A stretch of DNA of 64,000 bases from Actinobacteria bacterium OV450. GTDB lineage: Bacteria; Actinomycetota; Actinomycetes; Streptomycetales; Streptomycetaceae. The DNA is taken from contig LJCW01000120.1 of assembly GCA_001298555.1 (NCBI GenBank), positions 1 through 64,000 on the forward strand. Direction: 5' to 3'. The notes under the pieces are model-generated. The model did no database searches. It was not told the origin of the DNA and saw only the letters and a list, made by a program, of their open reading frames with translations. Made by a program: the position numbers and the translations under genes. This document shows positions 1 through 64,000 of the stretch, in pieces; the stretch's first letter is position 1, and each line of letters starts with the position of its first letter.

Positions 1-238
1 GGCCGAGGCGGCCCCCGCGGCCCGGCGGCGCGGGCCGCGGCGCCGGGCATCGCCAACCCCTGGCCACGCCCGGCTGCGGCGGAGGCGGTACGCGGGCGGA
101 CCGGCCGCAGGACCTGCCGGCGGCGGCCGACAGGGCGGCATCATCACGGCCCCCGGCGCCACCCACCCCTACCGGCGTTCGAGGCGCGGGAGTTCCGGGG
201 CCAGCGCCCTAGGCGTCGCGGGCGGGTGCAGCGCCGTC
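1..238. other. Unassigned GC-rich left edge
   Basis: No gene can be supported here. One plus-strand frame stays open from the window edge to a TAG at 210-212 and ends in a Pro/Ala-rich stretch. It could be the tail of a gene starting outside the window, but at this base composition open frames occur by chance and no domain is recognisable. Confidence 0.3.
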
Positions 239-605
239 GGCGGCATCCGGTCCCGCCGGGCGGAGAGGCGGAGCCAAGGGCGGTGCCCGCGCCCCAGGCG
301 GCGGGGGCGGGCGCAGCGCCACGGGCGGCATCCGGTCCCGCCGGGCGGAGAGGCGGAGCCAAGTGCGGCGCCCGCGCCCCAGGTGGCGGGGCGGGCGCAG
401 CGCCACGGGCGGCATCCGGTCCCGTCGGGCGGAGAGGCGGCGCCAAGGGCGGTGCCCGCGCCCCAGGCGGCGGGGGCGGGCGCAGCGCCACGGGCGGTAT
501 CCGGTCCCGTCGGCCGGGGAGGCGGCGCCAAGGCCTGCCCCCGCGCCCCAGGCGCCCTCGGCGGCATCCGGTCCCGCCGGCCGGGGAGGCCGGGCCAAGG
601 GCTGT
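239..605. repeat. Five-copy ~85-bp GC-rich tandem repeat
   Basis: A unit beginning GGCGGCATCCGGTCCCG recurs at 239, 324, 408, 493 and 560. Spacings are 85, 84, 85 and 67 bp, so the last interval is shortened. Copies differ by a few substitutions, for example CCGGGCGGAG against CCGGCCGGGG after the core. All six frames run open through parts of the array but give only low-complexity Arg/Pro/Ala sequence, so I treat it as non-coding. Its function is unknown. Confidence 0.8.
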
Positions 606-750
606 CCCGTGATCCGCGGCGGCGCCGGCTACGGCATCTCGCCGCGGATCACGGGACCGCCCGGATACGCCCGGCATGAGGACGACCCTCCGCCTCGCGG
701 TGCACCGCATCCGACGCCGCGCGCCGACCCACCGCGGATCACGGGACAGC
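601..750. repeat. Inverted 19-bp motif in three copies
   Basis: GCTGTCCCGTGATCCGCGG at 601-619 has an exact reverse complement at 732-750. A 16-bp reverse complement also lies at 641-656, pairing with 604-619 to give a 16-bp stem with a 21-nt loop. The 732-750 copy ends 2 bp before the end of the lysR gene (stop at 753-755, minus strand). The array could therefore act as that gene's terminator, or be a dispersed palindromic element or a protein-binding site. Confidence 0.7.
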
Positions 751-752
751 TC

Positions 753-1685
753 TCAGGCGGCCAGCAGAGGGCTTTCGTGGTGGCGGAGCCACGCCCGGTA
801 CGGCGGCGTGCGGAGCGCCGCCTCGCGGTACGCCGCCCGGAGGTCCTCGAAGATCTCGGCATGCGCGCCCGGCCGGCTGGCCATCAGCAGCCGGACGGCG
901 AGGGGGTCCCCGGACAGCGGCCGGATCGCCATGTCGTCACGCGGCCCCGACGTCGGCTGGCAGGGGGCCACCGCCTCGCCGGAGACGATCAGCGAGGTCG
1001 CGGTGTGGTAGTCGGCGTGCAGGACGGGCGGGTCCACCCCGGCGCCGGCGAACACCCGCCGCAGGCCGTCCCATTCACCGTCCACGGAGGGGTCGACCGT
1101 CCACCGGTCGGCCGCCAGGTCCTGTAACCGGACCACCGGCCGCCGCGCCGCGGGATGGTCCCGGGACATCGACACGAACTGCGGCTCCCGTTCCATCAGG
1201 ACCCGCAGCTCCAGCCCGGCCGGCACCCGCAGCGGACTGCCCTCGACCTCGTGGACGAAGGCCACGTCCAGCTGCCCCGAGGCCACCATCCGCAGGAGGG
1301 CGTTGGCCGACACGTCCACCACCAGCGCGGTTTCCGTGTCGGGCAGCCTGCGGTGGATCCGGCGCAGCCATCCCGGCAGGGCCCGGCTGGCGGTGGAGCC
1401 GATGTTCAGCCGCGGCCCGCGGGCCAGCGCCCTGGCCTCGGCGACGAGCGCGGCCATCTGGTCGAGGAGCGGGCGGGCCCGGCCGAGGACGGTCCGGCCG
1501 AAGGGGGTGGGCCGGCAGCCGGTGCGCTCGCGCAGGAACAGCTCGCCGTCCAGGGCGCGTTCGATGCGGCGCAGCTGCGTCGTGAGGGAGGGCTGGCTCA
1601 CGCCGAGCTGCCGCGCGGCTTTGTGCAGACTGCCGGCGTCGGCAATGGCGCACAGTGCGCGCAGGTGCCTCACCTCAAGCTCCAT
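753..1685 (-). CDS. LysR-family regulator divergent from snapalysin gene
   Basis: 310-residue LysR-type transcriptional regulator. The N-terminal winged helix-turn-helix reads ELEVRHLRALCAIADAGSLH, followed by the usual AARQLGVSQPSLTTQLRRIE segment and a C-terminal effector-binding domain with the GLELRVLMEREPQFVSM region. The open frame extends far upstream, but the ATG at 1685 puts the HTH at the N-terminus, as in all family members. The gene is divergent from the snapalysin gene at 1894. In Streptomyces, snapalysin genes are typically activated by such an adjacent LysR protein, so this is probably its activator. The effector is unknown. Confidence 0.9.
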   Translation of the reverse strand: MELEVRHLRALCAIADAGSLHKAARQLGVSQPSLTTQLRRIERALDGELFLRERTGCRPTPFGRTVLGRARPLLDQMAALVAEARALARGPRLNIGSTASRALPGWLRRIHRRLPDTETALVVDVSANALLRMVASGQLDVAFVHEVEGSPLRVPAGLELRVLMEREPQFVSMSRDHPAARRPVVRLQDLAADRWTVDPSVDGEWDGLRRVFAGAGVDPPVLHADYHTATSLIVSGEAVAPCQPTSGPRDDMAIRPLSGDPLAVRLLMASRPGAHAEIFEDLRAAYREAALRTPPYRAWLRHHESPLLAA

Positions 1686-1893
1686 GTCCCGAGGGTAGGC
1701 CGCCGTCAATGGACCGCACCAGCCACTGATACCCCCTCTAATCCCGCCATTCTCATGAAAGTTGACCTTCCGAAATCTCCCCGATAGGGCGGCGTTATCG
1801 ATGGCTGACATCATCCGCCGGCCGCTCCGGCTCCCGCAGACTCCGGTACCGAACGACCCACCCCCCGCACCGGACGAGTAGGAGCTCCCCCAC
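1686..1893. promoter_or_regulatory. lysR/snapalysin divergent promoter region
   Basis: This 208-bp spacer separates the divergent lysR and protease genes and should hold both promoters and the LysR operator. The block at about 1725-1775 is clearly richer in A/T than its surroundings and contains several T-N11-A arrangements expected for LysR binding. I could not single out one palindrome. An AGGAG ribosome-binding site at 1880-1884 precedes the protease ATG by 9 bases. Confidence 0.5.
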
Positions 1894-2565
1894 ATGCGCC
1901 ACTCCCGTATGTCCCGCAAGGCCGTTCTGGCCACCACCGTCGGCCTCGGCTTCGTGGCCGCCCTCGGCGTCGTCCCCACCGCCAGCGCGGCCCCCGCCCC
2001 CGCCCCCGCAGGCAATGCCGCGAGCTTCGCGGCGTACGAGCGTTCGCAGGAGAACCAGGACGCCAACCGCGCCTTCTTCGAGGCCGTGCAGCGCTCGGTC
2101 GCCGAGCAGCGTGCCGCGAACCCGGGTGTCCTCGCGGTGACCGTCACGTACAACACGCGCAACGCGCCCAGCTTCCGCAGCCAGATATCCCGCTCGGCGC
2201 AGATATGGAACAGCTCGGTCTCGAACGTGAAGCTCCAGGAGGTGTCCTCGGGCGGGAACTTCTCGTACTACGAGGGCAACGACTCGCGCGGTTCGTACGC
2301 GAGCACGGACGGCCACGGCCGGGGCTACATCTTCCTGGACTACCAGCAGAACCAGCAGTACGACTCCACCCGCGTGACCGCGCACGAGACCGGTCACGTG
2401 CTGGGCCTGCCGGACCACTACTCGGGGCCGTGCTCCGAGCTGATGTCGGGCGGCGGCCCGGGCACCTCGTGCACGAACCCCTACCCGAACAGCACGGAGC
2501 GCTCGCGCGTGAACCAGCTCTGGCGCAACGGGCTCGCCGCGTCGGGCCTGGGGACGAAGGGCTAG
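1894..2565 (+). CDS. snpA: Snapalysin (small neutral metalloprotease, M7)
   Basis: 223-residue secreted zinc endopeptidase. It has a signal peptide (basic [10 protein letters not shown], hydrophobic core, Ala-rich cleavage region around residues 30-34), a pro-region and a mature domain. The catalytic motif [11 protein letters not shown] is at residues 164-174, with zinc ligands H164 and H168, the third ligand D174 typical of snapalysins, and general base E165. Cysteines at 180 and 193 probably form the single disulfide. The start has an AGGAG site. The divergent LysR gene at 753-1685 is the likely activator. It probably digests milk-type protein substrates outside the cell, as known snapalysins do. 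Confidence 0.93.
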
Positions 2566-2587
2566 CGGTTTCGGCCAGCCGTCGGAG

Positions 2588-2818
2588 CTAGGGGAGTTTT
2601 CCCACCTCGGGTACGTATTCCGCGCAGTCCGGGTTCCGGCAGGGACCCGGTACCCACTCCGGAATGAAGATCCCCAGCGCCTTGCGCCGCCGGATGACGG
2701 TCTCGACGGGGCGCCCGCAGACCGGGCACGCGAGCTGTTCGTGCGCGGTCTGCGGGGCCACGGCCTCATGCGGGTGCGGGTGGCGCCGGTCCTGCTGTCG
2801 GTGCTGTTCGCCGGCCAT
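2588..2818 (-). CDS. Small zinc-ribbon protein, function unknown
   Basis: 76-residue protein with two cysteine pairs, CPVCGRP and CRNPDC, about 35 residues apart, which suggests one zinc ribbon. The N-terminal third is rich in His, Gln and Arg (GEQHRQQDRRHPHPHEA). I chose the ATG at 2818 because GGAGG lies just upstream, although the spacing of one base is unusually short. An in-frame ATG about 90 bases further upstream is possible. It lies convergent to the snapalysin gene. I do not recognise a specific function. Confidence 0.6.
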   Translation of the reverse strand: MAGEQHRQQDRRHPHPHEAVAPQTAHEQLACPVCGRPVETVIRRRKALGIFIPEWVPGPCRNPDCAEYVPEVGKLP

Positions 2819-3014
2819 ACCTCCACGGTAGGCCGGTTCCGGCCGTTCGGCCGGTTTCAGCGCTTGACGGTGTACGAGCCACCCGTCCGGCCGCCGCCGG
2901 GGAGGCACGCACCGGCCGGGTCCAGGGGGCGCACCCCGAAGCCGGCGCGGGACCTCGGCATGCCGTGCGGGCCAGAGCGCCGCGCACGCAGTGGCCGAGC
3001 AGCCGTGATCACCG

Positions 3015-3629
3015 TCATGACGCCGCGAGCCCCTGCGGCTTGCGCCACATGGGCCACATCAGCGGCCCCTCCGGCAGCTGCACCGCCTCACCCGTGAACT
3101 GCCAGCCGAGCCGCTCGTACAGACCCTTGCTGCGCTCGCTGCTCGCCTCCAGGTACGCGGGGACGCCCTCGCGGTCGCAGCGCTCCAGCACCGGCCGCAT
3201 CAGCTCGGTCCCCAGCCCCTCGCCCTGCCTCCCCGGCGCGACCGCGATCATCAGCAGGTACTCGTGCTCCTCGGAGGTCGGGTGCACCGCGCCCGTCAGC
3301 CGGCCCACCAGTTCGCACCGCTCGTTGTCCGGGTCGGCGACCGCCCGCATCTTCGCCGGGACGTCGTCCTCGGCGGCTTCCCCCTCCGGGTCCCCCGCCG
3401 GCACCCGCAGCCACAGGGCGGCGGCCGAACCGTCCACCGCGTAGTCGATGCGGCCCTCGGCCAGTGCCACGTCCACGAAGACGCCCAGGAACCGGCCGTG
3501 CACCGCGGCCCGGTGCTCCGGGTCCGGGAAGACCCAGCTGCTCACCGGGTCGGCGCGGAAGGCCTCGTCGAGCAGGCGTGCCACCGCGTCCCGGTCCGAC
3601 TGATCCGCCTGACGTATCTCCAGCGCCAC
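3015..3629 (-). CDS. GNAT-family N-acetyltransferase
   Basis: 204-residue protein of the GCN5-related N-acetyltransferase fold. The acetyl-CoA pyrophosphate-binding loop is visible as APGRQGEGLGTELM in motif A, preceded by the beta strand EHEYLLMIAV and followed by YLEASSERSKGLYERLGW, the usual motif B region. The acceptor substrate cannot be inferred. It starts at GTG 3629, is transcribed as a single gene and lies downstream of the terminator that closes the encapsulin operon. Confidence 0.85.
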   Translation of the reverse strand: MALEIRQADQSDRDAVARLLDEAFRADPVSSWVFPDPEHRAAVHGRFLGVFVDVALAEGRIDYAVDGSAAALWLRVPAGDPEGEAAEDDVPAKMRAVADPDNERCELVGRLTGAVHPTSEEHEYLLMIAVAPGRQGEGLGTELMRPVLERCDREGVPAYLEASSERSKGLYERLGWQFTGEAVQLPEGPLMWPMWRKPQGLAAS

Positions 3630-3695
3630 TGGTCACACCCTTCGCTCGCGTTTCAACTACCGCCAGCGATCCTAGAGTTGGCCCCGAACAGCGGA

Positions 3696-3735
3696 AAGCC
3701 CCGTTCCGGCACCATGCGGTGCCGGAACGGGGCTT
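3696..3735 (-). terminator. Terminator of encapsulin/polyprenyl synthetase operon
   Basis: Perfect 18-bp stem (3696-3713 with 3718-3735) around the tetraloop ATGC. It lies 28 bp downstream of the polyprenyl synthetase stop codon. There is no strong U-tract, as is common for Streptomyces terminators. Confidence 0.8.
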
Positions 3736-3762
3736 GCGCACGGACGTTTCCGCGCTAAGGGC

Positions 3763-4830
3763 TCACCGGGTGCGCCGCGTGACGAACTCCGCCAGCGCCA
3801 GCAGCCCGCCCGCGGCGCCGAGGTCCGGTACGGCCCGGGACAGCAGCTGCACCGCCCGGCCCATCCGGTCCGCGGCGTGGGCCTGCGCCCAGTCGCGCCC
3901 GCCGGCCCGGTCCACGGCCGCGGCGGCCTTGCGCACGTCGTCCTCCGTCATCGGCCCCGCGTACAGGGCCGCCAGCTCCTCGCCGGCCGCGGTGCCCGAG
4001 GTGAGGGCGGCCACCACCGGCAGGGACTTCTTGCGGGCGATCAGGTCGGCCCCGGCGGGTTTGCCGGTGTGACCCGGATCCCCCCAGATCCCGATCAGGT
4101 CGTCGATCAGCTGGAAGGCCAGTCCCGCCTCCCGGCCGAAGGCGTCCATGCTGTCGACCTCGTCCGGTCCGGCGCCGGCGTACAGCGCCCCGAGCGCGCA
4201 GGCGCAGCCCAGCAGGGCCCCAGTCTTGGCCGTCGCCATGGTCAGGCACTCGTCGAGCGAGACGTGCGGCCGCCGCTCGAACGCGCAGTCGGCCTGCTGG
4301 CCCGCGCACAGCTCGATGATGCAGGCCGCGAGCCGCCCCGAGGCCGGCGCGGAGGCGGGATGCGGATCCTCCGCGAGCAGCCGCAGCGCGAGTGCCATCA
4401 TGGCGTCGCCGGTGATGATCGCGTCCGGTGTCCCGAACACGGTCCAGGCGGTGGGCCTGCCCCGGCGCTTGGTGTCCTTGTCGATGACGTCGTCGTGCAG
4501 CAGGGTGAAGTTGTGCGCCAGCTCCACGGCCGCCGCCGCCCCCACGGCGCTCTCGTCCGCCGCGCCGTCCCCCTCGCCGGCCCGGCCGCCCCGCAGGGCC
4601 CGGGCCGCGGCCAGCACGAGCGCGGGCCGGATCGCCTTGCCCGCGCTGCCCGTGGCCGGTGTGCCGTCCGCCCGCTCCCAGCCGAAGTGGTACATCGCCA
4701 CGCGCCGCATCCCGCCCGGCAGGGTCTCGACCGCGCGGCGCAGTTCCGGGTTGACCGTTTCCCTCGTCCGCTCCAGCAGGGCCGCGGCCTCCTGCCCCTC
4801 GCCGGTCGTGATCGCCTCAGTGGTGCCCAT
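3763..4830 (-). CDS. Polyprenyl synthetase, probable encapsulin cargo
   Basis: 355-residue trans-isoprenyl diphosphate synthase that condenses isopentenyl diphosphate with an allylic diphosphate. The first Asp-rich motif is DDVID (residues 113-117). The second is DDLIGIWGD (243-251), followed by the KKSLP segment. The residue before the first motif is His, preceded by Leu-Leu, and the product chain length is not predictable by eye. The N-terminal ~25 residues (GTTEAITTGEGQEAA) are low-complexity and may mediate encapsulation, as disordered N-termini do for Family 2 encapsulin cargo. It is the second gene of an operon 60 bp behind the encapsulin gene and starts at ATG 4830 with GGGGA upstream. 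Confidence 0.9.
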   Translation of the reverse strand: MGTTEAITTGEGQEAAALLERTRETVNPELRRAVETLPGGMRRVAMYHFGWERADGTPATGSAGKAIRPALVLAAARALRGGRAGEGDGAADESAVGAAAAVELAHNFTLLHDDVIDKDTKRRGRPTAWTVFGTPDAIITGDAMMALALRLLAEDPHPASAPASGRLAACIIELCAGQQADCAFERRPHVSLDECLTMATAKTGALLGCACALGALYAGAGPDEVDSMDAFGREAGLAFQLIDDLIGIWGDPGHTGKPAGADLIARKKSLPVVAALTSGTAAGEELAALYAGPMTEDDVRKAAAAVDRAGGRDWAQAHAADRMGRAVQLLSRAVPDLGAAGGLLALAEFVTRRTR

Positions 4831-4837
4831 GGCGTGT

Positions 4838-4873
4838 CCCCGATCCCCGATCCCCGAAATCCCGATCCCCCGT
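4838..4873. repeat. Short CCCCGAT direct repeats in operon spacer
   Basis: The 60-bp spacer between the encapsulin and polyprenyl synthetase genes carries about four imperfect copies of CCCCGATC. They may simply be slippage products. On the coding strand they read as a G-rich run upstream of the polyprenyl synthetase ribosome-binding site. Confidence 0.6.
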
Positions 4874-4890
4874 GGTGCCCGGCCGGCCGC

Positions 4891-6297
4891 TCAGCGCCAG
4901 CGGGCGATCTCGACGTTCTCCAGGACGCCGAGCGCGTCCGGCACCAGTACCGCGGCGGAGAAGTAGGCGGTGACCAGGTACGAGATGATCGACTGCTCGC
5001 TGATCCCCATGAAGCGCACCGACATGCTCGGCTCGATCTCGTCCGGGATGCCGGGCTGGTGGAGGCCGATGACGCCGGAGTCTTCCTCGCCGGTGCGCAT
5101 GCAGAGGATGGACGTCGTCCGCGCCTCGCTGATCGGGATCTTGTTGCACGGGAAGATCGGCACCCCGCGCCAGCACGCCACCCGGGTGCCGGCGACGTCG
5201 ACCGTCTCGGGGTACAGGCCGCGCTTGTTGCACTCGCGGCCGAAGGCGGCGATCGCCTTGGGGTGGGCGAGGAACAGGTCGGAGCCGCGGCGCATGCTGA
5301 GCAGCTGGTCCATGTCGTCGGGGCTGGGGCCGCCGTCGTGCGGCTGGATGCGCTGGTCGTAGTCGGCGTTGTGCAGCAGGCCGAAGTCGCGGTTGTTGAG
5401 CATCTCGTGCTCCTGGCGCTCGCGCAGCGCCTCGACCGTGAGCCGCAACTGCTGCTCGGTCTGGTTCATCGGCTGGTTGTAGAGGTCGGCGACGCGGGTG
5501 TGCACCCGCAGGACCGTTTGTGCAATCGAGAGCTCGTACTCGCGCGGCCTGGCCTCGTAGTCCACGAAGGTGCCGGGGAGGACGGCCTCGCCGCGGTGGC
5601 CGGCGGAGAGGTCGATCGCGGCCTCGCCGTACGCGTTGGTGCGCTGCGCGGGCAGCGACCGCTGGGCCTGTACGTGCTCGCGCAGCGAGTCGACCCGGTC
5701 GGCGAGCAGCCGGAAGTCCTGGCGGGACAGGACGAGCGCGGTGCCGGAGGTGGCGGCGCGGGCGGTGTACTCCCAGATCGCCTCCTCGTCGACGAGGGAG
5801 TCCTCGCCGAAGTAGGCGCCGTCGGCGACGGTCCGCAGCACGGCGTCCTCGCCGTAGGGCCCGGGGCCGATCTGGTCGATGCGGCCGTGGGCGAGCAGGA
5901 ACACGCTGTCGGAGGCGCTGCCGAAGGAGGTGAGTTCCTGTCCGGCCTCGAAGTCGATCTGCCGGCACCGCTGGGCGAGCTCGGAGAGCACGTCCAGGTC
6001 CTCGTAGGTGCGCAGGAGCGGGAGTTCGCCGAGTTCGGCGGGGATGACCTGGACCTGGGTCCCGGTCTTGACGAACTCCACGCGCCCGTCGCCGACCGAG
6101 TAGCTCAGTCGCCGGTTCACCCGGTACGTGCCGCCCTGGACGGAGACCCACGGGAGCATCTTCAGGAGCCACCGGTCGGTGATCTCCTGCATCTGCGGCG
6201 CGGACTTGGTCGTGGTTGCCAAGTTCCGCGCGGCCGCGGTCGCAAGACTTCGCTGTGGTGTCTGGACCTCGGGTTCGGAACCTGCCTGGACCGACAT
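4891..6297 (-). CDS. Family 2B encapsulin nanocompartment shell protein
   Basis: 468-residue shell protein with an HK97-type fold that should self-assemble into an icosahedral nanocompartment. The E-loop/P-domain part (about residues 30-85 and 225-468) surrounds a Crp-like cyclic-nucleotide-binding domain at about 83-205, the feature that defines Family 2B. A phosphate-binding-cassette-like stretch, [20 protein letters not shown] (164-183), retains Gly-Glu and a later Arg, but ligand binding is untested. The C-terminal region contains [10 protein letters not shown] and [21 protein letters not shown], typical of the group. I chose ATG 6297 because AAAGGG sits 6 bases upstream; ATG 6303 abuts that site. 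It is the first gene of an operon with the polyprenyl synthetase, its likely cargo. Confidence 0.92.
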
Positions 6298-6620
6298 GTG
6301 CATCCCTTTCGATCACTCCATGGATCTGCGGGATGCAGCCTTCCAGTACGGAACGTGGTGAGACCATTACACAAAAGGGTGGGACTACTCCGTCCGGGGG
6401 TGGGCACCCTTTGGGGTCCCCTCCTCCCCTCCAGCCGCCCCGGGCACCGCGGCGTACCTGTGAGTGACTGCCGTGACGGGTGGGCCGATCGGGACGAGTG
6501 TCCGGATCGGCTCGCTCACTGTACGAATGCACTAGCCCGGAAGAACCGCCTCCATTACACCGGAGAGCAACGAGGTGGACACGAAAGGTGACCATCGCGC
6601 ATCCGGAGAGGAGGCGGGCC
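6298..6620. promoter_or_regulatory. Divergent encapsulin/amidase promoter region
   Basis: 323-bp non-coding spacer between the divergent encapsulin and amidase genes. It holds an inverted repeat, AAAGGGTG at 6374-6381 and CACCCTTT at 6405-6412, separated by 23 bases. It also holds a strong GGAGG ribosome-binding site at 6610-6614, 6 bases before the amidase ATG. I could not assign promoter boxes with confidence. Confidence 0.5.
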
Positions 6621-7211
6621 ATGTCCGCACCCATGTCCGCGGACCGGTTCATCGGAGCACTGCGCAACGAGGGCCTGACCGTCGTCGAGGTCGGCGCCTG
6701 GCGCACCCACAACCGCAATCACAAGGGCCCGTGGGGCCCCGTGAACGGGGTGATGATCCACCACACCGTCACGCACGGCACCGCGTTCACCGTCTCGCTC
6801 TGCCGCGACGGCGACGCGGCCCTGCCCGGCCCGCTCTGCCACGGCGTGATCACCAAGGACGGCCGCGTCCACCTGGTCGGCTACGGCCGCGCCAACCACG
6901 CGGGGCTGGGCGACTCCGACGTCCTGGCGGCAGTGATCGCCGAGAAGCGGCTGCCCCCCGACCGCCATGCCGACACCGACGGCAACCGCCACTTCTACGG
7001 CTTCGAGTGCGAGAACCTCGGCGACGGCGACGACCCCTGGCCGGAGATCCAGCTCGACGCCATGGCCCGCGCGGCGGCGGCCCTGTGCCGCGTGCACGGC
7101 TGGACCGAGCGCTCGGTGATCGGCCACCTCGAATGGCAACCCGGCAAGATCGACCCGAAGGGCTTCACGATGGCCGCGTTCCGCGCCCGGGTCGGCGAAC
7201 GCCTCAACTGA
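6621..7211 (+). CDS. N-acetylmuramoyl-L-alanine amidase (Amidase_2 type)
   Basis: 196-residue zinc amidase that cleaves the bond between MurNAc and the L-Ala of the peptide stem. Probable zinc ligands are His47 in MIHHTVTHG, His169 in GHLEW and Asp178 in KIDPKG, the normal spacing for the Amidase_2/PGRP fold. A longer open frame exists upstream, but ATG 6621 has GGAGG six bases before it. No signal peptide or cell-wall-binding domain is visible, so it is either cytoplasmic or exported by an unseen route. Confidence 0.88.
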   Translation: MSAPMSADRFIGALRNEGLTVVEVGAWRTHNRNHKGPWGPVNGVMIHHTVTHGTAFTVSLCRDGDAALPGPLCHGVITKDGRVHLVGYGRANHAGLGDSDVLAAVIAEKRLPPDRHADTDGNRHFYGFECENLGDGDDPWPEIQLDAMARAAAALCRVHGWTERSVIGHLEWQPGKIDPKGFTMAAFRARVGERLN

Positions 7212-7257
7212 CGGAATCGGGTTGACACCCCGATGACCGAACCGTTTCCCTGACCCG

Positions 7258-7728
7258 ATGGCTGATCTTCGCATCGAACGGGTGGCCGGCGAAGCCTCCC
7301 TCCAGGACTGGCGGCACGTCCACAACGTGATCGTTCCCCCGGACGCCCTCACCCTCGACGAGGTCCGCGAGCGCGCCGGGCGCCACCTCCTGGACGTCGC
7401 CTACCTCGGCGACGAGCTCGTCGGCTGCATGACCGTGCGCCGGCCCACGGCCGACGCCCCGTCGGTGGCCACCGTGATCGCCCGGATCCTGCCCGCGCAC
7501 CGCGGGCAGGGCTTCGGCACCGCGCTCTACGCCCACGGCCTCGCCGCGGCGCACGCGCTCGTCCCCGCCCCCGACACGATCGAGACGATCGTCCTGGGCT
7601 CCAACGAGGACGGCCTGCGCTTCGCCCGCTCCCACGGCTTCGAGGAGTCCGAGCGCTACGTCCTCCCGGGCGCGACGGTCCCGTACGTCCACCTGCGGCG
7701 GCACTCCGCCGCCGCCCCGAACACCTGA
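7258..7728 (+). CDS. GNAT-family N-acetyltransferase
   Basis: 156-residue protein. Motif A reads ARILPAHRGQGFGTALYAHG, the canonical acetyl-CoA-binding loop, and NEDGLRFARSHGFEESERY matches motif B. It lies 46 bp after the amidase gene and 17 bp before the desulfhydrase-like gene on the same strand, so the three are probably co-transcribed. The substrate is unknown. Confidence 0.85.
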   Translation: MADLRIERVAGEASLQDWRHVHNVIVPPDALTLDEVRERAGRHLLDVAYLGDELVGCMTVRRPTADAPSVATVIARILPAHRGQGFGTALYAHGLAAAHALVPAPDTIETIVLGSNEDGLRFARSHGFEESERYVLPGATVPYVHLRRHSAAAPNT

Positions 7729-7745
7729 GCACCCACAATGGACGG

Positions 7746-8654
7746 GTGAACCGTCCCGCGAACCCCGACGCGCCCCTGCGGCCGCGCCCGCCCTCGCCGC
7801 TGTCCGAGGTGCGCGACGAGCGGTTCGAACGGTACGGGGTGCGGCTGCTGGTGAAGCGGGACGACCTCGTGCACCCCGAGCTGCCCGGCAACAAGTGGCG
7901 CAAGCTCGCACCGAATCTGCGGGCCGCCCTCGCCGGGGGCTTCCCCGGGGTGGTGACCTTCGGCGGGGCGTACTCGAACCACCTGCGGGCCACCGCGGCG
8001 GCCGGGCGGCTGCTGGGGATGGAGTCCGTCGGGATCGTCCGGGGCGACGAGCTCGCCGGCCGGCCCCTCAACGACTCCCTGGCCCGCTGCGCGGCGGACG
8101 GGATGCGGCTGCACTTCGTCACGCGCTCGGAGTACCGCCGCAAGACCGAACCCGAGGTGCTGGCCCGGCTGCTCGCGCAGGCCGGCGCGGCCTCCTCGTA
8201 CGTGGTCCCGGAGGGCGGCAGCAACGCCCTCGCCCTGCACGGGTGTGCGGAGCTCGGGCGCGAACTGCGGGGCGCGTCCGACGTCGTCGCGGTGGCGTGC
8301 GGCACGGGCGGCACCCTGGCCGGACTGGCGGCCGGACTGGCTCCGGGCCAGCGGGCCCTGGGCGTGCCCGTCCTGGCGGGCGGATTCCTGGAGGCGGAGA
8401 TACGTACCCTCCAGCAGGCGGCCTTCGGCGGCCCGGCCGGGGAGTGGAGCCTGGCGGAGGGCTTCCACCACGGCGGCTACGCACGCGTCCCCGCCCTGCT
8501 CGACGCCTTCGCCGCCGATTTCGAGGAGCGGCACGGGTTCCCCGTCGAGCGGATCTACGTGGCCAAGCTGCTCTGGGCCCTGGCCGCACTCGCGGAGTCG
8601 GCCGCCTTCCCCGCGGGCACCACCCTGACCGCCGTCGTCACGGGCCGCCCGTGA
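7746..8654 (+). CDS. D-cysteine desulfhydrase / ACC deaminase-like PLP enzyme
   Basis: 302-residue fold-type II PLP enzyme of the 1-aminocyclopropane-1-carboxylate deaminase/D-cysteine desulfhydrase family. The Schiff-base lysine lies in PGNKWRKLAPNLRAAL, followed by TFGGAYSNHLRATAAAG. A glycine-rich phosphate-binding loop is visible as VACGTGGTLAGLAAGL. Family members make pyruvate and ammonia (plus sulfide from D-cysteine); sequence alone does not separate the two activities. It starts at GTG 7746. The 3' end overlaps the convergent membrane-protein gene by 17 bp. Confidence 0.82.
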   Translation: MNRPANPDAPLRPRPPSPLSEVRDERFERYGVRLLVKRDDLVHPELPGNKWRKLAPNLRAALAGGFPGVVTFGGAYSNHLRATAAAGRLLGMESVGIVRGDELAGRPLNDSLARCAADGMRLHFVTRSEYRRKTEPEVLARLLAQAGAASSYVVPEGGSNALALHGCAELGRELRGASDVVAVACGTGGTLAGLAAGLAPGQRALGVPVLAGGFLEAEIRTLQQAAFGGPAGEWSLAEGFHHGGYARVPALLDAFAADFEERHGFPVERIYVAKLLWALAALAESAAFPAGTTLTAVVTGRP

Positions 8655-9450
8655 CCGGTGCGGCCCGGGTGGCGTGCCAGTACCAGCGGGTGGCCGCCAG
8701 CAGGGCCGGCCCGTAGCCCGCGAACGCCGTGTAGCCGATCCACGCCACCGCCAAGGTGTCGCCCCGGGAGGGGAGGTCCCCCGGCCGCACCGGCAGCGCG
8801 CCCAGCTGGGCCGGCACCAGGTACGCCAGCCCCGGCAGGCCGTACGGCACGAGCGTGCCCACCCCGATCAGTGCCGGAGCCAGCGGCAGCCACCTCGGCA
8901 GGCGCAGCCCCCACGGCCGGATCAGGCAGAAGAGCAGCAGGATCCCGGCCAGGGCCAGCAGGGCCGTCGGGTCCAGGCCCCACCGCTCCAAGGCGAGCCA
9001 CGGGCCCGACGCGCCGTTGCGCTCGGAGGCCTCCAGCACCTCGCCGCCGCCGATCCCCGCGAACGTTCCGCCCAGCGCCCAGTTCAGCTTCATGGCGACG
9101 TACGGCAGGAAGCTCAGGACCCCGGTGTACGCGATCCACCGCCCCGGTGGCCCCGGCGCCGCGGCCCGGCCCCGGCTCGCGGCGGCGCCCAGCACCACCG
9201 CCCCCGCCAGGCCCAGCGCGTGCACCACCGCCCCGAGCGTGCTGTCCACCCCCTGTCCGAACAGCAGCCCGAGCACGTCCATCAGGAGCGTGCATCCGGC
9301 GGTCGCGGACAGACCGCAGGCCGTCCACAGCAGTGCCCTTCGCCGCGCGGGCGGCGCCCCCGCGGGCAGTGCCACCGCCGCCACCGTCACCGCGGTCGCC
9401 GCGGCCAGGCAGCCGACGGCCGTCACGTCAACCGTGTCCCTGAGCGTCAT
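8638..9450 (-). CDS. Multi-pass membrane protein, function unknown
   Basis: 270-residue hydrophobic protein with about six predicted membrane spans, including VGCLAAATAVTVAAVALPAG near the N-terminus, GAVVHALGLAGAVVLGAA and TALLALAGILLLFCLI. A conserved-looking YVAMKLNWALGG segment sits in the third loop or span. No enzymatic motif is visible. The C-terminus overlaps the convergent PLP-enzyme gene by 17 bp. Confidence 0.7.
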   Translation of the reverse strand: MTLRDTVDVTAVGCLAAATAVTVAAVALPAGAPPARRRALLWTACGLSATAGCTLLMDVLGLLFGQGVDSTLGAVVHALGLAGAVVLGAAASRGRAAAPGPPGRWIAYTGVLSFLPYVAMKLNWALGGTFAGIGGGEVLEASERNGASGPWLALERWGLDPTALLALAGILLLFCLIRPWGLRLPRWLPLAPALIGVGTLVPYGLPGLAYLVPAQLGALPVRPGDLPSRGDTLAVAWIGYTAFAGYGPALLAATRWYWHATRAAPVTGGP

Positions 9451-9523
9451 GCCCCGAGCGTCGCGCCCTCCAGCGGCCCCGCGCGTCCGCCCCGGGGACC
9501 GTCCCCCTCCCCCGGGCGGGGGA

Positions 9524-11101
9524 TCAGGCCGCTTCCTCGCGGTAGGCCGCGGCCTCCTCCAGGTCCAGCCTGCGCAGCAGGCCGCGCAGCATCTCGTCGT
9601 CGATCCGGCGGTGGTCGCGCAGGTTCACGAACACCTCGCGCTCCGCCGCGATCATCTCCCGGGCGAGGCGCCGGTAGACGTCGTCCACCGATTCCCCCGT
9701 GACCGGGTTGACCTCGCCCAGGCGCTCCCACACCGCGTTGCGCCGGCGTTCCATCACCGTGCGCAGCCGTTCCGCCAGCGGCGGCGGCAGCGCGTTCTCC
9801 GGCTCGGCCAGCAGCTCCGCCAGGCGGTCCTCCGCGGACCGCGAGGCCTCGCTCTGCGCCTGCGCCTCCGCGAGGGTCTCCGCCTGCAGGTCCCGCGGTG
9901 GCAGCCGCAGCAGCCGGATCAGCGGTGGCAGTGTCAGGCCCTGCACCACCAGCGTGCCGATGACCGTCGTGAAGGTCAGGAAGAGGATCAGGTTCCGGTG
10001 CGGCACGCTGATCGGCACCGAGAAGGCGATCGCCAGCGAGACCACCCCGCGCATCCCCGCCCAGCCGACGATCACCGGCGCCTTCCAGTTGGTGTCCGGC
10101 TCCCGCGTCCGGATCCGCTCCGACAGCCGGGGCGCGAACGTGGCCGGGAACACCCAGACGAAGCGGGACACCACCACGGCCAGGAACACCGCCAGCGCGT
10201 ACCAGGCCGCGTGCCAGCCCTCGTACTCGGCGACCCCCTTCAGGACCACCGGCAGCTGGAGGCCGATCAGCGCGAAGACCACCGACTCCAGGATGAAGGC
10301 GACCATCTTCCACACCGCCTCCTCCTGGAGCCGGGTCGCGAAGTCCACCTGCCAGTTGCGGTGCCCGAGGTACAGCGCCACGACGACCACCGCGAGCACG
10401 CCCGAGGCGTGCACCCGCTCGGCCGCCGCGTACGCCACGAACGGGATCAGCAGCGAGAGCGTGTTCTGCAGCAGCGGCTCCCGCAGCCGCTTGCGCAGGT
10501 GGTGGATCGGAACCATCAGCACCAGGCCCACGCCCACGCCGCCCACCGAGGCCAGCAGGAACTCCGCGATCCCGCCCGCCCAGCCGGCGCTCACCCCGAT
10601 GGCCGCGGCCAGGGCCACCTTGTACGCGGTGATCGCCGTGGCGTCGTTCACGAGGGACTCGCCCTGCAGGATGGTGGTGATCCGGTTCGGCAGCCCCAGC
10701 TTGCGGGCGATCGCCGTCGCGGCCACCGCGTCGGGGGGCGCGATCACGGCGCCGAGCACCAGCGCCACCGGCAGCGACAGCCCGGGCACCACCAGGTACG
10801 CCGCGTACCCCACGGCGACCGTCGCGAAGAGCACGTACCCGACCGACAGCAGTCCCACGGGCCGGATGTTCGCCCGCAGGTCCAGGTAGGAACTGTCCAC
10901 CGCGGCCGTGTACAGCAGCGGCGGGAGCAGCAGGGGCAGCACGATGTGCGGGTCGAGGGCGTACGAGGGCACGCCGGGGACGTACGAGGCCATCAGACCG
11001 GCGGCGACCAGCAGCAGGGGCGCGGGCAGCCGCGTCCGGCGGGCGGCCCCCGCTACGACCGCGCTGCCCGCCACCAGCGCCACCAGCGGCAATACCTCCA
11101 T
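9524..11101 (-). CDS. Na+/H+ antiporter, CPA1 family
   Basis: 525-residue monovalent cation:proton antiporter with about 12 membrane segments. The motif APPDAVAATAIARKLGLPNR followed by GESLVNDATAI contains the acidic residues of the CPA1 (NhaP/NHE-like) ion path. WAGMRGVVSLAIA is the conserved segment of a late helix. A hydrophilic tail of about 120 residues rich in Arg and Glu follows the last span and is probably a cytoplasmic regulatory domain. I chose ATG 11101 (GGTGGA upstream) because sequence further upstream is not membrane-like. It is divergent from the UBP zinc-finger gene. Confidence 0.9.
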   Translation of the reverse strand: MEVLPLVALVAGSAVVAGAARRTRLPAPLLLVAAGLMASYVPGVPSYALDPHIVLPLLLPPLLYTAAVDSSYLDLRANIRPVGLLSVGYVLFATVAVGYAAYLVVPGLSLPVALVLGAVIAPPDAVAATAIARKLGLPNRITTILQGESLVNDATAITAYKVALAAAIGVSAGWAGGIAEFLLASVGGVGVGLVLMVPIHHLRKRLREPLLQNTLSLLIPFVAYAAAERVHASGVLAVVVVALYLGHRNWQVDFATRLQEEAVWKMVAFILESVVFALIGLQLPVVLKGVAEYEGWHAAWYALAVFLAVVVSRFVWVFPATFAPRLSERIRTREPDTNWKAPVIVGWAGMRGVVSLAIAFSVPISVPHRNLILFLTFTTVIGTLVVQGLTLPPLIRLLRLPPRDLQAETLAEAQAQSEASRSAEDRLAELLAEPENALPPPLAERLRTVMERRRNAVWERLGEVNPVTGESVDDVYRRLAREMIAAEREVFVNLRDHRRIDDEMLRGLLRRLDLEEAAAYREEAA

Positions 11102-11176
11102 CGAAGATCCACCCTCGCTCGTCGTCGCTGATCGGCATTCGTCCTGCGGCGCCCGCACGTCAGTACGCTGGCAATC

Positions 11177-11437
11177 ATGAGCGAGTGCACCCACGTTCCT
11201 GAACTGCCGCGCCCCGAGCCCGTCCCGGCTGCCCTGACCTGTCCCGAATGTCTGGTGCTGGGGAGCCATCCGGTGCAGCTGCGGATGTGCCTGGGGTGCG
11301 GGTACGTCGCGTGCTGCGACTCCTCCCCCCACCGGCACGCCACCGCGCACTACCAGAGCACCGGCCACCCGGTCATGCGAAGCTTCGAGCCGGGCGAGAC
11401 GTGGCGGTGGTGTTTTGTCGACGGTTCGATCGTCTGA
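11177..11437 (+). CDS. UBP-type zinc-finger protein
   Basis: 86-residue protein made of one ubiquitin-protease-type (BUZ) zinc finger. Likely ligands are C4, H6, C22, C25, C38, C41, C46 or C47, H52, H58 and H64. The signature LRMCLGCGYVACCD...HRHATAHYQSTGHPV is the family core. Bacteria lack ubiquitin, so the ligand is unknown. In actinobacteria such domains occur next to or fused with cation/proton antiporters, and here the gene is divergent from one, so a regulatory link is plausible. Confidence 0.85.
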   Translation: MSECTHVPELPRPEPVPAALTCPECLVLGSHPVQLRMCLGCGYVACCDSSPHRHATAHYQSTGHPVMRSFEPGETWRWCFVDGSIV

Positions 11438-11641
11438 GGCGGGGTAGGTCAACCCTCCGCCGGTTCCCCTGATTTGGGCCCGCAGACCCCTAGCCACTGT
11501 GCGTACCCGTGGGCTTACCATCGGTCACTGGCCGCGGGCGGGGGTGTCTGAAACGGGCGCGATGAGGGGTGCCGCGACACGATCGCCCGGATCGCGATAG
11601 CGTCACCGGCGAACAGAGCTCGTACCACCTTGGAGGTGAGG

Positions 11642-12055
11642 GTGTCCCAGATCGCAGGCGAGCCCGGGACCCAGGACTTCGTGGAAGTCCGGCTGCCCGC
11701 TGCGGGTGCCTACCTGTCGGTGCTGCGAACGGCCACGGCCGGCCTCGCGGCACGTTTGGACTTCACCCTCGACGAGATCGAGGACCTCCGCATCGCGGTG
11801 GACGAGGCCTGCGCGATCCTGCTTCAACAGGCCGTGCCGGGCTCCGTCCTCAGCTGCGTGTTCCGGTTGGTCGACGACTCGCTGGAGGTGACGGTCTCCG
11901 CACCGACCACGGACGGGCGCGCACCCGAGCGCGACACGTTCGCCTGGACCGTCCTGTCGGCGCTGGCCGGCAAGGTCGAGTCCACGGTCGAGGAGGACCG
12001 GACGGTGAGCATCAGCCTCTACAAACAGCGCGGCGCGGGTCCAGGCCCGGCGTGA
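11642..12055 (+). CDS. RsbW-like anti-sigma factor (PrsH/UshX type)
   Basis: 137-residue histidine-kinase-like ATPase domain of the SpoIIAB/RsbW group, which binds SigB-type sigma factors. LDEIEDLRIAVDEACAILLQ is the N-box helix with the Glu/Asp-Ala pattern of the family, and the C-terminal part is strongly reduced, as in Streptomyces homologues. The start is GTG 11642 with GGAGGTGAGG immediately upstream; an in-frame TTG at 11630 overlaps that site. Its TGA overlaps the GTG of the sigma-factor gene by 4 bp, giving translational coupling. It should hold the downstream SigH in check until stress or an anti-anti-sigma factor releases it. Confidence 0.85.
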   Translation: MSQIAGEPGTQDFVEVRLPAAGAYLSVLRTATAGLAARLDFTLDEIEDLRIAVDEACAILLQQAVPGSVLSCVFRLVDDSLEVTVSAPTTDGRAPERDTFAWTVLSALAGKVESTVEEDRTVSISLYKQRGAGPGPA

Positions 12056-13086
12056 ACAGCGGGGAGATCCCGGTGCGGGGCGGGGATCGGCCCCGGGTAC
12101 GGCACGAGGTCGACGGCGGCATCCCGGAGCAGCAGCACGCCCGGCCGCACCCGGCTGACGCGGATGCGGAAGACGGCTTTTTGGACTCGGCGGAGCGACG
12201 GGCGGGCCCTATGAGCGAGAACCAGCACGAAGAACCACAATCCTCACAGCCACCCGGGGCCGCTGCCACGACCCCGGACGCGGAACCGGCGGCGGCACCC
12301 GTGCTGCCGGTGCCCGCGGTGCTGCCCGATCCGCGCGACCGCAGCGGCGCGCGGGCCCTGTTCATCGAGCTCCGGGCGCTGCCCGACGGCTCGGCGGAGA
12401 AGGCGGAGCTGCGCAACCGGCTCGTGCGGATGCACCTGCCGCTGGTCGAGCACCTCGCCCGGCGGTTCCGCAACCGCGGTGAGCCGCTGGACGACCTGAC
12501 CCAGGTCGCCACCATCGGCCTGATCAAGTCGGTCGACCGGTTCGACCCGGACCGCGGGGTCGAGTTCTCCACCTACGCGACGCCGACGGTGGTCGGCGAG
12601 ATCAAGCGGCACTTCCGCGACAAGGGCTGGGCCGTGCGCGTGCCCCGGCGCCTTCAGGAGCTGCGGCTCTCGCTGACCACCGCCACGGCGGAGCTGTCCC
12701 AGCAGCACGGCCGGTCCCCCACGGTGCACGAGCTCGCGGAACGGCTCGGGATCTCCGAGGAGGAGGTGCTGGAGGGGCTGGAATCGGCCAATGCCTACAG
12801 CACGCTCTCCCTGGACGTGCCCGACACCGACGACGAATCGCCGGCGGTGGCGGACACCCTGGGCGCGGAGGACGAGGCGCTGGAGGGCGTCGAGTACCGC
12901 GAGTCGCTCAAGCCGCTCCTGGAGGGACTGCCCCCGCGGGAGAAGCGGATCCTGCTGCTGCGGTTCTTCGGCAACATGACCCAGTCGCAGATCGCGCAGG
13001 AGGTCGGCATCTCCCAGATGCACGTCTCGCGCCTGCTGGCCCGCACCCTGGCCCAGCTGCGCGAGAAGCTCCTCGTGGAGGAGTAG
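12052..13086 (+). CDS. sigH: SigB/F/G-family sigma factor (SigH-like)
   Basis: 344-residue stress sigma factor with regions 2, 3 and 4: RNRLVRMHLPLVEHLARRF and LTQVATIGLIKSVDRFD (region 2), a region 3 helix around GRSPTVHELAERLGISEEE, and the region 4 HTH MTQSQIAQEVGISQMHVSRL. The GTG at 12052 overlaps the anti-sigma stop codon. A shorter form of 291 residues could start at ATG 12211, where homology to other family members begins. The same frame is also open upstream to GTG 11569 across the entire anti-sigma gene. S. coelicolor SigH is known to exist as several isoforms, so multiple starts are likely here. Confidence 0.9.
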   Translation: MNSGEIPVRGGDRPRVRHEVDGGIPEQQHARPHPADADAEDGFLDSAERRAGPMSENQHEEPQSSQPPGAAATTPDAEPAAAPVLPVPAVLPDPRDRSGARALFIELRALPDGSAEKAELRNRLVRMHLPLVEHLARRFRNRGEPLDDLTQVATIGLIKSVDRFDPDRGVEFSTYATPTVVGEIKRHFRDKGWAVRVPRRLQELRLSLTTATAELSQQHGRSPTVHELAERLGISEEEVLEGLESANAYSTLSLDVPDTDDESPAVADTLGAEDEALEGVEYRESLKPLLEGLPPREKRILLLRFFGNMTQSQIAQEVGISQMHVSRLLARTLAQLREKLLVEE

Positions 13087-13122
13087 GCGGGGAGTGGGCC
13101 GGGACGGTACGGGCCGCCGGGG

Positions 13123-13560
13123 CTATCGGGTCTGCTCGCCGGGCCCGATTCCCAGCGCCACGGTCGCCGTCGGGTTCACCAGCAGGGCCACGACGGCCAC
13201 CGCGGCCACGGCCAGCGCCACGGCGGCGGCGATCATCGCCCCGCCCGTGGAGTACAGGGTCCACGCCACCGGCAGCGCCATCAGCTGGGTGATCAGCGCG
13301 GGCCCGCGGCTCCAGCGGCGGCCCAGCCGCAGGCCGCGCGCCGCGATCAGCGGCAGGGCGGCGAGCGCGAGCAGGGTGACCCCGCCGGTCTCGGCCTGCT
13401 GCGGGGAATCGGGGTCGCCCGCGATGCCCACGAACAGCATGTAGACGCCGAGACCGGCCAGCGCGAGGCCCTCCAGGGCGGTCAGCGCGGCGGCGGCGGT
13501 GAGCCGCCGGGGCAGCGGGGCGGTCGGCCGGGCGGGGGCGGGGGTGGGCTTCGTACTCAC
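13123..13560 (-). CDS. Small integral membrane protein, function unknown
   Basis: 145-residue protein with a Pro/Ala-rich N-terminus (VSTKPTPAPARPTAPLPRR) and four hydrophobic spans: ALTALEGLALAGLGVYMLF, GGVTLLALAALPLIAA, a span at ALITQLMALPVAWTLYSTGG, and the C-terminal IAAAVALAVAAVAVVALLV. It starts at GTG 13560 and is divergent from the diacylglycerol kinase-like gene 84 bp away. No recognised motif. Confidence 0.72.
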   Translation of the reverse strand: MSTKPTPAPARPTAPLPRRLTAAAALTALEGLALAGLGVYMLFVGIAGDPDSPQQAETGGVTLLALAALPLIAARGLRLGRRWSRGPALITQLMALPVAWTLYSTGGAMIAAAVALAVAAVAVVALLVNPTATVALGIGPGEQTR

Positions 13561-13644
13561 CCCAGCAGGGTAGCCGCGCCCCCGCGGAGCCGGAGGGGAC
13601 GGGCAGTATGGGCGGCATCCGAACGGGTCGGTAGGCTGGCGTTC

Positions 13645-14610
13645 ATGCGTGCACTTCTCGTGGCCAATCCAGCAGCAACGACCACCAGTGCGCGCACGCG
13701 CGACGTCCTGACCCACGCCCTGGCCAGCGAAATGAAGCTGGAGGCGGTGACCACCGAGTACCGCGGACACGCCCGGGACCTGGGCCGGCGGGCGGCCGAA
13801 CAGGGAATGGACCTCGTCGTGGCGCTCGGCGGCGACGGCACGGTCAACGAAGTGGTCAACGGGCTCCTCCACGACGGGCCTGATCCCGAGCACCTGCCCC
13901 GGCTGGCGGTGGTCCCCGGGGGGTCGACCAATGTGTTCGCCCGCGCGCTCGGACTCCCCAACGACGCGGTCGAGGCGACCGGCGCCCTGCTGGACGCGCT
14001 GCGGGAGCAGCGCGAGCGGACGGTGGGCCTGGGCCTGGCGGCCGGCACCCCGGGCACGGAGGACGAGTCGGCTCCGGCGCGCTGGTTCACGTTCTGCGCC
14101 GGCTTCGGTTTCGACGCGGGCGTCGTGGGCCGGGTGGAGCAGCAGCGCGAGCGCGGCAAGCGTTCGACGCACGCCCTGTACGTACGGCAGCTGGTGCGCA
14201 CGTTCTGGGAGGAGCCGAACCGGCGCCACGGCACGGTGACCCTGGAGCGTCCCGGCGCGGATCCCGTGACGGATCTGGTGCTGTCGATAGTCTGCAACAC
14301 CTCGCCGTGGACGTATCTGGGCAATCGTCCGCTTTACGCCTCCCCGGAGGCGTCCTTCGATACCGCACTTGACGTATTGGCACTCAATCGTTTGTCAACT
14401 CCGGCGGTCGCTCGCTACGCGACACAGCTCCTGACCTCGACTCCTGAGCGCGGTCCGCACGGCAAGCACGCGGTGTCTCTGCACGATCTGACCGACTTCA
14501 CCTTGCATTCGAAGGTTCCGCTTCCGTTCCAGATGGACGGAGACCACCTCGGCCTGCGCACCAGCGTTCGGTTCACAGGCGTACGCCGTGCACTGCGTGT
14601 GATTGTGTGA
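13645..14610 (+). CDS. Diacylglycerol/sphingosine kinase-family lipid kinase
   Basis: 321-residue DAGK-catalytic-domain protein, which transfers phosphate from ATP to a lipid hydroxyl. The nucleotide-binding signature GGDGTVNEVVNG is near residue 63, and PGGSTNVFARALGLP follows at about 92-106. The N-terminal NPAATTTS segment is the usual phosphate-contacting loop. The C-terminal beta-sandwich ends with PFQMDGDHLG, the family DGE/DGD motif. There is no membrane span, so it likely acts at the inner membrane face. The last third has noticeably lower GC codon use than its neighbours. Confidence 0.87.
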   Translation: MRALLVANPAATTTSARTRDVLTHALASEMKLEAVTTEYRGHARDLGRRAAEQGMDLVVALGGDGTVNEVVNGLLHDGPDPEHLPRLAVVPGGSTNVFARALGLPNDAVEATGALLDALREQRERTVGLGLAAGTPGTEDESAPARWFTFCAGFGFDAGVVGRVEQQRERGKRSTHALYVRQLVRTFWEEPNRRHGTVTLERPGADPVTDLVLSIVCNTSPWTYLGNRPLYASPEASFDTALDVLALNRLSTPAVARYATQLLTSTPERGPHGKHAVSLHDLTDFTLHSKVPLPFQMDGDHLGLRTSVRFTGVRRALRVIV

Positions 14611-14637
14611 GTGGAAGGGCCCAAAGTCCTTTCACTC
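14609..14637 (+). terminator. Probable terminator of lipid kinase gene
   Basis: GAGTGGAAGG at 14609-14618 pairs with CCTTTCACTC at 14628-14637 (one G-T pair), directly at the stop codon of the kinase gene. Confidence 0.6.
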
Positions 14638-14933
14638 GAACGTTTACACGCCGGTCCACCCTCACGATGTAGGGCTGTGACCTAGTAGACACCGACGAAT
14701 CAAAAAAAACTTTCCGGAAGGGGTTGTATCCCCGTCCGAGGTTTGCGAATCTCTTCATGGCGATCGGGACAGCCCGCAGGACCCGGCACCCACACAGGCC
14801 GCCAGAACCCCTCCACGAGTCCCTGACTGAACCTTCCAGGAAACTGGGTGGTCACCCTTCCCTCACGGGGGGATTCGTGAAAGCGTTCACATTCACAAGC
14901 AACCTGCCCGCAATACAAGGAGATGGAGCAGCC
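14638..14933 (+). promoter_or_regulatory. wblE promoter and long leader
   Basis: This ~296-bp spacer upstream of wblE is the least GC-rich stretch nearby, with an A8 run at 14702-14709 followed by CTTTCCGGAAGGGGTTGTAT. The wblE frame remains open through it from a TTG at 14724, including an ATG at 14758, but homologues begin at the ATG at 14934, which has GGAG five bases upstream. It probably holds the promoter and a structured 5' leader. I could not assign -35/-10 boxes. Confidence 0.55.
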
Positions 14934-15191
14934 ATGGACTGGCGTCACAACGCCGTTTGCCGCGAGGAAGACCCGGAACTCTTCTTCCCCATCGGCAACA
15001 CCGGTCCTGCGCTGCTGCAGATCGAGGAAGCCAAGGCCGTCTGCCGCCGCTGCCCCGTCATGGAGCAGTGCCTGCAGTGGGCGCTCGAGTCCGGCCAGGA
15101 CTCCGGCGTCTGGGGCGGTCTCAGCGAGGACGAGCGCCGCGCCATGAAGCGCCGCGCCGCTCGCAATCGGGCGCGCAACGCGACCGCCTGA
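14934..15191 (+). CDS. wblE: WhiB-like Fe-S transcription factor WblE
   Basis: 85-residue Wbl protein. The four cluster ligands are C9, C37, C40 and C46 (CxxC at CRRC), holding a [4Fe-4S] cluster sensitive to oxygen and nitric oxide. GVWGG (residues 58-62) is the Wbl beta-turn, and the basic tail RRAMKRRAARNRARN contacts DNA. The short, conserved form and its position beside the sensor kinase match WblE of Streptomyces (WhiB1 of mycobacteria), an essential regulator that binds the primary sigma factor. Monocistronic, with a long leader and a strong terminator. Confidence 0.93.
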   Translation: MDWRHNAVCREEDPELFFPIGNTGPALLQIEEAKAVCRRCPVMEQCLQWALESGQDSGVWGGLSEDERRAMKRRAARNRARNATA

Positions 15192-15257
15192 CATCGACTT
15201 TCGAGCCTCGAGCCGCAGCGCGTAGCAACACCAGACAAGCGCTCAGCAACGTGCTCT

Positions 15258-15293
15258 TGAGCCCCGGACCGAGAACCTTCGGTCCGGGGCTCA
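15258..15293 (+). terminator. wblE terminator
   Basis: Perfect 15-bp stem (15258-15272 with 15279-15293) with a 6-nt loop, 66 bp after the wblE stop codon. It may also terminate the convergent kinase transcript. Confidence 0.8.
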
Positions 15294-15376
15294 GTGCTGT
15301 CCGGGGCGCACCCGGGATCGGGGCCCGAGTCCGGGTCTGCGTCCGGGTCCCGGATCCACTCCGTCACACTGCGTGA

Positions 15377-16846
15377 CTACTTCTGCGGGCTGGCCGGGAT
15401 GTCGAGGACGACCTTGGTGCCGCGCGGCTCGGCCCGGATCATGTCGAACGTGCCGCCGAGCTCCCCCTCGACCAGGGTCCGGACGATCTGCAGGCCGAGG
15501 TTCCCGGCCCGCTGCGGGTCGAAGCCCTCGGGCAGGCCGGAGCCGTCGTCGAGCACCGTGATCAGCAGCCGGCCGTCCGCGCGGCCGGAGCCGGTGCGGA
15601 TCGCGGACACCTCGACCCGGCCGCCCTCCCCCTGGGTGAAGGCGTGCTCCAGGGCGTTCTGGAGGATCTCCGTCAGCACCATCGACAGCGGAGTGGCGAC
15701 CTCCGCGTCCAGGATCCCGAACCGGCCGGTACGCCGGCACTCCACCTTGCCGGGCGAGATCTCCGCGACCATCGCGATCACCCGGTCGGCGATCTCGTCG
15801 AACTCGACGCGCTCGTCGAGGTTCTGAGAGAGCGTCTCGTGCACGATCGCGATCGAACCGACGCGGCGCACGGCCTCGTTGAGGGCCTCTCGGCCGCCCT
15901 CCGAATCCATCCGGCGGGCCTGCAACCGCAGCAGTGCGGCCACGGTCTGGAGGTTGTTCTTCACCCGGTGGTGGATCTCCCGGATGGTCGCGTCCTTGGT
16001 AATCAATTCGCGTTCGCGACGGCGCAGTTCCGTGACGTCCCGGCACAGGACGAGGGAGCCGATCCGGGTGCCCTTGGGCTTGAGCGGGATCGCACGCAGC
16101 TGGATGACCCCGCCGTTCCCCTCGACCTCGGTCTCGCGCGGGGCCCAGCCGCTGGCGAGCTTGACGATCGCCTCGTCCACCGGGCCCCGCGTGGGAGCGA
16201 GTTCGGCGGTGGTGGTGCCCAGGTGCTGGCCGACGAGGTCGGCGGCGAGGCCGAGCCGGTGGTAGGCGGAGAGGGCGTTCGGGGACGCGTACGTGACCAC
16301 GCCGTCGGCGTCGAGCCGCATCAGGCCGTCCCCGGCGCGCGGGGAGGCGTCCATGTCGACCTGCTGGCCGGGAAAGGGGAAGGAGCCGGCCGCGATCATC
16401 TGGGCCAGGTCGGAGGCGGACTGGAGGTAGGTGAGCTCCAGCCGGCTGGGTGTACGCACAGTGAGCAGATTGGTGTTGCGCGCGATCACGCCCAGCACCC
16501 GGCCCTCGCGGCGCACCGGGATGGACTCGACCCGGACGGGCACCTCCTCGCGCCACTCCGGGTCGCCCTCGCGCACGATCCGGCCCTCGTCGAGCGCGGC
16601 GTCCAGCAGCGGGCGCCGGCCGCGCGGCACGAGGTGGCCGACCATGTCGTCCTGGTACGAGGTGGGGCCGGTGTTGGGGCGCATCTGTGCGACCGAGACG
16701 TACCGGGTGCCGTCGAGGGTGGGCACCCACAGCACGAGGTCGGCGAAGGAGAGGTCGGAGAGCAGCTGCCACTCCGAGACCAGCAGGTGGAGCCACTCCA
16801 GGTCGGTTTCACTGAGAGCGGTGTGCTGGCGTACGAGGTCGTTCAT
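15377..16846 (-). CDS. Sensor histidine kinase (HisKA_2/HWE-like)
   Basis: 489-residue kinase without membrane spans. An N-terminal H_kinase_N/GAF-like sensor module covers about residues 1-160. A PAS domain follows (165-275, with LMRLDADGVVTYASPNALSAYHR), then the phosphoacceptor helix IREIHHRVKNNLQTVAALLR (H292) and a C-terminal HATPase_c domain (about 385-485; N-box LTEILQNALEHAF, G-box DDGSGLPEGF). No response regulator lies next to it, so the partner is elsewhere. ATG 16846 has no good ribosome-binding site, and an in-frame GTG three codons upstream is an alternative. It is transcribed away from the DasR-type palindrome and small RNA at 16992-17186. Confidence 0.88.
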   Translation of the reverse strand: MNDLVRQHTALSETDLEWLHLLVSEWQLLSDLSFADLVLWVPTLDGTRYVSVAQMRPNTGPTSYQDDMVGHLVPRGRRPLLDAALDEGRIVREGDPEWREEVPVRVESIPVRREGRVLGVIARNTNLLTVRTPSRLELTYLQSASDLAQMIAAGSFPFPGQQVDMDASPRAGDGLMRLDADGVVTYASPNALSAYHRLGLAADLVGQHLGTTTAELAPTRGPVDEAIVKLASGWAPRETEVEGNGGVIQLRAIPLKPKGTRIGSLVLCRDVTELRRRERELITKDATIREIHHRVKNNLQTVAALLRLQARRMDSEGGREALNEAVRRVGSIAIVHETLSQNLDERVEFDEIADRVIAMVAEISPGKVECRRTGRFGILDAEVATPLSMVLTEILQNALEHAFTQGEGGRVEVSAIRTGSGRADGRLLITVLDDGSGLPEGFDPQRAGNLGLQIVRTLVEGELGGTFDMIRAEPRGTKVVLDIPASPQK

Positions 16847-16991
16847 GGAGGGCACGTGGCGAGCGTACCCCGGGTATGGGCCATGACTTTCCCCACGGCG
16901 ACTACTCAGGAGTATCCAGGAGGGGCCCGGTCCGCGTACTGTTGGAGGAAGTGACGGGATGGCAGAGCCCGTCATTGGATAGACAGAACAG

Positions 16992-17007
16992 ATTGGTCTA
17001 GTCCACA
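16992..17007. promoter_or_regulatory. DasR-responsive element (dre-like)
   Basis: ATTGGTCTAGTCCACA matches 13 of 16 positions of the DasR consensus ACTGGTCTAGACCACT. It overlaps a possible -35 box (TTGGTC) of the downstream small RNA and lies 146 bp upstream of the kinase gene. Confidence 0.8.
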
Positions 17008-17026
17008 ATTGAGTGATACTTCCGCC

Positions 17027-17186
17027 CTCCCCGCACAGGAGGACGGATCGAGGTAAGCCGCGCGCTCTGCCCTGACCGCGCAGGCACCTCTCCCCGGCCG
17101 ACGGGAACCGCACACCCTTCGGCCGTAAGTACTCCGGGCTACGGTGCCGGACCGGGTTGAGGGTCCCGTCCCGGCACCGTGGCCCA
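17027..17186 (+). ncRNA. Probable small RNA, scr5239-like, under DasR control
   Basis: The kinase-TetR spacer is 350 bp with no ORF, but it has the layout of an sRNA gene. TTGGTC (16993-16998) inside the dre and GATACT (17015-17020) form a promoter with 16-bp spacing. A strong hairpin at 17136-17150/17171-17185 ends the transcript about 160 nt later. S. coelicolor encodes a conserved 159-nt sRNA, scr5239, in the same intergenic position, which acts on agarase and methionine synthase mRNAs. Identity here rests on position, length and architecture rather than alignment. The end points are estimates. Confidence 0.7.
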
Positions 17187-17195
17187 GAGGAATCC

Positions 17196-17801
17196 TCACG
17201 AGGCGGAAATTCCCGGCCAGGCTCCCATCGCGAGCTCCGCGACCGCTTCCAGTTCCTCCCGGCCCGCCCCGTCGCGCGACTGCTGGGACATCCCCACCAG
17301 GACCGCCAGCGCATAGCGGGCCAGCGCCCGCGCATCCGTACCCGCGGGCAGCACGCCGGCGGCGACGTCCGCCCGGATCCGGCGCTCGAACATCTCCAGG
17401 CTGGCCTCGCGGCGCTCGCGCAGCGCCCGGGCCACCTCGTCCGAGGTGGTGTTGACGGCGGCGCTGATCACCAGGCATCCCGGCGGGTGGGCCGGGTCGG
17501 TGTAGATCTCGGCCGCCTCGCGCAGGACGCGGCGCAGACCCGCCCCGGCGGTGGGCTCCTCGGCCAGGGCCGCGCCCGCGAAGTCCGCGTACCGGCCGCC
17601 GTAGACCGCCACGACCTCGTCGAAGAGCTTGCGCTTGTCGCCGAAGGCGGCGTAGAGGCTGGGCGCGCTGATGCCGAGGGACGCGGTCAGGTCGGAGATC
17701 GAGGTCGCCTCGTAGCCGTGCTCCCAGAAGGCGAGCATCGCCTTGTCGAGGGCTGCGTCGCGGTCGAAGGAGCGGGGCCTGCCCCGCTGTCCGGTCACCA
17801 T
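17196..17801 (-). CDS. TetR-family regulator
   Basis: 201-residue repressor. The N-terminal TetR HTH reads [20 protein letters not shown] followed by [20 protein letters not shown]. The C-terminal region contains a conserved-looking [11 protein letters not shown] segment, typical of the subgroup regulating oxidoreductases and exporters. It is divergent from the SDR gene at 17887, and the 85-bp spacer holds two similar palindromes, so it probably represses itself and the SDR gene. Confidence 0.88.
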
Positions 17802-17813
17802 GCGCCGATTCTA

Positions 17814-17862
17814 TAGCGGGCACTACGGAATCTGGTACGGTCCCTTTCTGTAGCGACCACTA
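17814..17862. promoter_or_regulatory. Twin TetR-type operators
   Basis: TAGCGGGCACTA at 17814-17825 and TAGCGACCACTA at 17851-17862 share the imperfect palindrome TAGCG-N2-CACTA. They are 37 bp apart in the spacer between the divergent TetR and SDR genes and are likely operators for that TetR protein. Confidence 0.7.
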
Positions 17863-17886
17863 GCAAATGCTGAAGGGGGGCGCGTC

Positions 17887-18648
17887 ATGGGCGTGCTCAA
17901 GGGGAAGACGGCACTGGTCACGGGCGGCAGCCGGGGTATCGGGCGGGCGGTGTCCGAGCGGCTCGCCCGCGACGGGGCGCTGGTCGCCGTGCACTACGGG
18001 CGCAACGAGGCGGCGGCGGAGGAGGCCGTCGCGGCGATCGGGGCGGCCGGAGGGCGGGCTTTCGCGATCGGGGCCGAGCTCGGGGTGCCGGGCGACGCGC
18101 AGGCGCTGTGGGCGGCGTACGGGGCCCACCCGCTGCACACGGACACGGTCGACGTCCTGGTGAACAACGCGGGCGCCGCCACGTTCGCCGGCCTCGCGGA
18201 CACGGACGAGGACACGTACGACCGGGTCCACGCGCTCAATGCGAAGGCGCCGTTCTTCGTGATCAAGCACGGGCTGGCACGGCTGCCGGACGGGGGCCGG
18301 ATCGTGAACGTCACCGGCACCCCGGACATCGCCCTGCCGGCGATCCTGGCCACCATCGCCGCCAAGGGCGCGGTGAACGCCCTGACCCGGTCCCTGGCCG
18401 CCGAACTGGCCCCGCGCGGGATCACGGTGAACTCGGTGGGCCCGGGCATCACGGACACCGACCTCAACGCGGGCTGGCTGGCGGACCCGGCGGCGCGGGC
18501 GCACGCCTGCGCCCGGTCCGTCTTCGGCCGGGTGGGCACGGCCGAAGAGGTGGCCGACGTGGTGGCCTTCCTGGCCTCGGCCGACTCCCGGTGGGTGACG
18601 GGCCAGCACCTGGATGCGACGGGCGGCCTCCAGCTGTCCCTGCTGTGA
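17887..18648 (+). CDS. Short-chain dehydrogenase-like protein lacking catalytic Tyr
   Basis: 253-residue classical SDR fold. The cofactor motif TGGSRGIG (residues 12-19) and NNAG (93-96) are intact, as are N118 and K160. The position expected for the catalytic tyrosine, four before K160, is Thr156 (LATIAAK), and the expected serine is replaced by Thr in NVTGTP (T143). The C-terminal VGPGITDTDLN and TGQHLDATGG are normal. The protein may bind NAD(P)H without standard dehydrogenase activity, or use a different chemistry. It is probably repressed by the divergent TetR protein. Confidence 0.85.
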   Translation: MGVLKGKTALVTGGSRGIGRAVSERLARDGALVAVHYGRNEAAAEEAVAAIGAAGGRAFAIGAELGVPGDAQALWAAYGAHPLHTDTVDVLVNNAGAATFAGLADTDEDTYDRVHALNAKAPFFVIKHGLARLPDGGRIVNVTGTPDIALPAILATIAAKGAVNALTRSLAAELAPRGITVNSVGPGITDTDLNAGWLADPAARAHACARSVFGRVGTAEEVADVVAFLASADSRWVTGQHLDATGGLQLSLL

Positions 18649-18674
18649 GCCGCCCGCCGGCCGGCCCGGGCGGC
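18649..18674 (+). terminator. Possible terminator of SDR gene
   Basis: GCCGCCCG at 18649-18656 pairs with CGGGCGGC at 18667-18674, directly after the stop codon. Confidence 0.5.
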
Positions 18675-18806
18675 CCGGACCGGACCCCGGGGCGCCACGG
18701 GGGTGCGCGCCGGGGGCGCGGCGGGCACCGGGAGGCCGTCGGCGGGCATCGGGACCACGATGGAAGGGGGCGCAAGACCGGCCGCGGAGGGCCCCACCTC
18801 TGCTAG

Positions 18807-18822
18807 ATTGGTCTATACCACC
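18807..18822. promoter_or_regulatory. dre site of nagB
   Basis: ATTGGTCTATACCACC matches 13 of 16 positions of the DasR consensus and ends 32 bp before the nagB start codon, within its promoter. Confidence 0.88.
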
Positions 18823-18854
18823 CTACCGCCCCACTCCAGATCGGCAGGCCCCGC

Positions 18855-19640
18855 GTGGAAGTTGTCATCGTCCCGGACGCTAAGGCAGGCGGCGAACTCA
18901 TCGCGGAGGCCATGGCCGCCCTGGTCCGCCGCAAGCCCGACGCCCTGCTCGGCGTGGCGACCGGTTCTACCCCGCTGCCCGTCTACGAGGCCCTGGCCGC
19001 CAAGGTGAAGGCCGGCGAGGTCGACGCCGGCCGCGCCCGCGTCTGCCAGCTCGACGAGTACGTCGGCCTGCCGGCCGGCCACCCCGAGTCCTACCGCGCC
19101 GTCGTGCTCCGCGAGGTCGTCGAGCCGCTCGGCCTGTCCGAGGCCTCCTTCATGGGCCCGGACGGCTCCGCCGCCGACCTCGTCGCGGCGTGCGAGGCGT
19201 ACGACCGCGCCCTCGCCGAGGCCGGCGGGGTGGACCTCCAGCTGCTCGGCATCGGCACCGACGGGCACATCGGCTTCAACGAGCCCTGTTCCTCGCTCGC
19301 GTCCCGCACGCGGATCAAGACGCTGACCGAGCAGACCCGCGTCGACAACGCACGCTTCTTCGACGACGACATAGCCCAGGTCCCGCACCACGTCATCACC
19401 CAGGGCATCGGCACCATCCTCGACGCCCGCCACCTGGTCCTGCTCGCCACCGGCGAGGGCAAGGCCGAGGCCGTCGCCCAGACCGTCGAGGGCCCGCTGT
19501 CCGCGCTGGTCCCGGCCTCCGCGCTCCAGCTGCACCGGCACGCGACCGTCGTCGTGGACGAGGCCGCCGCATCCAAGCTGAAGCTGGCCGACTACTTCCG
19601 GCACGCCTACGCCAACAAGCCGGCGTGGCAGGGGCTTTAG
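18855..19640 (+). CDS. nagB: Glucosamine-6-phosphate deaminase
   Basis: 261-residue enzyme converting glucosamine-6-phosphate to fructose-6-phosphate and ammonia, the entry of amino sugars into glycolysis. GVATGSTPLPVYE is the phosphate-binding loop, LDEYVGL contains the catalytic Asp, and GIGTDGHIGFNEP carries the family signature with the active-site His. The start is GTG 18855. A DasR site overlaps the promoter, so the gene should be repressed by DasR and induced when glucosamine-6-phosphate accumulates. It is monocistronic, with a strong terminator. Confidence 0.95.
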   Translation: MEVVIVPDAKAGGELIAEAMAALVRRKPDALLGVATGSTPLPVYEALAAKVKAGEVDAGRARVCQLDEYVGLPAGHPESYRAVVLREVVEPLGLSEASFMGPDGSAADLVAACEAYDRALAEAGGVDLQLLGIGTDGHIGFNEPCSSLASRTRIKTLTEQTRVDNARFFDDDIAQVPHHVITQGIGTILDARHLVLLATGEGKAEAVAQTVEGPLSALVPASALQLHRHATVVVDEAAASKLKLADYFRHAYANKPAWQGL

Positions 19641-19658
19641 GGTCCCTCGCGCGCGCCG

Positions 19659-19694
19659 AAGGGCCGGGCTCCCCTCCACGGGAGCCCGGCCCTT
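19659..19694 (+). terminator. nagB terminator
   Basis: Perfect 15-bp stem 19659-19673/19680-19694 with a 6-nt loop. It could also serve the convergent hexosaminidase operon. Confidence 0.85.
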
Positions 19695-19778
19695 GCGCAT
19701 CCCCCGGGTCGGCCCGTGCCCCCGGGACAGGACGTCCGGGGGGCACGGAACAGGGCGGGCCGGGAGCTCCGGGGCTGG

Positions 19779-21284
19779 TCAGACCCCGGCGATCAGCTCC
19801 GCCGCCGCCCTGCCACAGACGCGCGAGGCGCCGTGGGTCGCGAGGTACAGGGCTCCGCGGGGCTCGGCCCGCGGGACGCCCATCTCGACGACGACGGTGT
19901 CCGGGCGGACCGCGACCAGCGCGTCGAGGGCCGCCGTCATCCACGGGTGCCGGTGCGCGTCGCGGACCACCAGCACGACGGTGCGCTCCCCCGCCGCCGC
20001 CAGGACGTCCGCGGCGGTGGCTCCCTCCGCGAACACCCCGGACGAGGTCCCCGGCACCAGCGCGGCCAGCTCGCCGGCCAGGCCCCACGGGGTCTCGTCA
20101 CCGACCGCGATGTTCGCGACGGGTGCGAGGGTGGCGACGTACGGCGCGCTCACGGGCCCGGCACTGCCGGACACGACCACCGCGCGGCGGGCCGCCGCCA
20201 GACCGATGCCGGGCGCGCCCCCCTCCGGCGCGCCCGGCGCGGCGGCGGCCCGGGCCTGCCGGGTCCATGCGGCCAGCGCCCGTACCCGGGCGGCGGCGTC
20301 GGCGAGCCGCTCCTCAGGGAGGGCGCCCTCCCGCACAGCCGCGACGAGGGCGTCGCGCAGCCGCAGCACGGTGGCCTCGTCGGCGAGCCCGCCGCCGACG
20401 CAGATGGCGTCGGCGCCGGCCGCGAGGGCGAGGACCGAGCCGCGCTCGATGCCGTACGTCCCGGCGATGGCGTTCATCTCCATGCCGTCGGTGACGATCA
20501 GCCCCTCGTAGCCGAGCTCCTTGCGCAGCAGACCGGTCAGGATCTGCGGGCTGAGCGTGGCCGGCCGGGTCGGGTCGAGGGCGGGCACGAGGATGTGCGC
20601 GCTCATCACGGCCTTGCTGCCGGCCCCGATGGCGGCCTTGAACGGGACGAGCTCACGGGCCTGGAGGGTGTCGAGGTCCACGTCGATGCGGGGCAGGGCG
20701 TGGTGCGAGTCGACGTTGGTGTCGCCGTGGCCGGGGAAGTGCTTGGTGCAGGCGGCGACGCCGGCGGCCTGGAGGCCCTCGACGTACGCGGCGGTGTGCC
20801 GGGCGGCGAGGTGGGTGTCGGCTCCGAAGGACCGGACGCCGATGACGGGGTTGTCCGGGTTGGAGTTGACGTCCGCGGACGGGGCCCAGTTGAGGTTGAC
20901 CCCGCACTCGGCGAGGCGGCGTCCCAGCTCGCGGGCGACGTCCCGGGTGAGGGCGGTGTCGTCGACGGCGCCGAGGGCCAGGTTGCCGGGGAAGGAGGAG
21001 CCGCCGCGGACCTCCAGGCGGGTGACGTCGCCGCCCTCCTCGTCGATGGCGACGAGGACGTCGTCCCGCTCGGCGCGCAGCCGGGCGGTGAGTGCGGTGA
21101 GCTGCTCGGGCGAGTCGATGTTGCGGCCGAAGAGGCCGACGGCGGTGAGGCCTTCGCCGATCCGGCGGAGCAGCCACGCGGGGGCGGTGGTGCCCTCGAA
21201 GCCGGGCTGGAGGACGGCGAGGGCGTCGCGGTTGAGGCGGTCGTCCGAGGAGGACGCGGCGGTGCGGTGCGCAAGGACAGTCAT
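19779..21284 (-). CDS. GH3 beta-N-acetylhexosaminidase
   Basis: 501-residue glycoside hydrolase family 3 enzyme of the NagZ-like group, which releases GlcNAc from chitosaccharides or muropeptides. KHFPGHGDTNVDSHHALP contains the His/Asp acid-base dyad of the NagZ loop, and IVTDGMEMNA carries the nucleophile Asp. A C-terminal domain of about 150 residues follows the barrel. No signal peptide is visible, so it acts on imported oligosaccharides. It is the last gene of the das operon, 6 bp behind dasC, which fits conversion of DasABC-imported chitobiose to GlcNAc. Confidence 0.93.
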   Translation of the reverse strand: MTVLAHRTAASSSDDRLNRDALAVLQPGFEGTTAPAWLLRRIGEGLTAVGLFGRNIDSPEQLTALTARLRAERDDVLVAIDEEGGDVTRLEVRGGSSFPGNLALGAVDDTALTRDVARELGRRLAECGVNLNWAPSADVNSNPDNPVIGVRSFGADTHLAARHTAAYVEGLQAAGVAACTKHFPGHGDTNVDSHHALPRIDVDLDTLQARELVPFKAAIGAGSKAVMSAHILVPALDPTRPATLSPQILTGLLRKELGYEGLIVTDGMEMNAIAGTYGIERGSVLALAAGADAICVGGGLADEATVLRLRDALVAAVREGALPEERLADAAARVRALAAWTRQARAAAAPGAPEGGAPGIGLAAARRAVVVSGSAGPVSAPYVATLAPVANIAVGDETPWGLAGELAALVPGTSSGVFAEGATAADVLAAAGERTVVLVVRDAHRHPWMTAALDALVAVRPDTVVVEMGVPRAEPRGALYLATHGASRVCGRAAAELIAGV

Positions 21285-21290
21285 GGGCCG

Positions 21291-22184
21291 TTATCCCTTC
21301 ACGGCGCCGGCGGTCATGCCGCCGACGGCCTTGCGCTGGAGGAAGACGAAGATCACCAGGACCGGGACCGCGAACAGCGAGGAGGCGGCCATGGTGGCGC
21401 CCCAGTCGTTGCCGAAGGCGGTCTGGAACTGGGTCAGCCACAGGGGCAGGGTCTGCGCGGTCTTGTCCTTGTTGAGGATGAGGACCATCGCGAACTCGTT
21501 CCAGGCGGTGATGAACCCGAAGAGCGAGGTGGACATCAGGCCGGGCGCCAGCAGCGGGAAGATCACCTTGCGGAAGGCCTGGCCGCGGGTGCAGCCGTCG
21601 ATCTGGGCGGCCTCCTCCAGCGTCACCGGGACGGCGGCGATGAAACCGCGCAGGGTCCAGATGGTGAAGGGCAGGACCATCACGAAGTAGATCGCGGTCA
21701 GCAGCGGGAGGCTGTTCAGCATGTCGGTGTCGCGGGCGATCATGTACATCGCGATGACCATGACCTCCCAGGGGGCCATCTGCGCCATCATCACGCCGAG
21801 CACCAGGCCCTTGCGGCCCTTGAACTTCATCCGGGCGATGGCGAAGCTCGCGGCGAGGGCCACGGCCAGGGCCAGGACGACGGCGCCGACGGTGACGAGC
21901 AGGCTGTTCTGCACGTACGTCCAGAACAGGTCGACGCCGGTGGCCTTGGTGAAGTTGTCGAGCGTCGGGGTGAAGACGAAGACGGGGTCCTTGGAGAGGA
22001 TCTGCCCGGACGGCTTGAGGGCCGAGGAGAACATCCAGTAGACCGGGAAGACGAAGACCACGGCGAGGACGAGGGCGCCCAGGTTCTTCGCGACCGCGGC
22101 GGGGCGCAGCGGGCGGCGCGTGCGCAGCCGCCGGGCGGCCTCCGGTGCGGCGGGTGCGGGCTTCGGCGCGGTGGTGGTGCTCAC
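21291..22184 (-). CDS. dasC: DasC, chitosaccharide ABC permease
   Basis: 297-residue MalG-type permease with six membrane spans. The EAA loop that docks the ATPase reads EEAAQIDGCTRGQAFRKVIF and ends in PLLAPG. The start is GTG 22184, overlapping the dasB stop by 4 bp. The cluster encodes no ATPase. In Streptomyces the shared ATPase MsiK, encoded elsewhere, energises DasABC. Confidence 0.93.
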   Translation of the reverse strand: MSTTTAPKPAPAAPEAARRLRTRRPLRPAAVAKNLGALVLAVVFVFPVYWMFSSALKPSGQILSKDPVFVFTPTLDNFTKATGVDLFWTYVQNSLLVTVGAVVLALAVALAASFAIARMKFKGRKGLVLGVMMAQMAPWEVMVIAMYMIARDTDMLNSLPLLTAIYFVMVLPFTIWTLRGFIAAVPVTLEEAAQIDGCTRGQAFRKVIFPLLAPGLMSTSLFGFITAWNEFAMVLILNKDKTAQTLPLWLTQFQTAFGNDWGATMAASSLFAVPVLVIFVFLQRKAVGGMTAGAVKG

Positions 22185-23197
22185 TGCTCCTCCTCCTGCT
22201 TCAGGATCAGGCGGAAGTAGAAGGACATGACGATCACGAGCATGACGATCGTCAGGACGGAGATCGCTGCCGCGAGGGCGTAGTGGCCCTGGCTCTGGCC
22301 CTCGACGAAGGCGAAGACGGGCAGGGTCTCGGAGGCGCGGTCCGGGCCGCCGCGGTTCATCGCGTACACCTGGGTGAAGGCCTTGAAGACCCAGATCACT
22401 TCGAGGAACGTGGTGACGAGGAAGAACGGCTTGAGGTTGGGGAAGACGACCTGCCAGAACGTCTGCCAGCCGTTCGCGCCGTCCATCCGTGCCGCCTCGT
22501 ACAGCTCGCCGCTGACGGTGGTCAGGCCGGCGTACATGTTGAGGGCGACGAACGGGACGGAGCCCCAGACCACCAGGACGGTGACGATGACCAGGGTGGA
22601 GAAGCCGGACTCGAACCAGTTGTGCTGCTCGTAGCCCGAGAAGCCGACCGTGCGCATGACCCAGTTCATGACGCCGAACTGCTCGTCGAACAGCCACTGG
22701 AAGACGGTGACCGACGCGACGATCGGCATGGCCCAGGCCATCACCAGGGCCATCGACAGGACCAGGCGCATCCATGTGCCGAGGCGGTTCAGCAGGATCC
22801 CGAGGAGGCTGCCGATCAGCATGATGAGGGCGACGTTGGCCGCGGTGAAGGCGAAGGTGCGGGCGACGACGGTCCAGAAGTGCGAGTCGCCCAGCAGCCG
22901 GGTGTAGTTCTCGACCCCGTTGAAGGGTGCCTTCCGCTGGATGAACTCGATCTTGTCGACCTTCTGGAACGACAGGATCACGTTCTTGGCCAGCGGGTAC
23001 AGCAGCAGCGTGGCGAGGCTGAGGACCGCGGGCCCGATCAGGAGGTAGGGCAGCCAGCCCGAGGGGAGCGGCTTTCTGCCCCGGCGGGGAGCCGGCGGGG
23101 TGCTCCCCGTGGTCTTGGGCGGCGGCTGCCGCCGTCCGGCGGACTTCGGTGGTGCGTCCTGTGGAGCGGTCACCGCTCCCTGGGAGTGCACGGTCAT
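22181..23197 (-). CDS. dasB: DasB, chitosaccharide ABC permease
   Basis: 338-residue MalF-type permease with a proline-rich cytoplasmic N-terminus of about 45 residues and then six spans starting at LPYLLIGPAVLSLATLLLYP. The EAA loop reads YEAARMDGANGWQTFWQVVF followed by PNLKP. It lies between dasA and dasC and is translationally coupled to dasC. Confidence 0.93.
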   Translation of the reverse strand: MTVHSQGAVTAPQDAPPKSAGRRQPPPKTTGSTPPAPRRGRKPLPSGWLPYLLIGPAVLSLATLLLYPLAKNVILSFQKVDKIEFIQRKAPFNGVENYTRLLGDSHFWTVVARTFAFTAANVALIMLIGSLLGILLNRLGTWMRLVLSMALVMAWAMPIVASVTVFQWLFDEQFGVMNWVMRTVGFSGYEQHNWFESGFSTLVIVTVLVVWGSVPFVALNMYAGLTTVSGELYEAARMDGANGWQTFWQVVFPNLKPFFLVTTFLEVIWVFKAFTQVYAMNRGGPDRASETLPVFAFVEGQSQGHYALAAAISVLTIVMLVIVMSFYFRLILKQEEEQ

Positions 23198-23305
23198 GTC
23201 TTGGTTACCTCGGCTGCGGTCGGGCGTCGCACGGGTCGGTCATGCGCGACCGGGGGTGCGGCGGGCGCCTGGGCGCCGTCCGCACCCCCGGTGCTGCGTG
23301 CTGTG

Positions 23306-24589
23306 CTACTTGTTGATGCGGTTCGCGATTTCCTTGTCCGCGTCCGCGCCCGCCTTGGCGGCGTCCTCACCCTTCAGGACCTTGGTCATGAACTCCTTGA
23401 GCGGGTTGGGCTCGGTCTCGACGTTGGCCCAGCCCGGGGTGACCGGGGTGATGCGGCCGTTGACGCCGGCCTTGCCCATCGCCTCGGCGAAGGAGCCCGC
23501 GGCGGGGGCGAAGTTCGCGCCGGCCTGGTTGGGGAGCAGTGCGCCCTTGACCTCGGCGGCGTACTTCGTCATCTGGTCCTTGCCGGCGGCGAGGGCCAGC
23601 CACTCCTTGGCGAGCTCCTTGTTCTTGGAGCGCTCGGCGACGGCGAGGTTCGAGCCGCCGAGAAAGACGGTGCCCGGCTTGTCCGCGGTCTTGCCCGGGA
23701 TCGGGAAGTAGCCGAAGTCGGCTTCCTTGCCCGCGTCCTTCAGGGCCTTCTCCGCACCGCCGGCCTCCCAGCCGAGACCGATCCAGGAGGCGACGCCGCC
23801 CTTGGGGACGATGTCGGTGGACTGCTGCGGGGTGGCCTCGTCCTTGTCCTTCGGGGCGGTGGAGTAGGCCTGGAGCTTCTTGTAGAAGTCCATCGCGGAG
23901 GCGGCCTGGGGCGTGCCGAGGCCGCCCTTCCACTTGCCGCCGTCCTTGACGGCGAGTTCGCCGCCCTCGTCCCAGATGAAGCCGGCGAGGACGTACCAGC
24001 TCTGGCCCGGGAGGTAGATCGGCTGCGTGGACGGGTCGGCGGCCTTCAGCTTGTCGAGGCCGGCGATCCACTCGTCGCGGGTGGCCGGCGGGGTGACACC
24101 GGCCTTGGCGAAGGCCTTCTTGTCGTAGACGACGACGCGGTTGGCCGCGTACCAGGGAGCGGAGTAGAGCTTGCCGTCGTACTCGGCCGAGGCGAGCATG
24201 CCCTTCTGCCAGGCGTCGGCGCCGAGCTTGGCCTTGTCCTTGGTGAGGTCGGCGAGGCCGCCGGTGACGGCGTAGCCGGCGGTCTGGGTGTTGCCGAGCT
24301 CGAGGACGTCCGGCGGGGTGTTCTCGGAGAGGGCCGTGGTGACCTTTTCCTGGATGCCCTTCCACTGCTGCTCTTCGACCTTTACCGTGACACCCGGGTG
24401 CTTGGCCGAGAACTCGGCGTTGACCGCGTCGATCCAGGCCTTGGGTGCGGAGCCGTCCATCACCCAGACGGTGATCTCCTTGGCGCCGCCCGCGTCGGTC
24501 TTCCCCTTGTCGTCGCCGCCGTTGCCGCACGCCGCGACACCGGCCATCATGCCCGCGACACTGACCGCCGCGATGAGCTTGCGCTTCAC
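23306..24589 (-). CDS. dasA: DasA, chitosaccharide-binding lipoprotein
   Basis: 427-residue extracellular solute-binding protein (family 1) for chitobiose/N-acetylglucosamine oligomers. The signal sequence MKRKLIAAVSVAGMMAGVAAC ends in a lipobox with Cys21, so it is anchored to the membrane. The start is GTG 24589, with GAGGAGG five bases upstream. It is the first gene of dasABC plus the GH3 gene. Two DasR palindromes lie 92-131 bp upstream of the start, so it is directly controlled by the divergently encoded DasR. Confidence 0.95.
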   Translation of the reverse strand: MKRKLIAAVSVAGMMAGVAACGNGGDDKGKTDAGGAKEITVWVMDGSAPKAWIDAVNAEFSAKHPGVTVKVEEQQWKGIQEKVTTALSENTPPDVLELGNTQTAGYAVTGGLADLTKDKAKLGADAWQKGMLASAEYDGKLYSAPWYAANRVVVYDKKAFAKAGVTPPATRDEWIAGLDKLKAADPSTQPIYLPGQSWYVLAGFIWDEGGELAVKDGGKWKGGLGTPQAASAMDFYKKLQAYSTAPKDKDEATPQQSTDIVPKGGVASWIGLGWEAGGAEKALKDAGKEADFGYFPIPGKTADKPGTVFLGGSNLAVAERSKNKELAKEWLALAAGKDQMTKYAAEVKGALLPNQAGANFAPAAGSFAEAMGKAGVNGRITPVTPGWANVETEPNPLKEFMTKVLKGEDAAKAGADADKEIANRINK

Positions 24590-24680
24590 GCCACCCTCCT
24601 CAGGGATGCTGCCTGCACCTTCCCTCGCCCGCCGCGGTGACATGCACCAAGTACTGCCCTGGGGCCGGGATCTGATCCAT

Positions 24681-24696
24681 ATTGGTTTAGACCAGT
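24681..24696. promoter_or_regulatory. dre site 1 of dasA/dasR
   Basis: ATTGGTTTAGACCAGT matches at least 13 of 16 positions of the DasR consensus. It lies in the dasA-dasR spacer, 92 bp upstream of dasA. Confidence 0.88.
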
Positions 24697-24704
24697 AACC
24701 GGAG

Positions 24705-24720
24705 CTTGGCCTAGACCTTT
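24705..24720. promoter_or_regulatory. dre site 2 of dasA/dasR
   Basis: CTTGGCCTAGACCTTT is a weaker copy (11 of 16) with an intact TGG-N-CTAGACC core, spaced 24 bp, or a little over two helical turns, from dre site 1. That spacing could support cooperative binding. Confidence 0.7.
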
Positions 24721-24840
24721 AGGGGTGTCAAGGGTCTAATGAGCGGGCGATCGGTCCGTTACCGGACCGACACCTGGGGGAGGGAGGAGGCCTGTCCTCC
24801 CGCCCGTGTCACGATGTGACCGCACATATCGGAGGAGCCG

Positions 24841-25644
24841 GTGACGGCAGCGAAACTGGAGTCGGGAAGGCGGGCGGCGATGTCCACCGAAGGGGCGACC
24901 ACGGAGCCGGAGGGCGGGGCAGCCACTCGCACGGCGCGCGTGCCCAAGTACTACCGACTCAAGCGGCACTTGCTCGACATGACCGAAACACTGCCCCCCG
25001 GCACGCCGGTGCCGCCGGAGCGCACGCTCGCGGCCGAGTTCGACACCTCGCGGACCACCGTGCGCCAGGCACTCCAGGAGCTCGTCGTCGAGGGCCGGCT
25101 GGAGCGCATTCAGGGCAAAGGCACCTTTGTCGCGAAACCGAAGGTTTCACAGCCGCTCCAACTGTCCTCGTACACGGAGGACATGCGGGCCCAGGGGCTG
25201 GAGCCCACCTCCCAACTCCTCGACATCGGCTACGTGACGGCCGACGACACCCTCGCCGGGCTCCTCAAGATCGCCACGGGCGGCCGGGTGCTGCGCATCG
25301 AGCGGCTGCGGCTGGCCAGCGGCGAGCCCATGGCCATCGAGACCACGCACCTCTCGGCCAAGAGGTTCCCCGCGCTGCGCCGCTCGCTGGCCAAGTACAC
25401 CTCCCTCTACACCGCGCTCGCCGAGGTGTACGACGTACGGCTCGCGGAGGCCGAGGAGACCATCGAGACCTCCCTGGCCACCCCGCGCGAGGCGGGTCTG
25501 CTGGGCACCGACGTCGGCCTGCCGATGCTGATGCTCTCCCGGCACTCGCTCGACGCCGACGGCGAACCCGTCGAGTGGGTGCGCTCGGTGTACCGCGGCG
25601 ATCGTTACAAGTTCGTGGCGCGACTCCAGCGCCCCGCCGTCTGA
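24841..25644 (+). CDS. dasR: DasR, GntR/HutC-family amino-sugar regulator
   Basis: 267-residue GntR-family repressor. The winged helix is at about 35-105 ([20 protein letters not shown], then [20 protein letters not shown] and the wing [17 protein letters not shown]). The C-terminal UTRA effector domain binds glucosamine-6-phosphate and GlcNAc-6-phosphate, which release DasR from DNA. I chose GTG 24841 for its GGAGGAG site. The ATG at 24880 gives 254 residues, the length I recall for S. coelicolor DasR, and is equally possible. DasR is a global regulator of GlcNAc uptake, chitinases and antibiotic production. Confidence 0.95.
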
Positions 25645-25752
25645 TTCGTAGTTGACTCTCGTTCCGCTATACGGACGGGGGCTTACGTTCACCGGGCGGG
25701 CCCCCGTAGATTCCCTGCGCTTACGCAGATGATCAACGAGGGGACGAGGATC

Positions 25753-27993
25753 ATGCCGGAACCGGAAGCAACAGGTACAGAACGGGACGCGGCGAGTCCG
25801 GGCACGGACTCGCCCTCCGCGCCGGGGAGCTCCGGGGGCATGACCCCCAAGTCGGTCGCCGTCTGGGTCCTCGTCGGTCTCATCGGGGCCCTCGGGTGGG
25901 GCATCCTCGCCCTCTCGCGCGGCGAGGAGATCTCGGCCGCGTGGCTGCTCGCCGCCGCACTGGGGTCGTACGCCATCGGCTACCGCTTCTACGCGCGCTT
26001 CATCACCGACCGCGTCCTGAGGGTCGACAAGACGCGGGCCACCCCGGCCGAACGCCTCGACAACGGTGTCGACTTCCACCCCACCGACCGCCGGGTGCTG
26101 TTCGGCCACCACTTCGCCGCCGTGGCCGGCGCCGGCCCGCTGGTCGGTCCCGTGCTCGCCGCGCAGATGGGGTACCTGCCGGGCACCATCTGGATCGTCG
26201 CCGGCGTCATCTTCGCGGGCGCCGTCCAGGACATGGTCACCCTCTTCTTCTCCACCCGCCGCGACGGGCGCTCCCTCGGCCAGATGGCCCGGGACGAGAT
26301 CGGCCCCGTCGGCGGAGCCGCCGCCCTGGTCGCCGTGTTCGCCATCATGATCATCCTGCTCGCAGTGCTCGCCCTGGTCATCGTCAACGCCCTGGCGCAC
26401 TCCCCCTGGGGCGTCTTCTCCATCGGCATGACCATCCCGATCGCGCTCTTCATGGGCTTCTACCTGCGCGTGCTGCGCCCGGGCCGGGTCACGGAGATCT
26501 CGGTCATCGGTGTCGCGCTGCTGCTGCTCGCCATCGTCGCGGGCGGCTGGGTCGCCGAGTCCTCGTTCGCGAGCACCTTCACGCTGGAGAAGGAGACGCT
26601 CGTGCTCTGGATGGTCGCCTACGGCTTCATCGCCTCGGTGCTGCCGGTGTGGATGCTCCTCGCGCCCCGCGACTACCTGTCCACCTTCATGAAGGTGGGG
26701 ACCATCGCGCTCATGGCGGTGGGCGTGGTCCTGGCGATGCCGACCCTGAAGATGCCCGCGGTCACCGACTTCGCCGCCCGCGGGGACGGACCGGTCTTCG
26801 CCGGGTCGATGTTCCCGTTCGTGTTCATCACCATCGCCTGCGGCGCCCTGTCCGGATTCCACGCGCTGGTCTCCTCCGGCACCACCCCGAAGATGATCCA
26901 GAAGGAGACCCAGGTCCGGGTCATCGGCTACGGCGCCATGCTGACCGAGTCCTTCGTCGCCGTCATGGCGATCATCGCGGCCACCATCATCGAGCCCGGG
27001 CTGTTCTTCGCGGTCAACTCCCCCGCCGGCGTCATCGGCACCACCGTCGACACCGCCTCACAGGCCGTCACCCACTTCGGCTTCGCCATCTCGCCCGAGT
27101 TCCTCGCACAGGCCGCGAAGGACGTCGAGGAGAGCAGCCTGCTGTCCCGCACGGGCGGCGCGCCGACCTTCGCACTCGGAATGTCGGAGATCTTCTCGTC
27201 CGTGCTCGGCGGCTCCGGGATGAAGGCGTTCTGGTACCACTTCGCGATCATGTTCGAGGCCCTGTTCATCCTGACCACCCTCGACGCGGGCACCCGGGTC
27301 GGCCGGTTCATGCTCCAGGACACCCTCGGCAACCTGCACAAGCCCTTCAAGGACGTCAGCTGGAAGCCCGGCGTGTGGCTGGCGAGCGCGGTGGTCGTGG
27401 GCGGCTGGGGCTACTTCCTGTGGGTCGGCGTCAAGGACCCGCTGGGCGGCATCAACCAGCTGTTCCCGCTGTTCGGGATCGCGAACCAGCTCCTCGCCGC
27501 GGTGGCGCTGGCCGTCTGTACCACGCTGCTGGTCAAGTCCGGGCGGCTGAAGTGGGCCTGGGTGACCGGTGTCCCGCTGGCCTGGGACGTGGCCGTCACG
27601 CTCACCGCGAGCTACCAGAAGGTGTTCTCCGATGACGTGAAGGTCGGGTTCTTCGCCCAGCGCGACAAGTACCAGGCCGGGATCGACGCCGGGAAGGTGC
27701 TGCCGCCCGCGAAGAACGCGGGCGAGATGCACACCATCGTCACCAACGCCACGGTCGACGGCGTGCTGTCGGCGCTCTTCGCCGCGCTGATCGTCATCGT
27801 GCTCCTGGACGCGGCGCGGACCTGCCTCAAGGCGGTCCGCAGCCCGGAGTCGGTCAGCCTGGCCGAGGTCCCGTGGACCGAGTCGAAGATCATCGCTCCG
27901 GCGGGGCTCATCGCGACGCCCGAGGAGCGTGCCGAGCTCGCCGCCGCCGGCCTGGACTCGGGCGGCGGCCGCGCGAAGGAGCCGGTGGCGTGA
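25753..27993 (+). CDS. cstA: CstA-family carbon starvation / pyruvate transporter
   Basis: 746-residue membrane transporter with about 16-18 spans. Family signatures include RRVLFGHHFAAVAGAGPLVG near the N-terminus and SGTTPKMIQKE in the middle. CstA-family proteins import pyruvate or peptides under carbon limitation. The start at ATG 25753 has GAGG upstream. The earlier in-frame ATG at 25729 has no ribosome-binding site. Its stop codon overlaps the YbdD-like gene by 4 bp. The two families usually travel together, with the small protein needed for transport. Confidence 0.92.
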   Translation: MPEPEATGTERDAASPGTDSPSAPGSSGGMTPKSVAVWVLVGLIGALGWGILALSRGEEISAAWLLAAALGSYAIGYRFYARFITDRVLRVDKTRATPAERLDNGVDFHPTDRRVLFGHHFAAVAGAGPLVGPVLAAQMGYLPGTIWIVAGVIFAGAVQDMVTLFFSTRRDGRSLGQMARDEIGPVGGAAALVAVFAIMIILLAVLALVIVNALAHSPWGVFSIGMTIPIALFMGFYLRVLRPGRVTEISVIGVALLLLAIVAGGWVAESSFASTFTLEKETLVLWMVAYGFIASVLPVWMLLAPRDYLSTFMKVGTIALMAVGVVLAMPTLKMPAVTDFAARGDGPVFAGSMFPFVFITIACGALSGFHALVSSGTTPKMIQKETQVRVIGYGAMLTESFVAVMAIIAATIIEPGLFFAVNSPAGVIGTTVDTASQAVTHFGFAISPEFLAQAAKDVEESSLLSRTGGAPTFALGMSEIFSSVLGGSGMKAFWYHFAIMFEALFILTTLDAGTRVGRFMLQDTLGNLHKPFKDVSWKPGVWLASAVVVGGWGYFLWVGVKDPLGGINQLFPLFGIANQLLAAVALAVCTTLLVKSGRLKWAWVTGVPLAWDVAVTLTASYQKVFSDDVKVGFFAQRDKYQAGIDAGKVLPPAKNAGEMHTIVTNATVDGVLSALFAALIVIVLLDAARTCLKAVRSPESVSLAEVPWTESKIIAPAGLIATPEERAELAAAGLDSGGGRAKEPVA

Positions 27994-28187
27994 GCGGCGT
28001 CCGCGGGGCGCTGGCGAAGGCGAGGTACTTCGTACGGGAGTTCTCGGGCGAGGCGGCCTACGACCGCTACGTCGCCCACGCCCGTACGCACGACCCGGAC
28101 GCGCAGGTCATGACCCGCCGCGCCTTCGAACGCGCCCGTACGGACTCCCGCGAGGCGGACCCCCGCGAGGGCTTCCGCTGCTGCTGA
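27990..28187 (+). CDS. YbdD/YjiX-family small protein
   Basis: 65-residue protein of the DUF466 (YbdD/YjiX) family: AKARYFVREFSGEAAYDRYV, then the HDPDAQVMTRRAFERAR core and the C-terminal GFRCC. The GTG start overlaps the cstA stop (GTGA), so it is translationally coupled. Homologues act as accessory subunits of CstA/BtsT-type pyruvate transporters. Confidence 0.88.
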   Translation: MSGVRGALAKARYFVREFSGEAAYDRYVAHARTHDPDAQVMTRRAFERARTDSREADPREGFRCC

Positions 28188-28194
28188 GCGCGTA

Positions 28195-28230
28195 CGTGAG
28201 GGGCCCCGCCGGTCGGAGGGGCCCCTCACG
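28195..28230. terminator. Bidirectional terminator after cstA-ybdD
   Basis: Perfect 13-bp stem 28195-28207/28218-28230 with a 10-nt loop between the convergent ybdD-like and Uma2 genes. Confidence 0.85.
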
Positions 28231-28240
28231 TCGTGCGGGG

Positions 28241-28825
28241 TCAGCGCACCCAGTCCTTGAGGGGTTCGGTCTGGAGAGTGATGCCGACGGGGTCGGGGAG
28301 GTCGATGTCCCTACCGAAGGGGACTGTGTGCACGTCCTCGTACCTCTGCCCGTCAGGCTCGCTGTGGACGCTCACCAAGCAGTTGTCGCGGTCGATCAAC
28401 AGGTAGACGGGGATACCCGACTGCGCGTACGCCCGCGGCTTCTCCTGCCGGTCCCGGCGATCCGTGTCCGAGTCGTACGAGGTCACCTCGACGACCATGA
28501 GCACGGGGTCCGGCTCGATCCACTCGCCCTGCCCTCCGATGGAGCCACTGCGTGCCAGGGCACCGTCGGGCTTCGCCCGCCCCTGACGGTACTGCTGGAC
28601 CTTGATCCCCTGCTCGCCGTAGAGCCACAGCTCAGGGCGGTGCTGCATACAGACACGCGTCAGCCACTCGATGATCAGCGCGTGGTCGCTGTCCGGCACA
28701 GCCTTGCTCCTCATGACCCCGTCGATGAATTCCAGGCGCAGCCCTTCCGTCTCGCGCGCTGCTATGCGCACGAGATTCTCGAACTCCTCGGTCAGCATGT
28801 GGGGCCGGTCAGTCACCACGGTCAT
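28241..28825 (-). CDS. Uma2-family PD-(D/E)XK nuclease-like protein
   Basis: 194-residue member of the Uma2 (DUF820) family, a restriction-endonuclease-like fold. LRLEFIDGVMRSK, AKPDGALARSG (Asp), MVVEVTSYDSDTD (Glu-x-Thr in place of the usual Glu-x-Lys) and QEKPRAYAQSGIPVYLLID are the family segments. Uma2 genes are numerous and mobile in Streptomyces, and their role is unknown. Codon use here includes more A/T-ending codons than in the neighbours, consistent with acquisition. It stands alone between terminators. Confidence 0.85.
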   Translation of the reverse strand: MTVVTDRPHMLTEEFENLVRIAARETEGLRLEFIDGVMRSKAVPDSDHALIIEWLTRVCMQHRPELWLYGEQGIKVQQYRQGRAKPDGALARSGSIGGQGEWIEPDPVLMVVEVTSYDSDTDRRDRQEKPRAYAQSGIPVYLLIDRDNCLVSVHSEPDGQRYEDVHTVPFGRDIDLPDPVGITLQTEPLKDWVR

Positions 28826-28903
28826 GCCTCGCTCGCCTTCCTCGACGGTGCTGTCTCAAACGATAGCGCCGGGCACCGACAGCCGTCCGGCACACTCGAC
28901 CGC

Positions 28904-29404
28904 ATGGACATCGTGATCAGGGAAGCGCTGGCGGCGGAGTACGGGACGCTCGGGGAGATCACCGCACAGGCCTACCTCGGGGACGGGCTGCTGACGTTCG
29001 GCGAGGACGATCCGTACCTCGCACGGCTGCGGGACGTGGCGGGGCGGGCGGCCGACGGGGTGATACTCGTCGCCGCGGCGGGCGACGGCCGGCTCCTCGG
29101 CGGTGTGGCCTTCGCCGCGCCCGGGAGCCCACTGTGCGACATCGCCGGAGCCGACGAGGCCGAGTTCCGGATGCTGGCGGTCGCCCGGGAGGGCCGCGGG
29201 CGGGGCGCCGGGGAGGCCCTCGTGCGGGCGTGCATCGACCGCGCCCGGGCGATCGAGGGCGTGCGGCGCCTCGTGCTGTCCACCACGGACGACATGACCG
29301 GAGCCCACCGGATCTACGAACGGCTCGGTTTCGTCCGTACGCCCGCACGCGACTGGGAGCCCGTCCCCGGCCTCCCTCTGCTCACGTACGGTCTCGATCT
29401 GTAG
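28904..29404 (+). CDS. GNAT-family N-acetyltransferase
   Basis: 166-residue acetyltransferase with motif A EFRMLAVAREGRGRGAGEAL and motif B TGAHRIYERLGFVRTPARDW. The start is ATG 28904. It lies immediately upstream of the cobalamin riboswitch of the nrd operon, without an obvious terminator between them. Substrate unknown. Confidence 0.85.
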   Translation: MDIVIREALAAEYGTLGEITAQAYLGDGLLTFGEDDPYLARLRDVAGRAADGVILVAAAGDGRLLGGVAFAAPGSPLCDIAGADEAEFRMLAVAREGRGRGAGEALVRACIDRARAIEGVRRLVLSTTDDMTGAHRIYERLGFVRTPARDWEPVPGLPLLTYGLDL

Positions 29405-29462
29405 CCACGCCGACACAACATCTAGGGGGTCGCACAGGACACGGCCCCCACATGTATGCTCG

Positions 29463-29580
29463 TCCTCGCTGTCGTCGCAGGGGAATCCGGTGGGAATCCG
29501 GAACTGTCCCGCAACGGTATGAAGTACACCCATTGGTGTCACCGCAAGTCCGATGACCTGCCGACAGTGCGCCCGGCTCG
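29463..29580 (+). promoter_or_regulatory. Cobalamin riboswitch of nrdABS
   Basis: The hallmark elements are all visible in order: GGGGAATCCGGTGGGAATCC (29480-29499), CTGTCCCGCAACGGT, and the B12-box-side segment CAAGTCCGATGACCTGCC (29544-29561). It sits about 140 bases upstream of the nrdA start. In S. coelicolor the class Ia reductase operon is switched off by coenzyme B12 through exactly such an element, leaving the B12-dependent class II enzyme to supply deoxyribonucleotides. The terminator or sequestering hairpin presumably lies in 29570-29715. Boundaries are approximate. Confidence 0.93.
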
Positions 29581-29719
29581 ACCGAACCGGGTGTCGATAC
29601 GTCCGGGCCTCGCGGTTGGGCCGGTGGACGCCGCGCGGTGCTGCTCCGTCATGCCCGCACGCGCCCGCTCGCGCCCGCACCGCAGGTGTCCCGGAGCCGA
29701 GCGAGGGAGAGCTCCCCCC

Positions 29720-32128
29720 GTGACCATCGCGCCTTCCGCACCGCGCGCCGAGTCCGACCCGTCCGACACCGGAATCGAGACCGGGGGACCTGGGGCCGCA
29801 CTGCTGCGGACCCTCACCGAGCTGACGGCCGACCTCCCCGACACCGACCCGGGCCGGGTCGCCGCCGCCGCGCTGCGCGGGCGCAGCGCCGCCGCCGATG
29901 AGGCCGAACTGCGCGCTCTGGCCACGGAGGCCGCCGCCGGTCTGATCTCCGAGGACCCGGCGTACTCCCGGCTCGCCGCCCGGCTGCTGACGCTGGCCGT
30001 CGCCGAGGAGGCCGCCGGCCAGGGAGCCACCTCCTTCTCCGCCTCCGTCGCCGTCGGTCACCGCGAGGGCCTGATCGCGGACCGCACCGCCGAGTTCGTG
30101 GAGCTGCACGCGGGCCGCCTGGACGCGCTGGTCGAGCACACGCTCGCCGAGGGCGCCGACGACCGCTTCGGCTTCTTCGGCCTGCGCACCCTGCACAGCC
30201 GCTACCTGCTGCGCCACCCGATCACCCGCCAGGTGATCGAGACCCCGCAGCACTTCATGCTGCGCGTGGCGTGCGGTCTCGCCGAGAACGACAGCGTCCA
30301 GGCCGTCGAGGAAGTGGCCTCGCTGTACCGGCTGATGAGCCGCCTCGACTACCTGCCGTCCTCCCCCACGCTGTTCAACTCCGGCACGCGGCACCCGCAG
30401 ATGTCCTCCTGCTACCTGCTGGACTCCCCGCTGGACGAGCTCGACTCGATCTACGACCGCTACCACCAGGTCGCGCGCCTGTCGAAGCACGCCGGCGGCA
30501 TCGGTCTGTCGTACTCGCGCATCCGCGCCCGCGGTTCGCTGATCCGCGGTACGAACGGCCACTCCAACGGCATCGTGCCGTTCCTGAAGACCCTCGACGC
30601 CTCCGTCGCCGCCGTGAACCAGGGTGGCCGCCGCAAGGGCGCCGCCGCCGTCTACCTGGAGACCTGGCACGCGGACATCGAGGAGTTCCTGGAGCTGCGC
30701 GACAACACCGGCGAGGACCAGCGCCGCACCCACAACCTGAACCTCGCGCACTGGGTGCCGGACGAGTTCATGCGCCGCGTCAACGCGGACTCCGAGTGGT
30801 CGCTGTTCTCCCCGGCCGACGTGCCCGAGCTGGTCGACCTGTGGGGCGACGAGTTCGACGCCGCCTACCGCAAGGCCGAGGCGGACGGCCTGGCCCGCAA
30901 GACGATGCCCGCGCGTGACCTGTACGGCCGGATGATGCGCACCCTCGCGCAGACCGGCCAGGGCTGGATGACCTTCAAGGACGCCTCCAACCGCACGGCG
31001 AACCAGACCGCCGAGCCGGGCACCGTCGTCCACTCCTCGAACCTGTGCACCGAGATCATCGAGGTCACCAACGACGGCGAGACCGCCGTCTGCAACCTCG
31101 GCTCGGTCAACCTCGGCGCCTTCGTGCTCCCCGAGACGGGTGACATCGACTGGGAGCGGCTGGACGAGACCGTCCGCACCGCCGTGACCTTCCTGGACCG
31201 CGTGGTCGACATCAACTTCTACCCGACCGAGCAGGCCGGCCGCTCCAACGCCCGCTGGCGCCCGGTGGGCCTGGGCGCGATGGGCCTCCAGGACGTCTTC
31301 TTCAAGCTGAAGCTGCCGTTCGACTCCGCCGAGGCGAGGGCGCTGTCCACCAAGCTCTCCGAGCGGATCATGCTGGCCGCGTACGAGGCCTCCTGCGACC
31401 TCGCCGAGCGCAGCGGACCGCTCCCGGCCTGGGAGCAGACCCGCACGGCCCGCGGTGTCCTGCACCCCGACCACTACGACACCGAGCTGAACTGGCCGGA
31501 GCGCTGGGACGCCCTGCGCGCCCGCGTCACGAAGTCCGGCATGCGCAACTCGCTGCTCCTCGCCATCGCCCCCACGGCGACGATCGCCTCGATCGCCGGT
31601 GTGTACGAGTGCATCGAGCCGCAGGTCTCCAACCTGTTCAAGCGCGAGACGCTGTCGGGCGAGTTCCTCCAGGTCAACGGCTACCTGGTGGAGGAGCTCA
31701 AGAAGCTGGGCGTGTGGGACGCGCAGACCCGCGAGGCCCTGCGCGACTCCAGCGGTTCGGTCCAGGGCTTCGGCTGGATCCCGGCCGAGGTGCGCGAGCT
31801 GTACCGCACGGCGTGGGAGATCCCGCAGCGCGGTCTGATCGACATGGCGGCGGCCCGTACGCCGTTCCTCGACCAGTCGCAGTCGCTGAACCTGTTCCTG
31901 GAGACCCCGACCATCGGGAAGCTGTCCTCGATGTACGCGTACGCCTGGAAGCAGGGTCTGAAGACCACGTACTACCTGCGTTCGCGCCCGGCGACGAAGA
32001 TCGCCCGCGCCGCGCAGGCGGCCACCCCCGCAGCGCTCCCCCTGGCCGACGCCGCCGCCGAGGCCGCGGCCGCGGAAGCGCTCGCCTGCTCCCTTGAGAA
32101 CCCCGAGTCCTGCGAGGCCTGCCAGTAA
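29720..32128 (+). CDS. nrdA: Class Ia ribonucleotide reductase alpha subunit
   Basis: 802-residue catalytic subunit that reduces ribonucleoside diphosphates. Active-site cysteines lie in MSSCYLLDSP and in SSNLCTEI, and the re-reducing C-terminal pair is in PESCEACQ. The radical-transfer and substrate loops include KHAGGIGLSYSRIRARGS. The first ~90 residues are Ala/Asp-rich and carry no clear ATP cone. GTG 29720 is the start. The frame stays open upstream, but only through the riboswitch, so no earlier start is credible. TAATG overlap couples it to nrdB. Confidence 0.95.
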   Translation: MTIAPSAPRAESDPSDTGIETGGPGAALLRTLTELTADLPDTDPGRVAAAALRGRSAAADEAELRALATEAAAGLISEDPAYSRLAARLLTLAVAEEAAGQGATSFSASVAVGHREGLIADRTAEFVELHAGRLDALVEHTLAEGADDRFGFFGLRTLHSRYLLRHPITRQVIETPQHFMLRVACGLAENDSVQAVEEVASLYRLMSRLDYLPSSPTLFNSGTRHPQMSSCYLLDSPLDELDSIYDRYHQVARLSKHAGGIGLSYSRIRARGSLIRGTNGHSNGIVPFLKTLDASVAAVNQGGRRKGAAAVYLETWHADIEEFLELRDNTGEDQRRTHNLNLAHWVPDEFMRRVNADSEWSLFSPADVPELVDLWGDEFDAAYRKAEADGLARKTMPARDLYGRMMRTLAQTGQGWMTFKDASNRTANQTAEPGTVVHSSNLCTEIIEVTNDGETAVCNLGSVNLGAFVLPETGDIDWERLDETVRTAVTFLDRVVDINFYPTEQAGRSNARWRPVGLGAMGLQDVFFKLKLPFDSAEARALSTKLSERIMLAAYEASCDLAERSGPLPAWEQTRTARGVLHPDHYDTELNWPERWDALRARVTKSGMRNSLLLAIAPTATIASIAGVYECIEPQVSNLFKRETLSGEFLQVNGYLVEELKKLGVWDAQTREALRDSSGSVQGFGWIPAEVRELYRTAWEIPQRGLIDMAAARTPFLDQSQSLNLFLETPTIGKLSSMYAYAWKQGLKTTYYLRSRPATKIARAAQAATPAALPLADAAAEAAAAEALACSLENPESCEACQ

Positions 32129-33144
32129 TGAGCTCCACCGACAAGAAGAACCTCCTGGACCCGGGCTTCGAGCTGACGCTGCGCCCCATGCGCTACCCGG
32201 ACTTCTACGAGCGCTACCGGGACGCGATCAAGAACACCTGGACCGTCGAGGAGGTCGACCTCCACTCGGACGTCGCGGACCTCGCGAAGCTGACGCCCGC
32301 CGAGCAGCACATGATCGGCCGTCTGGTCGCGTTCTTCGCGACGGGCGACTCGATCGTCTCGAACAACCTGGTGCTGACGCTCTACAAGCACATCAACTCC
32401 CCCGAGGCGCGCCTGTACCTGTCGCGCCAGCTGTTCGAGGAGGCCGTGCACGTCCAGTTCTACCTGACGCTGCTCGACACCTACCTGCCCGACCCGGACG
32501 ACCGCGCGGCCGCCTTCGACGCGGTCGAGGAGATCCCGTCGATCCGCGAGAAGGCGCAGTTCTGCTTCAAGTGGATGGACTCGGTCGAGAAGATCGAGCG
32601 CCTGGAGACCCAGGCCGACCGCCGCCGCTTCCTGCTGAACCTGATCTGCTTCGCGGCGTGCATCGAGGGCCTGTTCTTCTACGGCGCCTTCGCGTACGTG
32701 TACTGGTTCCGCTCGCGCGGCCTGCTGCACGGCCTGGCCACCGGCACCAACTGGGTGTTCCGTGACGAGACCATGCACATGAACTTCGCGTTCGAGGTCG
32801 TGGACACGGTCCGCAAGGAGGAGCCGGAGCTCTTCGACGAGCAGCTCCAGCAGCAGGTCACGGACATGCTGAAGGAGGCCGTGGAGGCGGAGCTGCAGTT
32901 CGGCCGCGACCTGTGCGGTGACGGCCTGCCGGGCATGAACACCGAGTCGATGCGCGAGTACCTGGAGTGCGTCGCGGACCAGCGTCTGGTCCGCCTCGGC
33001 TTCCCGCCGGTGTACGGCTCGCAGAACCCGTTCTCGTTCATGGAGCTCCAGGGCGTCCAGGAGCTGACGAACTTCTTCGAGCGCCGTCCGTCGGCCTACC
33101 AGGTCGCGGTCGAGGGCACGGTCGACCTGGACGAGGACTTCTAA
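32128..33144 (+). CDS. nrdB: Class Ia ribonucleotide reductase beta subunit
   Basis: 338-residue radical-generating subunit. The metal and radical residues are in FEEAVHVQFY: Glu105, His108 and Tyr112, with the E-x2-H-x3-Y spacing of tyrosyl-radical R2 proteins. A second metal pair is in DETMHMNFAFE. It starts on the A of the nrdA stop (TAATG). The C-terminal DLDEDF tail should dock into NrdA. Confidence 0.95.
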   Translation: MSSTDKKNLLDPGFELTLRPMRYPDFYERYRDAIKNTWTVEEVDLHSDVADLAKLTPAEQHMIGRLVAFFATGDSIVSNNLVLTLYKHINSPEARLYLSRQLFEEAVHVQFYLTLLDTYLPDPDDRAAAFDAVEEIPSIREKAQFCFKWMDSVEKIERLETQADRRRFLLNLICFAACIEGLFFYGAFAYVYWFRSRGLLHGLATGTNWVFRDETMHMNFAFEVVDTVRKEEPELFDEQLQQQVTDMLKEAVEAELQFGRDLCGDGLPGMNTESMREYLECVADQRLVRLGFPPVYGSQNPFSFMELQGVQELTNFFERRPSAYQVAVEGTVDLDEDF

Positions 33145-33239
33145 GTCCCGTCCGGCCGCCGTCGGCACGGCTTGATAGCGTCCCCGCCCATGGGGAGCAA
33201 CACCCGGTCCTCCGGGTTCTCGGGCGGGGGCGCTTCGTC

Positions 33240-33971
33240 GTGTCCGGGGCCGTCGGCATGACCGCCGGCGGGTGGGCGGGACGCGCCCGGCTGCGGCCGG
33301 GAGGCCTGCTGTACGGGGGCGCCGTCGGGTCCGCCGGTGTGCACGCGCACCACTCCGTCCAGGTCATCGCGGCGCTGGGCGGCGACGAGCTGCTGATGGC
33401 CGGCCCGGACGGGGAACCGTTCGGGTGCCGGGCGTACGTGGTCCCGGCCGGGGTGCGTCACGCGGTGCTGCGGGGGGTGCCGTGCGGGGTGGTGCTGCAC
33501 TACGACCCGCTCTCCTCCGCGGGGCGCCGGCTCTCGGCGCTGGCGGGGGACGCGGGCGACCTCGTACCGGCCGACGCCCTGCCCGCCGACGCCTTCGAGG
33601 CGGCGTGCGCGCTGGACGCCGTACTGCCCGGAGGGCCGCAGCCCCTCGCGGCGGCGCATCCGGGGCTGGCGCGGGTGCTGGAGTGGCTGCCCGGCCGGGA
33701 GCCGGTGCGGCTGTCCCGGGCGGCGGAGGTGGCGTGCCTGTCGGAGAGCCGCCTCGCGCACCTGTTCCGGGCGGAACTCGGGCTGCCGTTCCGGCCGTAC
33801 GTGCTGTGGCTGCGGCTGATGCGGGCCGCCGAACTCTCCTCCCGGGGGCACTCCCTGACGGACGCGGCGCACGGCGCCGGCTTCGCGGACGGTGCGCATC
33901 TGAGCCGCGTGTGGCGGCGGATGTTCGGGATCGCGCCGTCGGACTTCACCCGCACCGTCCAGTGGATGTAG
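33240..33971 (+). CDS. nrdS: NrdS, AraC-type protein of the nrd operon
   Basis: About 243-residue protein with an N-terminal cupin-like domain (GSAGVHAHHSVQVIAALGGD...FGCRAYVVPAGVRHAV) and a C-terminal AraC double HTH (LSRAAEVACLSESRLAHLFR, then LTDAAHGAGFADGAHLSRVW, ending PSDFTRTVQWM). The start is uncertain: GTG 33240 or ATG 33258, neither with a good ribosome-binding site. It follows nrdB by about 95 bp. Its homologue is the third gene of nrdABS in S. coelicolor and is dispensable there. Targets unknown. Confidence 0.85.
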   Translation: MSGAVGMTAGGWAGRARLRPGGLLYGGAVGSAGVHAHHSVQVIAALGGDELLMAGPDGEPFGCRAYVVPAGVRHAVLRGVPCGVVLHYDPLSSAGRRLSALAGDAGDLVPADALPADAFEAACALDAVLPGGPQPLAAAHPGLARVLEWLPGREPVRLSRAAEVACLSESRLAHLFRAELGLPFRPYVLWLRLMRAAELSSRGHSLTDAAHGAGFADGAHLSRVWRRMFGIAPSDFTRTVQWM

Positions 33972-34018
33972 CAGGTTCGTTCAAGCGCCGGAGGGCCCCG
34001 CGGCGCCACTGTGGACGC

Positions 34019-34405
34019 ATGAGGAAAACGATCAGGAAGTGTGTGGCCGCCTGTACGGGCAAGACCATGCCGGCCGCCGTCCGCAGGGCCTTCGAGGACG
34101 AGCTGCGCCGCGCCCGTGACGCGGCGCCCGACACCCGGGCCATGTGGACCGCCCTGGAGCGGGCGCACATCATCTCCCAGGCCTGGGCCTGGCCCCACAC
34201 CCGTGCCCACTGGCACATGTTCCGGCTCGCGGTGCGCTGCCGGGACCGGGCGGAGACGGTGGGGCAGGTGGTGCGGATCCTGGTGGCCGGGGCCGGGTCG
34301 CTCACCGGGCGCGTGCCGTACGGCAACACCGGGCGCACGGCGGCGGGCATCTCGACGCCGATGCCCCTGCCGGACGACCTGCGGCTGCTGCTGGGCCGCG
34401 CCTAG
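34019..34405 (+). CDS. DUF3703-like protein
   Basis: 128-residue cytoplasmic protein. RAFEDELRRARDAAPDTRAMW and LERAHIISQAWAWPHTRAHW, followed by HMFRLAVRCRD, resemble the DUF3703 family, in which several His and Trp residues are conserved. A basic N-terminus with two Cys (KCVAACTGK) precedes this. No enzymatic function is known. Some members sit near metal-response genes, but nothing here suggests that role. Confidence 0.7.
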   Translation: MRKTIRKCVAACTGKTMPAAVRRAFEDELRRARDAAPDTRAMWTALERAHIISQAWAWPHTRAHWHMFRLAVRCRDRAETVGQVVRILVAGAGSLTGRVPYGNTGRTAAGISTPMPLPDDLRLLLGRA

Positions 34406-34455
34406 GTCGTGTCGTCGAAGGAGCGTCGGCCGGACGGGACTTGACGACACGACCT
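34404..34455. repeat. 13-bp inverted repeat with 26-nt centre
   Basis: AGGTCGTGTCGTC at 34404-34416 and GACGACACGACCT at 34443-34455 are perfect inverted copies around a 26-nt centre. The first overlaps the stop codon of the DUF3703-like gene. It may be a terminator between this gene and the convergent def gene, or a remnant of inverted-repeat ends of a small element. Confidence 0.65.
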
Positions 34456-34540
34456 GAGGGCGGCCGCCGCCCGGGCCCGCCCCGACGGCTTCCGGCGTGC
34501 GGGGCGGGGCCTGGTCCGGGGCCTGGGCCCAGGCCAGGGG

Positions 34541-35176
34541 CTACGCGTTCGGGACCGTCTCGTAGCGCGGGGTGCCCTCTTCCATCTGGCGCAGGGCGTC
34601 CTTGCGGTCGCGCTTCGAGAGGCGGTCGATGTACAGGTACCCGTACAGGTGGTCCGTCTCGTGCTGGAGGCAGCGGGCGAAGTAGCCCGTGCCGCGCACC
34701 TTGATGGGGTTGCCCTGGGCGTCCTGGCCGGTCACCTCGGCGTAGTCCGGGCGGGCCAGCGAGGCGTAGGCGGTCGGGACCGACAGGCAGCCCTCGTTGG
34801 AGTCGTCGAGCACGCGGGAGCCGGCCGGCAGCTCGACCAGCTTCGGGTTGACCACGACACCGGTGTGGCGCACGCCGTCGTCGTCCGGGCAGTCGTACAC
34901 GAAGACCTTGGCGTCCACGCCGATCTGGTTCGCGGCCAGGCCCACGCCCTCGGCGGCCTTCTGGCTGGCGAACATGTCGTCGATCAGCTGCGCCAGTTCG
35001 TCGCCGAACTCGGTGACGTCCTTGCACTCCCGGTGCAGCACGGGGTTGCCGACGACCGTGATCGGGCGGGCGGTACCGCGCTCGCGGTGGGCGAGCTCGC
35101 GCGCCTCACAGTCCTCGGTGTCCACGACGTACCCGTCGTTCACGACCTCGACGACCTCGTTCTCCTGCTGCGCCAT
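34541..35176 (-). CDS. def: Peptide deformylase
   Basis: 211-residue metalloenzyme that removes the N-formyl group from new polypeptides. All three motifs are intact: [10 protein letters not shown] (77-86), EGCLS (128-132, metal ligand Cys130) and HETDH (172-176). The N-terminus is about 35 residues longer than typical deformylases, with an acidic stretch ([20 protein letters not shown]). ATG 35176 was chosen over an in-frame GTG 12 codons upstream. Confidence 0.95.
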
Positions 35177-35240
35177 GTCCGCCGTACGCCTTCCGTAAGT
35201 CCACCCGTTCACAATGTGCCGGTACAGCCTACGGTGCCGG

Positions 35241-36251
35241 TCAGCAGACCTCTTCGAGATCCCGCCATTCCCGGGTCTCCGGGCTGTCCGCGACCCAGCC
35301 GTCGAGCAGTCCGCGCACCAGGCCGGCCGGCGCCGCGATGCCGCATTCGCGCTCGGGGACCCACAGGGCGCCGGAGCCGTTCGTCCGGTGCCCCAGCGGG
35401 CCGGGGTGCCCCGGTTCGCTGTGGTCGTGCGGGTCCAGGTGCTCCCCGTCGCCCTCGCCGCTCGGCATCACGCTCTCCGAGCAGGTCCGGCACAGCAGCC
35501 GCACCGAGGACGACCAGTCCTCGGCGGCGAACCCCGCGTCCGAGGCCAGCTGCTCCAGTGCGTCGCGGTCCTCCTCGGTGGCCGCCTCCAGCAGCACCAC
35601 CCAGGTCGGCACCGGGGAGGGCGCCCACAGCTCGATCTCGTCGAAGACCGGGTACGAGGGACCGGCCGCCGTGACCCGCTCGCCGTGCGGGACCCCGTCG
35701 TGCAGGACGACCTCGCCCCAGCGCCGCCCCGAGGACGGCAGCGGGATCGAGAGGACCTCCATGCGGGCCGGATCGAGCCTGCGGCCCCACACGACCTCGG
35801 CCTCGCCCTCGGGCGAGAGCCGCACGGCGGCGCTGCCGAGCTCCATGCCGACGGGTTCGCCGCCGCCCTTCGCGGGGCGGGCGCCCGGGCCGTGCGGGTC
35901 TCCGGGCACCTTCAGCCCGTACGCCTGCCAGGCCCGGCGGGCCAGCGGCCAGTCCTGCAGTGCGGTCGCGGCGATCCCGACGTTCCACCAGTCGGGGGCG
36001 CCCGTCTCGCGGTCCAGCAGGGCCACGGCGCGCAGTCCGGCGGCCCGCGCCTGCTCCCAGTCGTGCCGGAACTTGTGCAGCAGCGCGAGGTTGAACCAGG
36101 ACTCGGACAGCCAGGGCTCCAGGTCCGCGGCTCTGGTGAGCAGCGCGCCCGCGTCCTCGTACCGCCCGTCGCCGATCAGCGTGAACGCGCGGTCGGTGGC
36201 CTGCCGCCACGAGGCGGAGGGCCGATGCCGTACCTTCCCGAAGATCCTCAC
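35241..36251 (-). CDS. Tetratricopeptide-repeat protein, function unknown
   Basis: 336-residue soluble protein. The N-terminal ~110 residues hold two or three TPR helical hairpins ([60 protein letters not shown]). The C-terminal part is a mixed domain with two Cys (LLCRTCSE). The start is GTG 36251. It is conserved beside def in Streptomyces, but I know of no assigned role. Confidence 0.78.
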
Positions 36252-36273
36252 AATTCCCGCCTGCCTGGGGGCA

Positions 36274-36295
36274 CCTCCCAGCGGTGGCTGGGGGA
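36274..36295. repeat. Streptomyces-type dispersed hairpin
   Basis: CTCCCAGC-GGTG-GCTGGGGG forms an 8-bp hairpin preceded by GGGGGCACC. This composite resembles a short palindromic sequence often seen in Streptomyces intergenic regions. It lies between the TPR and HD-domain genes. Confidence 0.55.
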
Positions 36296-36370
36296 CAACG
36301 GTGCAGCCTTGCGGACACTCCTACTGGCATCCAACCATGCCCACTCGGACGGCCGCTCATTACCCATGGG

Positions 36371-37678
36371 TTACCCGGGTGGGACGGGAACAACTCTGTC
36401 ACGTCCGTCCCTGGCCAGAACCCTGGCAAGACATTCCACGACCTCTGGCTGGTAGTCGCGCCCGGTGCCCAGCCGCAGCTGCTCCAGCGCCGCCAGTGAC
36501 CCGCCCGGGTGACGGCTCCCGCCGAGCAGGTCGTCGTAGGCGTTGACCGCCCGTACGATGCGCGCCGCGACCGGCTGGTCGCGGTACGGGTCCGCCTGCC
36601 GCTCCACCACCACGGCCACCTCGGCGGGCACCCCGCTCTGGCGGGCCACCTCCCCGCCCAGCTCGGCGATCCGGCGGGCCTCGGCGGCGGGCAGTCCGGC
36701 GGTGGCTCCGGCCCGGACCGGGTCGACGAGGGAGAGCTGGCCGATGTCGTGCATGAGGGCGGCGTATTCCAGCACTGTGAGCTCCCGCTCCGACAGGCCG
36801 AGCTCGCGGCCGACGGCGCAGCTCAGCGCGGCGACCCGGCGGGCGTGCCCCGGGCGGGTACAGCCGGCGATCTCGGTGGCGCGGGCCAGGGAGGTGATGG
36901 TCTGGCGGTAGGTGGTGCGGATCGCGGTGATCCGGTGGAAGGACAGCTGGGTCAGCAGCAGGGGCACGCAGAGGACGGGCAGGGCCCACAGCCCGGCGAC
37001 GGCCACGCCCAGGGCCATGACGACGCCGGTGGCGCAGATCGCCGAGCCGATGCCGACCTGGCCGCGCAGCTCGTCGCGCAGCAGCGGCCCGTACGGCCAG
37101 CCCGTGCGGGCGCCGGCCAGCGCGGCGGCGAGCACGGCGTCGCACAGGGCGGTCAGGCCGAGCAGGAACAGCAGGAGGAGGACGAGGTACGGGCCGTGCC
37201 CGATCCCGTGCTCCAGCCGGCCGGAGTTGTAGAGCGGCTGGAAGCAGGCGGCGGCGAAGGACACGGTCAGGACCCGGCGGGCCAGGTGGTCGGCGGTGGG
37301 CCCGCGGCCCCGGGCGACGTGCGGGACGATCCCGGCGAGCACGGCCGCGACGACGACCGCGACGACCTGGAGCACGCCGTGGTGGGTGGGCTGGGCGGCG
37401 TTCGGGCCGAGCAGGGCGTACGCGAGGGCGCCCGCGGAGCCCAGCGGTGCGGACCGGCGGTCCTGCGCCGCGTCCCCCGCGGGCCCCGGGGCGCCGCCGT
37501 CCCGGCCGTCCAGGGTGCCGGCGGGGTCACGGCGGGCGAGCTCGCCGCAGGCGATCAGGGCGCCGAAGGCCAGGGCGGAGCCGGGTTCGACGACTCCGTA
37601 CCAGAGGGTGTGGGCGAGCCCGGCCAGGGTGAGCACCCCGGCGGCCCCGAGCACCACCCGGACGACCGCGCCCCTCAC
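36371..37678 (-). CDS. Membrane protein with HD domain
   Basis: 435-residue protein. About eight membrane spans fill residues 1-245, followed by a cytoplasmic HD-type phosphohydrolase domain (TSLARATEIAGCTRPGHARR, YAALMHDIGQLSLVDP, AARIVRAVNAYDDLLGG). The HD pair and later Asp are present, but there is no GYP motif, unlike its upstream neighbour. The GTG start overlaps that neighbour's stop by 4 bp, so they form a two-gene operon. It may act on a cyclic dinucleotide or nucleotide, or be a degenerate partner. Confidence 0.82.
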   Translation of the reverse strand: MRGAVVRVVLGAAGVLTLAGLAHTLWYGVVEPGSALAFGALIACGELARRDPAGTLDGRDGGAPGPAGDAAQDRRSAPLGSAGALAYALLGPNAAQPTHHGVLQVVAVVVAAVLAGIVPHVARGRGPTADHLARRVLTVSFAAACFQPLYNSGRLEHGIGHGPYLVLLLLFLLGLTALCDAVLAAALAGARTGWPYGPLLRDELRGQVGIGSAICATGVVMALGVAVAGLWALPVLCVPLLLTQLSFHRITAIRTTYRQTITSLARATEIAGCTRPGHARRVAALSCAVGRELGLSERELTVLEYAALMHDIGQLSLVDPVRAGATAGLPAAEARRIAELGGEVARQSGVPAEVAVVVERQADPYRDQPVAARIVRAVNAYDDLLGGSRHPGGSLAALEQLRLGTGRDYQPEVVECLARVLARDGRDRVVPVPPG

Positions 37679-39243
37679 GGCTCGTCCCCGCCGTCCGGTT
37701 CCCGCCCGGCCCGCCGGTCCACGGTCCGTACGACGAGGCGGGCGCCCTGGGCCGGCAGCCCGGCCAGCCCGGGGCCCGCGGGATCACGGACCGCCGCGAC
37801 GGCGGGGGTGGCGGCCGCTCCCGGGGCGACAGCGGGGGCGGCCGCTCCGGAGGCCGGACCCGGACCGCAGGCGGAACGGGAAGCGGAAGCGGAAGCGGAA
37901 GGGGAAGCGGAGCCGGCCGGGATCACCTGGACGTCGTCGTCAGCGGTGACCACCGGGTGCCAGCCGTGCCGCCCGATGGAGGCGACCAGCGCGCGGACCA
38001 TCACCGGATCGAAGTGCGCCCCCGCACACCGTTCCAGTTCGGCCAGCGCCACCGGCACCGGCCGGGCCCGGCTGTAGGAACGGGTCGAGGTCATCGCGTC
38101 GAAGGCGTCGGCCACCGCCACCACCCGGGCCGGCACCGGGATCTGCTCGCCGGCCAGCCCGTACGGATAGCCGGAGCCGTCGACCCGCTCGTGGTGGTGC
38201 AGGATCGCGGACCGCGCCTCGCCCAGGAAGCCGATGCCGCGCACCATCTCGTGCCCGTACTCGGGGTGCAGCTCGATCACCCGGCGCTCCTCCGGGGTCA
38301 GCGGGCCGTCCTTGCGCAGCAGCCGGGTGGGCACGCCGATCTTGCCGACGTCGTGGAGGATCCCGGCGATGCGGACGACTTCCAGCCGGTCGGCGGGCAT
38401 GCCCAGCTCGCGGGCGATCATCGCGGAGGCCTGGCCGACGCGCTCGCCGTGGCCGCGTGTGTAGCGGTCCTTGAGGTCGACGGCCTGGACGAGCGCCCGG
38501 ATCGTGGCCTGGTGGGCGGCCCGCTCGCGGTGGTACTGGGCGAAGACCCAGCAGGAGATGTACATCGGCAGCAGGACGAGCAGGGCGGCCGCGAGCCCGT
38601 ATGGGCTGCGCCACATGACGGCCATCATCAGCCCGGCGAGACCGTGCACGCAGTGCGGGGCCAGGGCGCGGGTGAGCAGGCCGTCCCATGCCGTGCGGAC
38701 GGGCCGGCGCTCGGCGGTGGCCAGGACGCCGCCTTCGAGGGCGGTCAGTGCGAGGCAGAAGGCTGCGGCCGCGGCCGCCGCGGGGAGCATCGCGTACGGG
38801 AGCTGCGCGAGGCCCGCCCCGGCGGATTCCTCGACGGAGCCCGTGCCCGGCGCGGCAGACCCGCCCAGCAGCGCGAACGTCCAGCCGGCGGCCCAGGCGG
38901 CGACTGCCTGCTGCGCCGCGTGCCACACCCGGCGGACGAGGGCGGGCCGCTGGACGACCGCCTGGGCGAACCCGCCGGGCAGTGCGACCAGCGCGGCGGC
39001 GGCGGGCGGCAGCAGGAAGACCGCGGCGAGCACCACGGGGAAGAAGGAGCCGATGCCCTCGGGCACCCGGCCGCCCGGCAGCGGGCAGGCCCTGACCAGT
39101 TCGCAGCCGAGGTAGAGCAGGGCGAGCAGCCCGACGGCGCGCCAGGGGGTGCCGGGATCGGCGAGGGCCGGGGCGGTGCAGGCCGATGCCGCGAGGACGG
39201 CGCCCAGGATGTATCCGCGCGCCGCCGGAGGAAGTACCCGCAT
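37675..39243 (-). CDS. Membrane HD-GYP domain protein
   Basis: 522-residue protein with a membrane-sensor half (about seven spans up to residue 240), a linker helix and an HD-GYP phosphodiesterase domain: TRGHGERVGQASAMIARELG, ILHDVGKIGVP (metal-binding HD) and HHHERVDGSGYPYGLAGEQI (GYP motif). Such domains hydrolyse c-di-GMP or related dinucleotides. The C-terminal ~90 residues are low-complexity Ala/Ser/Pro. ATG 39243 has GGGGAGGAG upstream. First gene of an operon with the second HD protein. Confidence 0.88.
   Translation of the reverse strand: MRVLPPAARGYILGAVLAASACTAPALADPGTPWRAVGLLALLYLGCELVRACPLPGGRVPEGIGSFFPVVLAAVFLLPPAAAALVALPGGFAQAVVQRPALVRRVWHAAQQAVAAWAAGWTFALLGGSAAPGTGSVEESAGAGLAQLPYAMLPAAAAAAAFCLALTALEGGVLATAERRPVRTAWDGLLTRALAPHCVHGLAGLMMAVMWRSPYGLAAALLVLLPMYISCWVFAQYHRERAAHQATIRALVQAVDLKDRYTRGHGERVGQASAMIARELGMPADRLEVVRIAGILHDVGKIGVPTRLLRKDGPLTPEERRVIELHPEYGHEMVRGIGFLGEARSAILHHHERVDGSGYPYGLAGEQIPVPARVVAVADAFDAMTSTRSYSRARPVPVALAELERCAGAHFDPVMVRALVASIGRHGWHPVVTADDDVQVIPAGSASPSASASASRSACGPGPASGAAAPAVAPGAAATPAVAAVRDPAGPGLAGLPAQGARLVVRTVDRRAGREPDGGDEP
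37878..37910. repeat. GGAAGC hexanucleotide microsatellite
   Basis: Four to five copies of GGAAGC (one altered to GGAAGG) lie inside the HD-GYP gene and encode a Ser-Ala repeat in its C-terminal tail. Copy number changes would keep the frame. Confidence 0.7.
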
Positions 39244-39418
39244 GGCGCTCTCCTCCCCTGTGCGGTGCACATCCGGCGCCGCATCGCACCGGCACCGTTT
39301 GGGGAGAATAGGTGGGGCCCCTTGTGCAGCGGGCCACATTTTCGTATTGCGCCGTACGGGCGCCCCCGGATTAGCACCTTCGGGTGAACGAAGTGGGCTT
39401 CCAGGGGCGGTTGTTCGA

Positions 39419-39721
39419 TCAGCCGGTGGCGGGGTCCGCGGTCACGTCGTGATCGGGGACGGCCTGGCCGGAACGGATCAGCTCGATCCGTCCCATGACC
39501 TTCGAGCGCAGGTCGGTCGGCACGTCGTCCGAACCGCAGCAGCGCTTCACCAGCTTCTTGACGGCCTGCTCAAGGCCGTACTTCTCCAGGCAGGGATTGC
39601 ACTCGCCGAAGTGTGTCTCGAACTTCGTGCAATCGCTGTCCGGCATCTCGTGGTCCAGGAACTCGTACAGGTGGTCCAGGACCTCGGAGCACTCCGTCTC
39701 GTGCGGCTCTCCGCAGCTCAT
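39419..39721 (-). CDS. rsrA: RsrA, zinc anti-sigma factor of SigR
   Basis: 100-residue ZAS-family thiol redox switch. Cysteines at 3, 11, 31, 41, 44, 61 and 62 and histidines at 7 and 37 match S. coelicolor RsrA. Zn is held by C11, H37, C41 and C44, and disulfide formation (C11 with C44) releases SigR. Its ATG overlaps the sigR stop by 4 bp. Confidence 0.96.
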
Positions 39722-40527
39722 GAGCCCGAGCCTTTCAGGTCGTTCGACTCTCCCGCGCCCGCGGGGACCAGCCCGCGCTCACGGGCATAGTCCTCCAGCA
39801 TTCCGCGGAGTTGACGGCGGCCACGGTGCAGTCGCGACATGACCGTACCGATGGGTGTACCCATGATGTCCGCGATCTCCTTGTACGCAAAGCCCTCTAC
39901 GTCTGCAAGATAGACCGCGATGCGGAACTCTTCCGGAATGGCCTGGAGGGCTTCCTTCACATCCGAATCGGGCAGGTGGTCGAGCGCCTGCGACTCGGCA
40001 GAACGCAGTCCCGTCGACATGTGCGACTCGGCGCGCGCCAGCTGCCAGTCCTCGATCTCCTCCGCCGCGCTGCGCTGCGGTTCACGCTGCTTCTTGCGGT
40101 AGGAGTTGATGAACGTGTTGGTCAGAATGCGGTACAGCCACGCCTTGAGATTGGTGCCCTCGCGGAATTGGTGGAAGGACGCGTACGCCTTGGCATACGT
40201 CTCCTGGACCAGGTCCTCGGCGTCGGCCGGATTGCGCGTCATGCGCAGCGCGGCCGAGTACATCTGGTCGAGGTAGCCGAGGGCATCCCTCTCGAAGCGC
40301 GCATTGCGCTCCGGGGTCGTCTCCTCCGCGTGGCCTTCGTCGGTCCCAGCGACAGGACCCACCTCCTCCGACTGCGTGACGGCTCCGAAAGCGGACCCGC
40401 TCGAATCGGAGAATAGTCGACCATCCCGGCCCTCCGCCGCCTGAAGCGGGCCGCGCCTGGGCCCGGGCAGGACCGTCCAGTCCAGGCCTGCCGCCTGCGG
40501 ACGGTGCTGGCTGATGACCTGGGTCAT
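39718..40527 (-). CDS. sigR: SigR, thiol-oxidative-stress ECF sigma factor
   Basis: 269-residue long form (the SigR-prime isoform) from ATG 40527, with the strong site GGAGGAGAGGG upstream. A 214-residue short form could start at GTG 40362. The difference is 55 residues, the extension length I recall for the unstable S. coelicolor isoform. Region 2 reads [20 protein letters not shown] and [20 protein letters not shown]. Region 4 reads [20 protein letters not shown] followed by [20 protein letters not shown]. It controls thioredoxin, mycothiol and proteolysis genes. A SigR-type promoter lies upstream. Confidence 0.96.
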
Positions 40528-40575
40528 GCGCTCCCTCTCCTCCGACGTGTTCCCGTACGTTCTGACATCCGGCAC

Positions 40576-40602
40576 AACAGAAGGGTCGGGCCGCGCATTC
40601 CC
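40576..40602 (-). promoter_or_regulatory. SigR-dependent autoregulatory promoter
   Basis: On the minus strand GGGAAT (40602-40597) and GTT (40578-40576) are separated by 18 bases, the known SigR promoter form. It lies about 50 bp upstream of the long sigR start, the arrangement of sigRp2. Confidence 0.85.
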
Positions 40603-40713
40603 GGGCGGGGGCGGGGTTTCGGCCTCTGTCAGGTGGGCGCCGCAAAGTGATCGGAATCACTCGCCATTTCCAGCGGATTCCCGGATTCCGCACGCTGGGG
40701 CCCCGGGTGCCGG

Positions 40714-41370
40714 TCAGCGGGGAATACCGGTCAGCCAGGCGGCGACCGCCTCGGTGATGACCGTGAGCGTCTCGTCCTGGGTCGGACCGGCCTTCTTCGG
40801 CACGGCGAACCCGTGGTCGGCGTACGGGACCTCCACCAGCTCGTACGGTCCCTGCGCAGCCGGCGGCGGGAACTCCTGCGGCCGCCCGAACGGGTCCCGG
40901 CCGCCCTGCACCACCAGAGTGGGCCGCCCGGCTCCGGTGAGCTCCGCCGCCCGGGACTTCTCGGGTCGCCCCGGCGGGTGCAGCGGGAACGCCAGGGCCA
41001 GCACCCCGGCCGCCCCGAGCTCGGCGGCGGTCCGGCAGGCCACCCGGGCCCCGGCGCTGCGTCCGCCCGCCACCACGGGCAGCCCGGGCTTCGCCAGGGC
41101 CGGCCACAGGGCCCGCCAGCCCTCGTCGAGCACCTTGGGCGCGGCCGCCACCTTCTTCCCGGCGACCCGCCACGGCTGCTCGACCAGCGCGACGGTGACC
41201 CCGTGCGCGGGCAGGGCGGCCGCCAGCGCCACGAGGTCGCGGGCCTCGATCCCGCCGCCGGCGCCGTGGCTCACGGCGAGGACGAGGCGGGCCGTACGGG
41301 CGGGGGCGGGGTGCCATGTGATGCGGGCCTCGCCCGCCGGGGTGTCGACGCTCTCGGTACGCGTGGTCAT
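40714..41370 (-). CDS. Alpha/beta hydrolase (dienelactone hydrolase-like)
   Basis: 218-residue alpha/beta hydrolase. LVLAVSHGAGGG is the oxyanion-loop strand. VVAGGRSAGARVA is the nucleophile elbow with Ser in GRSAG. PTLVVQGGRDPFG carries the acidic residue and YADHGFAVPKK the catalytic His. The pattern matches the KANL3/Tex30-type small hydrolases. Start ATG 41370 with GGATGG upstream. Substrate unknown. Confidence 0.83.
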   Translation of the reverse strand: MTTRTESVDTPAGEARITWHPAPARTARLVLAVSHGAGGGIEARDLVALAAALPAHGVTVALVEQPWRVAGKKVAAAPKVLDEGWRALWPALAKPGLPVVAGGRSAGARVACRTAAELGAAGVLALAFPLHPPGRPEKSRAAELTGAGRPTLVVQGGRDPFGRPQEFPPPAAQGPYELVEVPYADHGFAVPKKAGPTQDETLTVITEAVAAWLTGIPR

Positions 41371-41480
41371 GGCACCCATCCTGCCCGGGGCGGACGGTCC
41401 GGGCGGGCCGACATCCGCGCGAACACACGACCGCACGGCCGACCGCACGACGCGCGACCGCACGACCTCGACCGCGCGGG

Positions 41481-42296
41481 TCAGAACAGCGTGCCCTCCT
41501 CCGGAGCGGCCAGCTCGTGGAGCAGCTCCGGACCGTTGTTGCGGACGTTGCTCACGGCGGTGGAGACCGGGTACGCGCGCATCAGGCCGCCCGGCGGCGG
41601 TGCGAGCAGGGCCTGGAGTTCGTCGGGGTCCGTCCGGGCCGGGTCCAGCCAGGCGTCCCAGCGGTCCGGGGTCAGCATGAGCGGCATCCGCGGGTGGATC
41701 TCGGCGAGCGAGGCCGGCCCCTCGGCGGGGGCCACCCCCAGCGGCCCGGTCTCGGCCTCGGCGGTGATCACCGAGCAGGTGGCCCACCAGGCCTGCGGGT
41801 GGTCGCCGGGCAGGGCCGGGTCGCGCCAGAACTCGTATATCCCGGCCATGGCGAAGACGGAGCCGTCGGCGGGGAGCACGAAGTACGGCTGTTTGCGGGC
41901 CCGCTTCCTCCTGCCCTCGACCTCCAGCTGCCGCTCGTCGTGGGCGGTGACCCACTCGTAGTAGCCGTCGGCGGGGACGATGCAGCGCCGCTGCGCGAAG
42001 GGGCGGCGGAAGGACGGCTTCTCGGCCAGCGTCTCCGACCGGGCGTTGATCATCCGGGCGGCGCCCTCGGGGCTCTTGGCCCAGGAGGGGACGAGGCCCC
42101 ACTTCACGACGCGCAGCTGACGAACCGGACGGGGGTCCGCCGCGTCTTTCACGGGACGGTCGAGGACGACGTGGACCTCCTTCGTCGGGGCCACGTTCCA
42201 GTCGGGTGCCAGGGTCTCCTCGGGCTCCCACCGCTCGACGCCGAAGGCCTCCGCCAGGTCCTCGGGCTTACGACTCGCTGCATACCGTCCGCACAT
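41481..42296 (-). CDS. SRAP / YedK-family abasic-site protein
   Basis: 271-residue SOS-response-associated peptidase family protein (YedK/HMCES), which forms a thiazolidine crosslink with abasic sites in single-stranded DNA. Catalytic Cys2 is in MCGRY, and the start at ATG 42296 is fixed by that need for Cys2 at the processed N-terminus. WNVAPTKEV (Asn), PADGYYEWV (Glu) and [10 protein letters not shown] (His) are the other active-site segments. Divergent from the M50-type peptidase gene. Confidence 0.93.
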
Positions 42297-42349
42297 GGCT
42301 GCCACACTGCCATCCCAGCCACCCGCCACCGCAAGGAGTCCGCCACTCT

Positions 42350-43063
42350 ATGGACAGCACGACGACCGCCGGCATATGGGACCGGCTCACCGGCCTGCAG
42401 ACCCCGCCGGCCCTGTGGCTGGTGATCGCGACGGGCCTGGCCGCGCTGACCACCGTGGGGGTGCGCCCGCTGTGGCGGGTCTCCCGCAACGCCGTGACCA
42501 TCGCCCACGAGGGCGGCCACGGGCTGATCGCCCTGCTCACCGGCCGGCGGCTCGACGGGATCCGGCTGCACACCGACACCAGCGGCGTCACCGTCAGCTG
42601 GGGCAAGCCCACCGGGCTCGGCATGATCCTGACGGCCGCGGCCGGGTACACGGCGCCCCCGCTGCTCGGGCTCGGCGGGGCCGCGCTGCTGTCGGCCCAC
42701 CGGATCACGCTGCTGCTGTGGGCGGCCACGGTGCTGCTGCTGGCGATGCTGGTGATGGTCCGCAACGCCTACGGCGCCCTGACGGTGGTGCTGACCGGCG
42801 GCACGTTCGTCCTGGTCTCCTGGTTCGCGTCGGCCGAGGTCCAGGCCGTCTTCGCGTACCTGGTGGTGTGGTTCCTGCTGCTGGGCGGGGTGCGGCCGGT
42901 CTTCGAGCTGGGCGCCAAGCGCCGGGGCGGCGGGGCGCCGGATTCCGACGCGGACCAGCTGGGGCGGCTCACTCACGTCCACCCGGTGGCCTGGCTGCTC
43001 CTCTTCCACGCCGTCGCGCTGTGCTCGCTCATCGGCGGCGGGCGCTGGCTTCTCAACCTCTGA
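42350..43063 (+). CDS. M50-type membrane metallopeptidase
   Basis: 237-residue integral membrane protein of the M50B-like (PF13398) group. The zinc motif is HEGGH in [20 protein letters not shown], within the first third, followed by about five further spans. It may cleave membrane-bound substrates, but none is known. The start at ATG 42350 has AAGGAG 11 bases upstream. It lies upstream of aroA on the same strand. Confidence 0.86.
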
Positions 43064-43128
43064 GACCGATCCCCCGGCGGCGGCGCGATCAAGATCTGGG
43101 CCCGGGGGGAGCCACTAAAGTGGGGGCC

Positions 43129-44478
43129 ATGACCGAGACCCCCGCGCTCCCCGCCCTCTGGCCCGCCCCGCTCGCCGACGGCACCGTCCACGCCACCGTC
43201 ACCGTGCCGGGGTCGAAGTCGGTCACCAACCGCGCCCTCGTCCTCGCCGCGCTCGCCGCCGAGCGGGGCTGGGTGCGCCGCCCGCTGCGCTCGCGCGACT
43301 CCCGGCTGATGGCGGACGCGCTGCGCGCGCTCGGCGTCGGGATCGAGGAGACCGCCTCCTCCAGCTCGGGTGACGGCGCCGGCGGCGAGGCGTGGCGGAT
43401 CATCCCCGCCGCCCTGCACGGCCCGGCCACCGTCGACGTCGGCAACGCGGGCACGGTCATGCGCTTCCTGCCGCCCGTCGCCACCCTGGCCGCCGGCGAC
43501 ATCCGCTTCGACGGCGACCCGCGCTCCTACGAGCGCCCGCTCGGCCAGGTCATCAGCGCCCTGCGCACCCTCGGCGCCCGGATCGACGACGACGGCCGGG
43601 GCGCGCTGCCGCTGACCGTCCAGGGCGGCGGGGCGCTGGAGGGCGGTGTCGTCGAGATCGACGCCTCGAACTCCTCGCAGTTCGTCTCGGCCCTGCTGCT
43701 GTCCGCGCCGCGCTTCAACCAGGGCGTCGAGGTCCGGCACGTGGGCACCACCCTGCCGTCGATGCCGCACATCCGGATGACGGTGGAGATGCTGCGCGCG
43801 GCGGGCGCCCGGGTCGACACCCCCGAGGCGGGCGGCGAGCCGAACGTGTGGCGGGTCGCGCCGAGCGCGCTGCTGGGCCGCGACATGGTGGTGGAGCCGG
43901 ACCTGTCGAACGCGCAGCCGTTCATGGCGGCGGCCCTGATCACCGGCGGCACGGTCACGATCCCGGACTGGCCGCGCCGCACCACCCAGCCCGGCGACGA
44001 GCTGCGCCGCATCTTCACGGAGATGGGCGGCTCCTGCGAGCTGACCGACGCGGGCCTGGTCTTCACCGGCAGCGGCAAGATCCACGGCATCGACGTGGAC
44101 CTGGGCGAGGTCGGCGAGCTCACCCCCGGCATCGCGGCCGTCGCCGCGCTGGCCGACTCCCCGTCCACCCTGCGCGGGGTGGCCCACCTGCGCCTGCACG
44201 AGACGGACCGGCTGGCGGCGCTGACCGCGGAGATCAACGGGCTCGGCGGCGATGTCACCGAGACCGCCGACGGCCTGCACATCCGCCCGCGCCCGCTGCA
44301 CGGCGGCGTGTTCCACACCTACGACGACCACCGGATGGCCACCGCGGGCGCGGTGATCGGCCTGGCGGTGGAGGGCGTGCAGATCGAGAACGTGGCGACG
44401 ACCGCGAAGACCCTGCCGGACTTCCCGAGGATGTGGACCGGGATGCTCGGCGAGACCGCGCGGGTAGCGGGAGCGTAG
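43129..44478 (+). CDS. aroA: 3-phosphoshikimate 1-carboxyvinyltransferase (EPSP synthase)
   Basis: 449-residue enzyme of the shikimate pathway joining phosphoenolpyruvate to shikimate-3-phosphate. [16 protein letters not shown] (PEP/S3P binding), [31 protein letters not shown] and [18 protein letters not shown] are the conserved segments. The usual Pro-Leu after NAGT is replaced by VMRFLPP here, as in actinobacterial enzymes. It is followed 8 bp later by rsgA, so both are co-transcribed. Confidence 0.95.
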
Positions 44479-44486
44479 GGCCCGTC

Positions 44487-45497
44487 ATGCGCAGGTACGG
44501 CAAGCACACCGACGAGGACGACATCCGCCAGCGGCCCAACCCCAAGGGCAACCGGCCCCGGACCACCATCCGGCCCAAGCACGAGGACGCGGCCGAGGGC
44601 TTCGTCCTGACCGTCGACCGCGGGCGGCTGACGTGCCTGGTCGACGGCCGCACGATCCACGCGATGAAGGCCCGCGAACTGGGCCGCAAGGCCGCGGTGG
44701 TCGGCGACCGGGTCTGGATCGTCGGCGACCTGACCGGGAAGAAGGACACCCTCGCGCGGATCGTGCGGATCGAGGAGCGCAAGTCGGTCCTGCGGCGGAC
44801 CGCGGACGACGACGACCCGTACGAGCGGGTGGTCGTCGCCAACGCGGACCAGCTGGCGATCGTCACGGCGCTGGCCGACCCGGAGCCCCGGCCGCGGATG
44901 ATCGACCGCTGCCTGGTGGCGGCGTACGACGCGGGGCTGGAGCCGCTGCTGGTGCTCACGAAGTCGGACCTGACCTCCGCGGACAAGATCCTGGAGATCT
45001 ACTCCACGTTCGGCCTGAACTACGTGGTGACCAATCGCGAGGAGCTGGCGAACGGGGACGCCGCCGACCGGGTGCGCGAGCGCCTGGCCGGCCGGATCAC
45101 GGCCTTCGTCGGCCACTCGGGCGTCGGCAAGACCACTCTCGTGAACTCGCTGGTCGCCGAGGGCCGGCAACGCGCCACCGGGCACGTCAACGCGGTGACC
45201 GGCCGAGGCCGGCACACCACCACCTCCGCGCTCGCGCTGCCCCTGCCGGACGGCGACGGCTGGGTCATCGACACCCCGGGCGTGCGCTCCTTCGGCCTGC
45301 ACCACGTGGATCCGTCCCGGGTGATCCTGGCCTTCCCGGACCTGGTTCCCGGTACGGAGGACTGCCCGCGGGCCTGCAGCCACGACGAGAAGGACTGCGC
45401 CCTCGACAGGTGGGTGGAGGACGGCCACGCGGATCCGGCGCGGCTGTACTCGCTGCGGCGGCTGCTCGAGACCCGCGAACGCCGCGAAGGCGACTGA
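44487..45497 (+). CDS. rsgA: Ribosome small-subunit GTPase RsgA
   Basis: 336-residue circularly permuted GTPase involved in 30S maturation. After an OB-fold (about residues 35-110), the G motifs appear in the order G4 (LVLTKSDL), G1 (GHSGVGKTTLVN) and G3 (DTPGVRSFG). A C-terminal zinc site follows (CPRACSHDEKDC). The N-terminus is basic and Asn/Pro-rich. Start ATG 44487, in operon with aroA. Confidence 0.95.
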   Translation: MRRYGKHTDEDDIRQRPNPKGNRPRTTIRPKHEDAAEGFVLTVDRGRLTCLVDGRTIHAMKARELGRKAAVVGDRVWIVGDLTGKKDTLARIVRIEERKSVLRRTADDDDPYERVVVANADQLAIVTALADPEPRPRMIDRCLVAAYDAGLEPLLVLTKSDLTSADKILEIYSTFGLNYVVTNREELANGDAADRVRERLAGRITAFVGHSGVGKTTLVNSLVAEGRQRATGHVNAVTGRGRHTTTSALALPLPDGDGWVIDTPGVRSFGLHHVDPSRVILAFPDLVPGTEDCPRACSHDEKDCALDRWVEDGHADPARLYSLRRLLETRERREGD

Positions 45498-45549
45498 TCG
45501 ACCGGGGGGGGTTTGCCGGGTGCCGCGTCTGGTAAATGCATAATCGCAC

Positions 45550-45570
45550 CACGTGACACGACGTCACCTG
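45550..45570. promoter_or_regulatory. Palindrome upstream of SMR gene
   Basis: GTGAC at 45553-45557 and GTCAC at 45563-45567 flank ACGAC, with partial extension to 45550-45570. It lies between a TAAATGCATAAT promoter-like stretch and the SMR start, so it is a candidate operator for the adjacent TetR protein. Confidence 0.6.
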
Positions 45571-45589
45571 ACGCGGGGAGGCATGCGCC

Positions 45590-45913
45590 ATGGCGTGGCT
45601 GCTGGTGGTCGTCGCGGGGATCCTGGAGACCGGTTTCGCGGTCTGCCTCAAGCTGTCCCACGGATTCACCCGGCTGTGGCCGACCATCGCCTTCGCCTGC
45701 TTCGCCCTGGGCAGCTTCGGCCTGCTGACGCTGGCACTGAAGAAACTGGACGTGGGTCCCGCCTACGCGGTGTGGACGGGCATCGGGGCCGCCGGAACGG
45801 CCATCTACGGCATGGTCTTCCTCGGCGACCTGGTCTCGACCCTCAAACTCGTCTCGATCACGCTGGTCATCCTGGGCGTCATCGGTCTCCAGCTGTCAGG
45901 TTCGGCTCACTGA
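45590..45913 (+). CDS. Small multidrug resistance (SMR) efflux protein
   Basis: 107-residue, four-helix proton-coupled exporter of the SMR family. The membrane-embedded Glu is E13 in AGILETGFAVCLKLSHGF. TAIYGMVFLGD and AYAVWTGIGAAGTA are other family signatures. The GWE/Leu pattern in helix 1 is closer to SugE/Gdx guanidinium exporters than to EmrE, but substrate is not certain. The last 35 bp overlap the convergent tetR gene. Confidence 0.9.
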   Translation: MAWLLVVVAGILETGFAVCLKLSHGFTRLWPTIAFACFALGSFGLLTLALKKLDVGPAYAVWTGIGAAGTAIYGMVFLGDLVSTLKLVSITLVILGVIGLQLSGSAH

Positions 45914-46451
45914 GCAGGCGCAGCAGCCGCATCAGTTCACCGAGGCCCGGCTCCTCGCCCGGGGCTATCACGTACGACAGGGCGAGGCGCACGGCGAGTT
46001 CGCACCGCTGCGCCCCCTCCCCCGGGGTGAGCGTGGCCGAGGCCCGGTCGCGGACGGCCCGGGCCAGTTCCCCGGGGCCGGGGGCCGGTACCCCGGGGCG
46101 CACCCCCTGCCCGGGCGGCATCGGTAAGTTCCCGTCCCAGCACCCGGTCAGCAGGGCCCGTACGAGGGGACGCGCACGGGCCGCCCGTACGGTCCACTCC
46201 GCGACCGAGGCGAGGCGCTCCGTCGCCCCGCCCGGGGAGCGCAGCACCCGGTCCACCCCTTCGAGGTACCAGTCGGCCTCGCGGCGCACCAGGGCCCGGC
46301 CGAGGCCGGCCTTGCCGCCGAACTCGTTGTAGAGGGTCTGCCGGGACACCCCGGCGGTGGCGGCCACGTCGACCATCCGCACGGAGGGCCAGGGGCGCGC
46401 CAGGAGCGCCGCCCCGGCCGCCTCCAGCAAGGACTCCCGGGCTGCCGGCAT
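45879..46451 (-). CDS. TetR-family regulator convergent with SMR gene
   Basis: 190-residue regulator. The TetR HTH is in SVRMVDVAATAGVSRQTLYN followed by EFGGKAGL. The C-terminal domain holds LASVAEWTVRAARARPLVRA and is probably ligand-binding. ATG 46451 has GGAGG at 6 bases. The gene overlaps the SMR gene tail-to-tail by 35 bp. Regulation of the SMR pump is a reasonable inference. Confidence 0.85.
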   Translation of the reverse strand: MPAARESLLEAAGAALLARPWPSVRMVDVAATAGVSRQTLYNEFGGKAGLGRALVRREADWYLEGVDRVLRSPGGATERLASVAEWTVRAARARPLVRALLTGCWDGNLPMPPGQGVRPGVPAPGPGELARAVRDRASATLTPGEGAQRCELAVRLALSYVIAPGEEPGLGELMRLLRLLSEPNLTAGDR

Positions 46452-46588
46452 GCGCGCCTCCCCGCTCGACTTCCCCGCTCGGCCGTTCCCGCCAGAGTTG
46501 ACGGACCGGCAGATCCTGTCAAGGGCGCCTGCCGGCCGCACCGTGGACGCCGTTCGCCGGGTCCGGGGAGTCCCGATACTGTTCGGCC

Positions 46589-47395
46589 ATGCCCGAGTAT
46601 GACGATGACCTGCGCCTTGCCCTCGAACTCGCCGACGCGGCCGACACCGCGACGATGCAGCGGTTCCGCGCCCTCGACCTGAAGGTCGAGACGAAGCCGG
46701 ACATGACGCCGGTGAGCGAGGCGGACAAGGCGGCGGAGGAGGTCGTGCGCGCCGGGATCGAGGCCGCGCGGCCCGACGACGCCGTCCTGGGCGAGGAGTA
46801 CGGGCTCGAGGGCAGCGGCCCGCGCCGCTGGGTCGTGGACCCGATCGACGGCACGAAGAACTACGTGCGCGGGGTACCCGTCTGGGCGACGCTGATCTCG
46901 CTGATGGAGGAGGGCTCCGACGGGGTCTTCCGGCCCGTGGTCGGCGTGGTCTCGGCGCCGGCGCTGGGCCGCCGCTGGTGGGCGGCGCAGGGCGGGGGCG
47001 CGTACGCCGGCGGTGCGCTGGGCGGTGCCCCCGTACCGCTCGGCGTCTCGAAGGTGGCCGCCCTGGGTGACGCCTCCTTCGCGTACTCCTCGCTGAGCGG
47101 CTGGGAGGAGCAGGGCCGCCTCGCCGGGTTCCTGGACCTGACCCGGCAGTGCTGGCGCACCCGCGGTTACGGTGACTTCTGGCCGTACATGATGGTCGCG
47201 GAGGGCTCGCTGGACCTGTGCGCGGAGCCGGAGCTGAACCTGTGGGACATGGCGGCCATCGCGGTCGTGGTCCAGGAGGCGGGGGGCCGGTTCACCAGCC
47301 TGGACGGCGCGGAGGGCGTACACGGCGGGAACGCGGCCGCCTCGAACGGGCTGTTGCACGAGGAGATGCTGGGGTATCTGCGCCCGCGCGCCTGA
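46589..47395 (+). CDS. hisN: Histidinol-phosphatase / inositol monophosphatase family
   Basis: 268-residue Mg-dependent phosphatase. The metal site residues are in GEEYG (Glu), DPIDGTKNYVRG (family signature) and LNLWDMAAIAVVVQEAGG (WD motif). Of the IMPase family, this subgroup supplies histidinol-phosphate phosphatase activity in actinobacteria, so hisN is likely, with inositol or other phosphate substrates as alternatives. Confidence 0.88.
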   Translation: MPEYDDDLRLALELADAADTATMQRFRALDLKVETKPDMTPVSEADKAAEEVVRAGIEAARPDDAVLGEEYGLEGSGPRRWVVDPIDGTKNYVRGVPVWATLISLMEEGSDGVFRPVVGVVSAPALGRRWWAAQGGGAYAGGALGGAPVPLGVSKVAALGDASFAYSSLSGWEEQGRLAGFLDLTRQCWRTRGYGDFWPYMMVAEGSLDLCAEPELNLWDMAAIAVVVQEAGGRFTSLDGAEGVHGGNAAASNGLLHEEMLGYLRPRA

Positions 47396-47553
47396 GGCGT
47401 CCGAGTGCGGGAGGGTACTGCACCCGGACAACCGCGTGCGCCCTCTTGATTACCCTCCGTGTCCATGGGAATCTGAGACTCCTCCGCTTGTGCGCTTGTG
47501 AAGGCCTTCTCTAAGCGCGGCGGAGGGACTCTCCACAGGAGGTGGTTCTCTTC

Positions 47554-47949
47554 ATGCTCGTCCGCGACGCCATGAGCACCGTGATCCTCACCCTCGGACC
47601 CGCCCACACCCTCCGGCAGGCGGCCTGCCTGATGTCCGGCCGCCGCGTCGGCGCAGCCGTCGTCCTCGATCCCGACCACAGCGGGATCGGCATCCTGACC
47701 GAACGCGACATCCTCAACTCCCTCGGCGCGGGACACGATCCCGACCGGGAGTCCGTGGGTGCGCACACCACCAACAACGTGGTGTTCTGCACCCCGCAGG
47801 CCACCGTCCAGGAGGCTGCGGAGGCCATGGTCAGCGGCGGTTTCCGCCATCTGATCGTGCTGGAGCACGGCGGCCCCGTCGGCATCGTGTCCGTACGCGA
47901 TGTCATCCGCTGCTGGGTGCCGGCACGGCGCAGCGCCGTACCGGCGTAA
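47554..47949 (+). CDS. Two-CBS-domain protein
   Basis: 131-residue stand-alone CBS pair. CBS1 covers VRDAMSTVILTLGPAHTLRQ to GILTERDI. CBS2 covers NNVVFCTPQATVQEAAEAMV to GIVSVRDVI. Such proteins bind adenosine nucleotides and signal energy state. The start is ATG 47554 with AGGAGGTGG upstream. An in-frame GTG at 47542 overlaps the ribosome-binding site. Confidence 0.88.
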   Translation: MLVRDAMSTVILTLGPAHTLRQAACLMSGRRVGAAVVLDPDHSGIGILTERDILNSLGAGHDPDRESVGAHTTNNVVFCTPQATVQEAAEAMVSGGFRHLIVLEHGGPVGIVSVRDVIRCWVPARRSAVPA

Positions 47950-47991
47950 AGCCGGAGGGCCGGCCCCCTGACGGGGTCCGGCCCTCCGGCT
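47950..47991. terminator. Terminator between CBS gene and catalase gene
   Basis: 14-bp stem 47950-47963/47978-47991 with an inner GC-rich hairpin, directly between the convergent CBS-protein and catalase genes. Confidence 0.85.
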
Positions 47992-48006
47992 CTCGGCGCG
48001 GGGCGT

Positions 48007-49485
48007 TCAGCCGCGCAGGGCCTGGACCGCGGCCTCCAGCCGCTTGCCGAAGTCGCCGTCCGCCTGGCGGAAGTTGTTGACCGCCCGATCGGCGATGTCG
48101 TCACGGGAGACCTTGGCGATGAAGCCGGAGAGGTTCTCGATCAGACGGGACTTCTCGTCCTCGGACATCAGCCGGTAGAGGTTGCCGGCCTGGACGAAGT
48201 CGTTGTCCTCGGAGTGCACCGGGGCGGCGTGGTTGCCCGTGCCGCCGGTCAGCGGGACGGGCTGCCACAGCGGGCGGTCCGTCTGGTGCGGGCCGCCGAA
48301 GCTGTTCGGCTCGTAGTTCTTCGCACCCTTGTGGCGGCCGTCGTACAGGAAGCCGTCACGGGAGTTGGTGCGCGCCTCGGTGGCGTGCGGGCGGTTCACC
48401 GGCAGGTGGTCGGCGTTGATGCCGACGCGGTAGCGGTGGGCGTCGCCGTACGCGAAGAGGCGGCCCTGGAGCATCTTGTCCGGGGACGGACCGATGCCGG
48501 GGACGAAGTGGGCCGGGCTGAAGATGGACTGCTCGACCTCGGCGAAGACGTTCTCCGGGTTGCGGTTGAGCTCCAGCTTGCCGATCTCGATCGGGGGGTA
48601 GTCCGCGTGCGGCCACACCTTGGTGAGGTCGAAGGGGTTGAAGCGGTACTGGGCCGCTTCGGCGGCGGGCATGATCTGGACCTGCACGGTCCAGGTCGGG
48701 AAGTCGCCGCGCTCGATGGCCTCGCGCAGGTCGCGCTGGTGCGAGTCGGGGTCCTCGCCGGCGAGCCGGTTGGCCTCGGCCTGGGTGAGGTTCTTGATGC
48801 CCTGGTCGGTCTTGAAGTGGTACTTGACCCAGAAGACCTCGCCCGCCTCGTTGTTCCACTGGAACGTGTGCGAGCCGTAGCCGTTCATGTGGCGGTAGGA
48901 CGCGGGTATGCCGCGGTCGCCGAACAGCCAGGTCACCTGGTGGGTGGACTCGGGCGACAGGCCCCAGAAGTCCCAGACGTTGTCGGCCTCCTGCGAGCCG
49001 GTGTACGGGTCGCGCTTCTGGGTGTGGATGAAGTCCGGGAACTTGATGGCGTCCTTGATGAAGAACACCGGGGTGTTGTTGCCGACGAGGTCGTAGTTGC
49101 CCTCTTCGGTGTAGAACTTCAGCGCCCAGCCGCGGGGGTCGCGCACCGCGTCGGCGGCACCGAGGTTGCCCGCGACGGTGGAGAAGCGCAGGAACGTTTC
49201 CGTCTGCTTGCCGACCTCGGAGAGGAACGCGGCCCGGGTCCACTGCGAGACGTCACGGGTCAGGGTGAACGTGCCGTACGCACCGGCGCCGCGGGCGTGC
49301 ACCACGCGCTCCGGGATGCGTTCGCGGTTGAAGTGCGCGAGCTTCTCCAGCAGCAGCTGGTCCTGGACCAGGACGGGTCCGCCGACGCCGGCCGTCTCGC
49401 TGTTCTGGTTGTCGGCGACCGGAGCCCCGGCCTCCGTGGTGAGCGGTCCCTGCGTCACGTGCGCCTCCTGCGTCGTTCCTGCCAT
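48007..49485 (-). CDS. katA: Monofunctional heme catalase
   Basis: 492-residue small-subunit catalase decomposing hydrogen peroxide. The distal His63 is in [13 protein letters not shown], Asn136 in GNNTPVFF and the proximal heme ligand Tyr346 in [18 protein letters not shown]-site residues are not evaluated. It is divergent from the Fur-like gene at 49608. By analogy to the Streptomyces catA/catR pair, it is repressed by that protein and induced by peroxide. Confidence 0.95.
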
Positions 49486-49523
49486 GTGCCTGTCCTTGGC
49501 TCCTGCTGCACTCGATCCTACGA

Positions 49524-49543
49524 TGGACTTTGTCTAAGTCAAG
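49524..49543. promoter_or_regulatory. CatR/Fur-type operator
   Basis: GACTT at 49526-49530 and AAGTC at 49536-49540 form a palindrome around TGTCT. It lies in the 122-bp divergent spacer, 38 bp from the catalase start and 67 bp from the regulator start, and matches the PerR/CatR-type box TNANAAT-like arrangement only in symmetry, but resembles the known CatR site. Confidence 0.72.
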
Positions 49544-49607
49544 CAAGGTTCCAACTCCACACTGGTTCGGGAGTTACACCGGACCCTGCACTGTTAGGCT
49601 GGTGTCC

Positions 49608-50024
49608 ATGAGTGACCTGCTGGAACGACTTCGCGGACGCGGATGGCGCATGACCGCACAGCGGCGCGTCGTGGCCGAGGTGCTCGACGGTGACCACGTT
49701 CACCTGACGGCCGACGAGGTGCACGCGCGCGCGGTGGACAAGCTGCCGGAGATCTCGCGCGCCACCGTCTACAACACGCTGGGTGAGCTCGTGTCCCTCG
49801 GCGAGGTGCTGGAGGTCTCCACGGACCGCCGGGCCAAGCGGTACGACCCGAACGCCCACCAGCCGCACCAGCACCTGGTCTGCGCCCAGTGCGGCGCGAT
49901 CCGCGACGTGCACCCGTCGGGCAACCCGCTGGCCGACCTCCCGGACGCGGAGCGCTTCGGATTCGTGGTCTCGGCGGTCGAGGTGACGTACCGGGGGCTG
50001 TGCCCGTCCTGCGCGGGGGCCTGA
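49608..50024 (+). CDS. catR: Fur/PerR-family repressor (CatR-like)
   Basis: 138-residue Fur-family metalloregulator. The winged helix is in WRMTAQRRVVAEVLDGDHVH and ISRATVYNTLGELVSLG. The metal-binding segment HQPHQHLVCAQCG contains the His and Cys ligands, with a second CxxC at CPSC near the C-terminus for structural zinc. It is divergent from the catalase gene with a shared operator, so it is probably a peroxide-sensing repressor. Confidence 0.9.
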   Translation: MSDLLERLRGRGWRMTAQRRVVAEVLDGDHVHLTADEVHARAVDKLPEISRATVYNTLGELVSLGEVLEVSTDRRAKRYDPNAHQPHQHLVCAQCGAIRDVHPSGNPLADLPDAERFGFVVSAVEVTYRGLCPSCAGA

Positions 50025-50046
50025 GGAACCGGACCGGACCGACGAA

Positions 50047-50073
50047 GGGCCCGGGAGCACTCCTCCCGGGCCC
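50047..50073 (+). terminator. catR terminator
   Basis: 11-bp perfect stem GGGCCCGGGAG (50047-50057) with CTCCCGGGCCC (50063-50073), 23 bp after the stop codon. Confidence 0.8.
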
Positions 50074-50094
50074 CGTCCTCGTTGCCGGAAACGA

Positions 50095-50129
50095 CTGAAG
50101 GCCCGGATCCAGAGGATCCGGGCCTTCAG
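50095..50129 (-). terminator. Terminator of first tRNA-fMet gene
   Basis: 15-bp perfect stem 50095-50109/50115-50129 just beyond the tRNA 3' end. Its sequence AAGGCCCGGATCC is repeated at the second tRNA copy. Confidence 0.8.
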
Positions 50130-50136
50130 CCATCAG

Positions 50137-50210
50137 TAGCGGGGACAGGATTTGAACCTGCGACCTCTGGGTTATGAGCCCAGCGAGCTACCGAGCTGCT
50201 CCACCCCGCG
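50137..50210 (-). tRNA. Initiator tRNA-Met (anticodon CAT), copy 1
   Basis: 74-nt cloverleaf with anticodon CAT. Three consecutive G-C pairs in the anticodon stem (GGGCTCATAACCC) and the unpaired first position of the acceptor stem (C1 against U72) identify the initiator form. No CCA is encoded. Identical to the copy at 54805-54878. Confidence 0.93.
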
Positions 50211-50379
50211 TCGGTGAACACGACTTTACGCGAAGGCCGCGGCGAGAAGCAAATCCACCTCCCGTGAAACCTTCATGACAGGCGGTGACAGGGGTCACCG
50301 GTAATCAGATTGACTTTGAGCAGAATCGACGCAATTTTTACTCCTGATCTTCACAAGTCTTTCGAAAGGACTCCTGCCG

Positions 50380-50997
50380 GTGCTTTCTGGCGCGCGTCAA
50401 CCTGCCCTCGCCGCCCTCGCGGTCCTCGTGCTCGGAGCCGGTGGCGTCTACGTCGCGACGTCCGACGTACACGGTGAGACCGTGGCCGCCCAGCCCGTGG
50501 CGGCCACGCCGTCCGCGCTGCCCTCGCCCGCGCAGACCACGGTGGGAGAGCCGTCACCTGCACCGACCGCGGTGGGGGAGGCCTCGCCCGTCCCCTCGGG
50601 CAGCGCCGTCGCCACGGCTGACGCGGACCGTCCGTACCCCGGCGCCGCGGCGATCCTCGCCAAGGACGGCATCAAGCTGAACAGCGGGAACGGCGGCATC
50701 ACGCTCGACAAATGCGGAACCAACCTTTCGCAGATCCGGCTGTACTCGAACCCGGCTCCCGCGGCCAAGCAGAATCCCATGTACTGCTTCACCGTCCACA
50801 ACAGCACCGGCCGGATCGCGCTGGAGCTGGACCAGGTCTTCGCCCTTGACGCGGGGGCACGGCCGGTGAGCGCGAAGTTCACCGGCACGAAGCTGTCGGC
50901 CGTCCTCGACGTCGCCAAGAACCAGTACGCACCTTTCGGTGAGGGACCCCTGCAGAACACGGGTCACGTTCTCGTCGAGATCAGCGCCACCGGCTGA
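50380..50997 (+). CDS. Secreted or membrane-anchored protein, unknown
   Basis: 205-residue protein. A hydrophobic N-terminus (PALAALAVLVLGAGGVYVAT) is followed by a Pro/Ala/Ser/Thr linker (about residues 38-80) and a C-terminal domain of about 120 residues with two Cys (LDKCGTN, PMYCFTV) that could form a disulfide. GTG 50380 has AAAGGA nine bases upstream. No family recognised. The upstream 169-bp spacer is A/T-rich and holds the palindrome GGTGAC-N4-GTCACC at 50284-50299. Confidence 0.72.
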   Translation: MLSGARQPALAALAVLVLGAGGVYVATSDVHGETVAAQPVAATPSALPSPAQTTVGEPSPAPTAVGEASPVPSGSAVATADADRPYPGAAAILAKDGIKLNSGNGGITLDKCGTNLSQIRLYSNPAPAAKQNPMYCFTVHNSTGRIALELDQVFALDAGARPVSAKFTGTKLSAVLDVAKNQYAPFGEGPLQNTGHVLVEISATG

Positions 50998-51107
50998 TCA
51001 CGCAGCCGCACCCACGCCTGCCCGGTCCCGAGGGCCTCGCAGGCGGGTCTTGCCATGCCCTTTCGAGAACGCCTTCTCGACCCACTCCACCGAAAGTCAG
51101 CACACCT

Positions 51108-52628
51108 GTGAAGAAGCCCAGGGTTCAACTCGGCCTCGCCCTGCTCACCGCGGCCGCCCTCATGGGGCTCGGTGCCGCCCCGGCGACCGCGGCCCCGCAG
51201 CCGCCCGCCCTCCGGATCATGCCGCTCGGCGACTCCATCACCGCGGGCACGGGCAGCACCGACGGCCGCGGCTACCGCGGACCTCTGTGGGACCTGATGG
51301 CCGGCCAGTCCCGGTACACGCCCGATTTCGTCGGTTCGATGAAGAACGGCCCCATCCCCGACCCCGACAACGAGGGCCACAGCGGATGGACGATCGACAC
51401 GATCCGCGCTCAGATCGACACCTGGGAGACCACGGCCGGCCCTGACGTGGTCCTGCTCCATCTGGGGATCAACAACCTCAAGAGGGAGAACGAGAACCCG
51501 GTCACGGCGGCGAACAAGCTCTCCGAACTCATCGACCACCTCCAGTACAACCGGCCCGGCGTCACCGTCATCTGCATCGGTCTGCTGACGGAAACCGCCG
51601 GCGTGGAGGAGCAGACGAAGACCTTCAACTCGGTCATACGCGGACAGGTGGCCTCCCGCCAGGCCGCCGGCCAGCACTTCCGGTTCGTCGAGCCGCCCAA
51701 GATGACCCTGCCGGACGAGATGCTCGACGGTCTGCACCCCCAGGACTCGGGCCACGTCAAGCTTGCAGGCGCCTACTACGGCGCCTTGGAGCAGGCCGTC
51801 ACCGACGGCTGGACCAAGAGGACGCCGCGGACCGGCAACGAGTCCGGCGGCTCCAACCGGGTGCGCTGGGCCGACTGGGACGGTGACGGCCGCCAGGACC
51901 GGTTCACCGTCGCCGACAACGGCCAGGTCGACGTCAAGCTGAACGCCGGGGGGGACGCCGGCGGGCAGACCCTCGTCCGGGTCGCGGGCGGTCTGACCAC
52001 CGACCGCAGCCGCGCCCGCTTCGCGGACTGGGACGGTGACGGCAAGGCCGACTACCTGCTCGTCAACCCCAACGGCAGCATCGTCGTCTACCTCAACCGC
52101 GGCGGGGACGTCGGTGGCGGCTGGCAGGCCGTGGGGCAGGTCGCCTCGGGTCTCACGACCACCCAGGACAAGGTCCGCTTCAGCGACTTCGACGGCGACG
52201 GCAGGACCGACTACGGGGTGTTCTCCGACAACGGCGCCCTCACCGTGTACGCGAACCGCGGCGGGGACACCGGAGGCGGCTGGCAGGGGCTCGGCCAGAT
52301 GACCACCGGTGCCACCTCCGACCGCTCGCGGGTGCGCCTGGCCGACCTCGACGGTGACGGCCGCGCCGACTACCTGGTGATCGCCGCCAACGGCTCTGTC
52401 TCCGGGTACTGGAACCGCGGCGGGGACAACCGCGGAGGCTGGCAGTGGGCGGGACAGCTCGCGTCCGGTCTGACCACCGACAAGGACAAGGCGCACTTCG
52501 CCGACATCAGCGGCGACGCCCGCGCCGACTACATCGTGGCCGGCTCCGGCGACACGGCCACCGCCTACGCCTTCAACGGCGGCGACCCCCTGCCCAATGG
52601 CTGGATCGCCCTCGGCACCGTCGGCTGA
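51108..52628 (+). CDS. Secreted SGNH hydrolase with FG-GAP repeats
   Basis: 506-residue exported protein. Signal peptide ends near ATAAPQ (residue 29). The SGNH/GDSL esterase domain (about 35-235) has block I GDSITAG (Ser43), block III GINNL and block V DGLHP. Five tandem FG-GAP/VCBS units of about 50 residues follow, each beginning with a Ca-binding-like D-x-DGDG-x-x-D, for example RFADWDGDGKADYL. The fifth is degenerate (DISGDARAD). Likely acts on a polysaccharide or ester outside the cell. The repeats probably form a beta-propeller. Confidence 0.9.
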   Translation: MKKPRVQLGLALLTAAALMGLGAAPATAAPQPPALRIMPLGDSITAGTGSTDGRGYRGPLWDLMAGQSRYTPDFVGSMKNGPIPDPDNEGHSGWTIDTIRAQIDTWETTAGPDVVLLHLGINNLKRENENPVTAANKLSELIDHLQYNRPGVTVICIGLLTETAGVEEQTKTFNSVIRGQVASRQAAGQHFRFVEPPKMTLPDEMLDGLHPQDSGHVKLAGAYYGALEQAVTDGWTKRTPRTGNESGGSNRVRWADWDGDGRQDRFTVADNGQVDVKLNAGGDAGGQTLVRVAGGLTTDRSRARFADWDGDGKADYLLVNPNGSIVVYLNRGGDVGGGWQAVGQVASGLTTTQDKVRFSDFDGDGRTDYGVFSDNGALTVYANRGGDTGGGWQGLGQMTTGATSDRSRVRLADLDGDGRADYLVIAANGSVSGYWNRGGDNRGGWQWAGQLASGLTTDKDKAHFADISGDARADYIVAGSGDTATAYAFNGGDPLPNGWIALGTVG

Positions 52629-52655
52629 CCGGCCCCACACCCCACGGACCCACCC

Positions 52656-52688
52656 GGACGCCGGGCCGCGACGAGCGGCCCGGCGTCC
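52656..52688. terminator. Bidirectional terminator
   Basis: 14-bp perfect stem 52656-52669/52675-52688 with a 5-nt loop, between the convergent SGNH hydrolase and Sel1/TPR genes. A triplicated GCGAGCGGCCCGGC-like direct repeat follows it at about 52674-52730. Confidence 0.8.
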
Positions 52689-52736
52689 GGCGTTCCCGCC
52701 CGGCGAGCGGCCCGGCGAGCGGCCCGGCAGCCAGGC

Positions 52737-54602
52737 CTACGCCGACTGCTCCGACTGTTCCGCCGCCAGGGCCTCCCGGAGGCGGGCCGCGCGTTCGGAG
52801 ACCTCGGCCGGGCCCAGTTCCATGGCGCGCACGCACCACTTCTGCCCCTCGGCCAGGTCCCCGTGCCGGGCGGCCAGCAGCCCCAGGCGCAGTGCGGCCC
52901 GGCCGTGGCCGGCCACCGCGGCCCGGGTCCACCACAGTGCGGCCTCCGGCTCGTTCCCCTCGCGCGCCAGCAGCAGCCCGAGGTTGAAGGCCCCGTTGCG
53001 GGAGCCGGCCTCGGCCGCCTCCCGGTACCACCGGGCCGCGACCGCCGCATCGCCCCGCGCGGCGGCCAGCATCCCGACCCGCACCTGGGCCCGCCGGTGT
53101 CCCAGCTCCGCGGCCCGCTCGTACCACTCCTCGCTCTCGGTGCGCGGGGCGCTGCCCACCGGCTCGCCCAGCGCCACCGGCTCCGGCGGCGGAGCCAGCG
53201 ACTCCAGCAGCGCCGCCAGCCGGAACGCCGCCTCCGCGCTGCCGCCGCCGGCGGCGCAGCGCAGGTGCCGCTCGGCCGCGCGGTCCTCGCCGTCGCGGAC
53301 CAGCGCGATCCCGACCTGGAGCGCCGCGTCGGTGTGGCCCGCGGAGGCGGCCCGCTCGTACCACTTCAGCGCGGTCCGGTCGTCGTCCCGGCTCGCGAAC
53401 AGGATCCCGAGGTTGAACGCGGCGTCGACGCTGCCGGCCTCGGCCGCCTTCGAGAACCACGGCTCGGCCCCGGCCGCGTCGCCGACCTGGAGCAGCATGA
53501 TCGCGAGGGCGTTGGCGGCCTCCCGGTGCCCGGCGTAGGCGGCGCGCCGGTACCAGTGCTCGGCCTGCGCGGTGCGCTCCTGTGCGGCGCACAGCAAAGC
53601 AAGGTTGTACGCCCCGTTCTGGTCGCCCGCGTCCATGGCGGCGCGGTACCACTTCTCCGCGGTCTGGGTCTCGCCCCGCGCGGCGTGCAGCGCGCCCAGG
53701 GCGTTGGCGGCGTTCCCGTCCCCGTCCTGCGCGGCCCGGTTCCACCACGCGACGGCGCTCTCCTCGTCGCCCGCGTCGCGCAGCAGGAAGCCGAGCGCGC
53801 ACGCGGCGCGCGCCTCGCCCTGCTTGGCGGAGGTCAGGTACCAGCGCCCGGCCTCCTTGAGTTCCCCGCGCGCCTCCAGCAGGGCGCCCAGGTGCAGGGC
53901 TGCCTGCCGGTGCCCGCGCGCGGCGGCCTGGCGGTACCACTGTTCGGCCTCGGTGGGGTCGCCCTTGCGCAGGTGCCGGGCCAGCCGGTAGGCGGCCTCG
54001 CGGTGCCCCTGCTCGGCGGCCTGGCGCAGCCAGCGTTCGACGCCCTTGTCGCCCCGGTGCTCCAGCAGCTCGGCGAGCCCGTACGCGCCGAGGGCATGGC
54101 CTGATTCCGCCGCCTGGCGCAGCCAGTACTCGGCGGCGGGCTCGTCCCCGCGCTCGCGGAAGTGGCGGCCCAGCGCGTGGGCGGCCGGCGCGGATCCGGC
54201 GACGGCGGCGACCCGCCACCAGCCGGCGGCCTCCTCGGGGTAACCCCGCTGGAGCAGCAGCACTCCCAGGTTGTTGGCGGCGGCGCGGTCCCCCTCCGCG
54301 GTGGCGCCCCGCAGGTACGGCTCGGCGCCGGCCAGGTCGCCGCGGCGCAGCAGCAGCGCCCCGAGCACGCTCATCGCGCCCGGGTCGCCCCGGTCGGCCG
54401 CGACGCGGTGCCGTGCTTCCAGCTCGGTGTCGCTCGCCGGGTCGGTCTCGGCGAACATTTCCTCCGCGAAATCCGCATCGGTCAGTGCGGTCTGCGTGTT
54501 AACGACCGGAGCCTCCTCGTCGGCCTCTGCGCCCGATTCGACTTCCGCCCTCACAAACCGCCCTGTCTCCAGCAGAGTTGACCTGTCCCCCATAAATCCC
54601 AT
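52737..54602 (-). CDS. Sel1/TPR repeat protein
   Basis: 621-residue soluble protein built almost wholly of about fourteen Sel1-like/TPR units of 36 residues, such as EPYLRGATAEGDRAAANNLG and AEQWYRQAAARGHRQAALHL. The first ~75 residues are acidic and unrepeated. No enzymatic domain is present, so it is likely a scaffold. The start is ATG 54602. A second ATG three codons later is possible. Confidence 0.88.
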   Translation of the reverse strand: MGFMGDRSTLLETGRFVRAEVESGAEADEEAPVVNTQTALTDADFAEEMFAETDPASDTELEARHRVAADRGDPGAMSVLGALLLRRGDLAGAEPYLRGATAEGDRAAANNLGVLLLQRGYPEEAAGWWRVAAVAGSAPAAHALGRHFRERGDEPAAEYWLRQAAESGHALGAYGLAELLEHRGDKGVERWLRQAAEQGHREAAYRLARHLRKGDPTEAEQWYRQAAARGHRQAALHLGALLEARGELKEAGRWYLTSAKQGEARAACALGFLLRDAGDEESAVAWWNRAAQDGDGNAANALGALHAARGETQTAEKWYRAAMDAGDQNGAYNLALLCAAQERTAQAEHWYRRAAYAGHREAANALAIMLLQVGDAAGAEPWFSKAAEAGSVDAAFNLGILFASRDDDRTALKWYERAASAGHTDAALQVGIALVRDGEDRAAERHLRCAAGGGSAEAAFRLAALLESLAPPPEPVALGEPVGSAPRTESEEWYERAAELGHRRAQVRVGMLAAARGDAAVAARWYREAAEAGSRNGAFNLGLLLAREGNEPEAALWWTRAAVAGHGRAALRLGLLAARHGDLAEGQKWCVRAMELGPAEVSERAARLREALAAEQSEQSA

Positions 54603-54765
54603 CGTCGCATCACCTGCTACCCGCGTACACCTGGTATGTCGCAGCCTGTGAGGTCACTACAGCGTTTTGTCGACATGCCCACAGAGAGATAAGTCAAACA
54701 CGGTCCCGCCTCAACTCACCCGTCTCAGCTACCACATGGCCCCGCGTGTCCCCCCTGGACATGAC

Positions 54766-54796
54766 GAAGGCCCGGATCCCATGGATCCGGGCCTTC
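54766..54796 (-). terminator. Terminator of second tRNA-fMet gene
   Basis: 14-bp perfect stem 54766-54779/54783-54796 around CAT, nearly identical to the hairpin after the first copy. Confidence 0.8.
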
Positions 54797-54804
54797 ATCT
54801 TCAG

Positions 54805-54878
54805 TAGCGGGGACAGGATTTGAACCTGCGACCTCTGGGTTATGAGCCCAGCGAGCTACCGAGCTGCTCCACCCCGCG
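54805..54878 (-). tRNA. Initiator tRNA-Met (anticodon CAT), copy 2
   Basis: Same 74-nt sequence as copy 1, including the three G-C pairs of the anticodon stem. The 5' and 3' flanks are also similar (TCAGTAGCGG and CGTCGGTGAA), so the duplication includes the immediate flanks and the terminator. Confidence 0.93.
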
Positions 54879-54923
54879 TCGGTGAAACCACAGTATCACG
54901 ACGCGGGACTGAGCCATTACCCG

Positions 54924-57800
54924 TTATCCACCGGGCTTCGGGGCCGTCAGCTTCGCCTCCGCGTCGATCGCCCGCTGCAGCGCCGCCTTGATGTCGTCCT
55001 GCGCCTTGCCGAAGGCCGTCCAGTCACCGGACTGACGTGCCTTCTCGGCCGCGTCGATCGCCTTCTTCGCGTCGTCGAGCGCCGCCTTGACCGTCGGGTC
55101 CTGGGAGGTCGGGGGCGTGGTGGTGCCCTCGCCCGGCGGGGTCACCGGCGCCACCGGCACCGTCGGAGCCTCGGCCCCGAACACCACGTTCAGCGCCTTC
55201 TCCAGGCTGTCCTCGAACGCCGTCTGGTTGCCGTACGTCACCAGCACCTTGCGCAGCAGCGGGTACTTCAGCCCCGAACTGCGCACGTACACCGGCTCCA
55301 CGTACAGCATCCCGCCGTCGAGCGGCACCGCGAGCAGGTTGCCGTACTCGACCTCGGAGTCGCCGCCGCGCAGCAGCCGGATCGACTCGGCGATCTTCGG
55401 TTCCGACTGGAACTTGCTCTGCACCTGCTTGGGGCCGTCGACCGGCTTGCTGGTCGGCAGCTTCAGGATTCTGATCTTGCCGTAATCCTGGGTGCCGGGA
55501 TCGGCGTTGACCGCCATGAAGGCGCTCAGGTTGTCCCGCTCGTTCGGCGTGAACGTCGTCGTGAGAGAGAAGACCTGGTCCTTCTCCTTCTGGTCCGGCA
55601 TCTTCATCGACAGGTAGTACGGCGGGACCGCCGTGCCGGCCTTGGTCGTCGGGTCGTCCGGGACGGCCCAGGCCTCACTGCCGCTGAGGAACGTCTGCGG
55701 GTCCGTGACGTGGTACCGGGTGAGCAGCTCGCGCTGGACCTTGAAGAGGTCCTGCGGGTAGCGCAGGTGGTCCATGAGCGGCTTGGAGATCTCGCTCTTG
55801 GGCTTGACCGTGCCCGGGAAGGCCTTCATCCAGGTCTTGAGGACCGGGTCCTGGGTGTCCCACTGGTACAGGTCGACCGTGCCGTCGTAGGCGTCGACCG
55901 TGGCCTTGACCGAGTTGCGGATGTAGTTGACCTGGTTCTCCTGGGCCACCACCGCGCGCTGGCTGTTGGTGAGGGAGTCCGCGGTGCTCTGGCCCAGCGT
56001 GGTGCGCGAGGCGTACGGGTAGCCGTTCGTCGTCGTGTAGGCGTCGACGATCCACTTGATCCGGCCGTCGACGACCGCCGGGTACGGCGCCCCGTCGATG
56101 GTCAGCCACGGGGCGACGGCCTCGACGCGCTCCTTGGGCGTGCGGTGGTAGAGGATCCGCGAGCCGTCGCCGATGGCGCCGGAGTACAGGATCTGCGGCT
56201 CGCTGAACGCGAGCGCGTACGCCGCCCGGTTGACCGGGTTGTCGAGGTTGACGCCGGAGTCGCCCTTGTAGCTCGTCTCCTTCTCGCCCTTGTCGTCCGA
56301 GTAGTCGAGCTCCTTCTGCGGTCCGCCGACGATCGAGTACTGCTTCGTCTGCTCGCCGTAGTAGATGCGCTGCTCGAAGTCCGTGCCGAACATGCCCTTG
56401 GAGGGCAGGTCGGACTGGGTGAAGTCGGGGGCGCCGTCCTTGACCGTGGTGCCCTTGGCGGCGACCACGCCGTAACCGTGCGTGTACTTGAAGTGGTCGT
56501 TGATCCAGTTGTTCTTCGGGATGCCGGCGATGTTCAGCTCGCGCAGCCCGATGACCGTGTCCTGGCCGCTGTACCGGTCCACGGCGAGCGTGGACGGGAA
56601 GGCGTAGTAGCCCTTGACCTGCTGGAGCTGCTGGAAGGCCGGCGAGACGATGTTCGGGTCGAGGAGCCGGACGCTGGCCGTGGTGTCGGCCGCCTGCCGC
56701 AGCCTGGTCTTGTCATCGGTCTGCGGGACGCCCGGGTAGTCCTTGACCTCGGAGCGGTCGATCCCGTAGGCGTTGCGCGTCGCCTCGATGTTCTTCTCGA
56801 CGTACGGGGATTCCTTGGCCTGCTCGTTCGGCTGGACCTGGAACTTCTGCACGATCGCCGGGTACAGGCCGCCGATCAGGATCGCCGAGAGCACCATCAG
56901 GCCGAAGCCGATGACCGGCAGCTGCCACGTGCGCCGCCACAGCGTCGCGAAGAAGAGCACGGCGCAGATCGCGGCGATGGCGACGAGGATCGTCTTCGCC
57001 GGCAGGTACGCGTTCGCGTCGACGTAGCGCAGGCCGGTCCAGTTGTCCGCGGCCTTGAAGTCGCTCGACTTCACGGCGAGGCCGTACCGGTCGAGCCAGT
57101 ACGCCACGGCCTTCAGCGTCACGAAGAGGCCGAGCAGCACCGACAGGTGCCCGGTCGCCGCGGCGGTGGCCCGGGCGCCCGGGCTCGTCACGCGCAGGCC
57201 GCCGTACAGGTAGTGGACGACGACCGCGGCGATCACCGACAGCACGACCGCGGCGAAGCCGAAGCCGAGGAGGAAGCGGTACCAGGGCAGGTCGAAGGTG
57301 TAGAACGACACGTCCAGATGGAACTGGGGGTCCTTCTGCCCGAAGGGCACCCCGTTCACGTACATCAGCCAGGTCTTCCACTGGCCGGCCGCCGAGGCGC
57401 CCGCGATCATGCCGACGAGCGCCGCGATCCCGAGGAGCAGCCACGTCTTGTACGGGGCGACGCTCATCCGGTAGCGGTCGAGGCTCTGCTGCTCCATCGA
57501 CATCGCGGACAGCGGTGGCCGCAGCCGGTACGCCAGCCAGATGTTCAGGCCGACGGCACCCGCCATCAGCAGGCCGAAGACGGCGAAGAGGCCGATCTTG
57601 GTCCACAGGGTGGTGGTGAAGACGGTGGAGTACTTGACGGAGCGGAACCAGAGCCAGTCCGTCCAGAAGCCCGCGAACATGACGAACGCCATGCCCAGGA
57701 CGGCCAGTACGCCCAAGGTCATCAGAAGAGTGCGGGCACGCCGGGAGGGGCGGCCGACTCTCATCCGTGGCCCGGAAGGGCCTCCGCCGCGGTCCGGCAT
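54924..57800 (-). CDS. UPF0182-family membrane protein
   Basis: 958-residue protein. Seven membrane spans occupy residues 25-330, beginning after the basic [11 protein letters not shown] region, followed by a large external domain of about 560 residues and a Pro/Thr linker with a short charged C-terminal helix ([17 protein letters not shown]). UPF0182 proteins are widespread in actinobacteria with no established function. ATG 57800 was chosen because homologues begin MPDRGG; an in-frame GTG seven codons earlier has a poor site. Confidence 0.9.
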
Positions 57801-57943
57801 CTGGAAAGCCAAGGTGCGCACCTCGAAAGTCGCTGAGTGTCGTGGCTGGACATTTCAAAAGCTGGGCCCCCGATCGTAGGGCCCACTCATGCAACTTACT
57901 GAGGCTTTAGTCAGTTCCCGGTATCGGCCGGAAAGGAGGCAGG

Positions 57944-58516
57944 ATGTTGTCCATGTCCAACCTTTCGCCTTCCCCGGGCACGCCGATGGCGGCCACTCCC
58001 CTGACGCGTGCCGTCCTCGAGATCGACGAGTACGCCTCCTCCCTCGGCTGGGACAAGCCCGCCCGGCTGTTCGCTCTCGTCGACACCGCCCGGCTCCGCA
58101 AGTCGGAACCGCGGCTCGCGGGCCAGCTCGGCCTCGACCAGGACGACGCCGGCAAGAGCCAGCTCACCCCGATCGAGCAGGAGGAGGTGCCCAAGGGCAC
58201 GCCGCTGGACAAGTTCCTGGGAACCATCGCCTGGCCCCCGTCGATCGTCGGCTGCGCGCTGACCGTGGAGCGGCTGATGCTGCCGCCGTCCGCGGAGGCC
58301 TCCGTACCGGAGGGGCTCAGCGACAAGCAGCTGGCCAAGTGGGTCGCCGCCCATCCGGACCGGCAGGAGGTGCGCCTGACCGTGGGCGTCCTGCGCGACG
58401 GCTCGCGCGAGTCCGCGGTGCGGCTGCGCGAGAAGGACTCCTCGACCGAGGTGCTGACCGGCGCGAGCCTGGTGCCGGGCCTCGCCGAGGCGCTGGCCGC
58501 GACGTTCCTGGACTGA
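57944..58516 (+). CDS. PPA1309-family conserved protein
   Basis: 190-residue soluble protein of an actinobacterial family of unknown function. TPLTRAVLEIDEYASSLGWD, ARLFALVDTARL, LGTIAWPPSIVGCALTVERL and HPDRQEVRLTVGVLRDG are its segments. ATG 57944 with GGAGG four bases upstream. It is divergent from the UPF0182 gene, an arrangement conserved in Streptomyces. Confidence 0.8.
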   Translation: MLSMSNLSPSPGTPMAATPLTRAVLEIDEYASSLGWDKPARLFALVDTARLRKSEPRLAGQLGLDQDDAGKSQLTPIEQEEVPKGTPLDKFLGTIAWPPSIVGCALTVERLMLPPSAEASVPEGLSDKQLAKWVAAHPDRQEVRLTVGVLRDGSRESAVRLREKDSSTEVLTGASLVPGLAEALAATFLD

Positions 58517-58517
58517 G

Positions 58518-58553
58518 CGGGCCGGGCGGACCGGTCCCGGCCGCCCGGGCCCG
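58518..58553. terminator. Bidirectional terminator
   Basis: GC-rich stem 58518-58529/58541-58553 with one bulged base between the convergent PPA1309-like and Lon-like genes. Confidence 0.7.
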
Positions 58554-58574
58554 TCCTCCGGACCGGGCCGGGCC

Positions 58575-59660
58575 CTAGCCGCACTGCGGCAGGCCGGCCG
58601 TGTCCCCCTTGCTGATCTTCTCCAGCGCCTTCGTGGCGTCGTCGATGGTGGAGACCTTCACGAGGGTCAGGCCGTCGGGGACGTGCTGGGCGGCGGAGGA
58701 GCAGTTCTCGGCGGGCGTCAGGAAGTACTCGGCGCCGGCCTTGCGGGCGCCGATCGTCTTCATCTGGATGCCGCCGATCGGGCCGACCTTGCCGGTGTCG
58801 TCGATGGTGCCGGTGCCCGCGACGAACTTGCCGCCGGTCAGATCGCCCGGGGTGAGCTTGTCGACGATGCCGAGGGCGAACATCAGGCCCGCGCTCGGGC
58901 CGCCGACGTCGGCGAGCTTGATGTCGATGGCGAACGGGAAGGTGTGGTCGGTGCCCGCCCGGATGCCGACGATGGCGTGCCCGTCACCCTCCGCCTTGGC
59001 GGTGGTGATCACGACCTTGGTCGTGCCGGTGGGCTCCTGGTGCGCCTTCTCGGCCGCGGCCGCCTCGGCGGCGGGCACGATCGTGAACTCGACCGGCTCG
59101 CCGGCCTTGCGCCTGGTGACGAGCTTGGCCACGTCCTCCGGGGCGTTGACCGGGCTGCCGTCGACGGCCCGGATCACGTCACCGGCGTGCAGCTTGCCCT
59201 CGGCGGGGCTGCCCTTGACGACGGTGGAGACCACGACGCGGGACGTGACGCCCGGCGTGCCCAGCTGCTTGAGGGCCGCCACCTTGGCGCTCTCCTGCGA
59301 CTGGCTGAACTCCTCGGCGTTCTCCTGGGTGGACTGCTCCTCCGTCTTCCCGGCCGGGTAGAGGTTCTCGTGCGGGACGACGATGTTGTCGTCGGACAGC
59401 CAGCCGTAGACCGCTTCCAGCAGGTTCATGTCGTAGTCGGCGCCGGTGACCCGGACCGTCGTCATGTTGAGGTGCCCGCTTGCCGGGTACGTCTTGTGGT
59501 CCGCGATGCTGATGACGGGCTCGCCGTGCGAGTCCCCGAGCGTGTTCACCGTCGGGCCCGGGCTCATTTCCGAGTACGGGACCTTGATGAACACCCCTGC
59601 GCAGAGCAGCGCGAACAGCAGGAGGGTGGAGGCGAGCATCGTCGCAGTGCGGCGTGGCAT
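58575..59660 (-). CDS. YlbL-family PDZ / Lon-type (S16) protease
   Basis: 361-residue membrane-anchored protease. An N-terminal span (MLASTLLLFALLCAGVFI) is followed by a PDZ domain (about residues 125-200, AGDVIRAVDGSPV) and a Lon-type catalytic domain with Ser256 in GGPSAGLM and Lys301 in GIQMKTIGARKAGA. The ATPase domain of Lon is absent. Homologues act in protein quality control at the membrane or in cell division stress. Confidence 0.92.
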   Translation of the reverse strand: MPRRTATMLASTLLLFALLCAGVFIKVPYSEMSPGPTVNTLGDSHGEPVISIADHKTYPASGHLNMTTVRVTGADYDMNLLEAVYGWLSDDNIVVPHENLYPAGKTEEQSTQENAEEFSQSQESAKVAALKQLGTPGVTSRVVVSTVVKGSPAEGKLHAGDVIRAVDGSPVNAPEDVAKLVTRRKAGEPVEFTIVPAAEAAAAEKAHQEPTGTTKVVITTAKAEGDGHAIVGIRAGTDHTFPFAIDIKLADVGGPSAGLMFALGIVDKLTPGDLTGGKFVAGTGTIDDTGKVGPIGGIQMKTIGARKAGAEYFLTPAENCSSAAQHVPDGLTLVKVSTIDDATKALEKISKGDTAGLPQCG

Positions 59661-59768
59661 GGATCGACAGTACGGGACGCCCCTGACGGGCGGCCGCCGG
59701 GGCCGGTCCGTACGGGGACCGCGGGCGGAACTCTCAGCGGATTCTCAGGGGGCCTCGTCCGGGACGCG

Positions 59769-59966
59769 TCATACCGCGTCGGAACCGGAATGGGCCGCTT
59801 CCTTCACCCTGGCCTGATCGGCCCTGTCCATGGCTTCACGGAACCTCGCGTATCCCGCGAGTTCGGATATGTCACCTTGAGTGCGGTCGCGCGCCGCCCA
59901 GCTGCCCCATATCGCCGCTCCGACGGCGGCGAACAGCGGGATCAGCAACCATGCCAGTGACGCCAT
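59769..59966 (-). CDS. Small membrane protein, unknown
   Basis: 65-residue protein with one N-terminal span (LAWLLIPLFAAVGAAIWGSW) and a charged cytoplasmic tail (ISELAGYARFREAMDRADQA). ATG 59966 has GGGAGG seven bases upstream. It lies 108 bp upstream of the YlbL-like protease gene on the same strand and may be co-transcribed. No function known. Confidence 0.75.
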   Translation of the reverse strand: MASLAWLLIPLFAAVGAAIWGSWAARDRTQGDISELAGYARFREAMDRADQARVKEAAHSGSDAV

Positions 59967-60122
59967 GGACGTGCCTCCCTGCCCCGAAAGTACGTGTCGT
60001 TGGTGGCTTCAACGCTCGTGCCCGGGAAGGGGTTACGCAAATCGAGGGCGTGTTGCGCGGCCGAACGGGTGGGACAGTACAAGATCGCCCCTCGGCTCCC
60101 GCACGCGGCCCCCCGAACCTGC

Positions 60123-60584
60123 TCAGCAGGCGCCGACCCACTCCTCGGTACCGTCCGAGAACGTCTGGTGCTTCCAGATCGGCACCTCGTGCTTCAGGTC
60201 GTCGATCAGCATCCGGCACGCCTCGAAGGCCTCGCCGCGGTGCGGGCAGGACACCGCCACGATCACCGCGAGATCGCCGACGGACAGATCGCCGATGCGG
60301 TGCACGGCGGCCAGGGCGCGGACCGGGTACTTGTCGATCACGCGCTCGGCGATGCGGCGCATCTCGGCCTCGGCCGTGGGATGGCACGAGTAGCCGAGGG
60401 CGTCGACGTCGGCCCCGCCGTCGTGGTTGCGCACCGTGCCGACGAAGAGCGTCGTGCCGCCCGTCGCGTCGTCGCCGACGGCCTGGAAGACCTCGTCGAT
60501 CGAGAGCGGGGTCTCACGGATTTCGAGCAGCCGGATCGGGTCCGTTGCGGCCTGCTCGCCGGGGTGGTCGAAGTGCGGTGCCAT
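60123..60584 (-). CDS. moaE: Molybdopterin synthase large subunit MoaE
   Basis: 153-residue subunit that transfers sulfur to precursor Z in molybdenum cofactor synthesis. GGTTLFVGTVRNHDGG is the first conserved segment, CPHRGEAFEACRMLIDDLK and the catalytic-lysine segment PIWKHQTF follow. MoaD is not encoded nearby. The start at ATG 60584 has no strong ribosome-binding site. Confidence 0.92.
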   Translation of the reverse strand: MAPHFDHPGEQAATDPIRLLEIRETPLSIDEVFQAVGDDATGGTTLFVGTVRNHDGGADVDALGYSCHPTAEAEMRRIAERVIDKYPVRALAAVHRIGDLSVGDLAVIVAVSCPHRGEAFEACRMLIDDLKHEVPIWKHQTFSDGTEEWVGAC

Positions 60585-60677
60585 GCAGCCATCGTGCACC
60601 ACGGGTCTCACATCGCGGTATAGCCGATTCGACCGGCTGTACGACCCACGCGTATGGAGCCTCCTACAGGACCGGAG

Positions 60678-60716
60678 CCCCGGCCGGCCGCCCGGACGGG
60701 CGGCCGGGGGCCGGGG
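60678..60716 (-). terminator. Terminator of epimerase gene
   Basis: 17-bp GC-rich stem with a three-G bulge (60678-60694/60697-60716) five bases downstream of the epimerase stop codon. Confidence 0.7.
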
Positions 60717-60721
60717 CGGAG

Positions 60722-61876
60722 TCAGAGGCCGCGGCGGCGGCGGGCGGCGCGGACCACCGCCGCGGCGCCCAGGAGGGCGACCGTCGCGCCCGCGGCGCCC
60801 GCCGCGGTGGCGTCCTTGCGGCCCAGCCGGCGCCCCGCGACCGTGTGCCGGCCCGCGACCTCCTGGAGGAGCTCGGCCAGCACCTCCTCGTTGGTCCAGC
60901 GCGGCCGCCAGCCCGCGGCGTGCAGCCCGCTGACGCTGACCACCCACGGGTGCATCGTGTACGCGAGGTCACCCGCCGGGGACGGCGTCAGGCCGATCCG
61001 GTGCAGCCGGGCCGCCGCGCCCAGTGCGACCGCCGACGGGAGCTCCATGCGGCGGATGCCGCTCAGCTCCTCGACCTCCTCCTGCTCCAGCCAGCCCTCG
61101 CAGCCCACGGCCAGCTCGCCCTCGACCTTCTCCAGCGCCGCGTACTCCAGCGCGCTCACCAGGTCCTCGACGTGGCAGAACTGCCAGGTCGGCCGGGATC
61201 CGGCCACCACGAGCAGGCGCGGGGACTCGAAGTACCGGGTCAGGGCGGTGTCGGTGCCGCCGACCAGCACGGCAGGCCGGACCACCGTCACGTTCAGCCC
61301 GGGGTGCGCCCGCGGCGCCCGCCGGCCGAGCCGCTCGATCTCCAGCAGGTCGCCGACGCCGGTCGCCTCGGCCGTGGCCCGTAGCTCGGAGTCCTCCGAC
61401 AGCGGGATGTCGTTGTCCGGCAGGGCGCCGTAGACCATCGCGGACGTGCACAGCACGACCCGGTGCACTCCGGCCGCCGCAGCCGCCGTCAGCACGGTCT
61501 GGGTGCCGCGTACGTTGTACGCCGTACGGGCCGCCGGGTCCGTTTCCAGGTCGAGGTCCAGTGCGAGGTGGACGACCACGTCGGCGCCGCGCAGTCTCTC
61601 GGCGATCGCGGGGTCGCGTACGTCCAGCACGTGCCACTGCGCGGCGGCGCAGTCACCGCGCCGTTCGTCGATCGCGACGACCTGCTTGACCTCGTCGGAG
61701 GCGGCCAGGCGGGCCACCAGGGCCGCCCCCACCCCGGAGGCGGCGCCCGTCACGGCGATCACGGGGCCTCGTGCAGCCTGGTTTCGCGGCCGGCGAACGT
61801 CGTGGGCGCTCTCGCCGTGCTCAGGGGGGTTTTCGGCGTCGTGCGGCGCGCGAACCTGTGGATCTGGGGAACTCAC
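60722..61876 (-). CDS. NAD-dependent epimerase/SDR-like protein
   Basis: 384-residue extended-SDR protein. An N-terminal charged extension precedes the Rossmann motif VTGAASGVGAALVARLA. HVLDVRDPAIAERLRGADVV, NVRGTQTVL and VVRPAVLVGG follow the family pattern. The catalytic YxxxK Tyr is not clear; CTSAMVYG carries the expected Ser/Tyr region. A C-terminal span (AAGAAGATVALLGAAAVV) suggests membrane attachment. Start GTG 61876. Substrate unknown. Confidence 0.8.
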   Translation of the reverse strand: MSSPDPQVRAPHDAENPPEHGESAHDVRRPRNQAARGPVIAVTGAASGVGAALVARLAASDEVKQVVAIDERRGDCAAAQWHVLDVRDPAIAERLRGADVVVHLALDLDLETDPAARTAYNVRGTQTVLTAAAAAGVHRVVLCTSAMVYGALPDNDIPLSEDSELRATAEATGVGDLLEIERLGRRAPRAHPGLNVTVVRPAVLVGGTDTALTRYFESPRLLVVAGSRPTWQFCHVEDLVSALEYAALEKVEGELAVGCEGWLEQEEVEELSGIRRMELPSAVALGAAARLHRIGLTPSPAGDLAYTMHPWVVSVSGLHAAGWRPRWTNEEVLAELLQEVAGRHTVAGRRLGRKDATAAGAAGATVALLGAAAVVRAARRRRGL

Positions 61877-62067
61877 CAGGCGTCTCCAGCGGTTGTCTTC
61901 AGTGGGGACGCGCCGTGACGCGTACCTACCAGGTGATGTCCATCCTGCCGCAGCCCAGGAGTCGGCGGAGCACCGAGCCCGGAAGCGGGTGTGGTGTCTA
62001 CGCTGGGTGGTGTTGTCGGACCATTTCCCGTCGGCCTTGCCGGCGGCCCTACGAGCCGAGGAAACCC

Positions 62068-63516
62068 GTGAGCGACACCCCATTCGGATTCGGCCTTCCG
62101 CCGGAGGAGCCGGAGAACGGCGACGAAGGCAAGAAGAAGGGCAATCAGGGCGGTCAGGGCGGCCCGAATCCGTTCGGGTTCCCGGGCATGGGCCTGCCGG
62201 GCGGTGCCGGCGGCCCGGGCGGCCCGGACAACCCGTTCGCGGCGATGTTCGGGGCGATGAACCCGAACGACCTGGGCGCGGCCTTCCAGCAGCTCGGCCA
62301 GATGCTCAGCTACGAGGGCGGTCCCGTGAACTGGGACATGGCCAAGGACATCGCCCGCCAGACCGTCGCGCAGGGCACGGCGGACGGCGTGAAGGACTCC
62401 AGCGTCGGCATGGCCGAGAAGTCCGCCGTCGAGGAGGCCGTGCGCCTCGCCGACCACTGGCTGGACGGGGTGACCTCGCTGCCCTCGGGCGCGACCACGG
62501 CCGTCGCGTGGAGCCGTGCCGAGTGGGTCGAGGCGACCCTCCCGGTGTGGAAGGAGCTCGTGGACCCCGTCGCCGAGCGCGTCGGCGTGGCGATGGGCAG
62601 CGTGCTGCCCGAGGAGATGCAGGCCATGGCGGGCCCGCTGCTCGGCATGATGCGCTCCATGGGCGGGGCCATGTTCGGCCAGCAGATCGGCCAGGCCGTC
62701 GGCACGCTCGCGGGCGAGGTCGTCGGCTCCACCGACATCGGTCTGCCGCTGGGCCCGGCCGGCAAGGCGGCGCTGCTGCCGCTGAACATCGAGGGCTTCG
62801 GCAAGGACCTGAGCGTCCCGGCCGACGAGGTGCGGCTGTACCTGGCGCTGCGCGAGGCGGCGCACGCCCGGCTGTTCGCGCACGTGCCGTGGCTGCGCTC
62901 GCACCTGCTGGGCGCGGTCGAGGGGTATGCACGGGGCATCAAGGTCGACACCTCCAAGCTGGAGGACGTGGTCGGCCGGCTCGACCCGACGAACCCGGAG
63001 CAGCTCCAGGAGGCACTCCAGGGCGGCATGTTCCAGCCGCAGGACACCCCCGAGCAGAAGGCCGCCCTGGCCCGCCTGGAGACGGCGCTCGCGCTGGTCG
63101 AGGGCTGGGTGGACGCGGTCGTCCACGAGGCGGCCAAGCCCCGGCTGACCTCGGCGGACGCCATGCGCGAGACCATGCGCCGGCGGCGTGCCTCGGGCGG
63201 CCCGGCGGAGCAGACGTTCGCGACCCTGGTCGGGCTGGAGCTGCGCCCGCGCCGGCTGCGGGACGCCTCTCGGCTGTGGGCCTCGCTGACCGACGCCCGC
63301 GGCGTGGACGGCCGGGACGGGCTGTGGGAGCACCCGGACATGCTGCCCACGGCCTCCGACCTGGACGACCCGGACGGGTTCGTGCACCGCGAGCAGCTGG
63401 ACTTCTCCGAGATCGACAAGATGCTCGGCGAGGCGGCCCAGCAGCGCGAGCAGGGCGACCAGGGGGACCAGGGCGGCCGGGGCGACGCCGATGGCGAGGG
63501 GGAACCGAAGAAGTGA
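62068..63516 (+). CDS. Zincin-like protein (PF10103 family), degenerate motif
   Basis: 482-residue cytoplasmic protein of the actinobacterial zinc-dependent metalloprotease-like family. The N-terminus is Gly/Pro/Asn-rich with repeats of NPFGFPGMGLPGG type. The expected HExxH is REAAH (262-266) in LALREAAHARLFAHVPWL, so one zinc ligand is missing. The C-terminus is acidic and Gln-rich. GTG 62068 has GAGG six bases upstream. It overlaps the Nudix gene by 4 bp. Confidence 0.85.
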   Translation: MSDTPFGFGLPPEEPENGDEGKKKGNQGGQGGPNPFGFPGMGLPGGAGGPGGPDNPFAAMFGAMNPNDLGAAFQQLGQMLSYEGGPVNWDMAKDIARQTVAQGTADGVKDSSVGMAEKSAVEEAVRLADHWLDGVTSLPSGATTAVAWSRAEWVEATLPVWKELVDPVAERVGVAMGSVLPEEMQAMAGPLLGMMRSMGGAMFGQQIGQAVGTLAGEVVGSTDIGLPLGPAGKAALLPLNIEGFGKDLSVPADEVRLYLALREAAHARLFAHVPWLRSHLLGAVEGYARGIKVDTSKLEDVVGRLDPTNPEQLQEALQGGMFQPQDTPEQKAALARLETALALVEGWVDAVVHEAAKPRLTSADAMRETMRRRRASGGPAEQTFATLVGLELRPRRLRDASRLWASLTDARGVDGRDGLWEHPDMLPTASDLDDPDGFVHREQLDFSEIDKMLGEAAQQREQGDQGDQGGRGDADGEGEPKK

Positions 63517-64000
63517 GCCTGTACGACGACGTGGTCCTGGTCCTGAAGGACTACGAGGACCAGCCCGAGCTGCGCGACGAGTACCTGGAGCACCTGGAGG
63601 CGCACCCGGACGGGGTCTACAAGCCCTGCCGGGCGGGGCACATCACCGGCAGCGCGCTGGTCGTGGACCCGGTGGGCGAGCGGGTGCTGCTGACCCTGCA
63701 CAAGAAGCTCGGCATGTGGCTCCAGATGGGCGGGCACTGCGAGCCCGAGGACACCTCGATCGCGGGGGCCGCGCTGCGCGAGGCCGTCGAGGAGTCGGGC
63801 ATCGCGTCCGGGCTGACGCTGCTGCCCGGCGGCCCGGTGCGGCTGGACCGGCACCCGATCCCGGCGCCGTGCAACTGGCACCTGGACGTGCAGTACGCGG
63901 CGCTGGCCCCGGCCGGCGCGGTGGCGGAGGTCAGCGAGGAGTCGCTGGACGTGCGCTGGTTCCCGTACGAGGAGGTCGCGGCGGTGGCCGACGCCTCGGT
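63513..64000 (+). CDS. Nudix hydrolase, 3' end outside window
   Basis: At least 162 residues of a Nudix-fold hydrolase. The Nudix box reads MGGHCEPEDTSIAGAALREA followed by VEESGI, with Asp where the first Glu of the box is usual and one extra residue before REAVEES. The core catalytic Glu residues are kept. The GTG start overlaps the upstream stop (GTGA). Substrate not predictable. The reading frame is open at the window end. Confidence 0.9.
   Translation, partial: MSLYDDVVLVLKDYEDQPELRDEYLEHLEAHPDGVYKPCRAGHITGSALVVDPVGERVLLTLHKKLGMWLQMGGHCEPEDTSIAGAALREAVEESGIASGLTLLPGGPVRLDRHPIPAPCNWHLDVQYAALAPAGAVAEVSEESLDVRWFPYEEVAAVADAS

Follow-up and report, generated by a model that had tools for sequence, protein, structure and literature searches.

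Organisation of the locus

The window, that is, the whole stretch of DNA that was analysed, comprises 64,000 nt of Actinobacteria bacterium OV450 (Streptomycetaceae; contig LJCW01000120.1, positions 1–64,000). On its minus strand lies an operon-like unit of two genes. The shell gene of a Family 2B encapsulin, likely an eshB orthologue (4891..6297, 468 aa), comes first. A gene for a trans-prenyl diphosphate synthase (PT), the likely cargo and predicted geranylgeranyl diphosphate (GGPP) synthase (3763..4830, 355 aa), follows 60 bp downstream (gap 4831..4890), and then a hairpin. The shell reading frame (4891–6303) can begin with the ATG at 6303 (470 aa) or two codons on at 6297 (468 aa); a length of 468 aa is that of most of 120 listed shell relatives and agrees with the start at 6297.

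The single hairpin that follows the PT gene is a terminator-like, perfect 18-bp structure (3696..3735, minus strand) whose arms (3696–3713 and 3718–3735) of 18 nt each are 100% complementary. Folding of the strand from 3680 to 3762 gave -59.1 kcal/mol with a z-score of -7.22, and none of 200 shuffled sequences folded as low. A simple terminator scan did not list this hairpin, probably because it has no T run, and a sigma-70 promoter scan of positions 2500–7500 found no promoter. An earlier note on this DNA had described a Family 2B shell gene 60 bp ahead of a polyprenyl synthetase, closed by one terminator; the profiles NF041163 and NF041169, the Pfam domains and the measured gap agree with the first part of this description, and the hairpin agrees with the second.

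Elsewhere in the window, a cobalamin riboswitch (29456–29579, plus strand, 39.3 bits) stands at the start of an 890-aa ORF, and the ORFs after it resemble ribonucleotide reductase genes by eye. Near the left end of the contig, an 85-bp tandem repeat is present in 4.2 copies with 90% matches (195–554).

The shell protein and its phylogeny

In an NCBIfam profile search, the shell protein reached 757.3 bits against NF041163 (cut-off 400) and 363.7 bits against the Family 2A model NF041162, which is below the cut-off of 380. With E-values of 6e-228 and 3e-145, the profile matches of the pair are well beyond chance. Pfam recognises the SrpI-like HK97-type shell domain PF19307 with 458.6 bits and places the main shell domain at residues 218–468. 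The solved Family 2B shells 9bhu, 9bix and 9bje match the protein at E 2.1e-176 or lower, 9bhu with E 1.7e-199 and 666.7 bits. Among the listed relatives, nearly all named ones bear the Family 2B shell name for the shell and the NF041169 cargo name for the PT. Judged by these sequence matches, the identity of both genes is firm. For the shell, AlphaFold2 gave a poor model (mean pLDDT 50.4), which was left out of the analysis.

A tree of 83 Streptomyces Family 2B rows, namely the window shell and 82 of 128 extracted shells, without a 2A outgroup, places the window shell inside Family 2B; the result for NF041162 agrees. The tree omits the loci L001, L002, L006 and L127 and the short loci L017–L046, and L047–L075 were thinned by number. 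One clade with support 100/100 holds 57 of the 83 rows: 54 PT-linked shells, L181 having been entered as one of these, and three shells that are PT-less (L169, L183 and L185). Its neighbour is the clade of shells from 2-methylisoborneol (2-MIB) systems. Since the rows were gathered via PTs or from PT-less genomes, the tree shows clustering and not the full range of these shells.

The inserted domain

The shell chain carries the inserted cyclic-nucleotide-binding-like domain that is a trait of Family 2B and is missing from Family 2A (5701..5955, minus strand). PF00027 (cNMP_binding) covers residues 117–201 of the 470-aa form with 47.7 bits (cut-off 27.5), inside the residues 83–205 to which a Crp-type domain had been assigned before. 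From this domain the earlier note had derived a shell that could respond to a nucleotide; in that case cAMP or cGMP, sensed by the shell, might gate the PT. The PF00027 match over the cut-off favours such sensing, as does a similarity to the domains of cGMP-dependent kinase (PKG) with E about 1e-8.

In PKG, the Arg of the phosphate-binding cassette binds the phosphate of the cyclic nucleotide. When the shell is aligned with 3shr and 5j48, this Arg, part of RTAN, falls on Trp175 (468-aa numbering; codon 5773..5775, minus strand), and the phosphate-binding Arg that marks a cyclic nucleotide receptor is thus replaced. Trp occupies the position in all 33 rows of the alignment, the window included; inspection by eye shows it there in 9bhu, 9bje, 9bix and the second shell of the same genome on contig C110 as well. 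The cassette Glu has become Asp in 20 of the 33 rows. In addition, PMC12407261 states, citing a preprint, that the domain of Family 2B does not bind cyclic nucleotides. The suggestion of a nucleotide-responsive shell is weakened by the Trp and by this statement: judging from the alignment, reading of a cyclic nucleotide by the domain is unlikely, and gating of the PT by cAMP or cGMP is highly improbable.

The Rfam family Sernc350 matches positions 5759–6263 on the plus strand, opposite the shell gene, with 128.7 bits. Sernc350 is a Saccharopolyspora antisense RNA, the opposite strand of which encodes a protein with a cyclic-nucleotide domain in a terpene cluster. It also matches opposite nine shells in seven other loci and so probably tracks the coding sequence; the match is no evidence of a transcript in the window.

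The synthase and its N-terminus

With 483.6 bits, the PT passes NF041169 (cut-off 450), the NCBIfam model named "family 2 encapsulin nanocompartment cargo protein polyprenyl transferase". Pfam assigns it PF00348 with 191.4 bits, a domain that begins at residue 62. Both Asp-rich motifs, DDVID (residues 113–117; 4480..4494, minus strand) and DDLIGIWGD (residues 243–251; 4078..4104, minus strand), are intact, as had been read from the DNA before. An AlphaFold2 model of the PT has a mean pLDDT of 88.8 and a TM-score of 0.88 to 3nf2.

The low-complexity N-terminal tail that had been ascribed to the synthetase was not confirmed. Ahead of the first conserved helix segment (MGTTEAITTGEGQEA...) there are about 14 residues, the pLDDT falls under 50 at residues 1–10 and 84–87 only, and a helix spans residues 7–35. 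Residues 15–61 align with the solved 3nf2, and the model confidently shows most of them as helix, so that part of the "unannotated" N-terminal region appears to be folded, at least here. In PMC8346489, a disordered N-terminal domain of 50–100 residues is described as usual for such enzymes, and it is not taken as a requirement here; about 10 residues are disordered in the window PT.

The distance from the start to the FGW motif is 48 residues in the window PT. Among 70 group members it is 43–50 residues in 50 and 53–101 in the other 20, and it is 57–61 in 15 of 20 paralogues from hopanoid clusters, all with starts picked by script (with a Shine-Dalgarno-like match in the group members), three of 144 loci without FGW having been dropped. 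In 69 of 112 loci, there is no start codon more than 55 residues before FGW (110 residues searched). At L189, L190, L192, L195 and L197, 67–89 residues precede it. The notion that all Streptomyces PTs are short-tailed was accordingly rejected, as some members carry longer tails (53–101 and 67–89 residues). For the window PT, the model and these distances give no support to the loading by a disordered N-terminus that the earlier note had put forward, and a long disordered tail is excluded as its loading signal.

GLGT, a loading motif of the 2-MIB type, is present in the 2-MIB synthase of the same genome and is missing from all 143 PT sequences, trimmed to 50–62 residues before FGW. The Streptomyces members of the NF041169 group share a different short N-terminal motif, which reads EGQEA in the window PT (residues 11–15; 4786..4800, minus strand). 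As [ED]GxEA, it is found in 88 of 113 group members (L084 and L132, both without a shell, included), in none of 21 hopanoid-cluster synthases and in none of nine other paralogues. By eye it is absent from the four shell-adjacent loci outside Streptomyces (L191, L202, L203 and L204). The motif was rejected as a proven loading tag: 63 positions over the whole PT separate its group from the hopanoid-cluster group, so that shared descent explains the motif equally well.

Product chain length

Type I GGPP synthases have an aromatic residue at position -5 and a small residue at -4 of the first Asp-rich motif, with no insertion in the motif. The PT follows this sequence pattern: F at -5 and T at -4 occur in 112 of 113 group members, there is no insertion in the motif, and the archaeal GGPP synthase 5jfq has the same F/T pattern (HNFTLVHDD). 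The PT stays below the cut-offs of the NCBIfam equivalogs for GGPP synthases (IdsB, 356.7 bits against 475; GGPP_syn, 168.6 against 500). Going by the residue pattern, GGPP (C20) is the best guess for the product.

It is nevertheless possible, though the less probable outcome, that the PT is a cargo making another chain length, most likely farnesyl diphosphate (C15). In its own genome the PT has a paralogue in the hopanoid cluster, a synthase (C332, 409.5 bits) which adjoins HpnC, HpnD and HpnE and would feed squalene synthesis, and this counts towards farnesyl diphosphate for the PT as well; the residues at -5 and -4 and the uninterrupted motif argue against it. According to PMC8346489, the chain lengths of such PTs likely vary. 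An attempt to approach the product by way of the cloned GGPP synthase of Streptomyces cyaneofuscatus was abandoned: the main text of PMC11267608 gives no accession, and the L104 genome encodes six PF00348 proteins. Besides C332, the OV450 genome has three more prenyl synthases (C122, C334 and C114), for which mycobacterial synthases are the best or second-best models, none over its cut-off. With these further synthases present, an enclosed PT is unlikely to be the sole source of its product.

Distribution and association of the two genes

In 121 evenly drawn Streptomyces genomes, searched with the profiles at their model cut-offs, a PT over the cut-off was found in 91 and a shell in 118. The shell lies directly upstream on the same strand in at least 88 of the 91 PT genomes, or at least 89 with G013 added, with the profile edges 51–472 bp apart. 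The PT of G112 lies at the edge of a contig, and G076 keeps an intact PT in the old neighbourhood without a shell. A set of 80 loci selected for PT similarity comprises 75 with the shell, four cut near a contig end and one without it; the series L017–L046 and L047–L126 may contain the same species twice, and counts were made without deduplication. Of the 80 loci, 61 have full flanks, in which an M7 protease (54), a GNAT gene (48), an amidase (47) and a PLP enzyme (57) recur. As these flanking genes are mostly shared, the unit is for the most part inherited with its stretch of the chromosome.

None of 12 PT paralogues below the cut-off, hand-picked from the genome survey, has a shell within 4–5 kb. 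Likewise, none of 20 hopanoid-cluster paralogues has one within at most 5 kb; relatives of HpnC, HpnD and HpnE lie near all 20. In a class-wide draw of 197 genomes, four of the eight PTs over the cut-off outside Streptomyces adjoin a shell (L191, L202, L203 and L204), and the remaining four (L241–L244) have no shell within about 9 kb. Passing NF041169 alone therefore does not imply a shell as neighbour, and the name of the model over-calls cargo outside Streptomyces.

The pair can come apart in either direction, and the proposal that either gene is invariably retained for the sake of its partner was rejected on account of losses on both sides (G076 and L084 against G006, G101 and G051). Locus L084 (Streptomyces sp. 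BR123) has an open PT frame with other genes in the place of the shell, and the genome retains one shell on another contig, adjoining 2-MIB genes. At positions 3880–5980 of L084, genes that by eye look like one for a flavohaemoglobin and one for a small regulator have replaced the shell, and what appears to be the old leader of the shell now precedes the PT.

A shell without an intact PT was seen in G006, G101 and G051; these cases come from 20 shell stretches examined in 14 of the 30 genomes without a PT over the cut-off. Of the PT-less shells in the PT-linked clade, L169 has no PT. Beside the intact shell of L183 lies a 112-residue in-frame PT remnant (6472–6810), in which DGHEA at the beginning of helix 1 and the final 51 residues survive while the core is gone. 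At L185, a geosmin-synthase-like cyclase (2592–4919; NF041168, 1175.8 bits, just below the cut-off of 1200) stands beside a shell of the PT clade, which by its sequence is a possible swap of cargo. In G082 (L181), the PT is split over two frames; the adjoining GNAT gene is also broken, which may point to a sequencing error.

These separations lend some weight to another explanation, namely that the PT is a co-transcribed neighbour, free in the cytosol, the shell holding something else or nothing and the genes staying together for shared timing. It is consistent with the intact PTs without a shell in two genomes (G076 and L084), the shells without an intact PT in three (G006, G101 and G051) and the four of eight PTs outside Streptomyces that have no shell nearby. 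The window PT also has no long tail, the 143 trimmed PT sequences have no GLGT, and the cargo label itself derives from gene association. The contrast between at least 89 of 91 shell-adjacent PTs and 0 of 32 paralogues argues against a cytosolic PT, as does the single shell clade that tracks the PT, and we consider it somewhat unlikely. Encapsulation of the PT, for which the same gene association speaks, is probable.

Relationship to eshB and possible physiology

The Streptomyces sRNA scr5239, named for its position upstream of SCO5239, is found at 17019–17177 on the plus strand (118.6 bits), about 11 kb from the pair. This distance, together with the position of the shell outside a 2-MIB operon, makes EshB the most likely identity of the shell. 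By neighbourhood and type of paralogue, the pair most likely corresponds to the eshB (SCO5249)/SCO5250 locus.

The eshB promoter of S. coelicolor is up-regulated in development (PMC3878966), SCO5249 is among the possible targets of AtrA repression (PMC13170358), and SCO5250 was reported as 4.4-fold higher on glucose (PMC7494193). According to PMC6428758, eshA shares one operon with the 2-MIB genes in S. venezuelae, and eshA is not required for 2-MIB synthesis; this calls for caution before a shell is taken to be necessary for the product of its cargo.

Proposed function

Taken as a whole, the locus would be a Family 2B shell with a PT as likely cargo, a predicted GGPP synthase loaded without a long tail, and an inserted domain that may serve as a pore lid; this reading is favoured, with appreciable doubt. 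Like its solved relatives, the particle size and pores of which are given for Family 2B in PMC12407261, the shell would form a T=1 particle about 28 nm in size. The PT is predicted to be a dimer, as its relatives are. Its uptake into the assembling shell would depend on a short element at the N-terminus or on the folded surface of the PT, and not on a long disordered tail. Isopentenyl diphosphate and an allylic diphosphate would enter, and the product leave, through the large two-fold pores that lie under the inserted domains in solved relatives. The inserted domains would likely be a pore lid or bind a ligand other than a cyclic nucleotide. Expression of the pair is likely developmental. The sequences establish the identity, order and conservation of the genes, the motifs and the lack of a long tail in the window PT, and assembly, loading, product, control of the pores and timing are predictions.

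A more specific version is doubtful and should be taken as speculative. In it, the whole clade loads its enzyme without the disordered tail of other Family 2 cargos, by way of the five-residue N-terminal element [ED]GxEA where helix 1 starts and/or the folded surface, and the invariant Trp has changed the domain from a nucleotide receptor to a pore lid that reads another ligand. If it is true, the 112-residue remnant of L183/G101, with both PT ends beside an intact shell, would be a natural test piece. Genomes with one gene of the pair offer ready comparisons for the contribution of the shell to the enzyme.

Comparison with known systems

The shell–PT pair is already catalogued and is common in Streptomyces. 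The 2021 survey in PMC8346489 counts 900 Family 2B operons with a polyprenyl transferase, 888 of them in Actinobacteria, and 165 with both a terpene cyclase and a polyprenyl transferase; prenyltransferase operons of Family 2B are listed again in PMC12407261. The earlier note had regarded a prenyl synthase as an unusual Family 2B cargo. Because NF041169 is that very cargo class and the window PT passes it, and in view of the 900 surveyed operons, the claim of novelty fails. A literature search that covered few subscription papers and no bioRxiv preprints found no experimental study of a shell loaded with a prenyl synthase. The window pair consists of the same two families in the same order and genus as the surveyed operons, over both cut-offs. 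The one difference found from the PT cargo described there is the stretch of about 14 residues before the first helix instead of 50–100 disordered ones.

The eshA/2-MIB system of S. griseus (9bhu) has as its cargo a terpene cyclase whose long N-terminus is rich in Pro and Ala and contains GPSGLGT, and the shells of this system form a clade distinct from that of the window shell. The OV450 genome has such a 2-MIB-type system as its second encapsulin, on contig C110 (L012, 428–4238), with a shell (782 bits), a terpene cyclase cargo (NF041167, 500.1 bits) and a geranyl diphosphate methyltransferase (478.2 bits). Like eshB of S. coelicolor, the window shell is the non-2-MIB member of an eshA/eshB pair of paralogues. 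The closest solved fold for the PT is 3nf2, a polyprenyl synthetase of S. coelicolor (TM-score 0.88, 44% identity), which by eye is nearer to the hopanoid-cluster paralogue, whose gene has no shell neighbour, than to the window PT. The two-component XK encapsulin of S. lydicus (9bje and 9bix; PMC12407261) belongs to the same shell family and bears its domain in the E-loop, as in the window. That system has two shell genes and another cargo, whereas the window has one shell gene, the local motif of which (MRRG) is nearer to that of XK Enc2 (RRRK) than to that of Enc1 (TVWK).
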